Below, one piece after another: positions 1 to 50,485 of a stretch of DNA of 50,485 bases. Both the position numbers and the translations under genes were made by a program. Every line of letters starts with the position of its first letter. Within the stretch, counting starts at the first letter, position 1. The notes beneath the pieces were generated by a model. That model saw only the letters and a program-made list of their open reading frames with translations, was not told where the DNA came from and made no database searches. Source of the stretch: Terrimicrobiaceae bacterium (lineage in GTDB: Bacteria; Verrucomicrobiota; Verrucomicrobiia; Chthoniobacterales; JAATET01). The stretch lies in assembly GCA_028713285.1 (NCBI GenBank), contig JAQTOP010000013.1, forward strand, positions 1 to 50,485, read 5' to 3'.

Positions 1-2987
1 GCGGCGGCGTCGATGAGGAACGTGTAGGGAATGTGGAAGACGGTGAGGTGCTTTTGCTTCACCGCCTCCGGGATGCCCTCGATATTCGTGAGCTCGCCGT
101 CGAAGTATTTGATCTGGTCGCGCATCGCGTCGTCCCACAGGCCGAGCTGCTTGAGGTCGCGGACGAGTTCGCCGCTCAGGATCGTGAACTTGCCGCCGAG
201 GTTCTCCTTGACGAAGAGGTTCTTGAAATTCGGTTCGATGCAGGGCGTGGTGCCCGTGATGTTCGAGATCGTCGCGGTCGGCGCGATGGCGAGGACGTTG
301 CTGTTGCGCATGCCGTGGCGCTTGATTTTGTCGCGCACCGGCGTCCAATCCATCTTTCCGCCGCGCGGGACGTCGATCTTGATGCCGCGCTCGCGCTCGA
401 GCAGCTCGATGGTGTCCTGCGGGAGCAGGCCGCGGTCCCACTTCGACCCGCGGTAGGAGCTGTAGGCGCCGCGCTCGGCAGCCAGGTCGCTCGACGCCGA
501 GTAGGCGAAGTAGGCGATGGCCTCCATGAATTCGTCGTTGAATTCCACGGCCTCCGCGCTCGCGAAGGCGAGGCCGCGCTTGAAGAGGGCGTTTTGCAGG
601 CCCATCACGCCGAGGCCGATGGGGCGGTGCCGCAGGTTGCTGCGCCGGGCGGCCTCGGTGGGGTAGAAATTGATGTCGATGACGTTGTCGAGCGCGCGCA
701 CGGCGACGGTGATCGTCTCGCGAAGCAGGTCGAGGTCGAGTTCGCCATTGGCCTTCATGTGCGAGTCGAGGATGACGGAGCCGAGGTTGCAGACGGCGGT
801 CTCGTCCTCGCTGGTGTTCAGCGTGATCTCGGTGCAGAGGTTCGACGAATGAATGACGCCGGCGTGGTCCTGCGGGGACCGCACGTTGCACGGATCCTTG
901 AATGTGATCCATGGATGCCCGCTCTCGATGAGCATCTTGAGCATCGTCTTCCAGATTTCGAGCGCCTGGACTTTTTTGCCGAAGATTTTGCCTTCCGCGG
1001 CGAGCTGCTCGTAGTGAGCGTAGCGCTCCTCGAACTTGCGGCCGTAGAGATCGTGCAGGTCGGGCGTTTCATTCGCGCGGAAGAGCGTCCAATCCTGCCG
1101 GGCCTCCATGCGTTTCATGAACAGATCGGGCACCCAGTTCGCGGTGTTCAGATCGTGGCAGCGGCGGCGTTCGTCGCCGGTGTTCCGCCGCAGCTCGAGG
1201 AAGTCCTCGATGTCGTTGTGCCATGTCTCGAGGTAGGCGCAGCCCGACCCGCGCCGCTTGCCGCCCTGGTTGACGGCGACGAGCTGGTCGTTGTGGAGCT
1301 TGAGGAAGGGGATGACGCCCTGGCTCTCACCGTTCGTGCCCTTGATGTAGCCGCCGGTGCCGCGGACGGAGGTCCAGGAACCGCCGAGGCCGCCCGCCCA
1401 TTTCGAGAGGTAGGCATTCTCCGCGATGCCGCGCTGCATGATGGACTCGATCGAGTCATCGACCTTGTAGAGGTAGCAGCTCGAGAGCTGGCTGTGCGGC
1501 GTGCCGGCGTTGAAAAGCGTCGGCGTGCTCGAGCAGAAGCGGCGGCCTTTGTAGAGATTGTAAAGGCGCACGACCCATTCCTCGCGGTCCCTTGACGGGG
1601 GTGGGGTCCCCGTCTCCCCACCCGGTTCATCGACGAACAGACCCATCGCGACGCGCATCCAGAAAAACTGCGGCGTCTCGAGGCGGCGCGCGGTCTTGCG
1701 CGTCTTGTCCACGACGAGGTAGCGGTCATACAGCGTCTGGATGCCGAGGTAGTCGAAATCGAGATCGGCGGACGGGTCGAGGGCTTCGGCGAGTTTGTCG
1801 ATCTGGTAGCCGAGGAGCTTCGGGCTGAGGCGCTCGATGGTGACGCCGTGGCGCAGGTAGCTCTTGAACGCCTTGCGATGGGCGTCCTTGAGACCCTCGA
1901 TGCCGTCCTGCACGATGTCCCAGGGGAGGACTTCCTCGTAAATGTAGGTGAGCAGGATGCGGCCGGCGAACTTCGCGAAATCCGCGTCGCGCTCGATGAG
2001 GGATTTCGCGTTGAGGATGATCGTTTCGCGCAGGCTTTCCTCGGTCGTCTCCGCGCCAATGGAGCGGCGAAGCTCGCGCTCGATGTGGCCGGCGTCGATG
2101 TTCAACTCGAGGCCGATCGTGGCGAACTGGATGCGGCGTTTGAGGTCCGCGCCATCCCAGAAGACGCTCTGCCCATCGGCCTTGCGAACGACGACCAGCG
2201 AATCCTGCTGCGGCTCGTCGTCGGACGGACGCGCCGCGTCCTCCTCGCGCTGCCGGCTGCGATGGGCGCGGTAGAGAATGTAACTCTCGGCGACCTTGTA
2301 GAAGCCGCTGCGCATGAGTTCCTCCTGCACGAGATCCTGGACGTCCTCGATATTGATGAACGCGCGGTCGCCGTGGCGGGCGCGGTCCGTAATCGCGCGG
2401 GCGACGCGGGCGGCGGGCTCGGCGTCCTCGCGCACGGAGAGGAATGCCTTGCGGACGGCGGTCTCGATTTTGTCTTCGATCCACGGCACGACGGAGCCGT
2501 TGCGGCGGATGAGGCGGACGTTCGTCGGCGGCGCGTCGCTGTCGATCGTCGCGCGCACGCCGCCCTTCGCGGAGCGGCTGAAGACGAGGCTCTTCGCGAC
2601 GTCGTGGGCGTCGTTTTCGATGAGCGCCTTTTCGATGAGCAGCGAGAGGTCGTTCTCGGAGAGCTTGAGCGAACGTCCGTCGGTGACCTGGTCGGCAAGC
2701 TTTTCGGCGACGGAGTGCGCGACGCTCGCGACGAGACCGCGGTTCGTCTCGTTGAAAATATCGCCCTGTTCGCGCGACAGCAGGAGGTCGGTGAGCGCGT
2801 TGCCGATCTCATCGGCGACGTCGGCGAGGTTGAAGACATGCTCCTCGGCGCCGCGGGTGACCTTGATCTCGGGTCGTTCGAGCGCGGGTAGCACCTCGCG
2901 CCAGGCGAAGTCCGGTTTCTGTTCGCGCGGTGTGGTGACGAGGCGCTTGAGGGCGAGGTCTTCTTCGAGAGTGACTTTGCGGATCAT
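1..2987 (-). CDS. nrdA: Ribonucleoside-diphosphate reductase class I, alpha subunit (C-terminus outside window)
   Basis: Catalytic subunit that reduces ribonucleoside diphosphates to deoxyribonucleotides in the cytoplasm, working with NrdB encoded just upstream. About 995 residues are inside the window; the C-terminus, with the last redox cysteines, lies beyond base 1. I read an N-terminal region with one degenerate and one clear ATP-cone (RLIRRNGSVVPW, then KIETAVRKAF). Next come STPTLFNAGTPHSQLSSCY with the first active-site Cys, NLCTEI with the radical Cys (about bases 800-840), and APTATISNITGTT (bases 241-300). The start is ATG at 2987, 79 bases after the nrdB stop, so the order is nrdB-nrdA. 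The multi-cone N-terminus and the sequence style resemble Chlamydia NrdA. Family call is certain; the Chlamydia-like grouping is inferred. Confidence 0.96.
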   Translation of the reverse strand, partial: MIRKVTLEEDLALKRLVTTPREQKPDFAWREVLPALERPEIKVTRGAEEHVFNLADVADEIGNALTDLLLSREQGDIFNETNRGLVASVAHSVAEKLADQVTDGRSLKLSENDLSLLIEKALIENDAHDVAKSLVFSRSAKGGVRATIDSDAPPTNVRLIRRNGSVVPWIEDKIETAVRKAFLSVREDAEPAARVARAITDRARHGDRAFINIEDVQDLVQEELMRSGFYKVAESYILYRAHRSRQREEDAARPSDDEPQQDSLVVVRKADGQSVFWDGADLKRRIQFATIGLELNIDAGHIERELRRSIGAETTEESLRETIILNAKSLIERDADFAKFAGRILLTYIYEEVLPWDIVQDGIEGLKDAHRKAFKSYLRHGVTIERLSPKLLGYQIDKLAEALDPSADLDFDYLGIQTLYDRYLVVDKTRKTARRLETPQFFWMRVAMGLFVDEPGGETGTPPPSRDREEWVVRLYNLYKGRRFCSSTPTLFNAGTPHSQLSSCYLYKVDDSIESIMQRGIAENAYLSKWAGGLGGSWTSVRGTGGYIKGTNGESQGVIPFLKLHNDQLVAVNQGGKRRGSGCAYLETWHNDIEDFLELRRNTGDERRRCHDLNTANWVPDLFMKRMEARQDWTLFRANETPDLHDLYGRKFEERYAHYEQLAAEGKIFGKKVQALEIWKTMLKMLIESGHPWITFKDPCNVRSPQDHAGVIHSSNLCTEITLNTSEDETAVCNLGSVILDSHMKANGELDLDLLRETITVAVRALDNVIDINFYPTEAARRSNLRHRPIGLGVMGLQNALFKRGLAFASAEAVEFNDEFMEAIAYFAYSASSDLAAERGAYSSYRGSKWDRGLLPQDTIELLERERGIKIDVPRGGKMDWTPVRDKIKRHGMRNSNVLAIAPTATISNITGTTPCIEPNFKNLFVKENLGGKFTILSGELVRDLKQLGLWDDAMRDQIKYFDGELTNIEGIPEAVKQKHLTVFHIPYTFLIDAA

Positions 2988-3066
2988 GGGACTTGGAATG
3001 TGGAAACCGGATGGATGGGCGGGTCAGGTCGATGGGCTTTTGCTTCGGCGAATCATCGGCCCGCTC

Positions 3067-4161
3067 TCAAAGTTCGTCGTCATTTGCGTCCTTGATGGAT
3101 GCGCCGCGGCGGTAGTCGGTGACGCGGCTCTCGAAGAAATTCGATTCCTTGCGCAGGTCCATCATTTCGGCGAGCCAGGGGAGGGGATTCGGGATCGGGC
3201 CGTTGAGCGGCTCGAGGCCGACGCCTTCGAGGCGGCGGTCGCCGATGTAATCGATGTAGGTGAGGAATTCCTCCTTCGTGAGACCGACCGCGGAGACGGG
3301 CAGGCAGTCGGCGATGAAGTCCTTTTCGAGCCGGACGCCCTCCCGCATCGTATCGCGGAGATCCCGGCGGAAATCCTCGGTCCAGATTTCCGGATTCTCG
3401 TCGATGAGGTCCATGAGCAGGTTGCGGAAGACCTCGATGTGGTTGCTCTCGTCGCGCAGCGTGTAGCTGAACATCTGGCCGATCCCGGGGAATTTCGTCT
3501 GGCGGTATAGCGCGAGCACCATGCCGAAGAGGCCGTAGAATTGCGTGCCTTCCATGCACTGGCCGAAGAGAAAGATGTTTTTTGCAAGAGCCTGCTTGTT
3601 TTCCAGCACGGTGAGGTCCATGTCACGGCGCAGGGCGCGGCTGTTCGAGACGACGAACTCGGTCTTCTGCTTGATCGTGTCGATATCCTCGAACATCGCC
3701 TCGCACTCGTGCGGATTGATGCCGAGCGAGCTGATCATATAGACGAGCGAATCCGCGTGGATGTTCTCCTCGTGCGCGTGGCGCCCGAGCACGAGCTTGA
3801 GTTCCGGAGCGGTGACGAGTTCGCGCACGACATGTTGGATGTTGTCGCCCACGATGCCTTCGGCGGCGGAGAAGTAGCCGATTGCCATCTTGATGATCCA
3901 GCGATCCGTCTCGGAGATGCGACCGGTCGCGTCGCGCCATTGCTCGATGTCGCGCTGCATCTGGATGTCCTCGGGCTCCCAGTGATTCGCCTTCATCGTC
4001 TTGTAGAGGTCGTAGGCCCATCCGTATTTGACCGGCAGGATGTTGAAAAACATCGTCTCGCGGCCATTGATCACACGTTTTGCGGCGTAGGCGCTCTCGG
4101 CCTTGTCGCGGTCGAGGACGAAGGTGCGGTCTCCGAGCTGGATGGTGGTGGTTTGGGCCAT
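3067..4161 (-). CDS. nrdB: Ribonucleoside-diphosphate reductase class I, beta subunit, Leu at the radical-Tyr position
   Basis: Ferritin-like subunit that holds the dimetal cofactor which starts radical chemistry in NrdA. From the start chosen here (MAQTTT, 364 aa; a longer frame begins at 4200 but adds a non-conserved leader) the metal ligands read as E101, E132, H135, E204, E238 and H241. In E. coli NrdB the radical Tyr lies four residues after the ligand His of ExxH. Here EENIHADSL puts Leu139 there. The first ligand is Glu rather than Asp, as in Chlamydia. The C-terminal part (ENPEIWT, DCLP, DRRLE, SNFFESRV) also resembles the chlamydial protein. This fits the R2c/class Ic group, known for a Mn/Fe cofactor instead of a tyrosyl radical; the metal content is inference. 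It is first in an operon with nrdA. Confidence 0.96.
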   Translation of the reverse strand: MAQTTTIQLGDRTFVLDRDKAESAYAAKRVINGRETMFFNILPVKYGWAYDLYKTMKANHWEPEDIQMQRDIEQWRDATGRISETDRWIIKMAIGYFSAAEGIVGDNIQHVVRELVTAPELKLVLGRHAHEENIHADSLVYMISSLGINPHECEAMFEDIDTIKQKTEFVVSNSRALRRDMDLTVLENKQALAKNIFLFGQCMEGTQFYGLFGMVLALYRQTKFPGIGQMFSYTLRDESNHIEVFRNLLMDLIDENPEIWTEDFRRDLRDTMREGVRLEKDFIADCLPVSAVGLTKEEFLTYIDYIGDRRLEGVGLEPLNGPIPNPLPWLAEMMDLRKESNFFESRVTDYRRGASIKDANDDEL

Positions 4162-4284
4162 TGGCGAATTTGATGGATGAAAGTTTCTCCCGGACGGCAT
4201 CCGAAAACGCCGTCCGTTCGCACATTTGGGGCAATCTACACCCGCCTACTCCCCGGCGCGCAAACGCCCCCAATCTGCCCGAAG

Positions 4285-4314
4285 AATATGCCTGGATTCG
4301 CTCGACGGAGTCAA
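4285..4314 (-). promoter_or_regulatory. Candidate promoter of nrdBA
   Basis: On the minus strand TTGACT (4314-4309) is followed after 18 bases by CATATT (4290-4285), a reasonable sigma-70-type pair about 120 bases upstream of the nrdB ATG. It lies just downstream of the two palindromes proposed as NrdR boxes. Read by eye only. Confidence 0.45.
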
Positions 4315-4321
4315 CGATAAT

Positions 4322-4367
4322 CCACTTCCTATTGTGGAAATTCTTCACAACCACTCTATATGTTGTG
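4322..4367. promoter_or_regulatory. Probable NrdR operator pair upstream of nrdB
   Basis: Two palindromic elements lie about 30 bases apart, centre to centre. Box 1 (4322-4337) is CCACTTCCTATTGTGG, with CAC and GTG arms around 8 bases as in the known 16-bp NrdR box. Box 2 (4352-4367) is CACTCTATATGTTGTG, an AT-rich centre flanked by AACCAC and GTGGTT; its spacing between CAC and GTG is 10, so it is a poorer match. NrdR normally binds paired boxes about three helical turns apart in front of ribonucleotide reductase genes, which fits the position. The nrdR gene itself is not in the window. Confidence 0.6.
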
Positions 4368-4371
4368 GTTC

Positions 4372-4380
4372 TGTGAATAA
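4372..4380 (-). promoter_or_regulatory. Single DnaA-box match
   Basis: The minus strand reads TTATTCACA, an exact match to the DnaA-box pattern TTATNCACA, next to the proposed NrdR boxes. DnaA is known to act on nrdAB in E. coli, but a single 9-mer can occur by chance. The whole gene-free stretch 4162-4458 otherwise shows only the promoter and palindromes listed. Confidence 0.3.
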
Positions 4381-4458
4381 AATGCGAATTAAAGGTTGAC
4401 GCGAAAGGGAGCAAGGCGGCCGCCTCCTGTGTGGAACGGACGATTTGCGGGGCGAGGA

Positions 4459-4869
4459 TCAGCCGTTCCAGCGAAAAACGACGGCCTTTTCGACGTCGGG
4501 ATGCAGGCTCAAAGCGACCGGGCAGGTGCGCGCCGCATGTTCGAGTCCGGCGCAATCGGGGTGACCGGCCGGCAGGGGCAGGTCGAAGTCCACCTCGATC
4601 CGCGCGATCCGCCGCGGCGGCTCGGACGACATGATTTTACGCACCTTGAGCTTCGTTCCTGCGAGATCGAGGCCCTTCTTTTGCGCGATGATGCCCATGA
4701 CGGTCATCATGCAGACGCCGAGCGAGGTCGCGCAGAGGTCGGTGGGGCTGAATGCCGCGCCGCGCCCATGGTTATCGACCGGGGCGTCGGTTTCGATGCG
4801 GGCCCCCGAGGGGCCGTGGACCGCTTCGCAGTGCAGCTCCCCCTGATACGTGATGGCGAATTCGACCAT
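4459..4869 (-). CDS. OsmC/Ohr-family protein
   Basis: Predicted cytoplasmic thiol peroxidase-like protein of the OsmC family, 136 aa, the usual length. The family detoxifies organic hydroperoxides with two cysteines. Here C53 (in LGVCMMT) and C116 (in ARTCPV) sit in the conserved places, and SPTDLCATSLG is typical of the OsmC/YhfA branch. ATG at 4869 lies 7 bases after the stop of the thioredoxin-like gene, so the two are probably co-transcribed, which suits a thiol-redox role. Whether it is an active peroxidase or a YhfA-like protein cannot be told from sequence alone. Confidence 0.88.
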   Translation of the reverse strand: MVEFAITYQGELHCEAVHGPSGARIETDAPVDNHGRGAAFSPTDLCATSLGVCMMTVMGIIAQKKGLDLAGTKLKVRKIMSSEPPRRIARIEVDFDLPLPAGHPDCAGLEHAARTCPVALSLHPDVEKAVVFRWNG

Positions 4870-4876
4870 GGGGAAA

Positions 4877-5599
4877 TCAAAGCGCTTCCGCCGGCGGGGT
4901 CTTCTTGAAGATTTCCTCCGCCTTTTTTAGAAAATCGTCCGTGGAGAGGTCGTCATTGACCTGGAGGAGGCGATTGCCGTCCGCATCCACGAGCACCATG
5001 GCCGGAATGTATCCCCAGTTGCTGCGTGGGATATCGGCGGCGTGCTTTTGATCGAGCGGGAGGGCGGGCCACGGCATCCGCATCTCCTTCATGTAAGCGA
5101 TTTCGTCCTCCAGGGTCTTGTCGCTCGGAGAGAGAATCACTTCGAAGCTGGAGTTCCTTCCCTTCATCTTTCGGTAGAACTGGATGAGGTCCGGCGTGAA
5201 GCGATGGCAGGGGCCGCACCACGAGGCGGAGTAGTAGAAGAGGTAGTATTTCGGCGGGCCGGGATCTGCCGCAAGCTCATGCGGCTTTCCCCGGTCGTCG
5301 ATCAGCTTGCCGGCGAGGGCGGCGGGAATTTTCGCGGATGCAGCGGCGGCCGGGCTCCCGGCTGCGGAAGGATCCGTCGCAGGGACATTCTTCTCGATCC
5401 ATTGGAGGTCCGCGTCGCTGAGGAGGCTCTTGTCCACGACCTGGGAGCGGCCATTCGGGAGGATGAGGGTGACCCTGCCGGCGTCCGCGTGTTGGAAGGT
5501 CGCTGTGATCGTGGCGGTGCCGTCCTTGCTGGTCCAAACGCGGGGCTCTGCGTGGAGGACGGTTGTGGCCGCTATCGCGAGGCAGAGAAAATGACGCAT
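4877..5599 (-). CDS. Exported SHD1-like plus thioredoxin-like (TlpA/nucleoredoxin type) protein
   Basis: A 240-aa protein with a signal peptide (about residues 1-17, ending LHA). Residues about 19-70 form a small beta-rich domain (RVWTSKDGTATITATF ... LLSDADLQWIEK) like the SHD1 domain common in Planctomycetes and Verrucomicrobia. An Ala/Pro-rich linker follows, then a thioredoxin fold with the redox motif WCGPC at 127-131. It probably reduces or exchanges disulfides in the periplasm. The frame stays open far upstream (to 6352), but that part is a shadow of the helicase gene; ATG 5599 gives a clean signal peptide. The OsmC-like gene follows after 7 bases. Confidence 0.88.
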   Translation of the reverse strand: MRHFLCLAIAATTVLHAEPRVWTSKDGTATITATFQHADAGRVTLILPNGRSQVVDKSLLSDADLQWIEKNVPATDPSAAGSPAAAASAKIPAALAGKLIDDRGKPHELAADPGPPKYYLFYYSASWCGPCHRFTPDLIQFYRKMKGRNSSFEVILSPSDKTLEDEIAYMKEMRMPWPALPLDQKHAADIPRSNWGYIPAMVLVDADGNRLLQVNDDLSTDDFLKKAEEIFKKTPPAEAL

Positions 5600-5700
5600 G
5601 GGAATCTGACGGTGGTCCGCGGATTGTAGAAAATCCGGCGTTCCTCGTGCAAGACCGGCGTCGTGAATCCGGGCGTCGCGTGATCGGGGCTTGCAGCAGG

Positions 5701-6933
5701 CTAGCGCCGGCGCTTCTTGCTTACGCCGCCAAATTTTGTGCCCTTGTGCGTGCGCACGCCCTTTGCGCCCTTGAGCACGGCCGTCACGCGCGCTTCGTCG
5801 AAGACCGCGGAATAGACGTAGTCGAAGCCCTCGAGTTTCGTGCGTTCGACCTTCTGGCCGATGAAGCGCTCGATGTCTTTCACGTGCGGCAGTTCCTCGG
5901 CGGTCATGATCGTGAACGCGTCGCCCGTCGCCTCCGCCCTGCCGGTGCGGCCGATCCGGTGGACGTAATCCTCTGGATGTTGCGGCACGTCGTAATTGAT
6001 GACGTGGCTCACGCCGGCGATGTCGATGCCGCGCGCGGCGATGTCGGTGGCGACCATCACCTCGTATTTTCCGCTCTTGAAGCCTTCCAGCGCGTCGATG
6101 CGCTCCTGCTGGGTGCGATTCGAATGGAGAACGGCAACGGAATGCTTCTCGTCCTTGAGTTTGCGGGCGATGCGGTCCGCGCCTTCCTTGGTGCGCGAGA
6201 AAATGAGCACGCTGTGGAAATCGGTGGCCTCCAGCAGCGCGATGAGCAGGTCGAATTTCTGGTCCGCGGCGACCGGATAGATCGCGTGGGTGACGGTCTC
6301 GGCGGGCGACCGGCGCTCGCCGATCTCGATCTTCTCGGGATTGCGCAGGCACCAGGTCGCGAGGCGCTGGATTTCATCCGGGACCGTGGCGGAGAAGAGG
6401 AGCGTCTGGCGCTCGGTGGCGCATTTCTCGATGATGCGGCGCACATCGGGGAGGAAGCCCATGTCGAGCATGCGGTCCACTTCGTCGAGCACGAGCACAT
6501 TGATGCGGTCGAGCTTGACCTCGCCCTGCTCCATGAAATCGAGCAGGCGGCCCGGCGTGGCGCACACGATGTCCGCACCCGCCTTGAGCTCCTCGCGCTG
6601 TTTGCCGTAGCCGACGCCGCCGTAGAGGCAGGTGACGCCAATGTGCATGAATCGCGCGTAGTCGCGGAAGGCGGTCTCGACCTGCATCGCCAGTTCGCGC
6701 GTGGGCTCGAGCACGAGGCAGCGCGGGTGGCCGTGGCCATTGCCGAGGCGGCTGAGGATGGGCAGCGCGAAGGCGCCGGTTTTGCCGGTGCCGGTCTGGG
6801 CGGATGCGATGAGATCCCTGCTTTCGAGCACGACGGGAAACGATCGCAATTGAATGGGGCTCGGATCGATATAGCCCATCCGTTGCGCACCGTGAACGAC
6901 GGCGTCCGAGAGCCCTAAACCTTGAAACGACAT
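5701..6933 (-). CDS. DEAD-box-family ATP-dependent RNA helicase (RhlE-like)
   Basis: A 410-aa RNA helicase core with little extra sequence. Visible motifs: Q-motif Gln28, motif I AQTGTGKT (45-52), Ia PTREL (78-82), Ib TPGR (126-129), motif II DEVD (150-153), motif III SAT (181-183), IV-V ATDIAARGID and VI HRIGRTGR. Motif II reads DEVD instead of DEAD, a tolerated change. The C-terminus is basic (GGVSKKRRR), as in RhlE-type proteins, and probably contacts RNA. Likely roles are ribosome assembly or mRNA turnover. It is transcribed away from the J-domain gene. Exact RhlE/DbpA subgroup is not settled. Confidence 0.95.
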   Translation of the reverse strand: MSFQGLGLSDAVVHGAQRMGYIDPSPIQLRSFPVVLESRDLIASAQTGTGKTGAFALPILSRLGNGHGHPRCLVLEPTRELAMQVETAFRDYARFMHIGVTCLYGGVGYGKQREELKAGADIVCATPGRLLDFMEQGEVKLDRINVLVLDEVDRMLDMGFLPDVRRIIEKCATERQTLLFSATVPDEIQRLATWCLRNPEKIEIGERRSPAETVTHAIYPVAADQKFDLLIALLEATDFHSVLIFSRTKEGADRIARKLKDEKHSVAVLHSNRTQQERIDALEGFKSGKYEVMVATDIAARGIDIAGVSHVINYDVPQHPEDYVHRIGRTGRAEATGDAFTIMTAEELPHVKDIERFIGQKVERTKLEGFDYVYSAVFDEARVTAVLKGAKGVRTHKGTKFGGVSKKRRR

Positions 6934-7030
6934 AAATGCAAACGACGAATGTGGCGGCGATGCATGGGGGTGTCGAAGGAAAAATCGGTCGGGCGTGCGC
7001 TTGCGGGCCGATTGTGCGAACGTCCGCTCG

Positions 7031-7633
7031 ATGGATGCATTCGACCTGCTTGGCCTGCGACGCCGTCCCTGGCTCGACCCCGCTGCGGTGCGGGAGAGTT
7101 TTCAGGAGCGCGCCCGCGCGCTGCATCCCGACGCACCCCGCGGCGATTCCGATGCCTTCGCGCGCCTGAACGCCGCGCACCGCGAATTGAATCATCCGGC
7201 ATCGCGACTGCGCCTGCTCGTTCCGGCGGCGGCGATTCCAGCGACGCCTCCCGACATCGAATTGGGCTTTCGGATCGGCGCATTCCTCCGGGAAGGCGAC
7301 GCCCTCCTTCGACGGCATCGCGAGGCGAAGGGCCCCCTCGCTTGCGCGCTGCTTGCGGGAGAAATCGCGAAGGCCCGGCGCGAGGCAGACGAGCTTTCGG
7401 GCGAGGTGGAGGCCCGGATCGCCGCGAGCGAGGCGCTGTTGTGCGCGCTCGATGCGGGCTGGCCGGATGTGGCGGAGGAGGATATTGCGGCGCTCGCTGG
7501 AGCGTTCACGTTTCTCGACCGCTGGTCGGCGCAACTGCTCGAGCGGCGGGTGGCGTTGCAAATAATGAGCGGCGGCCATCGGAGCGTAACGAAGATGGAC
7601 GAAGTCAAAGCGCCGCCTTCCAATTCTGGTTGA
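7031..7633 (+). CDS. J-domain co-chaperone, HscB-like
   Basis: A 200-aa cytoplasmic protein starting at ATG 7031 (an in-frame ATG at 6995 adds 12 unconserved residues). Residues 1-60 form a J-domain with the HPD tripeptide at 32-34, which stimulates Hsp70 ATPase. The rest is helical (AKGPLACALLAGEIAKARREADE), similar in length and layout to HscB, which hands Fe-S scaffold protein to HscA. No isc or suf genes are in view, so the Fe-S role is inference; a generic J-protein is possible. Its stop overlaps the next start by one base (TGATG). Confidence 0.75.
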   Translation: MDAFDLLGLRRRPWLDPAAVRESFQERARALHPDAPRGDSDAFARLNAAHRELNHPASRLRLLVPAAAIPATPPDIELGFRIGAFLREGDALLRRHREAKGPLACALLAGEIAKARREADELSGEVEARIAASEALLCALDAGWPDVAEEDIAALAGAFTFLDRWSAQLLERRVALQIMSGGHRSVTKMDEVKAPPSNSG

Positions 7634-8232
7634 TGCTGATTCAGGCAACCGTCCTCATTTTCGCAGGCGCGGAGGAGCTCGATGTATTCGGGCCCTACGA
7701 GGTGTTGTGCGCGGCCCGGCTCGCCGGAGCCGGGATCGAGACGTCGCTTGCGACCGTCGGTGAACCGGGGCCGGTGCGGCTCGCGCACGGGACGACGGTG
7801 ATTTCGCCGGGCAGATTTGACCGCGCCGATCTCCTCGTGGTGCCAGGCGGCGGTTGGGCGAATCGTTCCGCAGCCGGCGCCCGCTCAGAAGCGGAGAATC
7901 CCGCCACCCTCGCCGCGTTGCGGACCGCGCATGCCGCTGGCACGGTCATCGCGGGAGTCTGCACGGGCGCAATGCTGCTGGCGCGAGCGGGTCTGCTCGC
8001 GCGCCGGCCCGCCATCACGCACCATTCCGCCGTCGAGGACTTGCGAGCGAGCGGGGCGACGATCACCGGGGCGCGCGTCGTCGATGATGGCGACGTGGTC
8101 ACATGCGGAGGCGTCACGGCGGGCATCGACCTGGCGCTTTGGCTCGTCGAGCGGTTCTGCGGTGCTGCGTGCGCCGCGCGGACGGCCGCTTACCTGGAAT
8201 ACGAGCGCCGCGGCGAGGTCCGGCGCGGGTGA
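7633..8232 (+). CDS. DJ-1/PfpI-family protein
   Basis: A 199-aa protein of the class I glutamine amidotransferase-like (DJ-1/PfpI) fold. The nucleophile-elbow Cys is C110 in AGVCTGAMLLA, preceded by LLVVPGGGW, which supplies the oxyanion side. Members act as glyoxalases, deglycases or isonitrile hydratases, or form the sensor half of AraC-type regulators; no DNA-binding domain is fused here. ATG 7633 overlaps the stop of the J-domain gene, which suggests translational coupling. The substrate cannot be inferred. Confidence 0.85.
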   Translation: MLIQATVLIFAGAEELDVFGPYEVLCAARLAGAGIETSLATVGEPGPVRLAHGTTVISPGRFDRADLLVVPGGGWANRSAAGARSEAENPATLAALRTAHAAGTVIAGVCTGAMLLARAGLLARRPAITHHSAVEDLRASGATITGARVVDDGDVVTCGGVTAGIDLALWLVERFCGAACAARTAAYLEYERRGEVRRG

Positions 8233-8254
8233 CGCTTCCCGGCGCTGGAGAAAA

Positions 8255-9631
8255 TCAGTGCGCGCGGACGGCGGAGGTTTCGGCTTCGCCATTCGCTCCA
8301 GCCCCATTCCACGCGCTGCGGGCCTCCGTGGCCGAGTTCCGCGAGACGACATGGACTCCCGCGAGACAAACGTCGTCCTCGAAGGCGTTGCCTCCGGCAA
8401 ATTGCTCCGCTTCGGCAAGCACGCTGTCGATGATGGCCGCGACGTCCTGCCGTGCGCATCGCTGCAATGCCTCGCACACCCGCTCCGCACCGAACAATTC
8501 GCCCTCCGCGTCGCTCGCTTCGATCAGTCCGTCCGTAAACAGCAGGATGACGTCGTCACCTTCGAGCGCTGTCTCGGCAGTGCCATACGCGGCGTTTTCG
8601 AAAATGCAGAGGCCGGGGCCGCCGACGCCGCGCGGGCAGACGAGCTGCTCGACCGCGCCGGACCGTCGGTTCAAACGCACCGGACCGAGGTGGCCCGCCG
8701 TGGCGTAACGCACGGTGCCGGCGCGACTGTCGGCGACCAGGTAGAACGCCGTGGCATACATCATCTCGCCGGCCTGCCGGATGATTGCCGCGAGAGCGCG
8801 ATTGAGCTGCGCAAGCAGGAGGCCCGGCTCGGTGCATGCGGCCCCGGCATCCTCGACCATCGCCCGGAGCATCGCGGTGACGAGCGCGGAGCGCACGCCG
8901 TGTCCCATTACGTCGGAGATGAAAATGCCGACCGAGTGTTCGGAAATGGGGACGACATGGACGAAGTCGCCGCCCACGCTTCCCGCCGGACGGTAGAGAT
9001 GGGCGAAGCGAATTCCGTCCGCGCCGGGAGGCGCATTCGGCGGGAAGACAAGCCGCCCCTGCGGCAGCATGGCGAGCTGGATCTCGCGGGCCATCACGAG
9101 TTCCTCCTCCATCTGCTGGTTCTTCTCGCGAATCACGCGCTGCTGCGCTTCGAGCTGTCCGATATTCTCGCGCAGGAACTGCGTCTGGAGGCGCACGAGC
9201 GTGTGGACGTGGATCAAGCCGAGAAAGGCGCCATCGCCGTCGAGCAGCACGATATCATCGTAGAAACTCTCGCTGGTGCGCGAAAAGACGTTCTCGAGCA
9301 CAGCGGAGATCGGAAGGTCCTCTCGCACGCAAACCGGCGCGGGCGACAGGTAGTCGCGCACCGGTTTTTGGGAAAAAAGCGGGAAGCCGTAGCGCGCGCC
9401 GAGCCGCATCCCGATCTCGTGACGCGAACAGACCCCGAGCACGCGCTCGCCATCGAGCACCGCCATGAATTCATGATCGTGCGTTCCGAACCGCTTGTGC
9501 ACCTCCTCGAGCCTGCAGTCCGACCAAACCCTCTCCCTGTGGCCAACCAGCTCGCGCAGATCGGTCCGTTCCCACGTCCTGCTGGAAGGGTGCAGTTCGA
9601 TAAATCCCGACGTTACCGGGATGCACGACAT
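8255..9631 (-). CDS. CBS-domain/SpoIIE-type PP2C serine phosphatase (RsbU-like)
   Basis: A 458-aa cytoplasmic protein. Residues about 30-150 resemble a pair of CBS domains, which bind adenine nucleotides. A coiled coil follows (about 150-185, ENIGQLEAQQRVIREKNQQ), then a SpoIIE/PP2C catalytic domain with metal-binding aspartates in GGDFVHV, ISDVMGHG, LLFTDGL and EDDVCL. Such enzymes dephosphorylate anti-sigma-factor antagonists in partner-switching stress pathways. No antagonist or anti-sigma kinase gene lies next to it, so the target is unknown. It follows the thiH-like gene on the same strand with an 81-base gap, and its 3' end faces the PfpI gene 22 bases away. Confidence 0.88.
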   Translation of the reverse strand: MSCIPVTSGFIELHPSSRTWERTDLRELVGHRERVWSDCRLEEVHKRFGTHDHEFMAVLDGERVLGVCSRHEIGMRLGARYGFPLFSQKPVRDYLSPAPVCVREDLPISAVLENVFSRTSESFYDDIVLLDGDGAFLGLIHVHTLVRLQTQFLRENIGQLEAQQRVIREKNQQMEEELVMAREIQLAMLPQGRLVFPPNAPPGADGIRFAHLYRPAGSVGGDFVHVVPISEHSVGIFISDVMGHGVRSALVTAMLRAMVEDAGAACTEPGLLLAQLNRALAAIIRQAGEMMYATAFYLVADSRAGTVRYATAGHLGPVRLNRRSGAVEQLVCPRGVGGPGLCIFENAAYGTAETALEGDDVILLFTDGLIEASDAEGELFGAERVCEALQRCARQDVAAIIDSVLAEAEQFAGGNAFEDDVCLAGVHVVSRNSATEARSAWNGAGANGEAETSAVRAH

Positions 9632-9712
9632 CGAGCAACTACAGGCGGCGGCTGTGACGAAATCGTAGCAATCCGATGGCGCCTTCGTCCGGCGGGCGGG
9701 GTATCGAGGGAC

Positions 9713-10819
9713 TCACCCCGCGATCGCGGCGTCCCAGTCCTTCCACACGGGATCGAGGCCGAGGCGGGCGAGCGTTTGAGCGACCTCCGCGGCGCTGCGG
9801 TCGTCCGAGATGCTGAATTGCTCGGTGGCGGCGGCGGCGGGTCCGTCGCAGGCGATCTGGCGGCCTTTGACCGTGAGGTGCAGGCTTTCCGCGCCCTGGC
9901 CGGTGTAGCCGCCGGGCTCCGTGTGGCTGCCTGCGCTCATCATTGTGACGCCGATGCGGGCGGCGGCGTCGCGGAGCGGGGCGGGTTCCCGGGTGCTCAT
10001 CACGATGCCGACGTGCGGGAAGGTGAGTCGCAGGGCGCAGATGAGCTGGAGAAAATCGCGGTCGCCCAGCGGGTGGCGCGGCTCGAAAGCGCCGGCGGCG
10101 GGACGCAATCGCGGCAGGCTCACGGTGAGCTGCGCTTTCCAGCAGGTCTTGAGCAGGTGGTCGATATGAGCGGCGAGGGCGACGGCTTCCTCGCGCCAGT
10201 CCCACAATCCGAACAACGCGCCGACGCCGATGCGGCGGAATCCGGCCTCATACGCCCGCTCGGGGCAGTCGAGACGCCAGTCGAAGTTTTTTTTCGGCCC
10301 GTGGGCGTGCATCTCCGCGTAGGTCGGGCGGTGATAGGTCTCCTGGTAAACGACGAGGCCCTCCGCGCCGGCGGCGACGAGTGGGAGGTAGGCGGACGTT
10401 TCCATCGGCGCCACTTCGAGCGAGATGCCGGGTGCCACTCCGGCGAGTCGGCGGATGCATTCCTCGATGTAGCCGTTCGATACGAATTTCGGATGCTCGC
10501 CGGCGACGAGAAGGATGCTCCGGAATCCTTCGCTTGCGAGGTGGCGCGCCTCGGCGAGCATTTGATCGATCTCGAGCGTGACGCGCAGGATCGCGTTCTC
10601 GCGCGAGAAGCCGCAGTAGGCGCAGGAATTGATGCACTCGTTCGAGAGATAGAGCGGCGCGAACAGGCGCATCGTGCGGCCGAAAAAACGCCGCGTCACG
10701 GCGGCGGACTCCGCGGCCATCCGCTCGAGCCGGGCATCCGGCGCGGGTGTAAGCAGGCTGCGAAAACGCCCTGCAAAGTCGGTGCGCAGGCTCGATTCAA
10801 ACTGGGACGAAAACGGCAT
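9713..10819 (-). CDS. thiH: ThiH-like radical SAM enzyme (2-iminoacetate synthase)
   Basis: Radical SAM protein of 368 aa from ATG 10819; a start at 10897 adds an unconserved leader. The [4Fe-4S] cysteines are C62, C66 and C69 in CINSCAYCGFS, the ThiH/BioB-like CxxxCxxC with the YCGFS signature. ThiH cleaves tyrosine to make dehydroglycine for the thiazole half of thiamine. Features such as SLEVAPM, GALFGLWDW and SAGSHTEPGGY match ThiH. No thiE, thiG, thiS or thiF is nearby and I see no TPP riboswitch upstream, so the pathway link is by family only. Confidence 0.85.
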   Translation of the reverse strand: MPFSSQFESSLRTDFAGRFRSLLTPAPDARLERMAAESAAVTRRFFGRTMRLFAPLYLSNECINSCAYCGFSRENAILRVTLEIDQMLAEARHLASEGFRSILLVAGEHPKFVSNGYIEECIRRLAGVAPGISLEVAPMETSAYLPLVAAGAEGLVVYQETYHRPTYAEMHAHGPKKNFDWRLDCPERAYEAGFRRIGVGALFGLWDWREEAVALAAHIDHLLKTCWKAQLTVSLPRLRPAAGAFEPRHPLGDRDFLQLICALRLTFPHVGIVMSTREPAPLRDAAARIGVTMMSAGSHTEPGGYTGQGAESLHLTVKGRQIACDGPAAAATEQFSISDDRSAAEVAQTLARLGLDPVWKDWDAAIAG

Positions 10820-10907
10820 CGAAGGCGAGAGAACGCATGGAATGTTGCATGCGCGCAGACCAAATGTAGAGGAATTGCGCAAATTTCGCCATTTCAATCA
10901 AAAGCCG

Positions 10908-10936
10908 TTGACTTCTCGTTCCACGCCGGTTAGTTT
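10908..10936 (+). promoter_or_regulatory. Candidate promoter of the PEP-CTERM gene
   Basis: TTGACT (10908-10913), a 17-base spacer, then TAGTTT (10931-10936), 27 bases before the ATG at 10964. Good sigma-70 spacing in the divergent gap next to thiH. Confidence 0.5.
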
Positions 10937-10963
10937 CGCGTGCTTTCCCTCCCCGCGAAATAC

Positions 10964-11584
10964 ATGAAAATCCCCCTCAAGAAGCTCGTCCTCGTTGGAA
11001 CATTCACCCTGATGGCGATGACCTCCGGTCGAGCTGACAACGTGACGTTGAGTCTCATTACCACCGGAACGCCTTCATCCAGTCTAAGTATAGCAGCCGG
11101 TCAGAGCTTTTCGCTTTACGTTCAAGTCAGTGGAATCGTTTCGCCCACTCTTAACAATTTTGATCTGGCGATTGGAACTATTCCAATTCCGGTTTCTCCG
11201 AATCCTCCTTTTCCTACGGGATTGGCCATAAGTAATTTCACGGACACAGTTCCCTCGGGTTGGATCAAGATCCCTGACGCGGCAGCGGGAAAATATGGAG
11301 CGAACGCTTTTTTCGATGCAGATCTTCCGCCAGGAACGGCGAATCTTGTGCAAATAAATTTTAGCTCCACTGGAGCGCTGGCAGCCGGCAATTACACGAT
11401 AGGTTTTGATACTCCCAACACGTTTCTGCGCTCTTCTTCAAACGGCGTGATTTCCTACACGGATTCTCCACTCTCCCTCACGGTCGTTCCAGAGCCTGGC
11501 AGCGTCTCGCTCCTGCTGTCGATGGGATGTTTACTTCTGATCTGGCGTCGCCGGCACCTGAGGCGTCATCTCTCGATGAACTAG
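10964..11584 (+). CDS. PEP-CTERM sorting-domain protein
   Basis: A 206-aa exported protein. It has a signal peptide (KKLVLVGTFTLMAM, cleavage near RAD), a beta-rich body with many Ser, Thr and Gly (a cohesin-like fold is possible), and a C-terminal VPEPGSVSLLLSMG followed by a hydrophobic stretch and Arg-rich tail. That tripartite end is the PEP-CTERM signal processed by exosortase and linked to exopolysaccharide export. The start is ATG 10964, with a promoter just upstream. Base composition is visibly more AT-rich than the genes around it, which may mean recent gain or simply surface-protein bias. No exosortase gene is in the window. Confidence 0.88.
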   Translation: MKIPLKKLVLVGTFTLMAMTSGRADNVTLSLITTGTPSSSLSIAAGQSFSLYVQVSGIVSPTLNNFDLAIGTIPIPVSPNPPFPTGLAISNFTDTVPSGWIKIPDAAAGKYGANAFFDADLPPGTANLVQINFSSTGALAAGNYTIGFDTPNTFLRSSSNGVISYTDSPLSLTVVPEPGSVSLLLSMGCLLLIWRRRHLRRHLSMN

Positions 11585-11635
11585 AACCCCTCCGATCAGG
11601 ATACTTGGTCGTGCACAGTTGAATTGGAAACGGAA

Positions 11636-12652
11636 TTATCCGTGGTTCAGTTTTTCTTCGAGCCTCTTGACGCGGTCGTAGAGTCTGCCGAGGCGGTTGA
11701 CTTGGGCGGCTTGTTCCTTCCAATCCTGGATCGGGCGGGCGGGGGAGCCGCAGACGACTTCGCCGGCTTTGAGGTTGCGGCTTAGACCGGTCTGGGCTGC
11801 GACGATGGCGCGGTCGCCGACTTCGATGTGGCCGACGAGGCCGACCTGGCCGGCGAGCGTGACGTAGCTGCCGATGCGGGTGCTGCCGGAGACGCCGGCC
11901 TGCGAGCAGATGATCGAATGCGCGCCGACGCGCACGTTGTGCGCAATCTGGACGAGGTTGTCGATCTTGGCGCCGGTTTGAATCCAGGTGCGTCCGAATC
12001 GGGCGCGGTCGATGGTCGTGTTCGCGCCGATCTCGACGTCGTCGTCGATTTGCACGATGCCGGTCTGGGGAATCTTCACATGGCGCCCGTCCTGGAGTTC
12101 GTATCCGAAGCCGTCGGAGCCGATCACCGCGCCGCTCTGGAGATGCACGCGGTCGCCGAGCTTGCAGCGTTCGCGGACGGTGACGCGGGGATGGATGAAG
12201 CAGTCGGCGCCGACTGTGGTGTGGTGGCCGATGAAGGATTGCGCGGCAATCACCGTGCGCGCGCCGATGCGGGTGCCGGCCTCGATGACGACGCCGGCGC
12301 CGACGTGCGCGGTCGAGTCGATCTGCGCGGAGCCGGCGACGACGGCGGTGGGATGAACCCCGGCGGGATGCGCGACGGGCTCGGGCGCGAAGTGCGCGAG
12401 AATTTTTGCAAACGCGGCGGAAGGATTATCGACCCAGATGCGCGCGGCGGGAATTTCTTCGCCGCATCCGTGGGGCACCAGCACGGCGGAGGCCTGGGTG
12501 GCGCGAAGGGCGGCAAGATATTTCGCATTGCCAAAGAAGGCGATGTCGCCCGGGCCGGCTTCGACGAGCGAGGCGGGGCCGTGGATTTCGATGGATTCGC
12601 GGTCGGGGTTCACATGGCCGGAAACAAGGCCGGCGATTTCGCGCAGAGTCAT
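11636..12652 (-). CDS. lpxD: UDP-3-O-acylglucosamine N-acyltransferase
   Basis: Third step of lipid A synthesis: adds a hydroxyacyl chain from ACP to UDP-3-O-acyl-glucosamine at the inner face of the inner membrane. At 338 aa it has the usual length. The N-terminal uridine-binding domain (to about 95) is followed by hexapeptide repeats forming a left-handed beta helix (about 100-300). The catalytic His is H238 in QIAHNVRVG, equivalent to H239 of E. coli. The C-terminal helix ends with [11 protein letters not shown]. It closes a minus-strand operon of coaE, rho and two membrane proteins. Other lpx genes are not in view. Confidence 0.96.
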
Positions 12653-12694
12653 GGCGGTAATGATGGAAAGGATTGCGGCGGGGAGGCGAGGAAT

Positions 12695-14629
12695 TTAGCG
12701 GGTGGCCGGGCCATCGACGAAGAGGCGGAAGCTGTCGAGAGCGACGCGTCCGGCCTTCGGCGAAATGCGGAAGCGGACTTGCACGGCATCCGCTTCCGGC
12801 GGGATGGTGATGAAGAAAAAATCCTCGCTCGATTCGCCGAAGAAATAGGGGGTGAGTGAAAGATCCTGGATGCGGACGCCGCGGTGCAGGAAAGCCGCGG
12901 CGGCGCGGATGGGTTCGGTGGCGTCCGACGAATAGCGAAGCGACAGGAAGAGCGTGCGGCCGGCGAGCAGGGCGGGAAGGGGCCGGGGCGGCAGTTCGAT
13001 CGCATCGTGCTTCGGTTTGGAAAAGTCCCACGTATGCGGCACGGGGAGTTCGGGCAACAGCTCCGTGCGCAGCAGGCGGCCTGTCGAGCATTGTTCCGAG
13101 AGGCGAGCGCCTGCCTTGCGGCGGGCGAGAAAGACGAAGTCGGGCGCATCGTCCTTGAGAATGACACTCCGCGCGGACCATCCGCCAAGCGGCGGGCGCA
13201 GGTAGGGCGCGATTTCGCCGATGGCGGAGAGTTGATCGTATTCGCTTTTCTTGCGCGTTCCGGTCCATATCCATTTGCGGTTGAACCAGATTTCATCGGC
13301 TGTGGCGGCGAGTTGCCGTGTCATCGGCGAAGGATCGAGCAGATCGTTTTGCAGAATCCAATCGACGCGTTCGGCGGCGGCGGGATCGGCGAGATAGGCG
13401 ACGTGACGCATCGGCGCGTGCGAGAGGACGCGCAGGCCGGGAGGAGCCGAGCGTTCGCAGACGGCGATTTCGTGGAGATAATTCGGCCCGCGGAACGGAC
13501 GGTCTGCCAAAAACGCAAGCGCCACGGCAACCGCCGCGAGCGCCAGCGCCGGGCGGCGGCCGATCCAGCGGGCGGGCGGCCAGGCGCGCAGGGGCCGGGG
13601 CAGGCGTCCGACAAGCCATGCGAGCGCGAGGGCCGACAGGATCGAGAGCGGGAAGGCGAGGCTGCCGAGAAATCGATCTCCGTCGCGCATGAGCGGGCGG
13701 GGAGGCGAGAGGCTTTGCAGCGCGCAACTGTAGATCAGCAAGTAGCCAATGGCGTAGAGGACGAGCGCGCGACCCGGCGGGCCGAAGGTCCTCCATGCGA
13801 CCCCGATTCCGAGCAGGGCGGTGAGATTGAGCGCGATGGCGGAAGGGCGATCGAAGAGGGACGGCAGGAAACGGAAGGGCAGCTTCCAGAGCGAGAGGGA
13901 CTCGGTGCCCTTGCGCCCGCGCGCGCCGAGATTCGCATGCAGGCTGTGCAGCCAGTCGCCGGTGAGGGAGTGGTAGATCGCGGCTTCGATGAAGACGAAG
14001 CCCGCCGCGAACAGGCCGCAAAGCCCCAGCCAGAGGACCTGGCGCGGATAAAAGGCGAGCGTCGCGATGACGAGCACGGGAACCGCGAAGACGCCGGTGA
14101 TGCGGTTGGCCTGGGCGACGGCGAGCGCGAGCCCGACCAGCGCGACGAGCGGAACTTTCGCCGTGATCCGCTCGGTGCGGACCATTTTCAACCAGGCGAG
14201 GAACGCGAGGGAGACCCAGAAGCCCTCGGAAAGATCGGGCATCGGGCGGTTCATCAGCGAATCGAGCTGAGGGTGAAAGAGCAGCAGTATGCCGGCAAGG
14301 AACGCAATGGGTTCGGTCGCACCGACCTCCCGGGCGAGCAGATAAACGATCGCCGCGCTCGCACCGAGGTAGATCATCGGCTCGAGGTAGTAGGAGAGCG
14401 CGCTGAAGCCGAAGGGGATTTGCAGGAGCCAGCACAATCCCCATACGGGCCAGCGGAGGTCGTGAAAAGATCCCGGGCTCCATGCGTCGGGAACACCGTG
14501 ATGCAGGTCGAAGGCGAGGCCCCAGTAATTCAGATCGTCGCCGAGCGAGGGGGGAGCCTGGTAAATCCAACAGACGAGGAATCCGCCCAGGAAGAGCAGG
14601 ATCGGCGCAAGGAGGGGACGCGATTTCAT
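12695..14629 (-). CDS. GT-C-like polytopic membrane protein with C-terminal soluble domain
   Basis: A 644-aa membrane protein. About ten hydrophobic segments lie in residues 1-400. The first loop after TM1 holds an acidic pair (PPSLGDDLNYWG), as in GT-C glycosyltransferases of the ArnT/PMT type, which use polyprenyl-linked sugars. Residues from about 420 form a large, probably periplasmic part ending in a beta-rich region. The start ATG 14629 overlaps the upstream stop (ATGA); an open frame runs further upstream to 14881 but is a shadow. Together with the preceding gene and lpxD it suggests cell-envelope glycan modification. The donor and acceptor are unknown. Confidence 0.65.
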   Translation of the reverse strand: MKSRPLLAPILLFLGGFLVCWIYQAPPSLGDDLNYWGLAFDLHHGVPDAWSPGSFHDLRWPVWGLCWLLQIPFGFSALSYYLEPMIYLGASAAIVYLLAREVGATEPIAFLAGILLLFHPQLDSLMNRPMPDLSEGFWVSLAFLAWLKMVRTERITAKVPLVALVGLALAVAQANRITGVFAVPVLVIATLAFYPRQVLWLGLCGLFAAGFVFIEAAIYHSLTGDWLHSLHANLGARGRKGTESLSLWKLPFRFLPSLFDRPSAIALNLTALLGIGVAWRTFGPPGRALVLYAIGYLLIYSCALQSLSPPRPLMRDGDRFLGSLAFPLSILSALALAWLVGRLPRPLRAWPPARWIGRRPALALAAVAVALAFLADRPFRGPNYLHEIAVCERSAPPGLRVLSHAPMRHVAYLADPAAAERVDWILQNDLLDPSPMTRQLAATADEIWFNRKWIWTGTRKKSEYDQLSAIGEIAPYLRPPLGGWSARSVILKDDAPDFVFLARRKAGARLSEQCSTGRLLRTELLPELPVPHTWDFSKPKHDAIELPPRPLPALLAGRTLFLSLRYSSDATEPIRAAAAFLHRGVRIQDLSLTPYFFGESSEDFFFITIPPEADAVQVRFRISPKAGRVALDSFRLFVDGPATR

Positions 14630-16227
14630 GAGGCGGCGGCCGCCGGCCGCGAGGGGCGCAAGCGCGCGGCGAAGATGAGCAGCGTGTCGAGGAGCGCGAA
14701 TGCGTAAAGAATCCAGAACGGCTCGAAGAGCACGCGGAAGCGCGCGCGGATGTTCGCGGTGACCATGATCAGCACGAACAGGCCGATCAGAAACGCGCCC
14801 CAGAGCTGATGAAAATTCAGCGGTGTGCGATCGCGCAGGGCGAGGCAGAGCATCCCGCACAGGGCGGTGGTGTAGAGCCACGGAAGGCCCCGGATCGGCA
14901 CGCCGCCTGCATTCGAGCCGGGCAGGTCGATCGGGGCGACGGGCAGAAGGCTGAAGGACTGCCAGGCGCGGAGAAGGTGCGTGAGGAAATCGCCGGGAAT
15001 CGGGCGATAGGTTGACGCGAGGAAATCGCGCGCGGCCTTGGGCGATTCGAGCGGATGGCCCCAGAGGAGCCCGGAAGCGCGAAGCAGGTGGTCGTCGTGT
15101 CCGCCATTGGTGAGGGCATCGAGCTGGCCGTCGATCGCGTAGGAGTTGAAGTCACCGCTGGGGAGTTCGCGATGCGCGACGATGAATTTTCGCAGCGCGA
15201 GGCCGGGCAGGGCGACGGAATTGCGGACGGCGATTTCCAGACCGGCGCGCTTCGCGATGGAATCGACCTGAGCTGCGGCGGCGCGCGTGGATAAGCCGCC
15301 GGATGCCTGGGTTTCGATGAGAGTTTGTTGAAGCTGTTTACGCAGTGCGACAAGTCTCGGCGGCTCTGTTCGCTGCCAGGCGATCCGGGTTTGATCGGCC
15401 AGCGGGCGCACACTTTCGGCCACGCCGGGCGAGAAGATCAAATGCTCCGGAGTGAACTGGAGCAGTGAGGTGAAGAGCAGCAGGCCGCTTTGGCCGGTGC
15501 GGGAGATGGAAAAAAGGAAGGCCGTCCAGATGAGCGTCGAGGCGACGCCGACGCGGAAGGATCGCCAGTCGCCCCACAGCGTGCGAGCGACGAGAACGAC
15601 GGCGAAGAGGCTGAAAAGCCGGCCCTCGGGGCGGGACCCGGCGATGAAGAGCAGGGCGAGCAAAAGTGCGGCGAGCGTGTAGCGATTCGGAGCGCGGTAA
15701 AAGGCCGTCGCGACCAGCGCAACGAGCGTGATGCCGAAGACGGCATACGTCTCGGCAAGCGCGGTGTGTTCATACCACAGCAGAACGGGATTGAAGGCGG
15801 CGGCCAGCGTGACGGGCACGATGAGCGCGCGCCAGTTTCGCAGCCAGGCGCGGGTGAGCAGGCCGCAGGCGAAAACCGTGGCGATGCCGAGCAGGTGCTG
15901 GACGACGGCGAGGAAGGGCAGCACGGGCAGGTGAAGGATGGCAGGGATGCCATAGACCGCGGGCGCAAGGAAAGTCTTCTTCACGTCGAGAACAAAGGCG
16001 CCGCGCTCGACGAGGCGGGCGGCGGTTTCCAGGGTGGCGGCGGTGTCGTTGTGGACGAATGCCGCGGGCATGCAGGCGAGCAGGACGGCCCGCAGGACGA
16101 CGGCGAGAACGGCGGCGGGCAGGCTGAGCCTGAGCGCAAGCCGAATGTCCGGCGCGCGCAGCCGCCGCAGGAACGTCCGAAGCGCGGGCGGATCGATGAG
16201 GCGCGTGAGCCAGCCGCGACCGGGCAT
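14626..16227 (-). CDS. GT-C-like polytopic membrane protein
   Basis: A 533-aa protein with roughly ten to twelve hydrophobic helices. After the first helix the segment FVHNDTAATLETAARL carries the acidic residue expected for a GT-C active site, and SRPEGR occurs in a later loop. It resembles dolichyl-phosphate-mannose-type or family 39 glycosyltransferases, but I cannot name the substrate. The ATG at 16227 is 3 bases after the rho stop, and its stop overlaps the next membrane-protein start by 4 bases, so these are clearly one operon. Confidence 0.65.
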   Translation of the reverse strand: MPGRGWLTRLIDPPALRTFLRRLRAPDIRLALRLSLPAAVLAVVLRAVLLACMPAAFVHNDTAATLETAARLVERGAFVLDVKKTFLAPAVYGIPAILHLPVLPFLAVVQHLLGIATVFACGLLTRAWLRNWRALIVPVTLAAAFNPVLLWYEHTALAETYAVFGITLVALVATAFYRAPNRYTLAALLLALLFIAGSRPEGRLFSLFAVVLVARTLWGDWRSFRVGVASTLIWTAFLFSISRTGQSGLLLFTSLLQFTPEHLIFSPGVAESVRPLADQTRIAWQRTEPPRLVALRKQLQQTLIETQASGGLSTRAAAAQVDSIAKRAGLEIAVRNSVALPGLALRKFIVAHRELPSGDFNSYAIDGQLDALTNGGHDDHLLRASGLLWGHPLESPKAARDFLASTYRPIPGDFLTHLLRAWQSFSLLPVAPIDLPGSNAGGVPIRGLPWLYTTALCGMLCLALRDRTPLNFHQLWGAFLIGLFVLIMVTANIRARFRVLFEPFWILYAFALLDTLLIFAARLRPSRPAAAAS

Positions 16228-16230
16228 GGG

Positions 16231-17559
16231 CTAGCAGCCGCGCAGGCTGCCGAGGAGCAGTTCCGCGTTCAAGCTGGTGTGCTGGAGATTGGTCTGAAGG
16301 ACTTCCATCGCCTCGACGGCGGGGAGTTCGGCGAGTTGTTTGCGAAGGGCGACCGTGCGGTCGAACTCGTCGGGATGGAGGAGGAGATCCTCGCGGCGGG
16401 TGCCGGATTTCGTGATGTGGATGGCGGGGAAGATGCGGAGTTCGGCGATGGTGCGGTCGAGGTGGATCTCCATGTTGCCGGTGCCCTTGTATTCCTCGAA
16501 AATGAGGTCGTCCATGCGGCTCTGGGTCTCGACAAGCGCGGTGGCGAGGATCGTGAGGCTGCCGCCCTCCTCGACGTTGCGGGCCGCGCCAAAGAATTTC
16601 TTGGGTTTGACGAGCGCCTTGGAATCGACGCCGCCGCTCATCGTGCGGCTGCCTTTGTTGGGCTGGAGATTGTTGTAGCCGCGCGAGAGGCGCGTGATGC
16701 TGTCGAGAAGAATGACGACATCCCGGCCCGTCTCGACGAGGCGTTTGGCGCGTTCGGAGACGAGTTCCGCAAGGGCGACGTGACGGGCCGGGGATTCGTC
16801 GAACGTGCTGCTGAAGATGTCGCAATCGAGCGAGCGCTCGAAGTCGGTGACCTCCTCGGGGCGTTCATCCACGAGGAGAAGGATGAGGTGGATGGCGGGA
16901 TGGTTGCGGCGGATCGCCTGGGCAATCTGCGAAAGCAGCACGGTCTTTCCAGCACGCGGAGGCGCGACGATGAGGCCGCGCTGCCCCATGCCGAGAGGGG
17001 CGATGAGATCGATGGCGCGCGGGCCCAGGTCGGCATGCCCGGGGGTCTCGAGAAAAATGCGGCGGTTCGGGAAAAGCGGGGTCAGCTTTTCGAAGTCGGC
17101 CGGCGTGGTCCACTCGGCGGCGGGCCTGCCCTCGACGGTGAGGACGGAATCGAGCACGAGGCCGTGCTCGCGCTGCTCGGGAAGGCGAAGGCGGCCGTGG
17201 ATCTTCAGACCCGCGCGAAGGTTGTGCGCGCGGATGAGCGGCTGGGGCACGGAGACATCCTCGGGGCAGGCGCGGAAACTGAATTTTTCCCAGCGCAGGA
17301 TGCCGCGATTGCTTTCCAGATCGAAGATGGCGTCGGCGGTGACGGCATCGCCGCGTTGCAGGTGAAAGCGCGCCTGGTCTAGAATGAGGTGATGAATGCC
17401 GCCCTCGGGACGCAGGCGGATCGAAAACTCCCGCGCGCGCGCTGCAAGGGCGGCACGGTCCAGGGCCTGGAGCGCGTTCAGCGAAATCACGAGCGGCTGG
17501 GGTTCGCCGGGAGTGGAAGTCCCCGAGGGAGGCGCTTCGGGTGTGACGACATCAGTCAT
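16231..17559 (-). CDS. rho: Transcription termination factor Rho, divergent RNA-binding domain
   Basis: Hexameric RNA-dependent ATPase that ends transcription. From ATG 17559 it is 442 aa, near the E. coli length and without the long disordered insert seen in many relatives; a start at 17622 would lie inside coaE. Conserved parts: Walker A APPRAGKT (199-206), [28 protein letters not shown], the Q-loop region [20 protein letters not shown] and [12 protein letters not shown]. The primary RNA-binding domain is unusual: where E. coli has GFGFLR (F62, F64), this reads NRGILR (84-89), losing both aromatics. It overlaps the end of coaE by 8 bases. Confidence 0.95.
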
Positions 17560-18154
17560 ACTTTTGGCGGAGATAAGCGGCGAGCAGGGCGGCTTGCGAT
17601 TCGAGCAGGTCGAGACCGGCATCGTTCCAAACGACGTGGCCTGCGCCGCGCATCTTAACGTGCAGGCTCCACTGGGAAGCGAGAATTTTTCGCGAAAGAT
17701 CCTCGGGCAGCGCGCGAATCTGCATCATGCGATGCATCTGGGTCACTGTGCTTGCGCCGACGACGATGACGTGATCGAACAAGCCTTCGGCGCGGGTTTC
17801 GAAGAGGAGGGGGATGTCCACGATAAAAATGCGTTCGCGCGTGGCGGAATCGCGGGCCCGCTCGGTCCATCGGGCGCGAATGGCGGGATGAAGAATCCCT
17901 TCGAGGGTCTTTTTTTTGGCGATGTCGCTATAGATGATTTCGCGAATGAGAGGACGGTTGGGCTCGCCCGCAAGCGAGTAGGCGCGCGGAGAGATCGTCT
18001 CGAGCACTTGTTCGCGGATGTTCTCGTTCGAGTCGAGCAACTCGCGCGCGCAGGCATCGGCGTCGAAGAAGTCCGCGTCGATTCGCTCGAGCAGCATGCG
18101 GCGGAACGTGGATTTGCCGGTGGCGACGCCGCCGGTGATTCCGAGGGTGGGCAT
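17552..18154 (-). CDS. coaE: Dephospho-CoA kinase
   Basis: Last step of coenzyme A synthesis: phosphorylates the 3'-hydroxyl of dephospho-CoA with ATP. At 200 aa it has the usual length. P-loop GGVATGKST is at 8-16; the CoA-binding region includes FDADACARELLD, HPAIRARW and VDIPLLFE, and the lid QMHRMMQIRAL has the usual Arg residues. It is the first gene of the coaE-rho-GT-C-GT-C-lpxD run. As I recall, coaE and rho are also neighbours in Chlamydia, which supports a PVC origin. Confidence 0.95.
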   Translation of the reverse strand: MPTLGITGGVATGKSTFRRMLLERIDADFFDADACARELLDSNENIREQVLETISPRAYSLAGEPNRPLIREIIYSDIAKKKTLEGILHPAIRARWTERARDSATRERIFIVDIPLLFETRAEGLFDHVIVVGASTVTQMHRMMQIRALPEDLSRKILASQWSLHVKMRGAGHVVWNDAGLDLLESQAALLAAYLRQKYD

Positions 18155-18205
18155 CGGCTCAGGTGCGCGGGACGAACCGCCGGCTCGTGATTCCGAATAG
18201 CGAAA

Positions 18206-18231
18206 CGGCGGGGAGGAAGTCCTCCCCGCCG
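18206..18231 (-). terminator. Hairpin after the secretin operon
   Basis: A perfect 12-bp GC-rich inverted repeat (arms 18206-18217 and 18220-18231, two-base centre) lies 29 bases after the stop of the last secretin gene and before coaE. On the minus strand it is followed by GTTTCG, so the T-tract is weak. It could stop the secretin transcript. Confidence 0.55.
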
Positions 18232-18259
18232 CGAACGACGATCGCGCTGTGAGTGGAAC

Positions 18260-20890
18260 TCACTTGGCCGGCGGACCCTTTAGCTGAATGGCGGGAGGTG
18301 GAATCTCCTCCGGCAGGCCGATGGGCTCGACGACTTCCTCCTGTTCGACGTCGGATCGGACGGGCTTGCCTTCCGCATCGATCAGCTTTGCCGTGACGAA
18401 AATGATCAGGTTTTTCTTGAGCTTCTGGTCCACGTCGGAGCGGAACAAGCGACCGACAAGCGGGATGTCGCCGAGCAGGGGAACCTTATCCTGCACCTTC
18501 TGGACATCCTCGCGGATCAGTCCGCCGATCGAGATCGTCATGCCATCCCAGATGGTGACGCTGGTCTTGACCTTGCGGGTGTTGAACACCGGCTGATTGA
18601 TCACGTTCGGGCTGACCTCGACGCTGCGAGGCCGTGTGAACAAGGTGGTCGAGACGGCGCCGCCTCCGCTGGCGAGGCCGAGAATCGGGTTTCCGTAATT
18701 GATGAATCCATCAAAATCCACCACCTCCGGGGCGAGTTCCATGTCAATCGTGTAGCCGTCGGCGCCCACGGTGGGCGTAACATCCAGGGTGACGCCGAGG
18801 TTCCGGGTTTCAAAGGCGGACGGTGTGGTGGGAGTAATGATCGGGCTGGTTTGGAAGCCGCTGGCGACGATGCCATTGCCGTTGTTGCCGACGGTTTGCG
18901 GGATTTGCGGCGGGTCAAACTCGGTGGGGTATCTGAATTCGCGAATGACGTTGATGACGGCATGGGCGCCGCTCTTTGTCGTCACGGTCGGCGCAGACAT
19001 CAAGTCGATGCCCTTTTTCTGGTTGATTGCGCGAATGACCACCTGAAACTGGGGATTCGTGTAGATGCCTGCGAGACCGAGCATGGCAGGGGCTGAGCCG
19101 GATGCGAGGCCGCTGGCGCCGGCGAGCAGGGCATCGATGCCGTTGATTGACACCGCGGATTGTGGCGAGGTGCCCTGGCCGGTTCGGAGCCCGGACGTGA
19201 GCGAATTTGAACCGATCGGATTGCCCTGGGGATCGTTAAAGGGAAGCGTGTTGAACGCAGGGGTATCCGATCCACCGGAGGCATAGACTCCTCCGCTGCC
19301 GATCTGGAAGGCGCCGAGCTGCCAGTCGAAGCCCAGTTCCTTGAGGTTGTTCTGATTGATTTCCACGAACTTCGATTCGATCTGGACCTGGGTGGGCGCG
19401 GCGCCGCTGATCGCATCGACGACCGTATCGATGAAGTCGATGTTGTCCTGCGTGTTGCGCACGACCAGCTTGCTTCCGGAGGGGATGTATTGCGCGCTCG
19501 CACCTTCCGGGAACAGCACGCCGAGGGAAGTAAGGTAGTCCTGCGCACTCTGCGTTTTTGAAATTCGTTGCGCCGCGTTCGTTTGATCGACGACCGCAGC
19601 GCCGAAGCCGCCCGTGGTATCCGCAGCCACTTCCTTTTTCGGAATGAAGGTGGGGGGGACTCTGTATTCCTTCGTGATCAGTTCGCTGCTCACGTCCGAC
19701 AGGGGAACGATGGAGACGGCGACGGGATCGATCTTGATCTTCAACCCGGCGAGGCCGGCCAGATAGCGAAGGGCTTCGTAAAGGGGGACATTGCTCAATG
19801 CGAGGGTCACCTGTGTATCCTCGGTCGCGGTGGGAGCCGCGGGAGCCGCTTCCGCTCCGGCGGCGGGAGCTGCGGGCTGTTGTCCCGCAGGCGGAGGAAG
19901 GATGTCCGCGCCGGTGGCGGCCGGCGCAGCCGCGGCGAGCTTGAGGAAGATGTTTACGCCCTTCTTGGCGGGGTCGGGTTCGAGGGTGTCGAGCTTGACG
20001 CTGAGCTGGCGCAGATACTCGACGGCCTCGCGAATGGTGGTATCACGCAGGTCGATATTGGGGACCACGATGCGATTGAGCTTCGCTGTGATTGCCTCAG
20101 TCACGGAAACGTCCGCCCGATTCTGACTGTTTACGGTGTCCTTGCCTCCGGTGAAACGGCGGACCGGGAGTTCCCAGCCCTTCGACACCTGCCATAGCAT
20201 GCGGCTGCGGGTTTCGTTGTAGGCCTCGGCGTCGTATCTTTGCTTCGCGACGCTGACCTTCTCCATGCCCTTGCGCGCAGCGATGTTGTATCGATCGACA
20301 TTGAGAACCTGTTCGTAACGCTTGGTTGCGAGGTCGTAGCTGCCCCGGGCGAAAAAGCCGTCAGCTTCGATCAGCAACTGCGAGACTTGTTCGCGATCCC
20401 TGGCGAAGGCGGGAGTGACCGTCTTGTTGTAATAATCGGGTTGCTCCAGATTGGCGAGCAGGGTGATGGCCGGGCGGTAGGTCGGGTTGTATTGGGGCAG
20501 CAAAATGGTTTTTGCGACCTTTTCCGCGTCGCCATAGCGACCGTGGTCGATCAGATACTCGGCGTAGGCGATGGCTGCCTGGCTGAATTTCCCAAGAGCT
20601 TCCTTGCGCTGCGCATCGACTGCGGGGCCGGAACCGATGGCATCGACCGCCTGCATGTAGGAGAGGTAGGCGGTCTCATAGTCCTTGCTTGCGAGGGCGC
20701 GATCTCCGATCTGGATCAGCCGCTCGGCGTCGAGGACGCTCTGCTGGCGGCGAACAATTTCCCTTTGAGAGGAGGAGGACAGCGAGCCGGAGGAATCGTA
20801 GCTGCCGGCGAAGGATGCCGGCGCACAAAGTGCGGCGAGCGCGATACTGAGGCCGATCGGCCGAATCCGGGAATCGAGAGGTTTGATCAT
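18260..20890 (-). CDS. GspD/PilQ-family secretin, second tandem copy
   Basis: An 876-aa outer-membrane secretin. Signal peptide at 1-28 (ALCAPASFAG), helical TPR-like region to about 210, an STN/N0-type domain (IVVPNIDLRDTTIREAVEYLRQL), a low-complexity Ala/Pro linker (AAGAEAAPAAPTA), N-domain repeats (KLVVRNTQDNIDFIDTVVD, ESKFVEINQNNLKELGFDW), then the secretin beta-barrel domain with the signature region WDGMTISIGGLIREDVQKVQDK and LGDIPLVGRLFR. The C-terminal tail is acidic and Pro-rich. It lies 21 bases after a paralogue of almost the same length. It resembles Amuc_1098. Probably forms a ring-shaped outer-membrane pore. Confidence 0.93.
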   Translation of the reverse strand: MIKPLDSRIRPIGLSIALAALCAPASFAGSYDSSGSLSSSSQREIVRRQQSVLDAERLIQIGDRALASKDYETAYLSYMQAVDAIGSGPAVDAQRKEALGKFSQAAIAYAEYLIDHGRYGDAEKVAKTILLPQYNPTYRPAITLLANLEQPDYYNKTVTPAFARDREQVSQLLIEADGFFARGSYDLATKRYEQVLNVDRYNIAARKGMEKVSVAKQRYDAEAYNETRSRMLWQVSKGWELPVRRFTGGKDTVNSQNRADVSVTEAITAKLNRIVVPNIDLRDTTIREAVEYLRQLSVKLDTLEPDPAKKGVNIFLKLAAAAPAATGADILPPPAGQQPAAPAAGAEAAPAAPTATEDTQVTLALSNVPLYEALRYLAGLAGLKIKIDPVAVSIVPLSDVSSELITKEYRVPPTFIPKKEVAADTTGGFGAAVVDQTNAAQRISKTQSAQDYLTSLGVLFPEGASAQYIPSGSKLVVRNTQDNIDFIDTVVDAISGAAPTQVQIESKFVEINQNNLKELGFDWQLGAFQIGSGGVYASGGSDTPAFNTLPFNDPQGNPIGSNSLTSGLRTGQGTSPQSAVSINGIDALLAGASGLASGSAPAMLGLAGIYTNPQFQVVIRAINQKKGIDLMSAPTVTTKSGAHAVINVIREFRYPTEFDPPQIPQTVGNNGNGIVASGFQTSPIITPTTPSAFETRNLGVTLDVTPTVGADGYTIDMELAPEVVDFDGFINYGNPILGLASGGGAVSTTLFTRPRSVEVSPNVINQPVFNTRKVKTSVTIWDGMTISIGGLIREDVQKVQDKVPLLGDIPLVGRLFRSDVDQKLKKNLIIFVTAKLIDAEGKPVRSDVEQEEVVEPIGLPEEIPPPAIQLKGPPAK

Positions 20891-20911
20891 GGAGTGTGTC
20901 TTCGGCGGCGG

Positions 20912-23533
20912 TTAGTGGGAGGGGAGGGGAACATCGCTGGTGCTGGCGTCCCCTGGGATGGCTTCAGCGCCGGTGGCTCGCGCGTCGGGAACGGCGACCT
21001 CGGTATCGTCTTCAATTTCCTTGATCAGCGGCTGGCCGGCTGGATCGAGCAGGCTGGCGGTGACAAACATGATCAGGTTGCGTTTGATATGTTGATCTGC
21101 CGAGGTGCGGAAAAGACGGCCGACGAGCGGGATGTCGCCGAGAATCGGGGTCTTGTCTTCGACCTTCTGCACGTCTTCCCGCATCAGCCCGCCCAGCACG
21201 ACGGTCTGTCCATCATACACAGTGACCTGGGTTGTGACCTGGCGGACGCTAAAGATCGGCTGGTTGATCACGTTGTTTGAGATCAGCACGGTGGATTGGG
21301 GGCCGAGGATCGTGCCCAATCCGGTAAGAGCGGTGACGGCGGCGGCGCCGTTGACCACGCCGGTGAGCACCTCGCGGGCACTGGTGTAAATCGGGCTGCC
21401 GTAGTTGATGAAGCCATCGAACTCGGTCACGCGGGGCGAAAGGTTCAGGTCGATGGTGTAGCCATCGGGCCCGACCGTGGGTTCGACTTCGAGTTCGACG
21501 CCGAGATTGCGCGTCTCGAAGGCGGAGGGCGTGGTCGGGGTGACCGGCGAGAAACCGGTGCCCACGCTCTGCGGAATCTGCGGTGGGTCGAACTGCGTGG
21601 GATAACGGAACTCGCGCACGAGCTGGATCGTGGCGCGCTGGCCGCTCTTCGCGGTCACGCGGGGCGCCGACATGAGGTCGATGCCCTTCTGCTGATCCAG
21701 CGCGCGGAGCACGACTTGAAATTGCGGATTCGTGAAGACGCCAGCCAGCGCAAGCACGCCCGGGGCGGCTCCGACGGGCGAGCCAAAGAGCAGGCCGTCC
21801 AGCGCGTTCACGCTGATCGCGGTGCTGCCGGTGCGATTGCCGCCGGTGATCGGGCCGGAAGTGAGGCTGGTCGCGCCGATGGGCACGCCATTTGAACCCG
21901 GCGCCTGAATGGGGTAGGCGCTGTTCGAACTCGAACTCGTGGCGCCATTGGAGGTGGTTGTGGTGCCGTTGAGAGGCTGGCCGAAGGCGGTGGTGCCGCC
22001 GCCGCCATAGACGCCGCTGCCGAAGGGGAGCTGGAATTGCCCAAGCAGCCAGTCAAAGCCGAGTTCCTTGAGATTGTTCTGGCTGACCTCGACGAACTTC
22101 GACTCGATCTGCACCTGTGTCGGAGCGTTTGAGCTGTCATTGTCCACGAGCTGGTCGATGAGATCGAGGTTTGCCTGGGTGTTGCGCACAACGAGCTTGC
22201 TGCTGCTGGTGAGGTAGTTGGCGGAGGCGCCCGGCGGGAAGGTGACGCCCTGGGCGGTGAGGAATTCCTTGGCGCCCGATTTTCCGACCGTGGTGGCTGC
22301 ACCGCCGGCGCCCGGCGCGGCGGCTCCAAAGCCGAATCCGCCGGGTGCGGCGGCGGCGCCACCGCCCGCGGCCTCGCCGGTCGCGGGAAGATTCGAGATG
22401 AAGCCGGGAGATACCTTGTATTCCTTGGTGATGAGGGTGTCGGTCACTTCATTGAGCGGCACCACGGCGACCGCGTAGGGCTCGACCTTGATTTTCAGGC
22501 TTGCGGCGGTGGCGATGTATTTGAGGGCTTCGCCGAGCGGAACGTCGGTGAGGGCGAGGGTGATTCGCTGGGCGGAATCCGCAGCCTGGCTTTCCGGGCC
22601 GAGCTTGAGGACGATATTGATGCCGCGCTTGTTCTGGTCCGGCTCGTTCTGATCGAGCGCCTTGGCGCGCTGCTTGATGTAGTCGAGCGCCTCGCGGACC
22701 GTGGCCTCGCGGAAGTTGATGCTGGGGATGCGGATTTCCTCGAGCTTGCGGTTGATCGATGCGGTGCCGCGGAGGTCGATGGTGGGCTGCTCGATGACCT
22801 GGGACTGGCCGGCGTTGTATTTCGTGACGGGCAGCTCCCATGCGGAATCGATCTTTTCGATGAGCTGTGACCGGGTTGAATTGTAGGCGTTGTCCGCGTA
22901 GTTGGCGCGGGCGTTGTTGACCTTCTCCATCAACCGGCGGGCGGCGATGTTGTATTTGTCGATGTTGAGCACCTGCTCGCAGCGTTTGAAGGCGAGGTCG
23001 AAGCGCCCGCTCTGGTAGTAGCCGTCCCCTTCCCGGAGGAGTTGCTTCACCTGCTCGACGTTCGCGACGAAGCCCGGGGTCACCGTCTTGTTGAAGGTGT
23101 CCGGGGACTGGATTTTTGCGAGCAGCTTGATCGCGGGCCCGTAATTCGGATCGTATTGATCCTCGAGGATCACCCTCACCGTGGTTTCCGCGTCCTTGAA
23201 ACGGCCTTCGGAGACCCGCTGCTCGGCGAGCTTGACGACGGCCTCGCCGAATCCGCTCATCGCCGACGCGCGCAGGTCGGAGGTGGCGTCGCCGCCGCTC
23301 GGGAGGGCATCCACGGCGCTTTTGTAATAGGCGTAGGCCGACTCGTAATCCTGGCTGTCGAGCGCCGCCCTGCCCTTGGCAATGGCATCCTGGGCGAAGG
23401 TGTTGACGATTTCCCGGCGGTGGATTTCGCGCTCGGCGGCGCCCTGAACCCCGGCCTGCTGGGCGCAAACGGGGGTGACGGTGGCAGCGGCAAGCGTGAA
23501 AATTCCGATAAAGAGGGCGGATTTACTTGGCAT
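20912..23533 (-). CDS. GspD/PilQ-family secretin, first tandem copy
   Basis: An 873-aa secretin with signal peptide (1-24, TPVCAQQ), helical N-terminal repeats (SQDYESAYAYYKSAVDAL), an N0-like domain (IRIPSINFREATVREALDYI), a Gly/Ala-rich stretch (GGGAAAAPGGFGFGAAAPG) and a Ser/Thr/Asn-rich insert (TTTTSNGATSSSSNS) not shared with the other copy. The secretin domain has YDGQTVVLGGLMREDVQKVEDK and LGDIPLVGRLF. It shares its whole plan with the copy downstream but differs in linkers, so the two may form mixed rings or serve different cargo. It follows the PilP-like gene after 95 bases. Confidence 0.93.
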   Translation of the reverse strand: MPSKSALFIGIFTLAAATVTPVCAQQAGVQGAAEREIHRREIVNTFAQDAIAKGRAALDSQDYESAYAYYKSAVDALPSGGDATSDLRASAMSGFGEAVVKLAEQRVSEGRFKDAETTVRVILEDQYDPNYGPAIKLLAKIQSPDTFNKTVTPGFVANVEQVKQLLREGDGYYQSGRFDLAFKRCEQVLNIDKYNIAARRLMEKVNNARANYADNAYNSTRSQLIEKIDSAWELPVTKYNAGQSQVIEQPTIDLRGTASINRKLEEIRIPSINFREATVREALDYIKQRAKALDQNEPDQNKRGINIVLKLGPESQAADSAQRITLALTDVPLGEALKYIATAASLKIKVEPYAVAVVPLNEVTDTLITKEYKVSPGFISNLPATGEAAGGGAAAAPGGFGFGAAAPGAGGAATTVGKSGAKEFLTAQGVTFPPGASANYLTSSSKLVVRNTQANLDLIDQLVDNDSSNAPTQVQIESKFVEVSQNNLKELGFDWLLGQFQLPFGSGVYGGGGTTAFGQPLNGTTTTSNGATSSSSNSAYPIQAPGSNGVPIGATSLTSGPITGGNRTGSTAISVNALDGLLFGSPVGAAPGVLALAGVFTNPQFQVVLRALDQQKGIDLMSAPRVTAKSGQRATIQLVREFRYPTQFDPPQIPQSVGTGFSPVTPTTPSAFETRNLGVELEVEPTVGPDGYTIDLNLSPRVTEFDGFINYGSPIYTSAREVLTGVVNGAAAVTALTGLGTILGPQSTVLISNNVINQPIFSVRQVTTQVTVYDGQTVVLGGLMREDVQKVEDKTPILGDIPLVGRLFRTSADQHIKRNLIMFVTASLLDPAGQPLIKEIEDDTEVAVPDARATGAEAIPGDASTSDVPLPSH

Positions 23534-23628
23534 GGTTAAGGCGGGTCAGCGTGGGGAGAAAGGCAGGTTTTGGCGAATGCGGCGAACTCGGCGGATCAGT
23601 GGCGTTGGAATGAAGAACGGTCGGGCCA

Positions 23629-24567
23629 CTAGGAGTCGCCCTTGGGAACATGAATCTTGTCCCCTTGGGGGCTTTCGATTACCGCTTCGCTGTCCGAGAT
23701 GTCAATGAGTTTATACTTTACGCCGTCATCCGGCTTGACGGAGAAGTGGTCGTTCTTTTTGACCTTGGGTTCCGAGCCATCCCAGAGGTATTTGAATTTC
23801 GCGTAAACGGTGGGGTCGTTTACCGGTTTATCATAGACGAGAGCGATCTTCTGTCCGGTGTCCTGGTTCTCGACGGTAAGCTCGGAGACATCCAGCTCCA
23901 TGCCGTTCTTGTCCACGGACTTTTTCTCGTAGTTGATGATCTTGTAGGGCGTTCTCGGAATCATGTCGCCGAGCTTGAGGAACTGGGTCGGCTGCTTGAG
24001 GTCGAGCGTGTTGATCGAGAAGGTCTGGCCTTCGTCGGGCGTGCCGCTGAATTTCAGGCGGAACGGAACCTGAATGAATTGCTCGAGGCGCAGTTTCGTG
24101 ATGTAGGCCGGCCGGGACTTCGGATCCGTCGGGTCGGTATGGCCGAGGAATTCCTCGAGGTTCGAGAATTTGTCTCCGTCCGGGTCGGCATTGAGGAGGC
24201 CGGGGTCCGCGTAGTCGAGATTGTATTTCACCAGCCACTCGTTCGGGATGGGTGGGTGGAGGGGAATCTTGTCCTCGAGGGGATTCACCGGTTCGCCGCC
24301 ATTCTTGATCAGATACGGGTCGGAGACAAAGAGCGAGCCCTTGTGTGCGCCCCATTCGTCGGGGTTTGCGATGAGGGCGATCCGTTCCTTGATCAGCTCG
24401 ATGGCCGGCGGCGGCACGGAGTTATTCGGTTTCTTGGCGCTGTTGCGGGACGCGAAAATGTCGTTGAAGGACAGTGCCTGGCTGATGATGAGGCCCGCGG
24501 TGGCGAGCAGGAGGAGGCCAAGGGCGGCGAGGATCGCGCGGTCGAAATGTTTCTTAAACCAGTCCAT
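23629..24567 (-). CDS. PilP-position membrane protein with TSP3-like calcium motif (Amuc_1099-like)
   Basis: A 312-aa protein with one N-terminal transmembrane helix (11-31) and a periplasmic remainder. Residues 128-139 read DPDGDKFSNLEE, followed by GHTDPTDP: a thrombospondin-type-3/EF-hand-like calcium loop. Beta-rich segments follow (LRLEQFIQVPFRLKFSG). By position between the PilO-like gene and the secretin it corresponds to PilP or GspC, which link the inner-membrane complex to the secretin. PilP is usually a lipoprotein; here the anchor is a helix. It also corresponds by order to Amuc_1099. Function is inferred from context. Confidence 0.7.
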   Translation of the reverse strand: MDWFKKHFDRAILAALGLLLLATAGLIISQALSFNDIFASRNSAKKPNNSVPPPAIELIKERIALIANPDEWGAHKGSLFVSDPYLIKNGGEPVNPLEDKIPLHPPIPNEWLVKYNLDYADPGLLNADPDGDKFSNLEEFLGHTDPTDPKSRPAYITKLRLEQFIQVPFRLKFSGTPDEGQTFSINTLDLKQPTQFLKLGDMIPRTPYKIINYEKKSVDKNGMELDVSELTVENQDTGQKIALVYDKPVNDPTVYAKFKYLWDGSEPKVKKNDHFSVKPDDGVKYKLIDISDSEAVIESPQGDKIHVPKGDS

Positions 24568-24581
24568 GGGATCGGGGAGGG

Positions 24582-25493
24582 CTACTTCTTGGAATCCGGA
24601 GGGTTGAACGTGATCATTTCGATGCGTGCCGCAAGGGTGAGAGTCTCCCGTCCGACCAGAAGGCGCATGCTCGTCTGGGGGGTGCCCTGGGCGGCGGGAG
24701 GCTGCGGCAGGGCGGCGCCCGATTCCACCGACGCCTCTTCGTTTTTCTTCGGGCCCTCGAGCTTGCTGTTCTCGATGGTGAGGTTGCGGATGATGAAGAA
24801 TTTGTTGGCGCTGATGATCGCGTCCAGGGATTGCCGCAGGCGGCTTTGATCGGCGACGAAGGCGATCTCGAACGAGTTGGCGGTGACGATCTTCGGCCCT
24901 TCCGCCACGGTGGAGCGGCGATTTCCGGCGGCGGCGGGTTGCTCCGGGCGGGGTGCTCCCCCTTCTTCGGGAAGCGAATCGCGTTTGATGCCGATGATTT
25001 CGCGGATCTTGAACTCGATGAGCTTGTCCACGACGAGGCGGATTGCGTCGAGTTCACGGGCGAGCGCTCCAGCGGATTCATTCGATGGGAGCGTGTCGCG
25101 ATACTGGTCGAAGCCAAGATAGAAGGCGTCATTGAGGGTTACGCCATTCAGTTTCGCGGCTGCGGACACCTCGGAGACATACGCGCGGAGGCGATCCTGG
25201 AACGCTTGCGGCGTGATCGACTCGATTGGCTTCTGCATCTTGAGCGCCTGGGCGAGCAGCTTGTCGTATTCCGCGCGATACTGGGTGGTAAGCGCAGCGT
25301 AGGCCTGGTTGTTTTCCACGCTCGGATACGGCGTGCGATTTTGCAGGGACTGAAGCCGGGCGACCTGGGTATCGTATGTATCGGAGACCTCGGAGAAGTG
25401 CGCGTAACTCGAGTAGAGGAGATAGCCGAGGATGCCGGCGCCGATGACGGTGACGGCGAGGTAGCCGGTGAGGAAGGGATTCCGCCAGTTCAT
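24582..25493 (-). CDS. PilO-like membrane protein (Amuc_1100-like)
   Basis: A 303-aa protein with a short cytoplasmic N-terminus, one helix (about 8-28, LAVTVIGAGILGYLLYSSY), a coiled coil (about 30-95) and a periplasmic alpha/beta domain, which is the PilN/PilO plan. It overlaps the end of the PilM-PilN gene by 4 bases (ATGA). By order and size (about 317 aa recalled) it corresponds to Amuc_1100 of Akkermansia muciniphila, the protein reported to signal through TLR2. No sequence comparison could be run, so the match rests on layout, topology and neighbours. Confidence 0.75.
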   Translation of the reverse strand: MNWRNPFLTGYLAVTVIGAGILGYLLYSSYAHFSEVSDTYDTQVARLQSLQNRTPYPSVENNQAYAALTTQYRAEYDKLLAQALKMQKPIESITPQAFQDRLRAYVSEVSAAAKLNGVTLNDAFYLGFDQYRDTLPSNESAGALARELDAIRLVVDKLIEFKIREIIGIKRDSLPEEGGAPRPEQPAAAGNRRSTVAEGPKIVTANSFEIAFVADQSRLRQSLDAIISANKFFIIRNLTIENSKLEGPKKNEEASVESGAALPQPPAAQGTPQTSMRLLVGRETLTLAARIEMITFNPPDSKK

Positions 25494-27244
25494 GGGAGGG
25501 CGATGGGATTTTTCAGCGGGAGGACGATGGTGTAGGCGTAGGCCCAGCTTTCGTCATCGGGCGTGTTGCGACGGGTGACGACCTTTGCCTTGTCATTGGG
25601 GGCGATGGAGAACAGAGGGGATCCCTGGAGGTTGTTGACAAAATCGTCGATGACCTTCGCCTGGCTCGGGTTGTAGAAATAGAGACCTTGAATCTCGATC
25701 GCATCGATAGCGGGCTTCACCGGCGCGGTGCCGGGCCGCTGGCGGGTGGGAGCGGCGGGCGGCGGCGGCGGGGCCTGGCCCTGCTTGGTGTCGAGCAGGC
25801 TCAACGAGCGGCCATTCGACATCGGGGTGAGCCGGGTGATCCAGATGAACTGCGGGGGCAGCTTTGCGCCGAGTTCGTCGATGATACGCACCCAGATGTC
25901 GCGTTCCAGGGCGCTCGTGAGCAGCGGTGTGGCGACCGCCTCGAGTTGATCCTGGGCCTTCTTGAGGCGGTCGAACTCCTGGGCCTTGGAGTCGAGCGCG
26001 GCAATGTCGCGATTGACACCTTCGAGCACGACGCTTTGCACGGCGGAGGCCTTTGAGAAATAGATCCAGCCCTGGATGAGGGCGAGGAACAGGCAGACGG
26101 TGGCGGCGATGAGAAACGGCTTGCGCCTGGCGAGGGTCTGCGCGTTGACCACGGCGGGCGGGCGCAGATTGATCTCGATGGGGCAATTCCCGAGCTCGCG
26201 AAGCGCAAGGCCGACGATTTCGCCGGCGGCGTGGGCATTGGCGGAAAGGATCTGCGTGTCCACCGTGGATGCGATGGCGACGTTGCGAAAGGGATTGAAA
26301 AACTCCACGGGCATCTGGAGCTTTTCGCCGAAGAATTCGAGCATGTAGGGCATGCTGACGGCTCCTCCCGCGAGGAAGACGCGCAGCGGCTGGGTGCCCC
26401 CCTGGTTTGCGCGGTAGAAGCTGATCGAGCGGACGATTTCGGCGTGGAGGCGGGTGAGGGTGGTGCGGGCGAGCTTGGAGATGCGGCTGGCGAGTTCGTC
26501 CTCGTGCTCGGCGTAGGAGCCGCCCAGGCCGACGAAGCCCTTTTCCTTTTTCGCCAGTTCGGCGGCCTCGACGGGCTGGCCAAATTCCTTGGCGATGGCG
26601 ACGGTGATCGCGTTGCCGCCGACCGGGATGCTGCGGGTGTAGGCCTTGTCGCCTTCGATGAAGATGAGGTTGGTCGTGCGCGAGCCGACATCGACGAGCA
26701 GCGAGCAGCCGTCGAGGTCGGCGTAGTTGTAGCGGAAGGCATTGAGCAGGGCGAGCGGCGCGACGTCGATCTTCCGGGGCTCAAACCCCGCGGTCTCGAC
26801 GGCGCGGTTGATGGCCTCGAGCAGGTCGGTTTTGATCGCGAGGAGCACGACGTTGAGTTTGCCGTCCCTGGCCTCGCCGAGCGGTTGATAGTCCCAGACC
26901 ACTTCGTCGATCGGGAAGGGAATATTCTGCTGCGCCTCGAAGGCGATGATCTGGTTCAGGTCCTCGGCGGTCGAACCGGGCAGCGAGAGGTAGCGGGTGA
27001 AGACGGACTGCGAGGGCAGCGCGTAATTTACCGGGCTGTTGGGGATTTTCGTCTGGGCCTTGAGCTGGGCGATGGCGGCCTCGAGCTGGCCGGGCCGCGA
27101 CGCATCGGCGCCGGGATCGGCAAGCAGTTCGGAGAAATCCAGTCTGGAGAGGGTGAGGGCGCCGGCCGGGGTCGTGTGGAACTCGGCGAGCGCCACATTC
27201 TGCATCCCCAGATTCAGCACACGGATACGGGTCGGGGCGGACAT
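25490..27244 (-). CDS. PilM-PilN fusion, type IV pilus assembly ATPase-like (Amuc_1101-like)
   Basis: A 584-aa protein. Residues 1-350 form a PilM actin-like domain (LLVDVGSRTTNLIFIEGD phosphate-binding loop, VFLAGGAVSMPYMLEFF adenosine motif). INLRP at 358-362 is followed by one transmembrane helix (376-396), a coiled coil and a periplasmic domain. In PilN, INLxP is the short N-terminal peptide that docks on PilM; here both partners lie in one chain. Ordinary PilM is about 350 aa. The gene sits 36 bases after the exported-protein gene and overlaps the PilO-like gene by 4 bases. Confidence 0.88.
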   Translation of the reverse strand: MSAPTRIRVLNLGMQNVALAEFHTTPAGALTLSRLDFSELLADPGADASRPGQLEAAIAQLKAQTKIPNSPVNYALPSQSVFTRYLSLPGSTAEDLNQIIAFEAQQNIPFPIDEVVWDYQPLGEARDGKLNVVLLAIKTDLLEAINRAVETAGFEPRKIDVAPLALLNAFRYNYADLDGCSLLVDVGSRTTNLIFIEGDKAYTRSIPVGGNAITVAIAKEFGQPVEAAELAKKEKGFVGLGGSYAEHEDELASRISKLARTTLTRLHAEIVRSISFYRANQGGTQPLRVFLAGGAVSMPYMLEFFGEKLQMPVEFFNPFRNVAIASTVDTQILSANAHAAGEIVGLALRELGNCPIEINLRPPAVVNAQTLARRKPFLIAATVCLFLALIQGWIYFSKASAVQSVVLEGVNRDIAALDSKAQEFDRLKKAQDQLEAVATPLLTSALERDIWVRIIDELGAKLPPQFIWITRLTPMSNGRSLSLLDTKQGQAPPPPPAAPTRQRPGTAPVKPAIDAIEIQGLYFYNPSQAKVIDDFVNNLQGSPLFSIAPNDKAKVVTRRNTPDDESWAYAYTIVLPLKNPIALP

Positions 27245-27280
27245 TCGAGAAGAGGGCGTGTCGGGTAAAACGTGGAGGGG

Positions 27281-27910
27281 CTAGTTTCCGGCCTTGGCTT
27301 TGACCGCGTCGAAGTAGTCGTAGAACAGCGGTGCGAAGGGCGTCTGGTCCTTGCTCAATACGAGGCCTGCGGGTCCCTGCTGGAATTTGTTCCACCACGA
27401 CGGGCTTCCCTTGCCTTTGCCGGTGCTCATTTCCGCGACGAGCTGACCCTGAACGCTGGCGGTTACTCCGATGGCCTGGGTGGCGGAGGCGACGCTCGCC
27501 GGTGGACGGGCGCCGAAGAAGCGCTTGAGCGTTTGCGGGCTGACGAGGGCGACGGAGTGATGCACGTCGGTGCCGGAGGTCACCCCCGTATGGATGATGG
27601 TTCCGGTGAGAAGAGTGCCGGTGCGGTTTTGCGCGCTGACGTCGTTGAGGAGCACGTAATAGTTGAGCGTGAGGTCATCGATCGGCGGGGCGTTTCGGAC
27701 GGGCGACTGGTAGGTGAAGGAAACTTCGATCCACAGCCAGTCCTGGCTCGTCGCCTTGCGCTGCGGCCCGATGCTGATGGTGAACTCGGGTGTCTTTTCC
27801 AGGCTGGACTTGATGTCGGTGATCTTGACGGGAGAGTTGGAAACCTGTGCCTGCAACAGGGTGGTCGCGACGACGAGGAGGGTGGCTGCCGGGAAGAGGG
27901 ATCGGATCAT
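27281..27910 (-). CDS. Exported protein, first gene of the pil/secretin operon (Amuc_1102-like)
   Basis: A 209-aa secreted or periplasmic protein. The signal peptide ends near LLQAQ (residue 22); the rest is beta-rich (DWLWIEVSFTYQSP, LTLNYYVLLND) with a C-terminal helix FAPLFYDYFDAVK. I do not recognise a named domain. As first gene in the operon it matches the place of Amuc_1102. A pilin-like subunit is unlikely because there is no type III signal peptide. It may be an accessory periplasmic component of the secretin system. Confidence 0.65.
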   Translation of the reverse strand: MIRSLFPAATLLVVATTLLQAQVSNSPVKITDIKSSLEKTPEFTISIGPQRKATSQDWLWIEVSFTYQSPVRNAPPIDDLTLNYYVLLNDVSAQNRTGTLLTGTIIHTGVTSGTDVHHSVALVSPQTLKRFFGARPPASVASATQAIGVTASVQGQLVAEMSTGKGKGSPSWWNKFQQGPAGLVLSKDQTPFAPLFYDYFDAVKAKAGN

Positions 27911-27947
27911 TGTTCAGGGGCTGCGGGTTATGGTGGAGGAATTGCGC

Positions 27948-27976
27948 AGGCTAGAGAACGCCTGCACTCAAGGCAA
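27948..27976 (-). promoter_or_regulatory. Candidate promoter of the pil/secretin operon
   Basis: On the minus strand TTGCCT (27976-27971), a 17-base spacer and TAGCCT (27953-27948), 38 bases upstream of the first ATG. It is the only good pair I see in the gap after the decarboxylase gene. Confidence 0.4.
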
Positions 27977-28019
27977 ACAAGATTCTCGCAAAAGACCATG
28001 AGATTTTTATGCAAATCCA

Positions 28020-28970
<951 letters not shown>

Positions 28971-29048
28971 GCGGCGAATTGTCTATGCGGAACGTGCCGG
29001 GCAACGCGAGCAGAAAACAGGCCCCGGACCGCCCGCGCGCGAATTTTT

Positions 29049-30440
29049 CTATTTTGCGCCCAGGCCGAAGGCCACGACCGGCACGGTGCGCAGCAGGATC
29101 CACAGGTCGAGCGCGAGCGACCAGTTGTCGATATATTCGAGATCCATGCGCACCCAGTCGGCGAAATTCGTCACCGCGTTGCGCCCGCGCACCTGCCAAA
29201 GGCAGGTGAGGCCGGGCCGCATGCTGAGGCGGCGGCGGTGCGCGGTACTTTCAAATCGCTCGACTTCATAGACCGGCAGCGGGCGCGGGCCGACGAGGCT
29301 CATGTCTCCGCGCAGCACGTTGAGGAGCTGCGGCAGCTCGTCGATGCTGGTCTTGCGGATGAAGCGGCCGAATGGCGTGACGCGCGGGTCGTCCTCGATC
29401 TTGAAAACGGGGCCGCTCATCACGTTGTAGGCGGCGAGTTCGGCGCGCTGCATCTCGGCGTTCGAGTGCATCGAGCGGAATTTATACATCGTAAATGGCC
29501 GCCCGTGCCGGCCGGAGCGCTTCTGCACGAAGATCGCGGGCCCCGGCGAGGTGAGCTTGATGCCGAGCGCCACCGCGAGCAGCACCGGCGAGAGCACGAT
29601 CAGGCCGAGCGCCGCGAGCGTGCGGTCGAGCACGCTCTTGACCAGCAGCGCCCACGAGATGTCGGGTGTCGTGCGGAAGACCAGCATCGGCCGGTTCGCC
29701 AGCAGCTCGTAGGTCGGGCGCGCGATCGACGTGCGAATGAAATCCGCGCACAGCCAGGCCTCGACGCCCTCGAGTTCGCACGCCTCGATGGCCCGCTGCA
29801 CGACGTCGAGCTGGATCGAGCCGAAGGCGAGCAATACGCGGCCGACCGAGTGTTCATGCACCGCGGCGATGAGCGGCGCCATGTCGTCCGTCACGAGGGG
29901 CACGCGCGCGACGACGGCGATTTCCAGCCGCTGGCTGTGCGTGAAGCCCGCCTCGACCTCCGCCATCTTCGCCGGCTCTCCGACGATGAGGATGCGCTCG
30001 CCCACCGAACCGTCCTTGAGCGTGCGCTTGTAGATCGCGGTGACGAGGCGCTCCTTGGCGATGAGCGCGAGCGGGGCGGACATGATGAAAAAGAGGATCA
30101 CCGAGCGGCTGGGGATCGGCAGCTTGAGCAGGAACGAGCTGGCCGCCAGCAACGCGAGCAGCCAGAAGCTCGCCCGGGCGATCTGCGACACGGATTTCCA
30201 GACCGTCTTCTCGAGCGGATACTGGTAGTAGCCCTGCAACTCGAGCAGGAACGGGCCGAACGGCACGATGACCGCGAGCACCCACACGAAGTATTTGAAC
30301 TCCGGGATATCCGGTGAGCTGTCCAGGCGCAGGATGCCCGTGAACCGCAGCCAATGGCAGAGCCAGAAGATCGCGCCCAGGATCGCCGCGTCGGCGAGTT
30401 CGTTGAGTTGAAGGTTGATTTCCTGCTTGCGCGCTAACAT
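29049..30440 (-). CDS. Polyprenyl-phosphate sugar phosphotransferase (WbaP/exopolysaccharide type)
   Basis: A 463-aa inner-membrane enzyme that starts a repeat unit by moving a sugar phosphate to undecaprenyl phosphate. About four hydrophobic helices (residues 15-125), a nucleotide-binding-like middle domain ([13 protein letters not shown]), one membrane hairpin near 272-295 and a cytosolic catalytic domain with [34 protein letters not shown] and [16 protein letters not shown] 30440. It lies 78 bases upstream of the decarboxylase gene on the same strand and diverges from aroD. Which sugar it uses is not visible. Confidence 0.92.
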
Positions 30441-30500
30441 ATAACGGCGGCCCCTCGCACGGACCTCTGAAGGGCAGTTTAGGTAAGTTTAGCATCGATC

Positions 30501-31178
30501 ATGCGTCAAAGAAAAAGCCCGCTGCGCCTGGATCGCGCAAACGTCGTCGGCGTCGCGGAATCTCCCGCCGCGCTGCAGCTCGCCCGCGCCCTGCCGTCCG
30601 GCGCGCTCGACGCGATCGAGGTGCGGCTCGACGCATTTCGCGCCGCGCCGGACTTGCGCGCTTTCGGCGTGCCGATCCTCGCGACGGTGCGCAGTCCGGA
30701 CGAAGGCGGGCGGAACCGCCTCAATCCCCGAGAGCGCGCCTCGCGCTATCTTGCCGTGCTCGACCATGCGGAGGCGATCGACGTGGAGCTGGCCTCCCGC
30801 ACGGCGCTCGCGTCCGTGCTGGATGCCGCTCGCGACACCCGCCGCCGGATCGTGCTCTCGTTTCACGACTTCTCGGGTACGCCCTCCGCGGCTGCATTGA
30901 GGGCCATGCAACGCCGCGCGGCGGCGTTGGGAGCCGATGTTTTCAAGGCCGCCGTCACCCCCCGCACGCCGGGCGAGTTGCTCGCGCTGCTCGCGCTGCT
31001 CGACGACCCGCCGCTGCCGACCGCGGTGATGGGAATGGGCGCATTCGGCAAGATCTCGCGCCTGGCCGCGGCCGCATGCGGCTCCGTGCTGAACTACGGC
31101 TGGATCGAGCGGCCCAACGTCGCCGGGCAGTGGTCCGCCGTGGAATTGCGCGCCAGGCTGGACGAGCTCGGCGCGTGA
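30501..31178 (+). CDS. aroD: Type I 3-dehydroquinate dehydratase
   Basis: Third step of the shikimate pathway: dehydrates 3-dehydroquinate through a Schiff base. At 225 aa it is slightly short for the family. H122 (SFHDFSGTP), K149 (DVFKAAVTP, Schiff-base lysine) and R187 (MGAFGKISR) fill the catalytic and binding places. Glu40 and Arg42 in IEVRLD match the substrate-site EVRLD. The stop overlaps the next start (GTGA), linking it to a transporter and trpD, so this is an aromatic amino-acid cluster. Confidence 0.94.
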   Translation: MRQRKSPLRLDRANVVGVAESPAALQLARALPSGALDAIEVRLDAFRAAPDLRAFGVPILATVRSPDEGGRNRLNPRERASRYLAVLDHAEAIDVELASRTALASVLDAARDTRRRIVLSFHDFSGTPSAAALRAMQRRAAALGADVFKAAVTPRTPGELLALLALLDDPPLPTAVMGMGAFGKISRLAAAACGSVLNYGWIERPNVAGQWSAVELRARLDELGA

Positions 31179-32065
31179 GCGGCCAGGCTGCCCTGCTGTG
31201 GCTGCCGGCGATCGCTGCGCCCGGCTACGCGCTGGCGGCGATGTTTCTCAAGCGCGCGCTGTCGGCGGGCTGCGGTCAGGCGCAGGTGAATCTCGCCGCG
31301 AATCTGATGCCCGCGTTGCTCTTTCAGACACTCTGGTTCTGGGCGGGGCCGGTGGACTGGTCGCATGCCTGGGAGCCGGCTGCCGTCGTCGTCGCGTATT
31401 TTGTCGGCCAGATTTTCGCGTTTCGCGCACTGCGCCACGGCGAGGTGTCCGTGGCCACGCCGTTGCTCGGCACGAAGGTGCTGTTCACCGCGGTCTTCAG
31501 CGCGATCGTTTTCGGCCAGGCGCTGGCCGCGCGCTGGTGGGTCGGCGCGGCGGCCAGCACGTGCGGCGTGATCCTGGTGACGGGCGCGACGTGGCGCATG
31601 CTCGCGCCGCGCCTGCTGCGGCCCGACGCGCTGTATTCCGTGGGCGCGGCGGCGGCCTTCGGGCTCACGGATGTGCTGGTGCAGCATTGGACAAGGCACC
31701 TCGGCGTGCTGGTTTTCGTGCCGATCATGTTCGGCCTCGTCGGCGCGGTGTCCGTGCTGGTCTTCGTTCCGCGCGAAGGAGGGCGCATCCTTGCGATGCC
31801 GCGGCAGGGGGTCGTTCCGCTGCTTGTCGGCTCGGCGATTCTTGGCATCCAGGGGCTCGGCATGGCCACCGCGATCGGTTTGCACGACAGTGCGACGGTC
31901 GTGAACATCATTTACAGCTCGCGGGCCGTGTGGAGCGTGGTGCTCGCGTGGCTGCTCGCCAGGACGCTGGGGATGGACGAGGCGCATGACGCAGGCGGGG
32001 TGCTCATGCGCCGGCTTGCGGGTTCGATGTTGCTGTTTGCCGCGGTTATCGTCGTTTTGTTGTAG
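31175..32065 (+). CDS. EamA/DMT-superfamily transporter
   Basis: A 296-aa membrane protein with about ten hydrophobic helices in two repeats, the EamA pattern (VATPLLGTKVLFTAVFSAIVFG in the first half, VNIIYSSRAVWSVVLAWLLA in the second). GTG at 31175 overlaps the aroD stop by 4 bases; upstream in-frame ATG codons lie inside aroD. Members export amino acids and related metabolites. Between aroD and trpD it might move an aromatic compound, but this is only context. Confidence 0.85.
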   Translation: MSGQAALLWLPAIAAPGYALAAMFLKRALSAGCGQAQVNLAANLMPALLFQTLWFWAGPVDWSHAWEPAAVVVAYFVGQIFAFRALRHGEVSVATPLLGTKVLFTAVFSAIVFGQALAARWWVGAAASTCGVILVTGATWRMLAPRLLRPDALYSVGAAAAFGLTDVLVQHWTRHLGVLVFVPIMFGLVGAVSVLVFVPREGGRILAMPRQGVVPLLVGSAILGIQGLGMATAIGLHDSATVVNIIYSSRAVWSVVLAWLLARTLGMDEAHDAGGVLMRRLAGSMLLFAAVIVVLL

Positions 32066-32072
32066 TGGCGGG

Positions 32073-33152
32073 ATGGAAGGGCTTCTCGAAAAACTCCGCG
32101 CTCGCGTCGATCTCACCGGGTCCGATGTCGCGGCGCTGTGCGCAATGCTGCTGGACGAGGCGCGGACGGTCGAGGAGCGCGCCGGGCTGTTGCGGGCGCT
32201 AACGGCAAAAGGGGAGACACCGGCCGAGCTCGCATGCTTCGTGCGCACGCTGCTGGCGCGTGCGCGGAAGATCGAGATTCCCGCGAGCGGCGCGCCGCTC
32301 ATGGATGTGTGCGGAACGGGCGGGGACAGGCAGGGGCTGTTCAATATCTCGACCGCGGTGATGTTCGTCGTCGCGGCGTGCGGCGTGCGCGTGGCAAAAC
32401 ACGGGAACCGAGGCATCACCTCGAAGAGCGGTGGCGCGGACGTGCTCGAGGCGTGCGGCGTGCGCATCGAACTCGACCCCGCGCAGGCGGCGAAAGTGCT
32501 CGACCAGGCGGGCTGCGTGTTTCTCTTCGCGCCGCTGTATCATCCCGCATTCAAGGCCATCGCGCCGGTGCGGAAGTTCTTGGCGGAGCAGGGGCAGGCG
32601 ACCGTTTTCAACAAGCTCGGTCCGCTCCTGAATCCCGCGAATCCGCCGTATCAACTCGCGGGTGTGTTCGACCCCGCGATGGTCGCGACGTATGGCGCGG
32701 TCTTCGCCGAGCTTGGCCGCACGAGGGCGTGGGCCGTGCATGGCCGCGCGCCGCGAGGCGTTGGCAGGGAACCCGAGGGCGTTGACAGGCAGCCCGGGGC
32801 CGGGTTGGACGAGATGTCCACGCTCGGGGTGACGGAGGTGCATTCCGTCGATGGGCTTTCCCGCGCCAGCTTCACGCTCGACGCGGCGGAATTCGGGATT
32901 CGGAAACCGGCAATCGAGGAATTGCTCGGCGGCAGCGCGGCGGAGAATGCCGTGCGGCTGGATTCGCTCCTGCGCGGACGTGCCGAGGGGGCGATCGCGG
33001 ACATGGTGGCGTGGAACGCCGCCGGCGCGCTGGTCGTCGCGGGAGCCTGCGCTGACGTCGGATCCGGGCTCGATCGGGCCCGCGAGGCGATCCGTTCGGG
33101 CGAGGCGGCCGCGCGCCTCGACGCGCTGCGGGCGGCTACGCGAGCGGCTTGA
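32073..33152 (+). CDS. trpD: Anthranilate phosphoribosyltransferase with a 19-residue insertion
   Basis: Second step of tryptophan synthesis: joins anthranilate and PRPP. 359 aa from ATG 32073, 7 bases after the transporter stop. GTGGD (81-85) and KHGNRGITSKSGGADVLEA (109-127) form the PRPP and anthranilate sites, and KLGPLLNP (181-188) is typical. Between VHG and GLDE an extra stretch (225-243) carries two near-repeats, RGVGREP and EGVDRQP. It sits just before D246-E247, the expected metal-binding pair. The frame is kept. A family relative (TrpD2-like) is possible but the overall match is to TrpD. Its 3' end overlaps the opposing gene by 17 bases. Confidence 0.92.
   Translation: MEGLLEKLRARVDLTGSDVAALCAMLLDEARTVEERAGLLRALTAKGETPAELACFVRTLLARARKIEIPASGAPLMDVCGTGGDRQGLFNISTAVMFVVAACGVRVAKHGNRGITSKSGGADVLEACGVRIELDPAQAAKVLDQAGCVFLFAPLYHPAFKAIAPVRKFLAEQGQATVFNKLGPLLNPANPPYQLAGVFDPAMVATYGAVFAELGRTRAWAVHGRAPRGVGREPEGVDRQPGAGLDEMSTLGVTEVHSVDGLSRASFTLDAAEFGIRKPAIEELLGGSAAENAVRLDSLLRGRAEGAIADMVAWNAAGALVVAGACADVGSGLDRAREAIRSGEAAARLDALRAATRAA
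32755..32795 (+). repeat. Imperfect tandem duplication inside trpD
   Basis: Two units, 32755-32774 (20 bases) and 32775-32795 (21 bases), both read GAGG-CGTTG-CAGG--CCC with a few changes. They make up most of the in-frame insertion at residues 225-243 of TrpD. Confidence 0.75.
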
Positions 33153-33915
33153 AATCCACCCGCGACAAGTGCGGCATGTCCCGCGCCAGATCGAGGAACT
33201 GCGCGGGCGAGAGGTTGTAGATGCGCCCCGGAGCGGCGGCGGCGTCGCCGAGGCCCGCCGCGACGGCTCGTTCGATGACCGTTGCCCGATCTTGCGCTCG
33301 CTGGCGTTCGGCTCGCAGCGCGGCTTCTTCGCTTTCTTTGAGCCGGTCCATTTCTTCCTCGGTGACCGAGTCGGGACGCGCCGCATTTTCGCGATCAAAG
33401 GTTTCGACTTCGGCCCGGGCGTAGCGCCCGCCGGTAACGAGGTGTTTGATGGTTTCTCCACAATCCGTCGGCTCATTGAGCGGCAGGCCCAGTTCAGACA
33501 GTCGTCCCGCCCCCACGGTGCGATGCGCGGCTGCGGGAAACGTGCGCGCCAGCACGATCTCCGCCATCTCTTCGTAGAGTTCCCGCAGGCGGTTGACCGC
33601 CCCGCCCAGGAGGGGCAAATAATCACGCACCAGTTCGTCCTCTGGAGTGGGGCCGCCCAGAATGAAGCTGCCTTGGAAAGGATCGGCGCTGCGGTGTTCC
33701 AGCCACCGCGCGGCGAGCGCCACTATCCAATAGTGATCGTAGTCGTCGTAGGAGCCAGCGTCGGAGATTGCCGCGCCGAACAGACCTTCAAGCAATTGCA
33801 GGCGCTTTGCCCTGTATGCCGCCACTTTTTTCCATTCGCTCCGCTCAGTGGTCCCGGCGTAGGCGCGGAAGAGGTCCCGGAGCGTCAGTAATTCGGCGTG
33901 GTTTGGTTTCGTCAT
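33136..33915 (-). CDS. Hypothetical protein
   Basis: A 259-aa soluble protein that I do not recognise. It is rich in Ala, Arg, Glu and Leu, with a charged coiled-coil stretch near 185-215 (MDRLKESEEAALRAERQRAQDR). There is no signal peptide or membrane helix. The start is ATG 33915, and its end overlaps the trpD end by 17 bases on the opposite strand. Low similarity of style to its neighbours and the two small genes beside it suggest an accessory patch. Confidence 0.6.
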   Translation of the reverse strand: MTKPNHAELLTLRDLFRAYAGTTERSEWKKVAAYRAKRLQLLEGLFGAAISDAGSYDDYDHYWIVALAARWLEHRSADPFQGSFILGGPTPEDELVRDYLPLLGGAVNRLRELYEEMAEIVLARTFPAAAHRTVGAGRLSELGLPLNEPTDCGETIKHLVTGGRYARAEVETFDRENAARPDSVTEEEMDRLKESEEAALRAERQRAQDRATVIERAVAAGLGDAAAAPGRIYNLSPAQFLDLARDMPHLSRVDFKPLA

Positions 33916-33979
33916 GCGTTAAAGGTAACCCAGCCGCTTGGACAAAGCCGGTCCGATACCGCAAGAGTTTTCGCAAATT

Positions 33980-34339
33980 TTATGCGGTCCGGAGAACCTG
34001 GAGGAGCGTCTCCAATGACTTCCTCCGCTTACCCGGTGGAATGAAAGTCAGAAGGGGGCTTAGAGCTGCGATCAAAATCGTTCGATTCCTCCAGAGCCAT
34101 CCCAAAGCCGCTTTCGCCGATTCGGGAATATCCACGCGCGAAGTGCCCGCTTTGGCGCCCGGTGAACTGGCGCATCGTTTTGTAGGAGACATCGGCAACA
34201 GCACAAGATTGGCTGCCGTCGCCTTTGCCGACGGCTTTGGTGTGGCGGCAGAACCGGATTTCCCCTTTGCGACGCTCTTCTTCGGCACCGCGCGACGCGC
34301 CCGTTTTGCGACAGGAGGAGGGCTGCTCTTTTTTGCCAT
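33980..34339 (-). CDS. Hypothetical small basic protein with one hydrophobic segment
   Basis: 119 aa from ATG 34339 (an open frame reaches 34417). The first half is Lys/Ala/Pro-rich (MAKKSSPPPVAKRARRAVPKK), like a histone-H1-type or disordered tail. Residues about 85-105 (WLWRNRTILIAALSPLLTFI) are hydrophobic and may anchor it in the membrane, with basic flanks. No named domain is seen. The function is unknown. Confidence 0.5.
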   Translation of the reverse strand: MAKKSSPPPVAKRARRAVPKKSVAKGKSGSAATPKPSAKATAANLVLLPMSPTKRCASSPGAKAGTSRVDIPESAKAALGWLWRNRTILIAALSPLLTFIPPGKRRKSLETLLQVLRTA

Positions 34340-34426
34340 GGTGATGTGATTGCTTCCGAGGGAGGGTGAAGTCAAGCGCCCGGCGTTCATCGAAAAGGTG
34401 AAACCTGCCAGAAGCACCGCGAGCGC

Positions 34427-34696
34427 CTACGAGGCTGCCGTGGCGACCTCGATCTCGGCGATCAGGATGGGATCGAGAATCCGCATGCGGTCCTCGTCGC
34501 CGAAGACGATGAAGCGTCTTCCGGTGGGCGATAGCTGCGCATGATCCTGCGTGGGCACGGGCACCTGTTCGCCATCGGGCAGCCGCACCTTGAAGGGCCG
34601 GAAAGGCTGGGCGTGAAGCAGCTCGCGGATCGCTTGCGGGGCCACGGGAAACGGATACGCGGTCGGGGTGGAGTCGTCAATCGGGCGGATGAACAC
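34427..34696 (-). CDS. Small conserved-type hypothetical protein
   Basis: 89 aa from a GTG at 34696; an in-frame GTG further in is also possible. The core AIRELLHAQPFRPFKVRLPDGEQ and GRRFIVFGDEDRMRILD matches a small protein type I recall as frequent in Planctomycetes and Verrucomicrobia, with unknown function. It lies 28 bases from the end of livF on the same strand, but is not part of that operon as it comes before it only by chance of order. Confidence 0.55.
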   Translation of the reverse strand: MFIRPIDDSTPTAYPFPVAPQAIRELLHAQPFRPFKVRLPDGEQVPVPTQDHAQLSPTGRRFIVFGDEDRMRILDPILIAEIEVATAAS

Positions 34697-34724
34697 TCCA
34701 GATGTGCACCCCGACGGGGAAATC

Positions 34725-35432
34725 TCACGCGCCGAGATAGGCTTCGCGCACGCGGGGGTCGGCGAGGAGTTCGGCGCTGTCGCCGGCGAGCGTGATCGTG
34801 CCGGTCTCCAGCACGGCGGCCCGGTGCGCGAGCTTGAGGGCGATGTTCGCGTTTTGCTCGACGAGGAGAATGGTGACTCCCGTTTGATTGATCTCGCGAA
34901 TGACGTGGTAGATCTCCTTCACGAGCTTGGGCGCGAGGCCCATGGAGGGCTCGTCGAGCAGGAGCGTGCGCGGGCGGCTCATCAGCGCGCGGGCGACGGC
35001 GAGCATCTGCTGCTCGCCGCCGGAGAGCGTGCCGGCGGGCTGGGTCAATCGCTCGCGCAGGCGAGGCAGGGCGGTGAGCATGCGGTCGAGATCCTCGGCG
35101 ATGGCCTTGTGGTCCCGGCGAATCCATGCGCCGAGCTTCAGATTCTCCAAAACCGTGAGGTTGCCGAAGATGCCGCGGCCTTCGGGCACATGGGCCATGC
35201 CGAGCGAGACGATGGCCTCGGCGGCAATGCCCTCCAGGTCGCGGTCGCCGAGGCGCACGCAGCCGCCGTGGCGCAGGAGGCCGGAGATGGCGCGGAGCGT
35301 GGAGGTCTTGCCCGCGCCGTTCGCGCCGATGAGCGTGAAAATCTCGCCTTCTCGCACTTCGAAGGAAAGGCCCTTCACGGCGTGGATGTCGCCGTAGGAG
35401 ACCGTGAGATTTTCGACCGTGAGCGCGCTCAT
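34725..35432 (-). CDS. livF: Branched-chain amino-acid ABC transporter ATPase LivF
   Basis: A 235-aa cytoplasmic ATPase, the second of the two that power the Liv importer. Walker A GANGAGKTS, signature LSGGEQQ, Walker B LLLDEPSMGLAP and switch His-loop EQN (EQNANIALKLA, the LivF-type variation) are present. ATG 35432 overlaps the livG stop by 4 bases; the frame stays open upstream to 36137 as a shadow of livG. It is last of five genes livK-H-M-G-F. The substrate may be a branched-chain amino acid or an amide such as urea; the gene order alone does not decide. Confidence 0.94.
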   Translation of the reverse strand: MSALTVENLTVSYGDIHAVKGLSFEVREGEIFTLIGANGAGKTSTLRAISGLLRHGGCVRLGDRDLEGIAAEAIVSLGMAHVPEGRGIFGNLTVLENLKLGAWIRRDHKAIAEDLDRMLTALPRLRERLTQPAGTLSGGEQQMLAVARALMSRPRTLLLDEPSMGLAPKLVKEIYHVIREINQTGVTILLVEQNANIALKLAHRAAVLETGTITLAGDSAELLADPRVREAYLGA

Positions 35433-36202
35433 TCGTCGTCCGCGCCTCCGAGGTAGGCTTCGATCACGCGCGGGTTCGCGCGGATTTCCTCCGGCGTGCC
35501 GTCGGCGATGGTCTGGCCGAAGTCCAGCACGGTGATGCGGTCGCAGAGGTTCATGACGAGATGCATGTGGTGCTCGATGAGAACGAGCGTGACGTCGAAC
35601 TCCCCGCGCACCCAGCGGAGGAATTCCGTGAGCGCGGCGGTCTCGCCGGTGTTGAGGCCGGCGGCGGGTTCGTCGAGCAGGAGCGCGGAGGGCTTGAGAG
35701 CGAGGGCGCGGGCGATTTCGAGCTTGCGCTGGTGGCCGTAGGGCAGGTCGCCGGCGCGGTCGTGCGCGTGCGCCAGCAGGCCGAAGGGCTCGAGCAGGCG
35801 CAGGCTCTCGTCGATGGAGCGCTGCTCGCCGCGGCCCGAGCGGGGCAGGCGGATCAATGCCTCGATCGGCGCATAGTGCAACTGCGAGTCGAAGGCGATT
35901 CGCACGTTGTCCAGCACGGTGAGCTCCTTGCAGAGCCGAATGTTTTGGAACGTGCGGCCGATGCCCTTGAGCGCGATGCGGCCCGGGCGCAGGCCGGCGA
36001 TGGATTCCCCCCGGAAGCGGATGGCGCCTTCCGTCGGCTTGTAAATTCCGGTGATGAGATTGAAGAGCGTGGTCTTGCCAGCTCCATTCGGGCCGATGAT
36101 GCCGTGGGTGTGGCCGGTCTCGACGGCGACGCTGCAATCGGAGATCGCGCAGAGGCCGCCGAAGCGCTTGGTGACGTGTTGGATTTCCAGCAGGGCGCTC
36201 AT
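35429..36202 (-). CDS. livG: Branched-chain amino-acid ABC transporter ATPase LivG
   Basis: A 257-aa ATPase with Walker A GPNGAGKTT, IGRTFQNIRLCKELTV (typical LivG Q-loop), signature LPYGHQRKLEIARAL (LSGGQ replaced by the LivG form PYGHQR), Walker B LLLDEPAAGLN and EHHMHLVM. The C-terminus IRANPRVIEAYLGG is the family tail. Its start ATG 36202 overlaps the livM stop by 4 bases and its stop overlaps livF by 4. Confidence 0.94.
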   Translation of the reverse strand: MSALLEIQHVTKRFGGLCAISDCSVAVETGHTHGIIGPNGAGKTTLFNLITGIYKPTEGAIRFRGESIAGLRPGRIALKGIGRTFQNIRLCKELTVLDNVRIAFDSQLHYAPIEALIRLPRSGRGEQRSIDESLRLLEPFGLLAHAHDRAGDLPYGHQRKLEIARALALKPSALLLDEPAAGLNTGETAALTEFLRWVRGEFDVTLVLIEHHMHLVMNLCDRITVLDFGQTIADGTPEEIRANPRVIEAYLGGADDE

Positions 36203-37179
36203 GGCTTTTTGTAAAGCTCGCGTTTGATCAACAGCTCGCGCCTTGGAAGGAACCACGGGAGTTCGCGCAGGCCCATGATGCCGCGAGGGCGGAAGAGCAT
36301 GAGCAGCACGAGAATGAGCGGCAGGATGACGAGGCGCCAGTAGCCGAGCGGCTGGAGCGCCTGCGACAGGAACGTAAAGATCGTCGCGCCGAGGATCGAA
36401 CCTGCGAGCGAGCCGATGCCGCCGAGGTAAACCATCACGAGAATCTCGGTGGATTTCAAAATGTCGAACTGGCCGGGGTTGATGAAGAACGTCGCGTGGG
36501 CGGAGAGCGCGCCGGCGACGCCGCCGAAGAAGGACGACACGACGAACGCGAGAATCTTCGCCTCGCGCACCCGCACGCCCATGGCGTTGGCGGCGATTTC
36601 GTCCTCGCGGATCGCGATGACCGCGCGTCCGAACTTGGAATAAACGAGGTTGCGGATGATCCAGATCGTCGCGACGACGGCGGCGAAGACCCATGGCAGC
36701 GTGGTGAGCGGGGCGGTGGTGATGCCGCGCGGGCCGCCGACGTAGGGCAGGTTTTCCCACGTGGATTTCACGATCATGAGAAACGCCAGCGTGATGATCG
36801 CGAGGTAATCGCCGCGCGTCTTGAAGGACAGCAGCGCGAGGAAAAAGCCGATGACGGCGGCGACCGCTCCGCCAAAGAGCACGGCGGGAAGGAAGGCGGC
36901 GGGCGTGGCCGGAAGCCACTTCGTCGTGAAGATCGCGGCGGAGTAGGCGCCGAGGCTCATGAATCCGGCGTGGCCCACCGAGAACTCGCCCATGTAGCCA
37001 TTCACGAGGTTGAGGCTCGCGCAGAGGATGATGTTGATGCCGACGGTGATCAGCACGAACTGCGTGTAGCCGTTCAGGATCGGCAGATACTGGGCCGCGA
37101 CGGTGAACGCGAAGCCGGCGGCGATGAGCACGGGCAGGGGCCATCGTGCAATGGCGGCGGCGGCGAGGAAGGGCTTCAT
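36199..37179 (-). CDS. livM: Branched-chain amino-acid ABC transporter permease LivM
   Basis: A 326-aa inner-membrane permease with about nine helices, including LVNGYMGEFSVGHAGFMSLGAY and REDEIAANAMGVRV, the coupling helix typical of LivM. The start is ATG 37179, overlapping the livH stop by 4 bases; a longer open frame upstream is a shadow. It pairs with LivH to form the channel. Confidence 0.94.
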   Translation of the reverse strand: MKPFLAAAAIARWPLPVLIAAGFAFTVAAQYLPILNGYTQFVLITVGINIILCASLNLVNGYMGEFSVGHAGFMSLGAYSAAIFTTKWLPATPAAFLPAVLFGGAVAAVIGFFLALLSFKTRGDYLAIITLAFLMIVKSTWENLPYVGGPRGITTAPLTTLPWVFAAVVATIWIIRNLVYSKFGRAVIAIREDEIAANAMGVRVREAKILAFVVSSFFGGVAGALSAHATFFINPGQFDILKSTEILVMVYLGGIGSLAGSILGATIFTFLSQALQPLGYWRLVILPLILVLLMLFRPRGIMGLRELPWFLPRRELLIKRELYKKP

Positions 37180-38096
37180 ACCTTCTGATTCGGAGCGCGG
37201 CCAAGCAGGCCGTAGGGCTTGAAAATGAGGATGACGAGCAGCAGCGAGTAGGAGATGAGGTCGCGATAGGTCGAGGGCAGGAATGCCACGACCATGATCT
37301 CGACGCCGCCGAGAATGAAGCCGCCGAGCACCGCGCCGCGCACGCTGCCGATGCCGCCGATGACGGCCGCGATGAATGCCTTCCATCCAACGAGCACTCC
37401 CATCGAGGGCGCGATCACCGGATAGGCGAGGCCGTAGAGCATGCCCGCCGCGCCGCCCAGGCCCGCGCCGATGAGGAACGTAAGAGAGATGATGCGGTCC
37501 GCCGGCACGCCCATCAGCGGCACGGTGCGGGCGTCGAACGCGATTGCGCGCATGGCGATGCCGTAGCGGGTTTTGTAAATGAAGAAGTCGAGGCCGAGCA
37601 TCAGCGCGACCGAGATGCCGATGATGAGAAGCTGGAGCGTCGAGATCGTGAGGCCGGCGACCTGATAGCTCGTGCTGGTGAAAAGCGCCGGCATGCGCTG
37701 GGCGTAGGGGAAGTTCACCAGCGTGAGGTTCTCGATCACGAGGCCGCAGCCGAGCGCGGTGATGATGGCCGAGACGCGGGGACCGCCGCGCAGCGGGCGA
37801 TAGGCAACGCGCTCGATCAACGCGCCGAGCAGGCCGATGAGCAGGATCACGAGCAGGAGGATGACGACGAATGGCAGCGGGAGAAACGCCGCGATGAGCA
37901 GGCAGGCGAAGGCGCCGAGCATGAAGAGATCACCGTGGGCGAAATTGATCATGGTCAGCACGCCATAGACCATGCTGTAGCCGAGCGCGATGAGCGCGTA
38001 GATGGAGCCCAACTGGAGGGCGTTGATGGATTGCTGGGCGAGATAAAACGCCCAGCCCGAAAAAGCGGAGGATGCGGCGGCGGCTGCGAGGATCAC
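37176..38096 (-). CDS. livH: Branched-chain amino-acid ABC transporter permease LivH
   Basis: A 306-aa permease with about eight helices. QLGSIYALIALGYSMVYGVLTMINFAHGDLFMLGAF and the coupling motif MRAIAFDARTVPLMGV fit LivH. It starts with GTG at 38096, which overlaps the livK stop by 4 bases (GTGA), and it overlaps livM at the other end. The GTG start rests on that overlap and on the hydrophobic segment beginning soon after. Confidence 0.93.
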   Translation of the reverse strand: MILAAAAASSAFSGWAFYLAQQSINALQLGSIYALIALGYSMVYGVLTMINFAHGDLFMLGAFACLLIAAFLPLPFVVILLLVILLIGLLGALIERVAYRPLRGGPRVSAIITALGCGLVIENLTLVNFPYAQRMPALFTSTSYQVAGLTISTLQLLIIGISVALMLGLDFFIYKTRYGIAMRAIAFDARTVPLMGVPADRIISLTFLIGAGLGGAAGMLYGLAYPVIAPSMGVLVGWKAFIAAVIGGIGSVRGAVLGGFILGGVEIMVVAFLPSTYRDLISYSLLLVILIFKPYGLLGRAPNQKV

Positions 38097-39253
38097 GGCT
38101 GCGCGTTGGCCACCCAGACGAACTTGCCGTCCTTGATCTGCAGGACGACCGCGCTCTTGAGCGGATCGCCGCTCGGGGGCTGGAACTTCATCGTTCCGGT
38201 GACGCCGTCATATTTCGCGATCTTCGAGAGCGCGTCGCGGATGGCCTCGCGGTCGAGCTTGCCGGCTTGTTTGATCGCTTCGACAAGGAGACCGAAGGCG
38301 TCGTAGGTGAGCGCGGCGACGTCGTCCGGCGGCTGGCCGTATTTGGCCTGGTAGTCGGTCATGAATTTCTGCGCGACGGGCGTGGCGATCTGCGTGGAAT
38401 AGTGGTTGCAGAAAAACGAGCCGTCGATATCCGCTCCGCCGAGCTTGATGATCTCGGGCGAACTCCAGGCGTCGCTGCCGACGAACTGCGCGGTGATGCC
38501 GAGCCGGCGCGCCTGCTGCGCGATGAGCGGCACGTCATTGTAGTAGGCGGGCAGGAAGATGACCTCGGGATTCGTGGCCTTGATTTTCGTGAGCTGGGCG
38601 GAGAAGTCGCGGTCGCCCGTGGTGTAGGTCTCGAAGCCGACGATCTGGCCGCCGTTCGCCTCGAAGGTCTGCCGGAAGAGCGTGGCCTGGCCGTTCGGCG
38701 CCTCGCTCGCGACGTCGTAGAGGACGGCCGCGGTTTTCGCCTTGAGGTTGTTCAGAACGAATTTCGCGAGCACCCCGGCCTGGAAGTTGTCCGTGAAACA
38801 GGCGCGGAAGACGTAGGCCTTCGGCTTGCCGGTGATCGCGTCGAGCGTCGTCTTCGGATTCGTGGACCACGGCGAGATCATCGGGCACTTGAGCGACTCG
38901 GCGATCTCGGAGGCCGGGATGGCGCAGGCGCTGGCGTCCGGCCCGATCATGGCAACGACGTTTTCCTGCGCGATGAGGCGCTGGGCGATGGCGGCGGCCT
39001 GGTCGGCCTTCGCGCCGTTGTCGCCGACGGCGAGCTTGAGGGGCAGCTTCTTGCCGCCGACGTCGATGCCGCCGGCGGCATTGATCTGGCTCGCGAAAAG
39101 CTCCGCGGCGTTTTTCGAGGAGGCGCCGACGGCAGGCATCTCGCCGGTGAGTTCGGTATTGAGTCCGACCTTGACTGAGGGCCCGCCGCCCTCGCCGCAA
39201 CCGGTGAGCGCCGCGATTGCCAGACCTGCCGTGATGAGATGGGAAAATTTCAT
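38093..39253 (-). CDS. livK: Branched-chain amino-acid-type substrate-binding lipoprotein LivK-like
   Basis: A 386-aa type I periplasmic binding protein from ATG 39253; a start at 39277 adds eight residues. The signal peptide ends in a lipobox (LAIAALTGC), so it is probably a lipoprotein. VGLNTELTGEMPAVGASSKNAAEL, AMIGPDASACA and FLPAYYNDVPLIAQQARRLGI fit the family, which binds amino acids, amides or urea. It is first of the liv operon, so regulation probably acts just upstream, where I see no clear operator. Confidence 0.9.
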   Translation of the reverse strand: MKFSHLITAGLAIAALTGCGEGGGPSVKVGLNTELTGEMPAVGASSKNAAELFASQINAAGGIDVGGKKLPLKLAVGDNGAKADQAAAIAQRLIAQENVVAMIGPDASACAIPASEIAESLKCPMISPWSTNPKTTLDAITGKPKAYVFRACFTDNFQAGVLAKFVLNNLKAKTAAVLYDVASEAPNGQATLFRQTFEANGGQIVGFETYTTGDRDFSAQLTKIKATNPEVIFLPAYYNDVPLIAQQARRLGITAQFVGSDAWSSPEIIKLGGADIDGSFFCNHYSTQIATPVAQKFMTDYQAKYGQPPDDVAALTYDAFGLLVEAIKQAGKLDREAIRDALSKIAKYDGVTGTMKFQPPSGDPLKSAVVLQIKDGKFVWVANAQP

Positions 39254-39307
39254 GGGAACCCGCATGGAATGAGGCATCGCGAACCGGGTGACAAGCCGGG
39301 TTTTCGC

Positions 39308-41002
39308 CTACACGCGGAAGATTGCGCCGAGTTTTCTGCCGAGGATGACGCTCGCGCCGAGGATCGTCACGCCGAGGAAGCCCATCGCCCACACGCCCAG
39401 CGCGCTCGCGATGAACCGGCCGTCGCCGAGGAGTTGGTAAAGTTCGTAAATCGCCTTCGTGATTGGGAAATCCTGCTGCTTCTGTGCGAGGATGAGGCTG
39501 TCGCTCACCTCGAGCATCGCGAAGCTGAAGGCAAGCAGGCCGCCGGCCATGAGGTTCGCCGCGATGAGCGGGAGCGTGATCTTGCGCAGGGCGCGAAAGG
39601 GCGGGCAGCCGAGGTTTTGCGCGGCCTCCTCGAGGGTGACGCTCGTTTGCTGGAACCCGGCGGCGGCGCTGCGAACCACGTAGGGCAGGCGGCGCACGCT
39701 GTAGGCGATCACGAGGATCATGAGGGGATCGATGGCGGGGTTCATGAACGCGAAAAGTTTGCCGGGCTGGGTCATCGCGAGATAGCCGAAGGCCAGCACG
39801 AGGCCGGGCACGGCGAGCGGCAGCATGGCCATCGCGTCGAGCAGTTCGCGTCCGGGCAGGCGGGTCCGGGTGACCACGTAGGCGATGCCGACGCCGAGCA
39901 CGAGATCGACGAGAGTGGCCAGCGAGGCGTATTTGAGGCTGTTCTGAATCGACGGGAGCGTGAGGTCGTGGCCGAGCGCGGCGCGGAAGTGGTCGAGCGT
40001 CCAGCCATCCGGCAGAATCGTGCCATACCAGTCCCGGGAGAACGCGACGAGCACCACGCCGATGTGCGGCAGCACCGCGAGAAACGTGACGCATGCGAAG
40101 AACGCCGTGCAGGCCCATGCGGGCAGCGGCGCAATCGCGCGAGGGCCGCCCTGGCTGGTGGCCTTGGCCATCATGGCATGGCTGGCGCGCCCGAAGAGCA
40201 TCTTGCTGAGGGCGTAGAGCACGACCGTGGAGACGAGCATCACGGCGACGAGCGCGAAGGGAAACGGATTGCCGCCGATGTCCTTGAGCCCGCTGAAAAT
40301 CTGCACCGACGTGACGCGCTGGTAGTCGAACATGAGCGGCACGCCGAGTTCCGTGAAAGCCCAGATGAAGACGATGGTGCCGCCGGCGAAGAGGCCGGGC
40401 ATGATGAGCGGGAGCGTGATTTTTCGGAACTTCCGCAGGCCGGTGCAGCCGAGGTTCTCGGCGGCCTCCTCCATCGCAGGATCGACGTTCGCGAGGGCGG
40501 CGACGAGGTTGAGATAAAGGATCGGATAAAGGTGCAGGGCGTTCATCACGACGACGCCGCCGAGGCGGCTGGCGCCAAGCCAGTCGATGGGGTGGGCTGG
40601 ATTTTCCAAGCCGAGCGAGGCAAGCAGGGCGTTGAGCGCGCCCTCCTGGCCGAGGATTTGTTTCACGCCGATCGCGCCGACGAACGGCGGCAGGATCATC
40701 GGAACGAGGATGAGCGCGGAAAAAAGATTTTTAGCCGGGAAAAGAAACCGGTCGGTAAGAAAGGCGAGCGGCAGGGCGATGGCGAGGGTGAGCGCGGTGC
40801 TGAACACGGCCATCTGCACGGAGTTCCACAGCCCTTCGAGGTAAATGGGATTGCGAAAAACCTCGACGAGGTAGGCGGGGGTAAAGCCGCCGCCTGGCTG
40901 GCGAAACGCACCGCTGAGCGTCTCGCCGATGGGCAGCGCGAAAAAGAAAAGGAAGAAAAGCGCGGTGAGCGCGAAGACGACGTGGGAGATCGGGCGGCTC
41001 AT
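39308..41002 (-). CDS. ABC transporter permease, fused two-domain iron(III)/phosphonate type
   Basis: A 564-aa inner-membrane protein with about twelve helices and two copies of the coupling motif (EEAAENLGCTGLRKFRKITLP in the first half, EEAAQNLGCPPFRALRKITLP in the second). This is the fused permease of FbpB/AfuB and the 2-aminoethylphosphonate (PhnV-like) group. It lies downstream of the binding protein and ATPase on the same strand, with 170 bases of remnant DNA in between. Iron, phosphonate or a small organic ligand are possible. Confidence 0.88.
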   Translation of the reverse strand: MSRPISHVVFALTALFFLFFFALPIGETLSGAFRQPGGGFTPAYLVEVFRNPIYLEGLWNSVQMAVFSTALTLAIALPLAFLTDRFLFPAKNLFSALILVPMILPPFVGAIGVKQILGQEGALNALLASLGLENPAHPIDWLGASRLGGVVVMNALHLYPILYLNLVAALANVDPAMEEAAENLGCTGLRKFRKITLPLIMPGLFAGGTIVFIWAFTELGVPLMFDYQRVTSVQIFSGLKDIGGNPFPFALVAVMLVSTVVLYALSKMLFGRASHAMMAKATSQGGPRAIAPLPAWACTAFFACVTFLAVLPHIGVVLVAFSRDWYGTILPDGWTLDHFRAALGHDLTLPSIQNSLKYASLATLVDLVLGVGIAYVVTRTRLPGRELLDAMAMLPLAVPGLVLAFGYLAMTQPGKLFAFMNPAIDPLMILVIAYSVRRLPYVVRSAAAGFQQTSVTLEEAAQNLGCPPFRALRKITLPLIAANLMAGGLLAFSFAMLEVSDSLILAQKQQDFPITKAIYELYQLLGDGRFIASALGVWAMGFLGVTILGASVILGRKLGAIFRV

Positions 41003-41022
41003 GGATAACGAATCTCACGCAG

Positions 41023-41046
41023 AGGCGCGGAGGCGCGGAGGCGCGG
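41023..41046. repeat. Short tandem repeat, three copies of AGGCGCGG
   Basis: Three exact 8-base units, AGGCGCGG, followed by AGAG. Such GC-rich CTCCGCGCCTCTGCG-type strings lie beside GxxExxY genes in related genomes, as I recall, and here they touch the GxxExxY remnant. Confidence 0.8.
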
Positions 41047-41160
41047 AGAGTTGATGACGCGGACAATGCCGTCCCTTGGGAGTGGCGCGCCGGAGTTGAT
41101 GAGGAGACCGAGTCGGAAGTCCAGGAGGCGTAGATAGGTAAGCAACTGCTTGCTGTGGAC
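41047..41160 (-). pseudogene. Remnant of a GxxExxY-family protein gene (C-terminal fragment)
   Basis: Reading the minus strand from 41160, the frame gives VHSKQLLTYLRLLDFRLG, then LLINSGAPLPRDGIVRVIN. This is very like the C-terminal end of GxxExxY proteins (QLLTYLRL..., GLLINFG, GIVRVVN), a small family of unknown function, widespread and mobile-looking in Verrucomicrobia and Planctomycetes. There is no upstream body, so only the last 38 or so residues survive. It lies inside an ABC importer operon, between binding protein and permease. Confidence 0.7.
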
Positions 41161-41172
41161 CGACGCGATCAC

Positions 41173-42750
41173 TCATTTCCCCTCCTTTGCGAGCTGCTCC
41201 GCGTGGTGGTATTGCGTGCGGAAATGGTCGCCGAGCCGGCGGGCGAGCTGGACTTCCTCGAGCGGGGTCGAGCCCTTCAAGGCCGGGCGGATACCTTCCT
41301 TCGCGGCGGCGTAGTCGATGGCGGAGACGTCGTTGAACGCCGCGGTGGCGGCGGGCGGAAAACCGGCGGCGATGAGCGCCTGCCAGGCGGCGGCCTGTTC
41401 GTCGTGCGAGTCGATGCAACTGACGCGAATGATAAAGCGGAGCGCGGAGAAGAGCGGGCCCGTCCATGCTTCGTGGTAGCTGAAGGATGCAGCTTCCTCG
41501 TAGGGGCGGGCGCCCGGGTCGGAGCGGAGGGCCGTGAACTCCGGCGCGTAAAGTTCCTTGCGCACGGGCAGGCGGCGCAGGGCGTAGCGGACGGGACCGC
41601 CGGGCGCGCCGACCTGGAAGTTCCAGAGCTTCTGCCCATCGATCGACAAGACGAACGCGATGAACTCGCGGGCGAGCGCGGCGTGGGGCGCGCCGCGCAG
41701 CATGCCGATGGGATCGACGCCGACGGACGAGCCGCCGAGCGGCGTGAAGTATTGGAGGCGCGACGGCCGGTCGCCGATTTTCACCGACTCGCTTTGGAAT
41801 CGCCCGTAGAAGTCGATGCACATGCCGATGGCGGCGTCGCCGAGAGACACGTCGAGCGGGACCTTCGGAGCGGCGTCGGCGAAGTAGCGCGAGTTTGCGG
41901 AGGCTTTGAGCAGGAGCTGGAGGCCGCGCGTCCAGCCTGCGGCGAGCGCGGCGTCCGTCGCCGGGGCCGCGCCGACGACCTGCTGCATCTGCTGCTGGAT
42001 GACCATTTCGAATGCCTTCGCAATCGAGCCGCTTTTCGTCGGGTCGGCGAGGGCGACCTGCCGGGCGAATTTTGGGTCCGTGAGGTCGTTCCAGCTTGCG
42101 GGCAGCTCGGAGACGCCGAGACGGCGGAGCGAGTCGGAGTTGTAGCAAATTCCAAACGCGGAGAGGCAGGTGCCGATCCAGCGGCCGGCGGGATCGTAGT
42201 AGGGTTCGCCCGAAACGGAGATAGGAATGCTCGCGTCGGTGAACCAATCGCGGTGCGCGGTGAGAATGCCGCAATCGACGAGCGTGCCCGCTTTTGCCTG
42301 CGCGATGAAATCGAATGCGCCGCCGCCGAAGAAGAGGTCGATGCCGATGCCGGCGTTCGATGCAAGGAATGCCTGGCGCTCGGCCTGCCCAGGGGCGTCG
42401 GGCTTGAGCGAGCCGTTCGCGTAACCGGCGGCGGCTTCGGAGGTCCACGGCCGACCGGCGGCGGTCCATTCGCGTTTGAAGGCGTTGTAATATTCGCCCT
42501 GGAGATAGCGGGCGATTTCGCTGGTGCCGCCCACGCTGCGCCAGTCGATCCGCACGGTGCGCCCGGTCCGCGCGAAGTGGTATGCGGCGAAGGCGCGGCT
42601 GAATTCGTAGCGGATGGCCTCGTTGTGCGGGCTGATGATGACGAGCGTGTCGTCCGCGCTGGCGAGCAGGCTGCGCTTCGGCTTGAGCGCGAAGGGCACG
42701 CCGACCACGACCGCGAGCACGGCGAGGATGACGAGCAGGCGCCCGGTCAT
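41173..42750 (-). CDS. ABC transporter substrate-binding protein, long form
   Basis: A 525-aa extracytoplasmic binding protein starting at ATG 42750, which overlaps the ATPase stop by 4 bases (ATGA); the open frame above it, up to 44193, is a shadow. The first helix (about 3-21, LLVILAVLAVVVGVPFAL) lacks a clear cleavage site and may stay as an anchor. LVIISPHNEAIRYEFSRAF and RVDWRSVGGTSEIARYL-type segments resemble iron(III)-type binding proteins, but typical members are about 340 aa, so there is a sizeable C-terminal extension (RFIIRVSCIDSHDEQ onward). Substrate unknown. Confidence 0.82.
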   Translation of the reverse strand: MTGRLLVILAVLAVVVGVPFALKPKRSLLASADDTLVIISPHNEAIRYEFSRAFAAYHFARTGRTVRIDWRSVGGTSEIARYLQGEYYNAFKREWTAAGRPWTSEAAAGYANGSLKPDAPGQAERQAFLASNAGIGIDLFFGGGAFDFIAQAKAGTLVDCGILTAHRDWFTDASIPISVSGEPYYDPAGRWIGTCLSAFGICYNSDSLRRLGVSELPASWNDLTDPKFARQVALADPTKSGSIAKAFEMVIQQQMQQVVGAAPATDAALAAGWTRGLQLLLKASANSRYFADAAPKVPLDVSLGDAAIGMCIDFYGRFQSESVKIGDRPSRLQYFTPLGGSSVGVDPIGMLRGAPHAALAREFIAFVLSIDGQKLWNFQVGAPGGPVRYALRRLPVRKELYAPEFTALRSDPGARPYEEAASFSYHEAWTGPLFSALRFIIRVSCIDSHDEQAAAWQALIAAGFPPAATAAFNDVSAIDYAAAKEGIRPALKGSTPLEEVQLARRLGDHFRTQYHHAEQLAKEGK

Positions 42751-43817
42751 TTGCGCAGGATGACGACGTCGTCCGGGTCGGCGGTCGCGTAGAGTTCGCG
42801 ATCCTGCGGGCGGCGGGCGAGGTCGGGGTTGAGTTCGAGAATTTTCAGCGAGGCGGCGGGGGTGTCGAATTGATACTGCGCGACTTCGCCGAGGTAGATC
42901 GATTCGCCGATGCGGCCGGCGGCGGCGTTGCGCGTGGGACGGGCCGTCTCGATGCGCCAGCATTCGGGACGGACGGAGAGCGTGGCGGATTCGCCGGGCT
43001 TCGGCTGCCAGCCGGGATCGGAAACAATTCCGTCGAACACGCCGAGCGGCGTTTCGACGCGGGCCGAGCCCGGCTGGGATTCGAGGATTTTTCCCTCGAT
43101 GAAATTCGTCTCGCCGATGAAGTCGGCGACGGTCTTCGATTGCGGGCGGCGATAGACGGCCTGCGGGCCGCCGATCTGTGCGATGCGCCCGCCATCGAGG
43201 ATCGCCATGCGGTCGGAGATGGAGAGCGCCTCCTTCTGGTCGTGAGTGACGTAGATCGCGGTGAGGCCGTATTCCTTGCACACCCGGCGAATTTCGATGC
43301 GCATTTCGAGGCGAAGTTTCGCGTCGAGATTCGAGAGCGGCTCGTCGAGCAGAAGGGCGCGCGGGCGGATGACGAGCGCGCGGGCGAGGGCGACGCGTTG
43401 CTGCTGGCCGCCCGAGAGCTGGGCGATCCTGCGCGCGGCGTAGGGCGCCATCTTGACGGACTCGAGGGCCGAGGCGACCCGCCCGGTGATCTCGGCCCGC
43501 GGGATCTTGCGCTCGACGAGGCCGAAGCCGACGTTTTGCGCGACGGTGAGGTGGGGCCAGAGGGCGTAGCTCTGGAACATCATGCCGGTGTTTCGCTTGT
43601 GCGGCGGGAGGCGCGTGACGTCGTCCTCGCCGAAGAGGATGCGACCGCTGTCGGGAATGTAAAATCCGGCGATGTTGCGCAGGAGCGTCGTCTTGCCGCA
43701 GCCGCTCGGGCCGAGAAGGAAGAAGATCTCGCCGGGCTCGATGCGAAAGGTGACGCCGTTCAGCGCGACATTTTCGTCGAACTTCTTCACCAGGTTTTCC
43801 ACCGAGATCGAGATCAT
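42747..43817 (-). CDS. ABC transporter ATPase (FbpC/PotA type)
   Basis: A 356-aa ATPase with Walker A GPSGCGKTT, Q-loop FQSYALWPHLTV, signature LSGGQQQRVALARAL, Walker B LLLDEPLSNLDAK, switch His in VTHDQKEA and a C-terminal TOBE-like domain (RPECWRIETARP onward). It is first in the importer operon, ahead of the binding protein and fused permease, and diverges from the histidine-kinase gene across a 90-base gap that holds an 18-base palindrome. Confidence 0.92.
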   Translation of the reverse strand: MISISVENLVKKFDENVALNGVTFRIEPGEIFFLLGPSGCGKTTLLRNIAGFYIPDSGRILFGEDDVTRLPPHKRNTGMMFQSYALWPHLTVAQNVGFGLVERKIPRAEITGRVASALESVKMAPYAARRIAQLSGGQQQRVALARALVIRPRALLLDEPLSNLDAKLRLEMRIEIRRVCKEYGLTAIYVTHDQKEALSISDRMAILDGGRIAQIGGPQAVYRRPQSKTVADFIGETNFIEGKILESQPGSARVETPLGVFDGIVSDPGWQPKPGESATLSVRPECWRIETARPTRNAAAGRIGESIYLGEVAQYQFDTPAASLKILELNPDLARRPQDRELYATADPDDVVILRK

Positions 43818-43878
43818 CGCGCGACGGCTTGCGTAGAGAGTTCGGCTTCGCCGCGCAATCCAAAGAACCGGGGAGATT

Positions 43879-43896
43879 TGTTACGACCGGGTAACA
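43879..43896. promoter_or_regulatory. 18-bp palindrome TGTTAC-N6-GTAACA between ABC importer and histidine kinase
   Basis: Perfect six-base arms, TGTTAC (43879-43884) and GTAACA (43891-43896), around GACCGG. It lies in the only divergent control region for the importer (start 43817) and the kinase (43907 or later). The size suits a dimeric helix-turn-helix repressor, but no such gene is next to it. Confidence 0.45.
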
Positions 43897-43906
43897 TTGA
43901 GCATCG

Positions 43907-46900
43907 ATGGAAAGCAATCGCTGTTCCACGACCTTGCGTATGGGGCTCGGATTTCCTAGTAATGCGGGCAGTGTGATGCACCAAGCGAAAGAAACCATTC
44001 GGCGCGCTGCTGGCCGTGGCTCCCGGGTGCATCCTGCGCGCGACGGCATTGTCACCGCGTTGCTCGTTTTTGTCACCTCCGCAGCCGGGATCCTGGCAAT
44101 CGAGAACTTTTCGCGACAGTCGCAATTGACGCTCGCGCGCGGCGATCTGCTGCGATGCGCGAACTCGGTCGCCGCGCTGATCGATGGCGACAAGCATCGG
44201 CGGCTTACCGCACCGGAGCATACCGGTTCGCCGCTCTATCTGGAACTCATCGATCCGCTTATGGCGCTGAACCGGCGGTCGCAGGAAATCGTCCGCATGC
44301 GTTCGTTCGTCGAACGCGGGGGAGGACTTTACTTCGTGCTCGACTCCGCGACCCAGGCAAAGCGGATCGGGCTCGACGGCAGGATGGAAGCCTCCAGCGT
44401 GATGACGCCTTACTCGAGCGGTTCGATCGACGAGGATGCCCGTGAGGCGCGGGCGGTGAGGGACGGCGTCCCATACACCTCCCCGGACCTCACGGAGAAT
44501 GGCCGGGGAGCGTTCATGAGCGGGCTGGCGCCGATCTATGATTCCGCGGGCCGCCCGGCGGGAGCGGTGGGTATCGATCTCGATGTCAGCGGCCTCTTCC
44601 AGCGTCTCGAGCGCGGACGGGCGGCAGCGGCGGCGGGCCTTGCGGGCGCGGCGCTTGCGGCATTGATACTGGGCGTCCACGTCCGGCGCATCCGATCCAA
44701 ATCGCTGCGCGACGAGTGCGAGCGCATCGGCGCCCAGGAAGCGCGGCAGGTGGCCGAGGTCAGGCAGGCTCTCCTGATCGAGGCGCTCGGGGAGGTGGTC
44801 TATCATCACGACATCATTCGGGATGAAGTCGAATACAGCGGCGGTTGCGAGGCGCTGCTTGGAGTGAAGCCGTCGAAATTGAGCCATAACACGGCCGGGT
44901 GGCTCGGGATGATTCATCCGGATGATCGCGAGCGGGTGGCGGCGGCGTTCCACCTTGCAAGGAGCGGGCGGGAGCTGTTCGTGGTGGAATATCGCATGCA
45001 GCATGCGAACGGCGACTTCGTGTGGGTCTCGGATCGCGGCGTGCTCACGTTCGACGCCGGCGGTCGCATTGCCGCGATGGACGGTGTGATGCTTGATATC
45101 ACGCAGCGCAGGCAGAGCGACGAGCGATTCCGCGTGATCTTCGAGAGCACGACCGAGCCGCACCTGCTGGTCGATGCAGCGGGCGTGATCGATTGCAACC
45201 AGGCCGCGCTCGACATGCTCGGCTACGGCGACAAGTCCGACCTCATCCGCCAGCCGCTCATGAAATTCTGGCCCGAATTTCAGGCCGATGGAAGACCCAC
45301 GATGGAGCATGCGCTGGAACTCAGGAATGCGACCAGGACCAGCGGCGTGCAGCGACGCGAGGTGCTCAAGAAGCATGCGACGGGAGAATTGATTCCGGTC
45401 GAGGTCGGCAGCACCTACGTGACGATTGATGGCCGGCGGGTCATGCTGATCGTCTGGCACGACCTGCGCGAGATCAAGCGGGCGCAAAACGAACTCGAAC
45501 TCAGCGAGACCAAGTATCGGGAATTCGTCGAGGATCTCGAACTCATCGTCTTTCAATCGGACATCGATGGCCGTTTCGTCTTCCTGAATCGTGCGTGGGA
45601 ACGCGTGACGGGCTATCCGGTTGCGGAGTCCCTGGGCGTACCGTATGCGAAATTCGCCGCAGCCGCCGATCTGGCGATGCTCGCCGAGGCCCATCGGAAA
45701 AAGGTATCCGGCGAAGTCGAGTCTCTCGATATCGCCTTCCGCCTCATCCATGCGAATGGCGGGGTGCTGTGGCTCGAGGGCTATTGCCGCGCGAAGCGCG
45801 ATCCGGGCGGCGCGATCTCCGGAACGACAGGCACCCTTACGGACGTGACGCGCAGGCGCCTGGCCGAGCAGGAATTGATCGCCGCGAAGAACACCGCCGA
45901 GGCCGCGAACCGCGCGAAGGGCGAGTTCCTGGCCGTGATGAGCCACGAGATCCGCACTCCGCTCAATGGCGTGCTGGGCTTTGCGAACCTGCTGCTTCAC
46001 ACGAGGCTCAACGCGACCCAGCAGGAATACCTGCGCACGATTGCGAGCTGCGGCGACTCCCTGCTCACGATCATCGACGACGTTCTCGATTTCTCCCGCA
46101 TGGAGTCGGGGAAGTTCGAATTGGAGTCGCGACCCTTCGACCTGCGCGAGTGCGTGGAAGATGCGCTGGACGTGCATGCCACACGCGCCTTCGCGAAGCG
46201 CATCGAGCTGGTTTCCGAGTTCGACGAGGACGTCCCGACCGCGGTGATCGGAGACTCCGGACGGCTGCGGCAGATCATCTCGAATCTCGTGAGCAATGCC
46301 GTGAAATTCACGCCCGGCGGCGTGATCGTCGTCTCGTGCAGGCTGGCATGGCTCGAAGGGGACGACATGACGGTGGACTTGCGCGTGCGCGACACGGGCA
46401 TCGGCATCGAGCCTGGACAGATCGATCAACTTTTCGAGCCCTTCGTGCAGGCCGACAGCTCAATGTCGCGGCGCTACGGCGGGGCGGGGCTCGGTCTCGC
46501 AATCTGCCGCCGGCTCGTCCTTGCGATGGGGGGTAAAATTGGTGTGACCAGCGAGCCCGGGATCGGCACGAAATTCACCTTTACCGTGCGGTTGAAGCGC
46601 GATGCCGCGCGCACGTCCGTCCCGGCCGGGACGCGCTTTTCCGGCCAGCGGGTGATTGTCGCCGAACAGAATGATGCCGTGCGGATCGTGATCGCCGGCC
46701 AGTTGAGGGCGCTCGGCCTGGAGGTCGCCGGGTGCGACAACCTCGGCGCCGTGCGATCCGCCGCGGACTCAGACCGGCCTCTCGAGATGGTGATCGTCGA
46801 TTCCTCATTCGGCGAGGCGGCCGCAGTGGCCGATCTCGCCGCACAGCGAAACATCCCCGTCCTCGTGCTGGTCCAGCTCGGAGTGCCCCCATCCGAGCAA

Positions 46901-47443
46901 CCCGCGAGGTTGTCCGGGGAGTGGGGGCGATTGGCGAAGCCCGTCCATGCGGCGGCCTTGCGCGGGGCGGTGGACTCCATACTGGCAACGAAACAGCCGG
47001 AGCCGCACGCGGAGCCGGTGAGCCAAAGCGACCCGGGGGCCGAGCGCGGCGCGCCGCTCGATCCACGACGCGCGAGGGTGCTCGTCGTCGAGGACAATCT
47101 CGTGAACCAGAAGCTCATCAAGCGCATACTCGACCACCTCGGCTACAACGCCGAGATCGTGGACGGCGGCGAGGCCTGCATCGAATTCTGTGCCGGGCGG
47201 ACGTTCGACCTGATCTTCATGGACATCCAGATGCCAGGCATGGACGGATTTGCCACCACGCAGCGACTGCGCGAGCTGGGTTCCCAGGCGTGGGTGATCG
47301 CGCTCACCGCCCATGTGATGGCCGATGCGCGCGAGCGTTGCGTCGCCGCCGGGATGAACGACTTTTTGTCCAAACCGATTCGGAGCGAGGCGCTCAAGGC
47401 CGTCCTGGCGAATTTCGTGGCGGCGAGGGGGCCGGGCGGATGA
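43907..47443 (+). CDS. Hybrid sensor histidine kinase with three PAS domains and two receiver-like domains
   Basis: A 1178-aa membrane sensor. One helix at 47-66, an extracytoplasmic region, a second helix at 238-258, PAS-type domains near 290-400, 405-525 and 530-655, HisKA with phospho-accepting H680 (MSHEIRTPLNG), a Bergerat ATPase domain with N-box Asn797 and DTGIGIE near 829. A first receiver-like domain (about 913-1025) has EQND where an acidic pocket should be, so it looks degenerate. The last receiver (1056-1170) is intact, with D1106 (FMDIQMPGMDG), LTA and SKP. The start may be 43907, 43940 or 43976. No DNA-binding regulator is adjacent, so output goes elsewhere. Confidence 0.92.
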   Translation: MESNRCSTTLRMGLGFPSNAGSVMHQAKETIRRAAGRGSRVHPARDGIVTALLVFVTSAAGILAIENFSRQSQLTLARGDLLRCANSVAALIDGDKHRRLTAPEHTGSPLYLELIDPLMALNRRSQEIVRMRSFVERGGGLYFVLDSATQAKRIGLDGRMEASSVMTPYSSGSIDEDAREARAVRDGVPYTSPDLTENGRGAFMSGLAPIYDSAGRPAGAVGIDLDVSGLFQRLERGRAAAAAGLAGAALAALILGVHVRRIRSKSLRDECERIGAQEARQVAEVRQALLIEALGEVVYHHDIIRDEVEYSGGCEALLGVKPSKLSHNTAGWLGMIHPDDRERVAAAFHLARSGRELFVVEYRMQHANGDFVWVSDRGVLTFDAGGRIAAMDGVMLDITQRRQSDERFRVIFESTTEPHLLVDAAGVIDCNQAALDMLGYGDKSDLIRQPLMKFWPEFQADGRPTMEHALELRNATRTSGVQRREVLKKHATGELIPVEVGSTYVTIDGRRVMLIVWHDLREIKRAQNELELSETKYREFVEDLELIVFQSDIDGRFVFLNRAWERVTGYPVAESLGVPYAKFAAAADLAMLAEAHRKKVSGEVESLDIAFRLIHANGGVLWLEGYCRAKRDPGGAISGTTGTLTDVTRRRLAEQELIAAKNTAEAANRAKGEFLAVMSHEIRTPLNGVLGFANLLLHTRLNATQQEYLRTIASCGDSLLTIIDDVLDFSRMESGKFELESRPFDLRECVEDALDVHATRAFAKRIELVSEFDEDVPTAVIGDSGRLRQIISNLVSNAVKFTPGGVIVVSCRLAWLEGDDMTVDLRVRDTGIGIEPGQIDQLFEPFVQADSSMSRRYGGAGLGLAICRRLVLAMGGKIGVTSEPGIGTKFTFTVRLKRDAARTSVPAGTRFSGQRVIVAEQNDAVRIVIAGQLRALGLEVAGCDNLGAVRSAADSDRPLEMVIVDSSFGEAAAVADLAAQRNIPVLVLVQLGVPPSEQPARLSGEWGRLAKPVHAAALRGAVDSILATKQPEPHAEPVSQSDPGAERGAPLDPRRARVLVVEDNLVNQKLIKRILDHLGYNAEIVDGGEACIEFCAGRTFDLIFMDIQMPGMDGFATTQRLRELGSQAWVIALTAHVMADARERCVAAGMNDFLSKPIRSEALKAVLANFVAARGPGG

Positions 47444-47549
47444 CGGGCGGCCGGAATCGGATCGGCCCTTTGCAAGTCGCCGTTCAAGAGCGGCGGCGCT
47501 GGATTTTTCCCTCGCCAGGATCGCGCGGGCTTTTGCATCCTGCCCCGCT

Positions 47550-48464
47550 ATGTCCGTTCTCGTCGTCGGCTCCATCGCGCTCGATACCATCAAGACCCCG
47601 ATCGAGGAACATGCCGATCTCCTCGGCGGATCGGCCTCGTATGCCTCGGTGGCCGCCAGTTTTTTTGCGCCGGTAAATCTCGTCGGCGTCGTTGGAGACG
47701 ACTTCCCGAAGCAGCACGTCGAGCTTTTCGCCAGCCGCCGCATCGACACCGCCGGCCTGCAGATCGTTCCTGGTAAAACATTCCGCTGGTCGGGCGAATA
47801 CATGTGGGATCTGAACATCCGCGAGACGCGCTCGGTCGAGCTGAACGTCTTCGAAAATTTCTCGCCGGCGCTGCCGGAGAGCTATCGCTCGACGCCGATT
47901 GTCCTGCTGGCAAACATCGCGCCTGCGCTCCAGCACCACGTGCTCGATCAAGTCGTCCAGCCGCGATTCGTCATCGCCGATACGATGGACCTCTGGATCA
48001 ACATTGCGAAGCCCGAGCTGATCTCGCTGCTCGCCCGCGTGAACATGCTCATCCTCAATGACGGCGAGGCGCGCCAGCTCACGGGCGAGACCAGCCTCAT
48101 CCGGGCGGCCCGCAGGATTCGGGAAATGGGCCCGGACATTGTCGCGATCAAGAAAGGCGAGCACGGCTGCCTGCTCTTCGGCGGCAGCGCATTTTTCAGT
48201 TGCCCCGCCTATCCGCTCGAGGACATCCACGACCCGACCGGCGCGGGAGACACCTTTGCCGGAGGGCTCGCGGGTTATCTTTCGAGCGAAGACGGAAGCG
48301 AAATCACGTTCGACCGGCTGCGCCGCGCGGTGGTGTATGGCAGCGTGCTCGCGAGCTACAACGTCGAGCAATTCAGCCTCGAACGCCTGCGCACCGTCAC
48401 CCCCGGGGACATCTCCGAGCGCTACAGGCTGTTCCAGTTGATGAGCAGCTTCGAGGCTTTGTAA
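47550..48464 (+). CDS. PfkB-family sugar/nucleoside kinase
   Basis: A 304-aa ribokinase-like kinase. LLGGSASYASVAA near the N-terminus is the substrate side, and DPTGAGDTFAGG near the C-terminus is PfkB signature 2, with the catalytic Asp in GAGD. NDGEARQLTGE is also typical. The substrate may be a sugar, a nucleoside or adenosine-like; nothing nearby tells. It follows the kinase gene after 106 bases on the same strand. Confidence 0.9.
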   Translation: MSVLVVGSIALDTIKTPIEEHADLLGGSASYASVAASFFAPVNLVGVVGDDFPKQHVELFASRRIDTAGLQIVPGKTFRWSGEYMWDLNIRETRSVELNVFENFSPALPESYRSTPIVLLANIAPALQHHVLDQVVQPRFVIADTMDLWINIAKPELISLLARVNMLILNDGEARQLTGETSLIRAARRIREMGPDIVAIKKGEHGCLLFGGSAFFSCPAYPLEDIHDPTGAGDTFAGGLAGYLSSEDGSEITFDRLRRAVVYGSVLASYNVEQFSLERLRTVTPGDISERYRLFQLMSSFEAL

Positions 48465-48617
48465 GCCCTCGTCCGCGGATGCCGGGCGTTTGTCGTCGGC
48501 GATGCAAAAAGTTCAAGGGTTTGACGGAGGAACGGGATTGAACATTCAGAAACCCGAAGCGTTCGCGATGAACTGCGAGTGGTTCCTGAATACAAAATCC
48601 CAAAATCCCATCATCCA

Positions 48618-48920
48618 ATGAAACACACCAACCTCCTCAAATCGGCCGGCATCCTTGCCATGGCCGCAACGTTTGCCGGCGCCGCGTTCGCCGGACCCAC
48701 CAACGCCGCAGGCTTTGCCGCGCCCGCCCATCGGACCGCGTCCGCAGGCTGCCCGCTGCAGGTGAACGACACGAAGTCGCTCGGCGCCATCAACCCCAAG
48801 ACCCACGTCGCGACGCGCGTCGTGACCGGCTCGCACTTCGACGGCTGCACGGGCCGCAACCTTGCAACGATGACCTGCAAGGACTCGTCTGTTTCGTGCG
48901 CGGAGATGATTCGCGGCTGA
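48618..48920 (+). CDS. Small exported protein with four cysteines
   Basis: 100 aa from ATG 48618, with a signal peptide ending near AAFAGP (residue 26). The mature part has four Cys (GCPL, DGCTG, MTCK, VSCAE), an arrangement that could form two disulfides or bind metal. I do not recognise it. It is followed by a strong hairpin and then the metal-response operon on the same strand, so it may be an accessory of that system. Confidence 0.6.
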   Translation: MKHTNLLKSAGILAMAATFAGAAFAGPTNAAGFAAPAHRTASAGCPLQVNDTKSLGAINPKTHVATRVVTGSHFDGCTGRNLATMTCKDSSVSCAEMIRG

Positions 48921-48935
48921 CCCGCCGGCTCCGGC

Positions 48936-48961
48936 GGCAGCGGGGGAGAGCCTCCGCTGCC
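48936..48961 (+). terminator. Strong hairpin between the Cys protein and the metal-response operon
   Basis: Arms of 11 bp (one G-T pair) around AGAG, from 48936 to 48961, with ACTTTT 17 bases later. A second inverted repeat (48922-48928 with 48931-48937) overlaps its first arm, so the two could exclude each other. It may be a terminator or a leader control element. Confidence 0.5.
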
Positions 48962-48990
48962 ACGGGGAGGCGGCAACTTTTGATCCACCG

Positions 48991-49266
48991 ATGAAAGACG
49001 ATTTATCCGATCTGTTGAAGACGTGGCAGCCGCAGACGCCCGAGCCCGTGGCGTTTCGCCGCGACGTGTGGACGAGGATCGAAATGGCCTCGCCGCCGGC
49101 CGACTGGTGGCAGGAAGTGCTCGTGCTGGTTGCCAGGCCCCGGGTGGCTCTGGCGGTCGCGGTGGTCGCGATTGCGCTGGGAGGCATTTCGGGACGCGCT
49201 CTTTCCGGGGTCCCGGGCACGGACGCCTATTTGCGCTCCGTGAATCCCTACGCAATGATCCGATGA
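48991..49266 (+). CDS. Small membrane protein, anti-sigma-factor candidate (CnrY-position)
   Basis: 91 aa. A cytoplasmic N-terminus (LLKTWQPQTPEPVAFRRDVWTRIE), one helix (about 50-67) and a short periplasmic end. Cupriavidus CnrY has this same layout and size (about 95 aa recalled): it holds the sigma factor CnrH at the membrane. It overlaps the sensor gene by 4 bases. The anti-sigma role is inferred from size, topology and gene order. Confidence 0.65.
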   Translation: MKDDLSDLLKTWQPQTPEPVAFRRDVWTRIEMASPPADWWQEVLVLVARPRVALAVAVVAIALGGISGRALSGVPGTDAYLRSVNPYAMIR

Positions 49267-49703
49267 ACCGCGGCATCGCCGTCCTCGTCGGAGCGGTGGC
49301 CCTGGCGGTCCTCACTGCGGTGATATTCTGCCTCGCTCCGCGCCACGCGGCGCCGGCGGATTGGCTGCGGCGGGAGTTCGGCCTCGACGCCCGTGAGGCG
49401 GAGCAGGTCTCGATGATGCAGGCCGACTACGAGGCGCATTGCGCGGAAATGTGCGTTCGCATCCGCGAGACGGACTCCCGGCTTGCGCGTTTGATCCAGG
49501 CGAACCGGAGCATCACACCGGAGATTCGCGGTGCGATTGTCGAGTCCGACGCCGTGCGTAGCGAGTGTCGCACGAGCATGCTCGCGCATTTCTACGCCGT
49601 CGCGGACGTGCTGCCCGCCGACAAGCGCGAACGGTATCTCAAGATGGTCGTCCCCGCGGTTCTGGATCCCGAGAATATGAGCGTGCGGCGGACGACGCCA
49701 TGA
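49263..49703 (+). CDS. Periplasmic metal-sensor candidate, Spy/CpxP-Metal_resist type (CnrX-position)
   Basis: 146 aa, anchored by one N-terminal helix (5-24) with a helical periplasmic domain. The family (heavy-metal resistance, CnrX/ZraP/Spy-like) senses metal or binds unfolded protein. Possible ligands: E57, H59, C60, M63 and C64 in YEAHCAEMC, and C102, M106 and H109 in ECRTSMLAHF. The length is near CnrX (148 aa recalled). It starts at ATG 49263, overlapping the previous stop, and overlaps the sigma gene at 49700. Metal identity is unknown; Cys and Met favour a soft metal such as copper. Confidence 0.7.
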   Translation: MNRGIAVLVGAVALAVLTAVIFCLAPRHAAPADWLRREFGLDAREAEQVSMMQADYEAHCAEMCVRIRETDSRLARLIQANRSITPEIRGAIVESDAVRSECRTSMLAHFYAVADVLPADKRERYLKMVVPAVLDPENMSVRRTTP

Positions 49704-50275
49704 CACCCGCCGGAGAGGACCATGCGGCCATGGCCCGGCTGCGAGCCGGTGAGGATCTCGCGCTCAACGGGATCATGGAGCGCTGGCAGCGGCGGGTGAC
49801 GGGTTTTTTGGTGCGGATGACGGGCAATGAAACGATCGCCCTCGATCTTGCGCAGGAGACCTTCGTGCGGGTGTATTTGAGCCGGGAGCGCTTTCGTCCG
49901 CAGGGCGAATTCTCCACGTGGCTGTTCGCCATCGCGGCGAATCTGGGGCGTCAGCACTTTCGCTGGCAGAGGCGGCATCCCACCGTGTCGTTCGACGATC
50001 CGAATCGCGATGAAGGCTCGCTTGTGAAAAAACTTTCGGCGGCCGCGCCCGATGCGGTCCAGACGCTGGTTGCGGACGAACGGACGATGTCGATTCGCGA
50101 CGCGGTGATGGCGCTGCCGACCGAACTGCGCGAGGCGGTGATCCTTTCCGAATACGAGAATCTTTCCCATCGGCAGATCGCCGAGATCGCCGGCTGCACG
50201 CCGAAGGCCGTCGAAACGCGGCTGTATCGCGCGCGCTCCATTCTCCGCGAGCGGCTCGCGGCACTCCTCGCATGA
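49700..50275 (+). CDS. ECF-type RNA polymerase sigma factor (CnrH-position)
   Basis: 191 aa. Sigma region 2 (DLAQETFVRVYLSRERFRP, FSTWLFAIAANLGRQHFRW) and region 4 (LPTELREAVILSEYENLSHRQIAEIAG, KAVETRLYRARSIL) with a linker between them; regions 1 and 3 are absent as in ECF sigmas. ATG 49700 overlaps the sensor stop by 4 bases and its end overlaps the TolC-like start. It probably drives its own operon when the sensor releases the anti-sigma protein. Confidence 0.93.
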   Translation: MTPAGEDHAAMARLRAGEDLALNGIMERWQRRVTGFLVRMTGNETIALDLAQETFVRVYLSRERFRPQGEFSTWLFAIAANLGRQHFRWQRRHPTVSFDDPNRDEGSLVKKLSAAAPDAVQTLVADERTMSIRDAVMALPTELREAVILSEYENLSHRQIAEIAGCTPKAVETRLYRARSILRERLAALLA

Positions 50276-50485
50276 AGACGCGCTGCCCGGCCTTGTTCGC
50301 AGTCCTGATGATGTCGTGCGCGGGAGCGGCCCCGAATCGCGAAGGTTCGCTAACGCTTCAAAATGCCGTCGCCGAAGCGCTGGCGAACAACCCGTCGATC
50401 CGCGCCGCGCTGCGGAAGTGGAGCGCAGCTCGCGCCCGCGTGCCGCAGGCGAAGGCCTGGGACGACCCGCGGGTGAGCTACGACA
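50272..50485 (+). CDS. TolC-family outer-membrane efflux protein, N-terminus only
   Basis: The first 71 residues are in view. The signal peptide ends near SCAGA, and SLTLQNAVAEALANNPSIRAA plus VPQAKAWDDPRVSYD is the start of an outer-membrane factor. ATG 50272 overlaps the sigma-factor stop by 4 bases. CnrC, the outer-membrane part of a cobalt-nickel efflux pump, holds this same place. RND pump genes are expected beyond 50485. Confidence 0.85.
   Translation, partial: MKTRCPALFAVLMMSCAGAAPNREGSLTLQNAVAEALANNPSIRAALRKWSAARARVPQAKAWDDPRVSYD

Follow-up and report, generated by a model that had tools for sequence, protein, structure and literature searches.

The window, i.e., the whole analysed stretch of 50,485 nucleotides from a Terrimicrobiaceae bacterium (contig JAQTOP010000013.1), contains six genes at positions 18260-27910 that are all situated on the minus strand, and the open reading frames proposed in an earlier note, which was made from the sequence without database searches, are all present. 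The assembly containing the window has a length of 3.53 Mb and is 97.8% complete. The genome belongs to the Chthoniobacterales; the nearest named relatives of the PilM-PilN protein are mostly metagenome-assembled genomes of Chthoniobacterales/Spartobacteria (identity up to 73%). The operon and its neighbours comprise the following features:

27281..27910, minus strand: Amuc_1102-family exported protein, 209 aa, first gene of the operon (NCBIfam NF042424, E 1.9e-26, 92.9 bits vs cut-off 55)
25490..27244, minus strand: Amuc_1101-family PilM-PilN fusion, 584 aa (NF045709, E 6.6e-190; Pfam PilM_2, E 1.5e-35)
24582..25493, minus strand: Amuc_1100-family PilO-like protein, 303 aa (NF038287, E 8.9e-66, 222.5 bits vs cut-off 180)
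23629..24567, minus strand: Amuc_1099-family PilP-like protein, 312 aa (NF042425, E 1.7e-70, 238.1 bits vs cut-off 50)
24151..24186, minus strand: loop D128-x-D130-x-D132-x-F134...E139 of the 1099 protein, predicted by sequence to be calcium-binding and of TSP3 type
20912..23533, minus strand: upstream Amuc_1098-family secretin with N-terminal TPR region, 873 aa (NF042912, E 3e-265, 882.2 bits vs cut-off 750)
18260..20890, minus strand: downstream Amuc_1098-family secretin, tandem paralogue, 876 aa (NF042912, E 6.8e-260, 864.5 bits vs cut-off 750)
17552..18154, minus strand: dephospho-CoA kinase CoaE, conserved neighbour (TIGR00152, E 8.2e-32)
16231..17622, minus strand: transcription termination factor Rho, conserved neighbour (NF006886, E 3.3e-144)

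Five of the six operon proteins exceed the curated NCBIfam cut-off, and the Amuc_1101-family protein, with 632.9 bits at a cut-off of 650, is matched over its full length (residues 4-581 to profile positions 5-606 of 608). The NCBIfam and Pfam matches thus bear out the PilM-N fusion and the two secretins that had been read from the sequence, as well as the assignment of the 303-aa and 312-aa proteins to Amuc_1100 and Amuc_1099. In addition, the 209-aa exported protein matches the solved structure of Amuc_1102 (PDB 7dsz, E 4e-8), the 303-aa protein matches Amuc_1100 in the PDB by sequence (E 1.4e-14), and both the Secretin and the TPR families of Pfam are matched in the upstream secretin. Pfam scans of the 1099 and 1100 proteins taken singly yielded nothing, with the PilO and PilP families unmatched. 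A tRNA-Gly predicted within a secretin gene is without Rfam support and was taken as false.

The genes are tightly packed: the 1101 and 1100 genes overlap by 4 bases, the 1100 and 1099 genes are separated by 14 bases, and the two secretin genes lie 21 bases apart. Upstream, AroD lies at a distance of 2.6 kb from the operon start. CoaE follows the secretin or secretins in many Chthoniobacterales loci, and the order secretin-CoaE-Rho is also common to many loci. CoaE, Rho, and 3-dehydroquinate dehydratase are the neighbours given for the MUL2 locus (PMC13174399), and the coaE-rho flank found here agrees with that published synteny.

Concerning Akkermansia muciniphila, for which genome G113 (locus L050) was used, direct comparison and the NCBIfam matches established the identity and order of the genes that had been proposed: the order 1102-1101-1100-1099-1098 is the same, with identities of 24-37%. 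The operon secretin of A. muciniphila comprises 907 aa, equal to the published length of Amuc_1098 (PMC4960237). A tblastn search at 1e-3 with the 1100 protein of the window left the A. muciniphila locus unmatched, whereas profile and structure searches do match. Previous work (NCBIfam; PMC5332112; PMC4960237; PMC13174399) has already described the operon, the families it comprises, and how widely it occurs; the system is of a known kind, in a modest variant. The genome is indeed that of an environmental, high-GC relative, as had been supposed, but the extension of the cluster to such relatives is not new: it was already reported across the order Verrucomicrobiales, with lower conservation in Chthoniobacterales (PMC13174399, 2026). 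In our sample, a strong Amuc_1101 match was found in four of the eight members of Chthoniobacterales. The same study did not detect MUL2 in Methylacidiphilales (PMC13174399), an absence that fits family f9 of our survey.

For the PilO-like and PilP-like proteins, which had been named by resemblance, structure prediction lends support. The model of the Amuc_1100-like protein (pLDDT 85.8) matches the crystal structures of Amuc_1100 (Foldseek E 4.2e-14, VIA Z 23.8) and Pseudomonas PilO 2rjz (Foldseek E 2.1e-3, VIA Z 10.9). Concerning the Amuc_1099-like protein (pLDDT 85.5), the Foldseek matches all fell short of significance (best E 0.028), and the likeness to PilP becomes visible only in the VIA realignment, where PilP of the Myxococcus type IVa pilus model (3jc8_Pa) ranks at the top (Z 9.6, rmsd 2.2 over 70 residues; next-ranked match Z 5.0). 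A sequence search for a solved structure of Amuc_1099 found none. The predicted folds support the equation of 1100 with PilO and of 1099 with PilP; the PilP fold that the model suggests for Amuc_1099 is an addition of the present analysis.

A second feature of the 1099 protein is a loop with the pattern D-x-D-x-D-G-F...E, by its residues a calcium loop of the thrombospondin-3 kind. Besides M1, only the columns D128, D130, D132, E139, and P153 are invariant in all 36 aligned Amuc_1099 homologues, G133 and F134 are conserved in at least 90% of them, and T144 and P146 are also nearly invariant; the protein of the window carries K at position 133, where the family has G. Pfam TSP3_bac matches 19 of the 36 homologues (best E 2.9e-10). 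Calcium binding by this loop, and its importance for function, appear plausible from this conservation pattern. A precedent is PilY1, which is under calcium control in other type IV pili, and to our knowledge such a control point is undescribed for PilP of other bacteria. Within the papers accessible, no description of a calcium-type loop in Amuc_1099 was found.

Motor, pilin, and peptidase genes had been noted as missing, and none lies beside the operon; the whole-genome search, however, found motor and peptidase genes and a prepilin elsewhere. The genome contains 11 T2SSE-type ATPase matches, four T2SSF platform proteins, and 21 proteins with prepilin-type N-termini (N_methyl). Contig C111 carries the best PilC with a prepilin after it, the ends of contigs C115 and C89 share PilB1 and PilB2 between them, and a prepilin peptidase is located on C134. 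PilT reaches 346.7 bits at a cut-off of 319.1, and five matches have E <= 1e-60. The sole PilM_2 protein of the genome is the Amuc_1101-family protein of the operon, and a separate GspD/E/F cluster exists on C93. The prepilin next to PilC resembles GspG models more closely than PilA models, with scores under every cut-off; PilC and PilB obtain roughly equal scores with T2SS models.

In A. muciniphila, PilB1-PilB2-PilC-prepilin form one gene run (G113 C1:1903703-1909055), a tandem PilT pair is found at 202479-204204, and a peptidase at about 1795329. PilC and PilM are each represented by a single protein and the secretin by two, both of the Amuc_1098 type, the second of which is unlinked and lies ~0.67 Mb from the operon. 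The prepilin also matches ComGC weakly.

Among 289 genomes of the phylum, 258 possess a strong Amuc_1101 homologue (E<1e-20), and every one of these 258 also has a T2SSF/PilC match; no case of the operon without PilC was found. The genomes lacking PilC (n=8, two of 0.9 Mb and six of one family) are all without the operon, and as these absences are limited to two lineages they amount to about two independent co-losses and not to eight. PilT at E<=1e-60 is present in 254 of the 258 operon genomes, the exceptions being G116, G136, G205, and G208. In two relatives (G157, locus L203, and G015, locus L204), PilB1-PilT-PilB2-PilC are situated directly upstream of 1102-1101-1100-1099-secretin on the same strand, with 170 bases between the end of PilC and 1102 in G157. 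No other evidence ties the scattered motor genes of the window genome and of Akkermansia as directly to the machine of the operon as this linkage does. The naming of these partner genes together with linkage evidence is an addition of the present analysis.

The two secretins of the window are 47.8% identical. In a tree of 67 secretins, the upstream copies of 13 tandem pairs form one clade and the downstream copies another (support 1.0 each), the upstream clade also taking in one copy of locus L142, whose contig ends directly after that gene. The upstream and downstream secretins of the window fall into the respective clades. Because the copies form separate clades and the inner branching of the two is largely congruent, the tandem pair represents a single old duplication with both copies retained since. 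Where the single-copy lineages branch with respect to the duplication receives poor support (0.319). Of the named Chthoniobacterales-type loci whose sequence extends far enough downstream, 11 contain a full-length pair and 31 a single secretin; the seeming tandems of L132, L151, and L155 resemble single genes that have been broken and are excluded from this count. Further Amuc_1098-family secretins arose separately in Akkermansiaceae-type genomes (as an unlinked copy), in family f11, and in G078 (in tandem), a result to be read with caution in view of the long branches of G078 and G281. That only the secretin was doubled repeatedly, PilM remaining single, would fit either mixed rings or two gates on one alignment complex. 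Two of these results, the loop of calcium type and the way in which the tandem secretins arose, go beyond accessible published accounts.

Taken together, a retractable type IV pilus machine probably obtains its secretin and alignment subcomplex from these six genes and its motor from genes elsewhere in the genome. The analysis establishes gene content, homology, synteny, and co-occurrence, along with predicted folds; joint assembly with the motor components encoded at a distance, the handling of glycans, the binding of calcium, and a division of labour between the secretins are inferred. A pilus of the window organism is a prediction from its genes. In such a machine, PilMN, PilO, PilP, PilQ, and Amuc_1102 would be supplied by the operon and PilB1, PilB2, PilC, the GspG-like prepilin, PilT, and the peptidase in trans; PilM-N in the cytoplasm would dock to PilC and the ATPases, PilO (1100) and PilP (1099) would bridge the periplasm, and rings of the TPR-bearing secretin would form the gate in the outer membrane. 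Cycles of extension and retraction may then bind extracellular polymer, e.g., a glycan, and pull it towards or into the periplasm, while calcium bound in the invariant 1099 loop would probably stabilise or tune the periplasmic bridge. In the lineage of the window, two secretin paralogues probably share one PilMNOP set. Doubtful, yet conceivable, is a fuller picture in which this set serves the two retained copies either combined in one mixed ring or as separate gates (e.g., the first passing the filament and the second admitting polymer), with calcium on the 1099 loop controlling the bridge.

The glycan role is transferred from work on relatives (PMC13174399, which cites Davey 2023) and may hold for the window organism by analogy. 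MUL2 has been associated with particle attachment and selfish glycan uptake (PMC13174399), and PilQ is the most abundant outer-membrane protein of A. muciniphila (PMC4960237); Ottman et al. named the proteins only "pili-like".

A machine resembling a type II secretion system, in which a short periplasmic pseudopilus pushes proteins out or moves polymers via the secretin and no surface pilus is formed, appears unlikely, although several features point in its direction: the prepilin next to PilC is GspG-like, PilB1 of G157 lies slightly over the cut-off for GspE, PilC does about equally well on GspF, the layout of the PilM-N fusion resembles that of GspL, to which there is a weak match, and four operon genomes are without PilT at E 1e-60. 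MUL2 has also been likened to a secretion system (PMC13174399). The presence of PilT in all the other operon genomes and within the gene run of both G157 and G015 speaks against such a machine, as does the separate GspD/E/F cluster of the window genome. That the pilus serves mainly DNA uptake (competence) or twitching, glycan handling being secondary or specific to Akkermansia, seems very improbable: PilT and a full type IV pilus set are typical of such pili and the prepilin of A. muciniphila matches ComGC weakly, but genetics cited in PMC13174399 ties the locus to mucin use, and relatives take up labelled fucoidan (PMC13174399).

The earlier note had suggested that the cluster may be a secretin-based envelope complex rather than a pilus. 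In such a reading, secretin and PilMNOP would serve, independently of a motor, as a trans-envelope scaffold or passive channel. The window is without a motor, pilin, or peptidase gene and A. muciniphila possesses more secretin than PilC copies, which would suit this proposal; the distance between operon and motor genes is, however, no peculiarity, as classical pilMNOPQ operons, e.g., that of Pseudomonas, likewise lie apart from the pilBCD motor genes. The full motor set found in the genome, the absence of the operon without PilC from all surveyed genomes, and the adjacency in the two relatives speak against it. Motor adjacency and co-occurrence together leave the motor-free complex unsupported, and it was rejected on the whole-genome search and the 289-genome survey as hardly credible.

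The Amuc_1098-1102 cluster includes a protein studied as a therapeutic, and the nature of its machine and the location of the motor had stayed unclear. For A. muciniphila the partner genes are now named, and linkage and co-occurrence indicate joint action. Two features are open to simple mutants, namely the conserved loop residues of Amuc_1099 and the natural variant with paired secretins.

The organization of the operon is most readily compared with three known systems. With Amuc_1098-1102 (MUL2) of A. muciniphila it shares the five families, their order, the location on one strand, and coaE and rho as neighbours, whereas it possesses two tandem secretins where A. muciniphila MUL2 has one. 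With the type II secretion system (GspC-M) the GspL-like PilM-N fusion, the PilO/GspM fold, the secretin, and the GspG-like prepilin are held in common as shared ancestry, but the pseudopilin set, GspE, and GspF are absent from the operon, and PilT is present and linked in relatives. With the type IVa PilMNOPQ of Pseudomonas and Myxococcus it has in common the PilM-like protein (PilM_2), the PilO and PilP folds, the secretin, and the order from PilM to PilQ, all of these components being present in the window; it differs in the fusion of PilM and PilN, the extra first gene Amuc_1102, the TPR region fused to the secretin, the predicted calcium-type loop in the PilP-like protein, and the two PilB paralogues in the linked module.

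In the vicinity of the operon, the window contains the following genes:

28020-30440 (-): NAD-dependent sugar epimerase/dehydratase and WcaJ-type polyprenyl glycosylphosphotransferase, in the interval that separates aroD from the operon
12695-16227 (-): genes for two large proteins, situated downstream of rho

The former two are exopolysaccharide genes, and the two large proteins, for which nothing was matched in NCBIfam, are apparently multi-membrane-spanning, as judged by eye. Within the upstream secretin gene, a 95-base tRNA-Gly was predicted in antisense orientation by ARAGORN (22557-22651, +); since no tRNA is found among the Rfam matches across the window, this call is probably false.

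Additional T2SS/T4P-like components are situated on two other contigs of the same genome, namely on C110 (locus L067: a secretin, a PilT-like ATPase, prepilins, and a GspF-like protein) and on C134 (L099: a short T2SSF protein). Concerning retraction, four genomes in which PilC and a strong match to Amuc_1101 are retained (G116, G136, G205, and G208) yielded no PilT at E 1e-60, such that the proposed pilus machine may work there without retraction. In the relative G281, a partial ATPase match (C17:167997-168335) lies within an open reading frame that is 24,172 aa long and suggests a giant gene.

In many Amuc_1099 homologues of other classes, a zinc-ribbon-like C-x2-C...C-x2-C segment precedes the calcium-type loop:

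Loci outside the window's class with this observation: L060, L064, L114, L115, L118, L120, L121, L122

The segment is varied in some of these homologues outside the class, and some also exhibit a second D-x-D-x-D-G repeat; the window protein of this family does not possess the segment.

A second Amuc_1098-family secretin is also found in A. muciniphila:

G113, C1:1979146-1981671 (L049): secretin of 841 aa, 989.7 bits

It adjoins genes for a CCA-adding enzyme and an alpha-amylase-like protein, distant from the Amuc_1098-1102 locus (MUL2) and without a PilM of its own.

Follow-up and report, generated by a model that had tools for sequence, protein, structure and literature searches.

Introduction

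The textbook example of a membrane-bound sensor that releases its sigma factor upon binding of nickel or cobalt is CnrX. Copper and silver efflux by the Cus system of Escherichia coli, by comparison, is regulated by the two-component system CusRS. CnrX is described as a sensor of nickel and cobalt and its residue M123 as conserved among CnrX homologues (PMC7689651). Relatives of CorE, a copper-responsive ECF sigma factor of Myxococcus xanthus, are reported in Verrucomicrobia (PMC3107203). Among open-licence publications we found no paper joining CnrH, ECF sigma factors and Verrucomicrobia, and none joining any two of the terms CnrX, Metal_resist, PF13801 and 'periplasmic heavy metal sensor'.

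Here we analyse a locus at the end of a 50,485-nucleotide stretch of DNA (hereafter the window) from a Terrimicrobiaceae bacterium. A preliminary description of the window had recognised a cnrYXHC-like metal-response operon in a non-proteobacterial host, and the named relatives do belong to Spartobacteria/Verrucomicrobiota. We conclude that the locus is probably an acquired, self-regulated metal-efflux cassette under a CnrYXH-like ECF switch, responding to a thiophilic metal, with Cu(I) or Ag(I) the likeliest.

Results

Gene order and insertion site

Three consecutive genes on the forward strand encode Y (48991–49266), a putative membrane anti-sigma factor of 91 aa with an LLxxW...VWxRI two-helix head, one transmembrane helix and a YLRSVNP tail; X (49263–49703), a membrane-anchored periplasmic sensor of 146 aa with a predicted CnrX fold; and H (49700–50275), an ECF sigma factor of 191 aa, an assignment borne out by a match to TIGR02937. 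A gene for a TolC-type outer-membrane factor follows on the same strand (50272–50485), the first 71 of its 429 codons lying in the window. Sizes and order had been said to mirror those of CnrY, CnrX and CnrH (95, 148 and 191 aa), and the match holds to within a few residues. The ATGA overlaps previously noted at every junction are likewise present at Y/X, X/H and H/TolC (3/3 in the window).

The window is one of the 157 contigs (C17) of a 3.53-Mb genome and ends inside the TolC gene. Contig C8 opens with the same 127 nt that close the window and carries the remainder of that gene (L003 1–1203), followed by an adaptor of 404 aa (L003 1200–2414) and a CusA-like RND pump of 1059 aa (L003 2411–5590). 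The TolC/adaptor and adaptor/pump junctions are ATGA overlaps too, and the RND and membrane-fusion genes that the preliminary description proposed to seek downstream are thus in place. Beyond the pump, tpiA lies on the opposite strand (gene names in this part of C8 are our own reading). The site is empty in three of three congeners, where the pfkB-type gene (47550–48464 in the window) is directly followed by the tpiA region at a distance of ~75–90 nt. These empty sites show that the two flanks, one on C17 and one on C8, are parts of a single region and so confirm the join; the operon constitutes an inserted cassette of ~7.5 kb between the pfkB-type gene and tpiA.

X retains the CnrX scaffold with a different set of candidate ligands

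A search with X against PF13801 returned an E value of 1.7e-6; the score of 28.6 bits fell just below the curated cut-off of 29.2. All seven PDB sequence matches of X (E up to 10) were to NccX or CnrX, with E values of 3.7e-6 for NccX and 1e-4 to 1e-3 for CnrX. The predicted model of X had a pLDDT of 89.9 (17 sequences) and its best 15 Foldseek matches were all CnrX or NccX (top E 2.4e-3). VIA paired residues 32–135 of the model with CnrX 42–145 at a Z of 10.6 (rmsd 2.2), a score which for helical bundles is not decisive alone when below ~13. The CnrX-to-X numbering offset was 10 at both ends of this pairing, in agreement with the sequence alignment. As judged by sequence and predicted fold, X is a genuine CnrX relative.

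The ligands of CnrX, H42, H46, E63, H119 and M123, correspond to A32, R36, Q53, H109 and V113 in X, H119 alone being retained. As examination for the full CnrX ligand set found four of the five lost, the sensor of the cassette is not classed as a CnrX member. Cys60, Met63, Cys64, Cys102, Met106 and His109 stand in place of the CnrX site; C60, C64, M106 and H109 are conserved, and C102 is present in most relatives. The model has helices at 43–80 and 86–116 with a short turn between them, and a regular hairpin would put C64 opposite C102 and C60 opposite M106.

The pump and adaptor are of the Cus type

The pump passed TIGR00914 (CusA-type, HME RND) at 1156 bits, with a cut-off of 701, and scored 1115 bits with CusA vs 514 with ZneA. 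Its residues M582, M632 and M681 align with the three methionines of the Cu/Ag site of CusA (M573, M623 and M672); CnrA has S, A and E at these positions. The adaptor combines a heavy-metal-binding HMBD domain with a CusB-type core. The natural reading of these sequences is that Cu(I) or Ag(I) would be the substrate of the pump.

Sensor types across Verrucomicrobiota

X or its alignment had a match in 16/57 relatives; across the order the figure was 37/213 genomes, and across the phylum 64/387. Loci were fetched for 60 places in the match listing, the remainder being mostly weak, split, already included or broken by stops. With L031 (the same place as L198), the fragments L032 and L033 and X rows shorter than 100 aa excluded, 100 sensors were classified: 20 CnrX-type (A), 47 B1 (including the window), 12 B2, 5 C, 9 D and 7 other. 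CnrX-type sensors had H42, E63 and H119 without exception (20/20 each) and M123 in 17/20, with no cysteine at 70, 74 or 112. Among the 80 remaining sensors, C74 occurred in 70, C70 in 61 and C112 in 56 (CnrX numbering); since B1 and B2 are defined by their own cysteine columns, only such counts on all 80 rows, together with the trees, are free of circularity.

A tree of the 100 sensors and five proteobacterial references placed the 80 non-A sensors in one clade (SH-aLRT 99) and all A rows together to one side of a branch (99). A second tree, of 89 sigma factors and 5 references, likewise grouped those that accompany non-A sensors (96); both were 'quick' trees with the ligand columns included. 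The agreement of the two clades implies that sensor and sigma factor travelled together, and a single switch of the metal site suffices.

Class D sensors (L178, L181, L183, L186, L187, L189–L192; family f17) carry Leu at 119 and few cysteines, and neither an RND pump nor a CPC-type ATPase was found near them in 9/9 loci. A Cys-type X is encoded in L053, a record titled Akkermansia muciniphila, a name that may be a MAG label error.

The same switch could operate with X recognising a divalent metal (Zn, Cd, Co or Ni) by means of a His/Cys site. Histidine occupies position 63 in 40/47 B1 sensors and position 119 likewise in 40/47, a His/Cys set suits Zn or Cd, and CnrX itself senses Ni/Co (PMC7689651). 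However, the X of the window carries Gln at position 63, methionine is frequent at 73 and 116, and the pump encoded in this operon is of the CusA-like kind, with Met at each of the three sites. We thus regard divalent-metal sensing as unlikely.

Less probable again is that the cysteines of X form disulfides and that X responds to thiol or oxidative stress rather than to metal. The conserved cysteines do lie in the periplasmic domain, and in the predicted hairpin Cys64 should lie across from Cys102, a placement that would suit a disulfide. Against this, Met and His are co-conserved with Cys (M106, H109), a metal pump is encoded within the operon, and B2 sensors have cysteines at 46, 70 and 74 with C112 absent.

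Candidate anti-sigma and sigma factors

The architecture of Y, a two-helix head, one transmembrane helix and a tail, resembles that of CnrY. A family search with Y gave no match, comparison with the PDB returned chance matches only (carboxylesterases, with CnrY not among them), and a profile of Y aligned weakly with proteobacterial Y proteins (probability 47.5). H matched CnrH with an E value of 3e-11 (47 bits), whereas RpoE-type sigma factors were closer (4e-23, 85 bits), and a long branch separated verrucomicrobial from reference sigma factors in the sigma tree.

The grouping of these genes is more than chance. In 89 of the 100 verrucomicrobial loci examined, the homologue of X had an H on its own strand no more than 600 nt away, and a Y-type ORF lay directly 5' of X in 67 of the 80 non-CnrX-type loci, in a search that required the Y motif. 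In one locus (L027:4093–11453) the order is Y-X-TolC-adaptor-pump-H, so that the sigma factor closes the set; beyond it the locus carries another X-H pair, of CnrX type, at 14594–16021.

In the proposed switch, Y would bind H and X would control Y. It is very improbable that the genes are mere neighbours, Y being no anti-sigma factor and H being controlled otherwise, as the family, PDB and profile searches with Y might allow, for Y, X and H occur together across the phylum, sensor type and sigma clade co-segregate, and Y retains its motif-bearing head, transmembrane helix and tail.

Upstream element, secreted protein and hairpin

Since a promoter-like element lies further upstream, the unit starts earlier than Y, the first gene of the preliminary description. 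This element, AAGGGTTT-N10-CGGGATTGAAC (48515–48543, forward strand; the GAGGGTTT element for short), stands 75 nt before the actual first gene (48618–48920, forward strand), which encodes a small secreted protein of 100 aa with 4 Cys and a signal-peptide-like N-terminus. A blind count of 5+4-mer dyads upstream of Y gave nothing clear, and the element became visible only once the secreted-protein genes upstream of Y were aligned by their starts. A pattern of CGTAT only was rejected, few verrucomicrobial loci being matched (5/47 B1, 0/20 A). The window element keeps the -35-like AAGGG and has a -10 region without the [CT]GT[AT][AT] core; some relatives keep the full element.

A loose form of the two-part element ('full2') preceded the first gene in 20/47 B1, 12/12 B2, 0/20 A, 1/5 C, 1/9 D and 3/7 other loci (background 0.013 per slot), and a form with a CnrH-like -10, [AG][AG]GGG[AT]T-N13..15-[CT]GT[AT][AT], in 17/47 B1, 6/20 A, 4/5 C, 4/7 other, 0/12 B2 and 0/9 D (background 0.008); as these patterns were derived from the same sequences, the counts describe and do not test. 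The subgroup pattern of the window element matched once in its own genome, with 0 matches for the reversed-pattern control, and 14 times in all over five genomes vs 4 control matches. With the exception of one G041 match, those in G105, G041 and G047 were placed upstream of YXH, immediately behind H or in front of a DUF3347 protein; the five in G033 look like chance, the YXH locus of that genome not being among them.

As an outside check, [AG]AGGG-N15..18-CGTAT was found upstream of both cnrY and cnrC (L202); the ncc record contains it two times, and 2/3 sphingomonad records have it. Transcription starts have been mapped 23–25 nt upstream of cnrY and cnrC (PMC9045368), and by our own arithmetic on L202 coordinates the elements end ~8–9 nt before those starts. 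In L126, L127 and L196 the element seen in the window also stands in front of a divergent TolC-adaptor(-pump) operon; pump clusters with the element numbered only 3/30 at B-type loci, 0/18 at A, 1/6 at C and 0/6 at others. The element may be the promoter used by H. Extra copies were seen immediately downstream of H; in L213 and L215 the copy precedes a secreted protein whose end is rich in His, and in L218 a DUF3347 protein.

A family search with the 100-aa secreted protein gave no match above cut-off; look-alikes occupy the same slot in L117, L200 and L201. A gene for a secreted Cys protein lay directly before Y in 12/47 B1 (including the window), 12/12 B2, 0/20 A, 0/5 C, 0/9 D and 1/7 other loci, or, pooled, in 24/59 B-type vs 0/20 CnrX-type loci, with a background of 0.022 per slot and with the L140 entry counted although it looks spurious. 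At B2 loci (L026, L030, L114, L115, L119–L125, L128) the slot before Y encodes peptides of 53–60 aa with 9–11 Cys, metallothionein-like in look; a Pfam search of one of these gave no match. The secreted Cys protein may take part in the response of the cassette.

Between the secreted-protein gene and Y lies a strong RNA hairpin (48922–48973, forward strand; mfe -42.8, z -3.6). A strong hairpin before Y recurs, with z <= -2.7 in 19 of the 25 loci folded, and might act as an intercistronic attenuator or a processing site.

Neighbouring genes and the identity of the metal

Individual B-type loci adjoin a copper ATPase (L199; TIGR01511 605 bits, cut-off 397) or a multicopper oxidase (L197). A three-Met RND pump lay within ~9 kb of 14/47 B1 vs 4/20 CnrX-type sensors and any Cu-type exporter near 19/47 vs 10/20 (p 0.55 and 0.59), while B2 loci had Cu-type neighbours in 0/12; several loci are cut by contig ends, so that these counts are lower bounds. 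As exporter co-occurrence showed no difference between the two sensor types, it was not used as support for metal identity.

On three sphingomonad plasmids (L204, L205, L206), YXH genes whose X has the orthodox CnrX ligands stand before copper-resistance genes, with divergent copCD. Cysteines are thus not required for copper sensing. The earlier proposal that the signalling design reaches beyond cobalt and nickel is correct, but the wider range was already visible in these annotated alphaproteobacterial plasmids. Because A loci adjoin copper genes about as often, and in view of the sphingomonad case, the identity of the metal rests on the pump of the operon and the new ligands rather than on statistics. 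These indicate that the metal sensed is most likely a thiophilic one, Cu(I) or Ag(I).

Discussion

We propose that, in the resting state, H would be held at the inner membrane by Y. A thiophilic metal (in the likeliest case Cu(I) or Ag(I)) would bind the Cys/Met/His face of the periplasmic helical domain of X, and metal-bound X would alter its grip on Y such that H is released. Free H could then bring RNA polymerase to the promoter of AAGGG type at 48515, and all products of the cassette, from the secreted Cys protein through Y, X and H to the CusCBA-like pump, would be raised together until the metal is cleared. Metal would, in this scheme, be the inducer of the whole cassette.

The combination of a Cupriavidus-like switch, a copper/silver-type pump and a Cys-based sensor site suggests that, in the course of evolution, a single switch design was redirected. 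More tentatively, and with a little less than even confidence, we suggest that a single event in Verrucomicrobiota turned the His/Glu/Met site of the CnrX scaffold into a soft-metal site built on cysteines, with sigma factor, anti-sigma factor and promoter -35 recognisably unchanged from Cupriavidus. The Cys branch would then have diversified (B1, B2, C, D) to drive secreted Cys-rich, partly metallothionein-like proteins and CusA pumps, as a phylum-wide periplasmic response to Cu(I)/Ag(I), one for which the papers searched contain no description.

A large clade without M123 and most other ligands, in which fold and partners are kept, offers a direct test of how the metal site talks to Y. Ligand sets should be swappable inside one scaffold with specificity as the readout. 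Additionally, the cassette provides a candidate copper response for Verrucomicrobiota, and its promoter element could be used to list targets.

The closest described system is cnrYXH-CBAT of Cupriavidus metallidurans (Ni/Co). The designation of the locus as cnrYXHC-like holds for the Y-X-H-C-B-A order, the protein sizes, the predicted fold of X, the two-helix-plus-TM Y, the ECF sigma factor, the ATGA coupling, the RND efflux genes downstream and a CnrH-related promoter element with a -35-like AAGGG/GAGGG. It does not extend to the ligands of X, 4/5 of which are replaced, nor to the pump, which is CusA-like and not CnrA-like. A secreted Cys protein comes first, there is no cnrT, and H and Y are only distantly similar, H being not especially close to CnrH. 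The ncc operon of Cupriavidus (Ni/Co/Cd) contains the same module, and NccX is the best PDB match of X; NccX, however, has the orthodox CnrX ligands, and the metals of the ncc pump differ by annotation.

The Sphingomonadaceae loci share the same three genes with copper genes, and 2/3 of their records have the AAGGG/GAGGG...CGTAT element, but they possess an H/H/E/H/M site and a multicopper oxidase with CopB instead of CusCBA. In the type of pump and adaptor the cassette is like the Cus copper/silver efflux system of E. coli; unlike Cus, it is placed under an ECF sigma switch, and no CusF-like gene was seen in the operon. CorE resembles the present case as an ECF sigma factor that controls copper genes. 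It carries a Cys-rich domain itself and is not linked to an anti-sigma factor, whereas the cassette described here contains a membrane sensor and Y.
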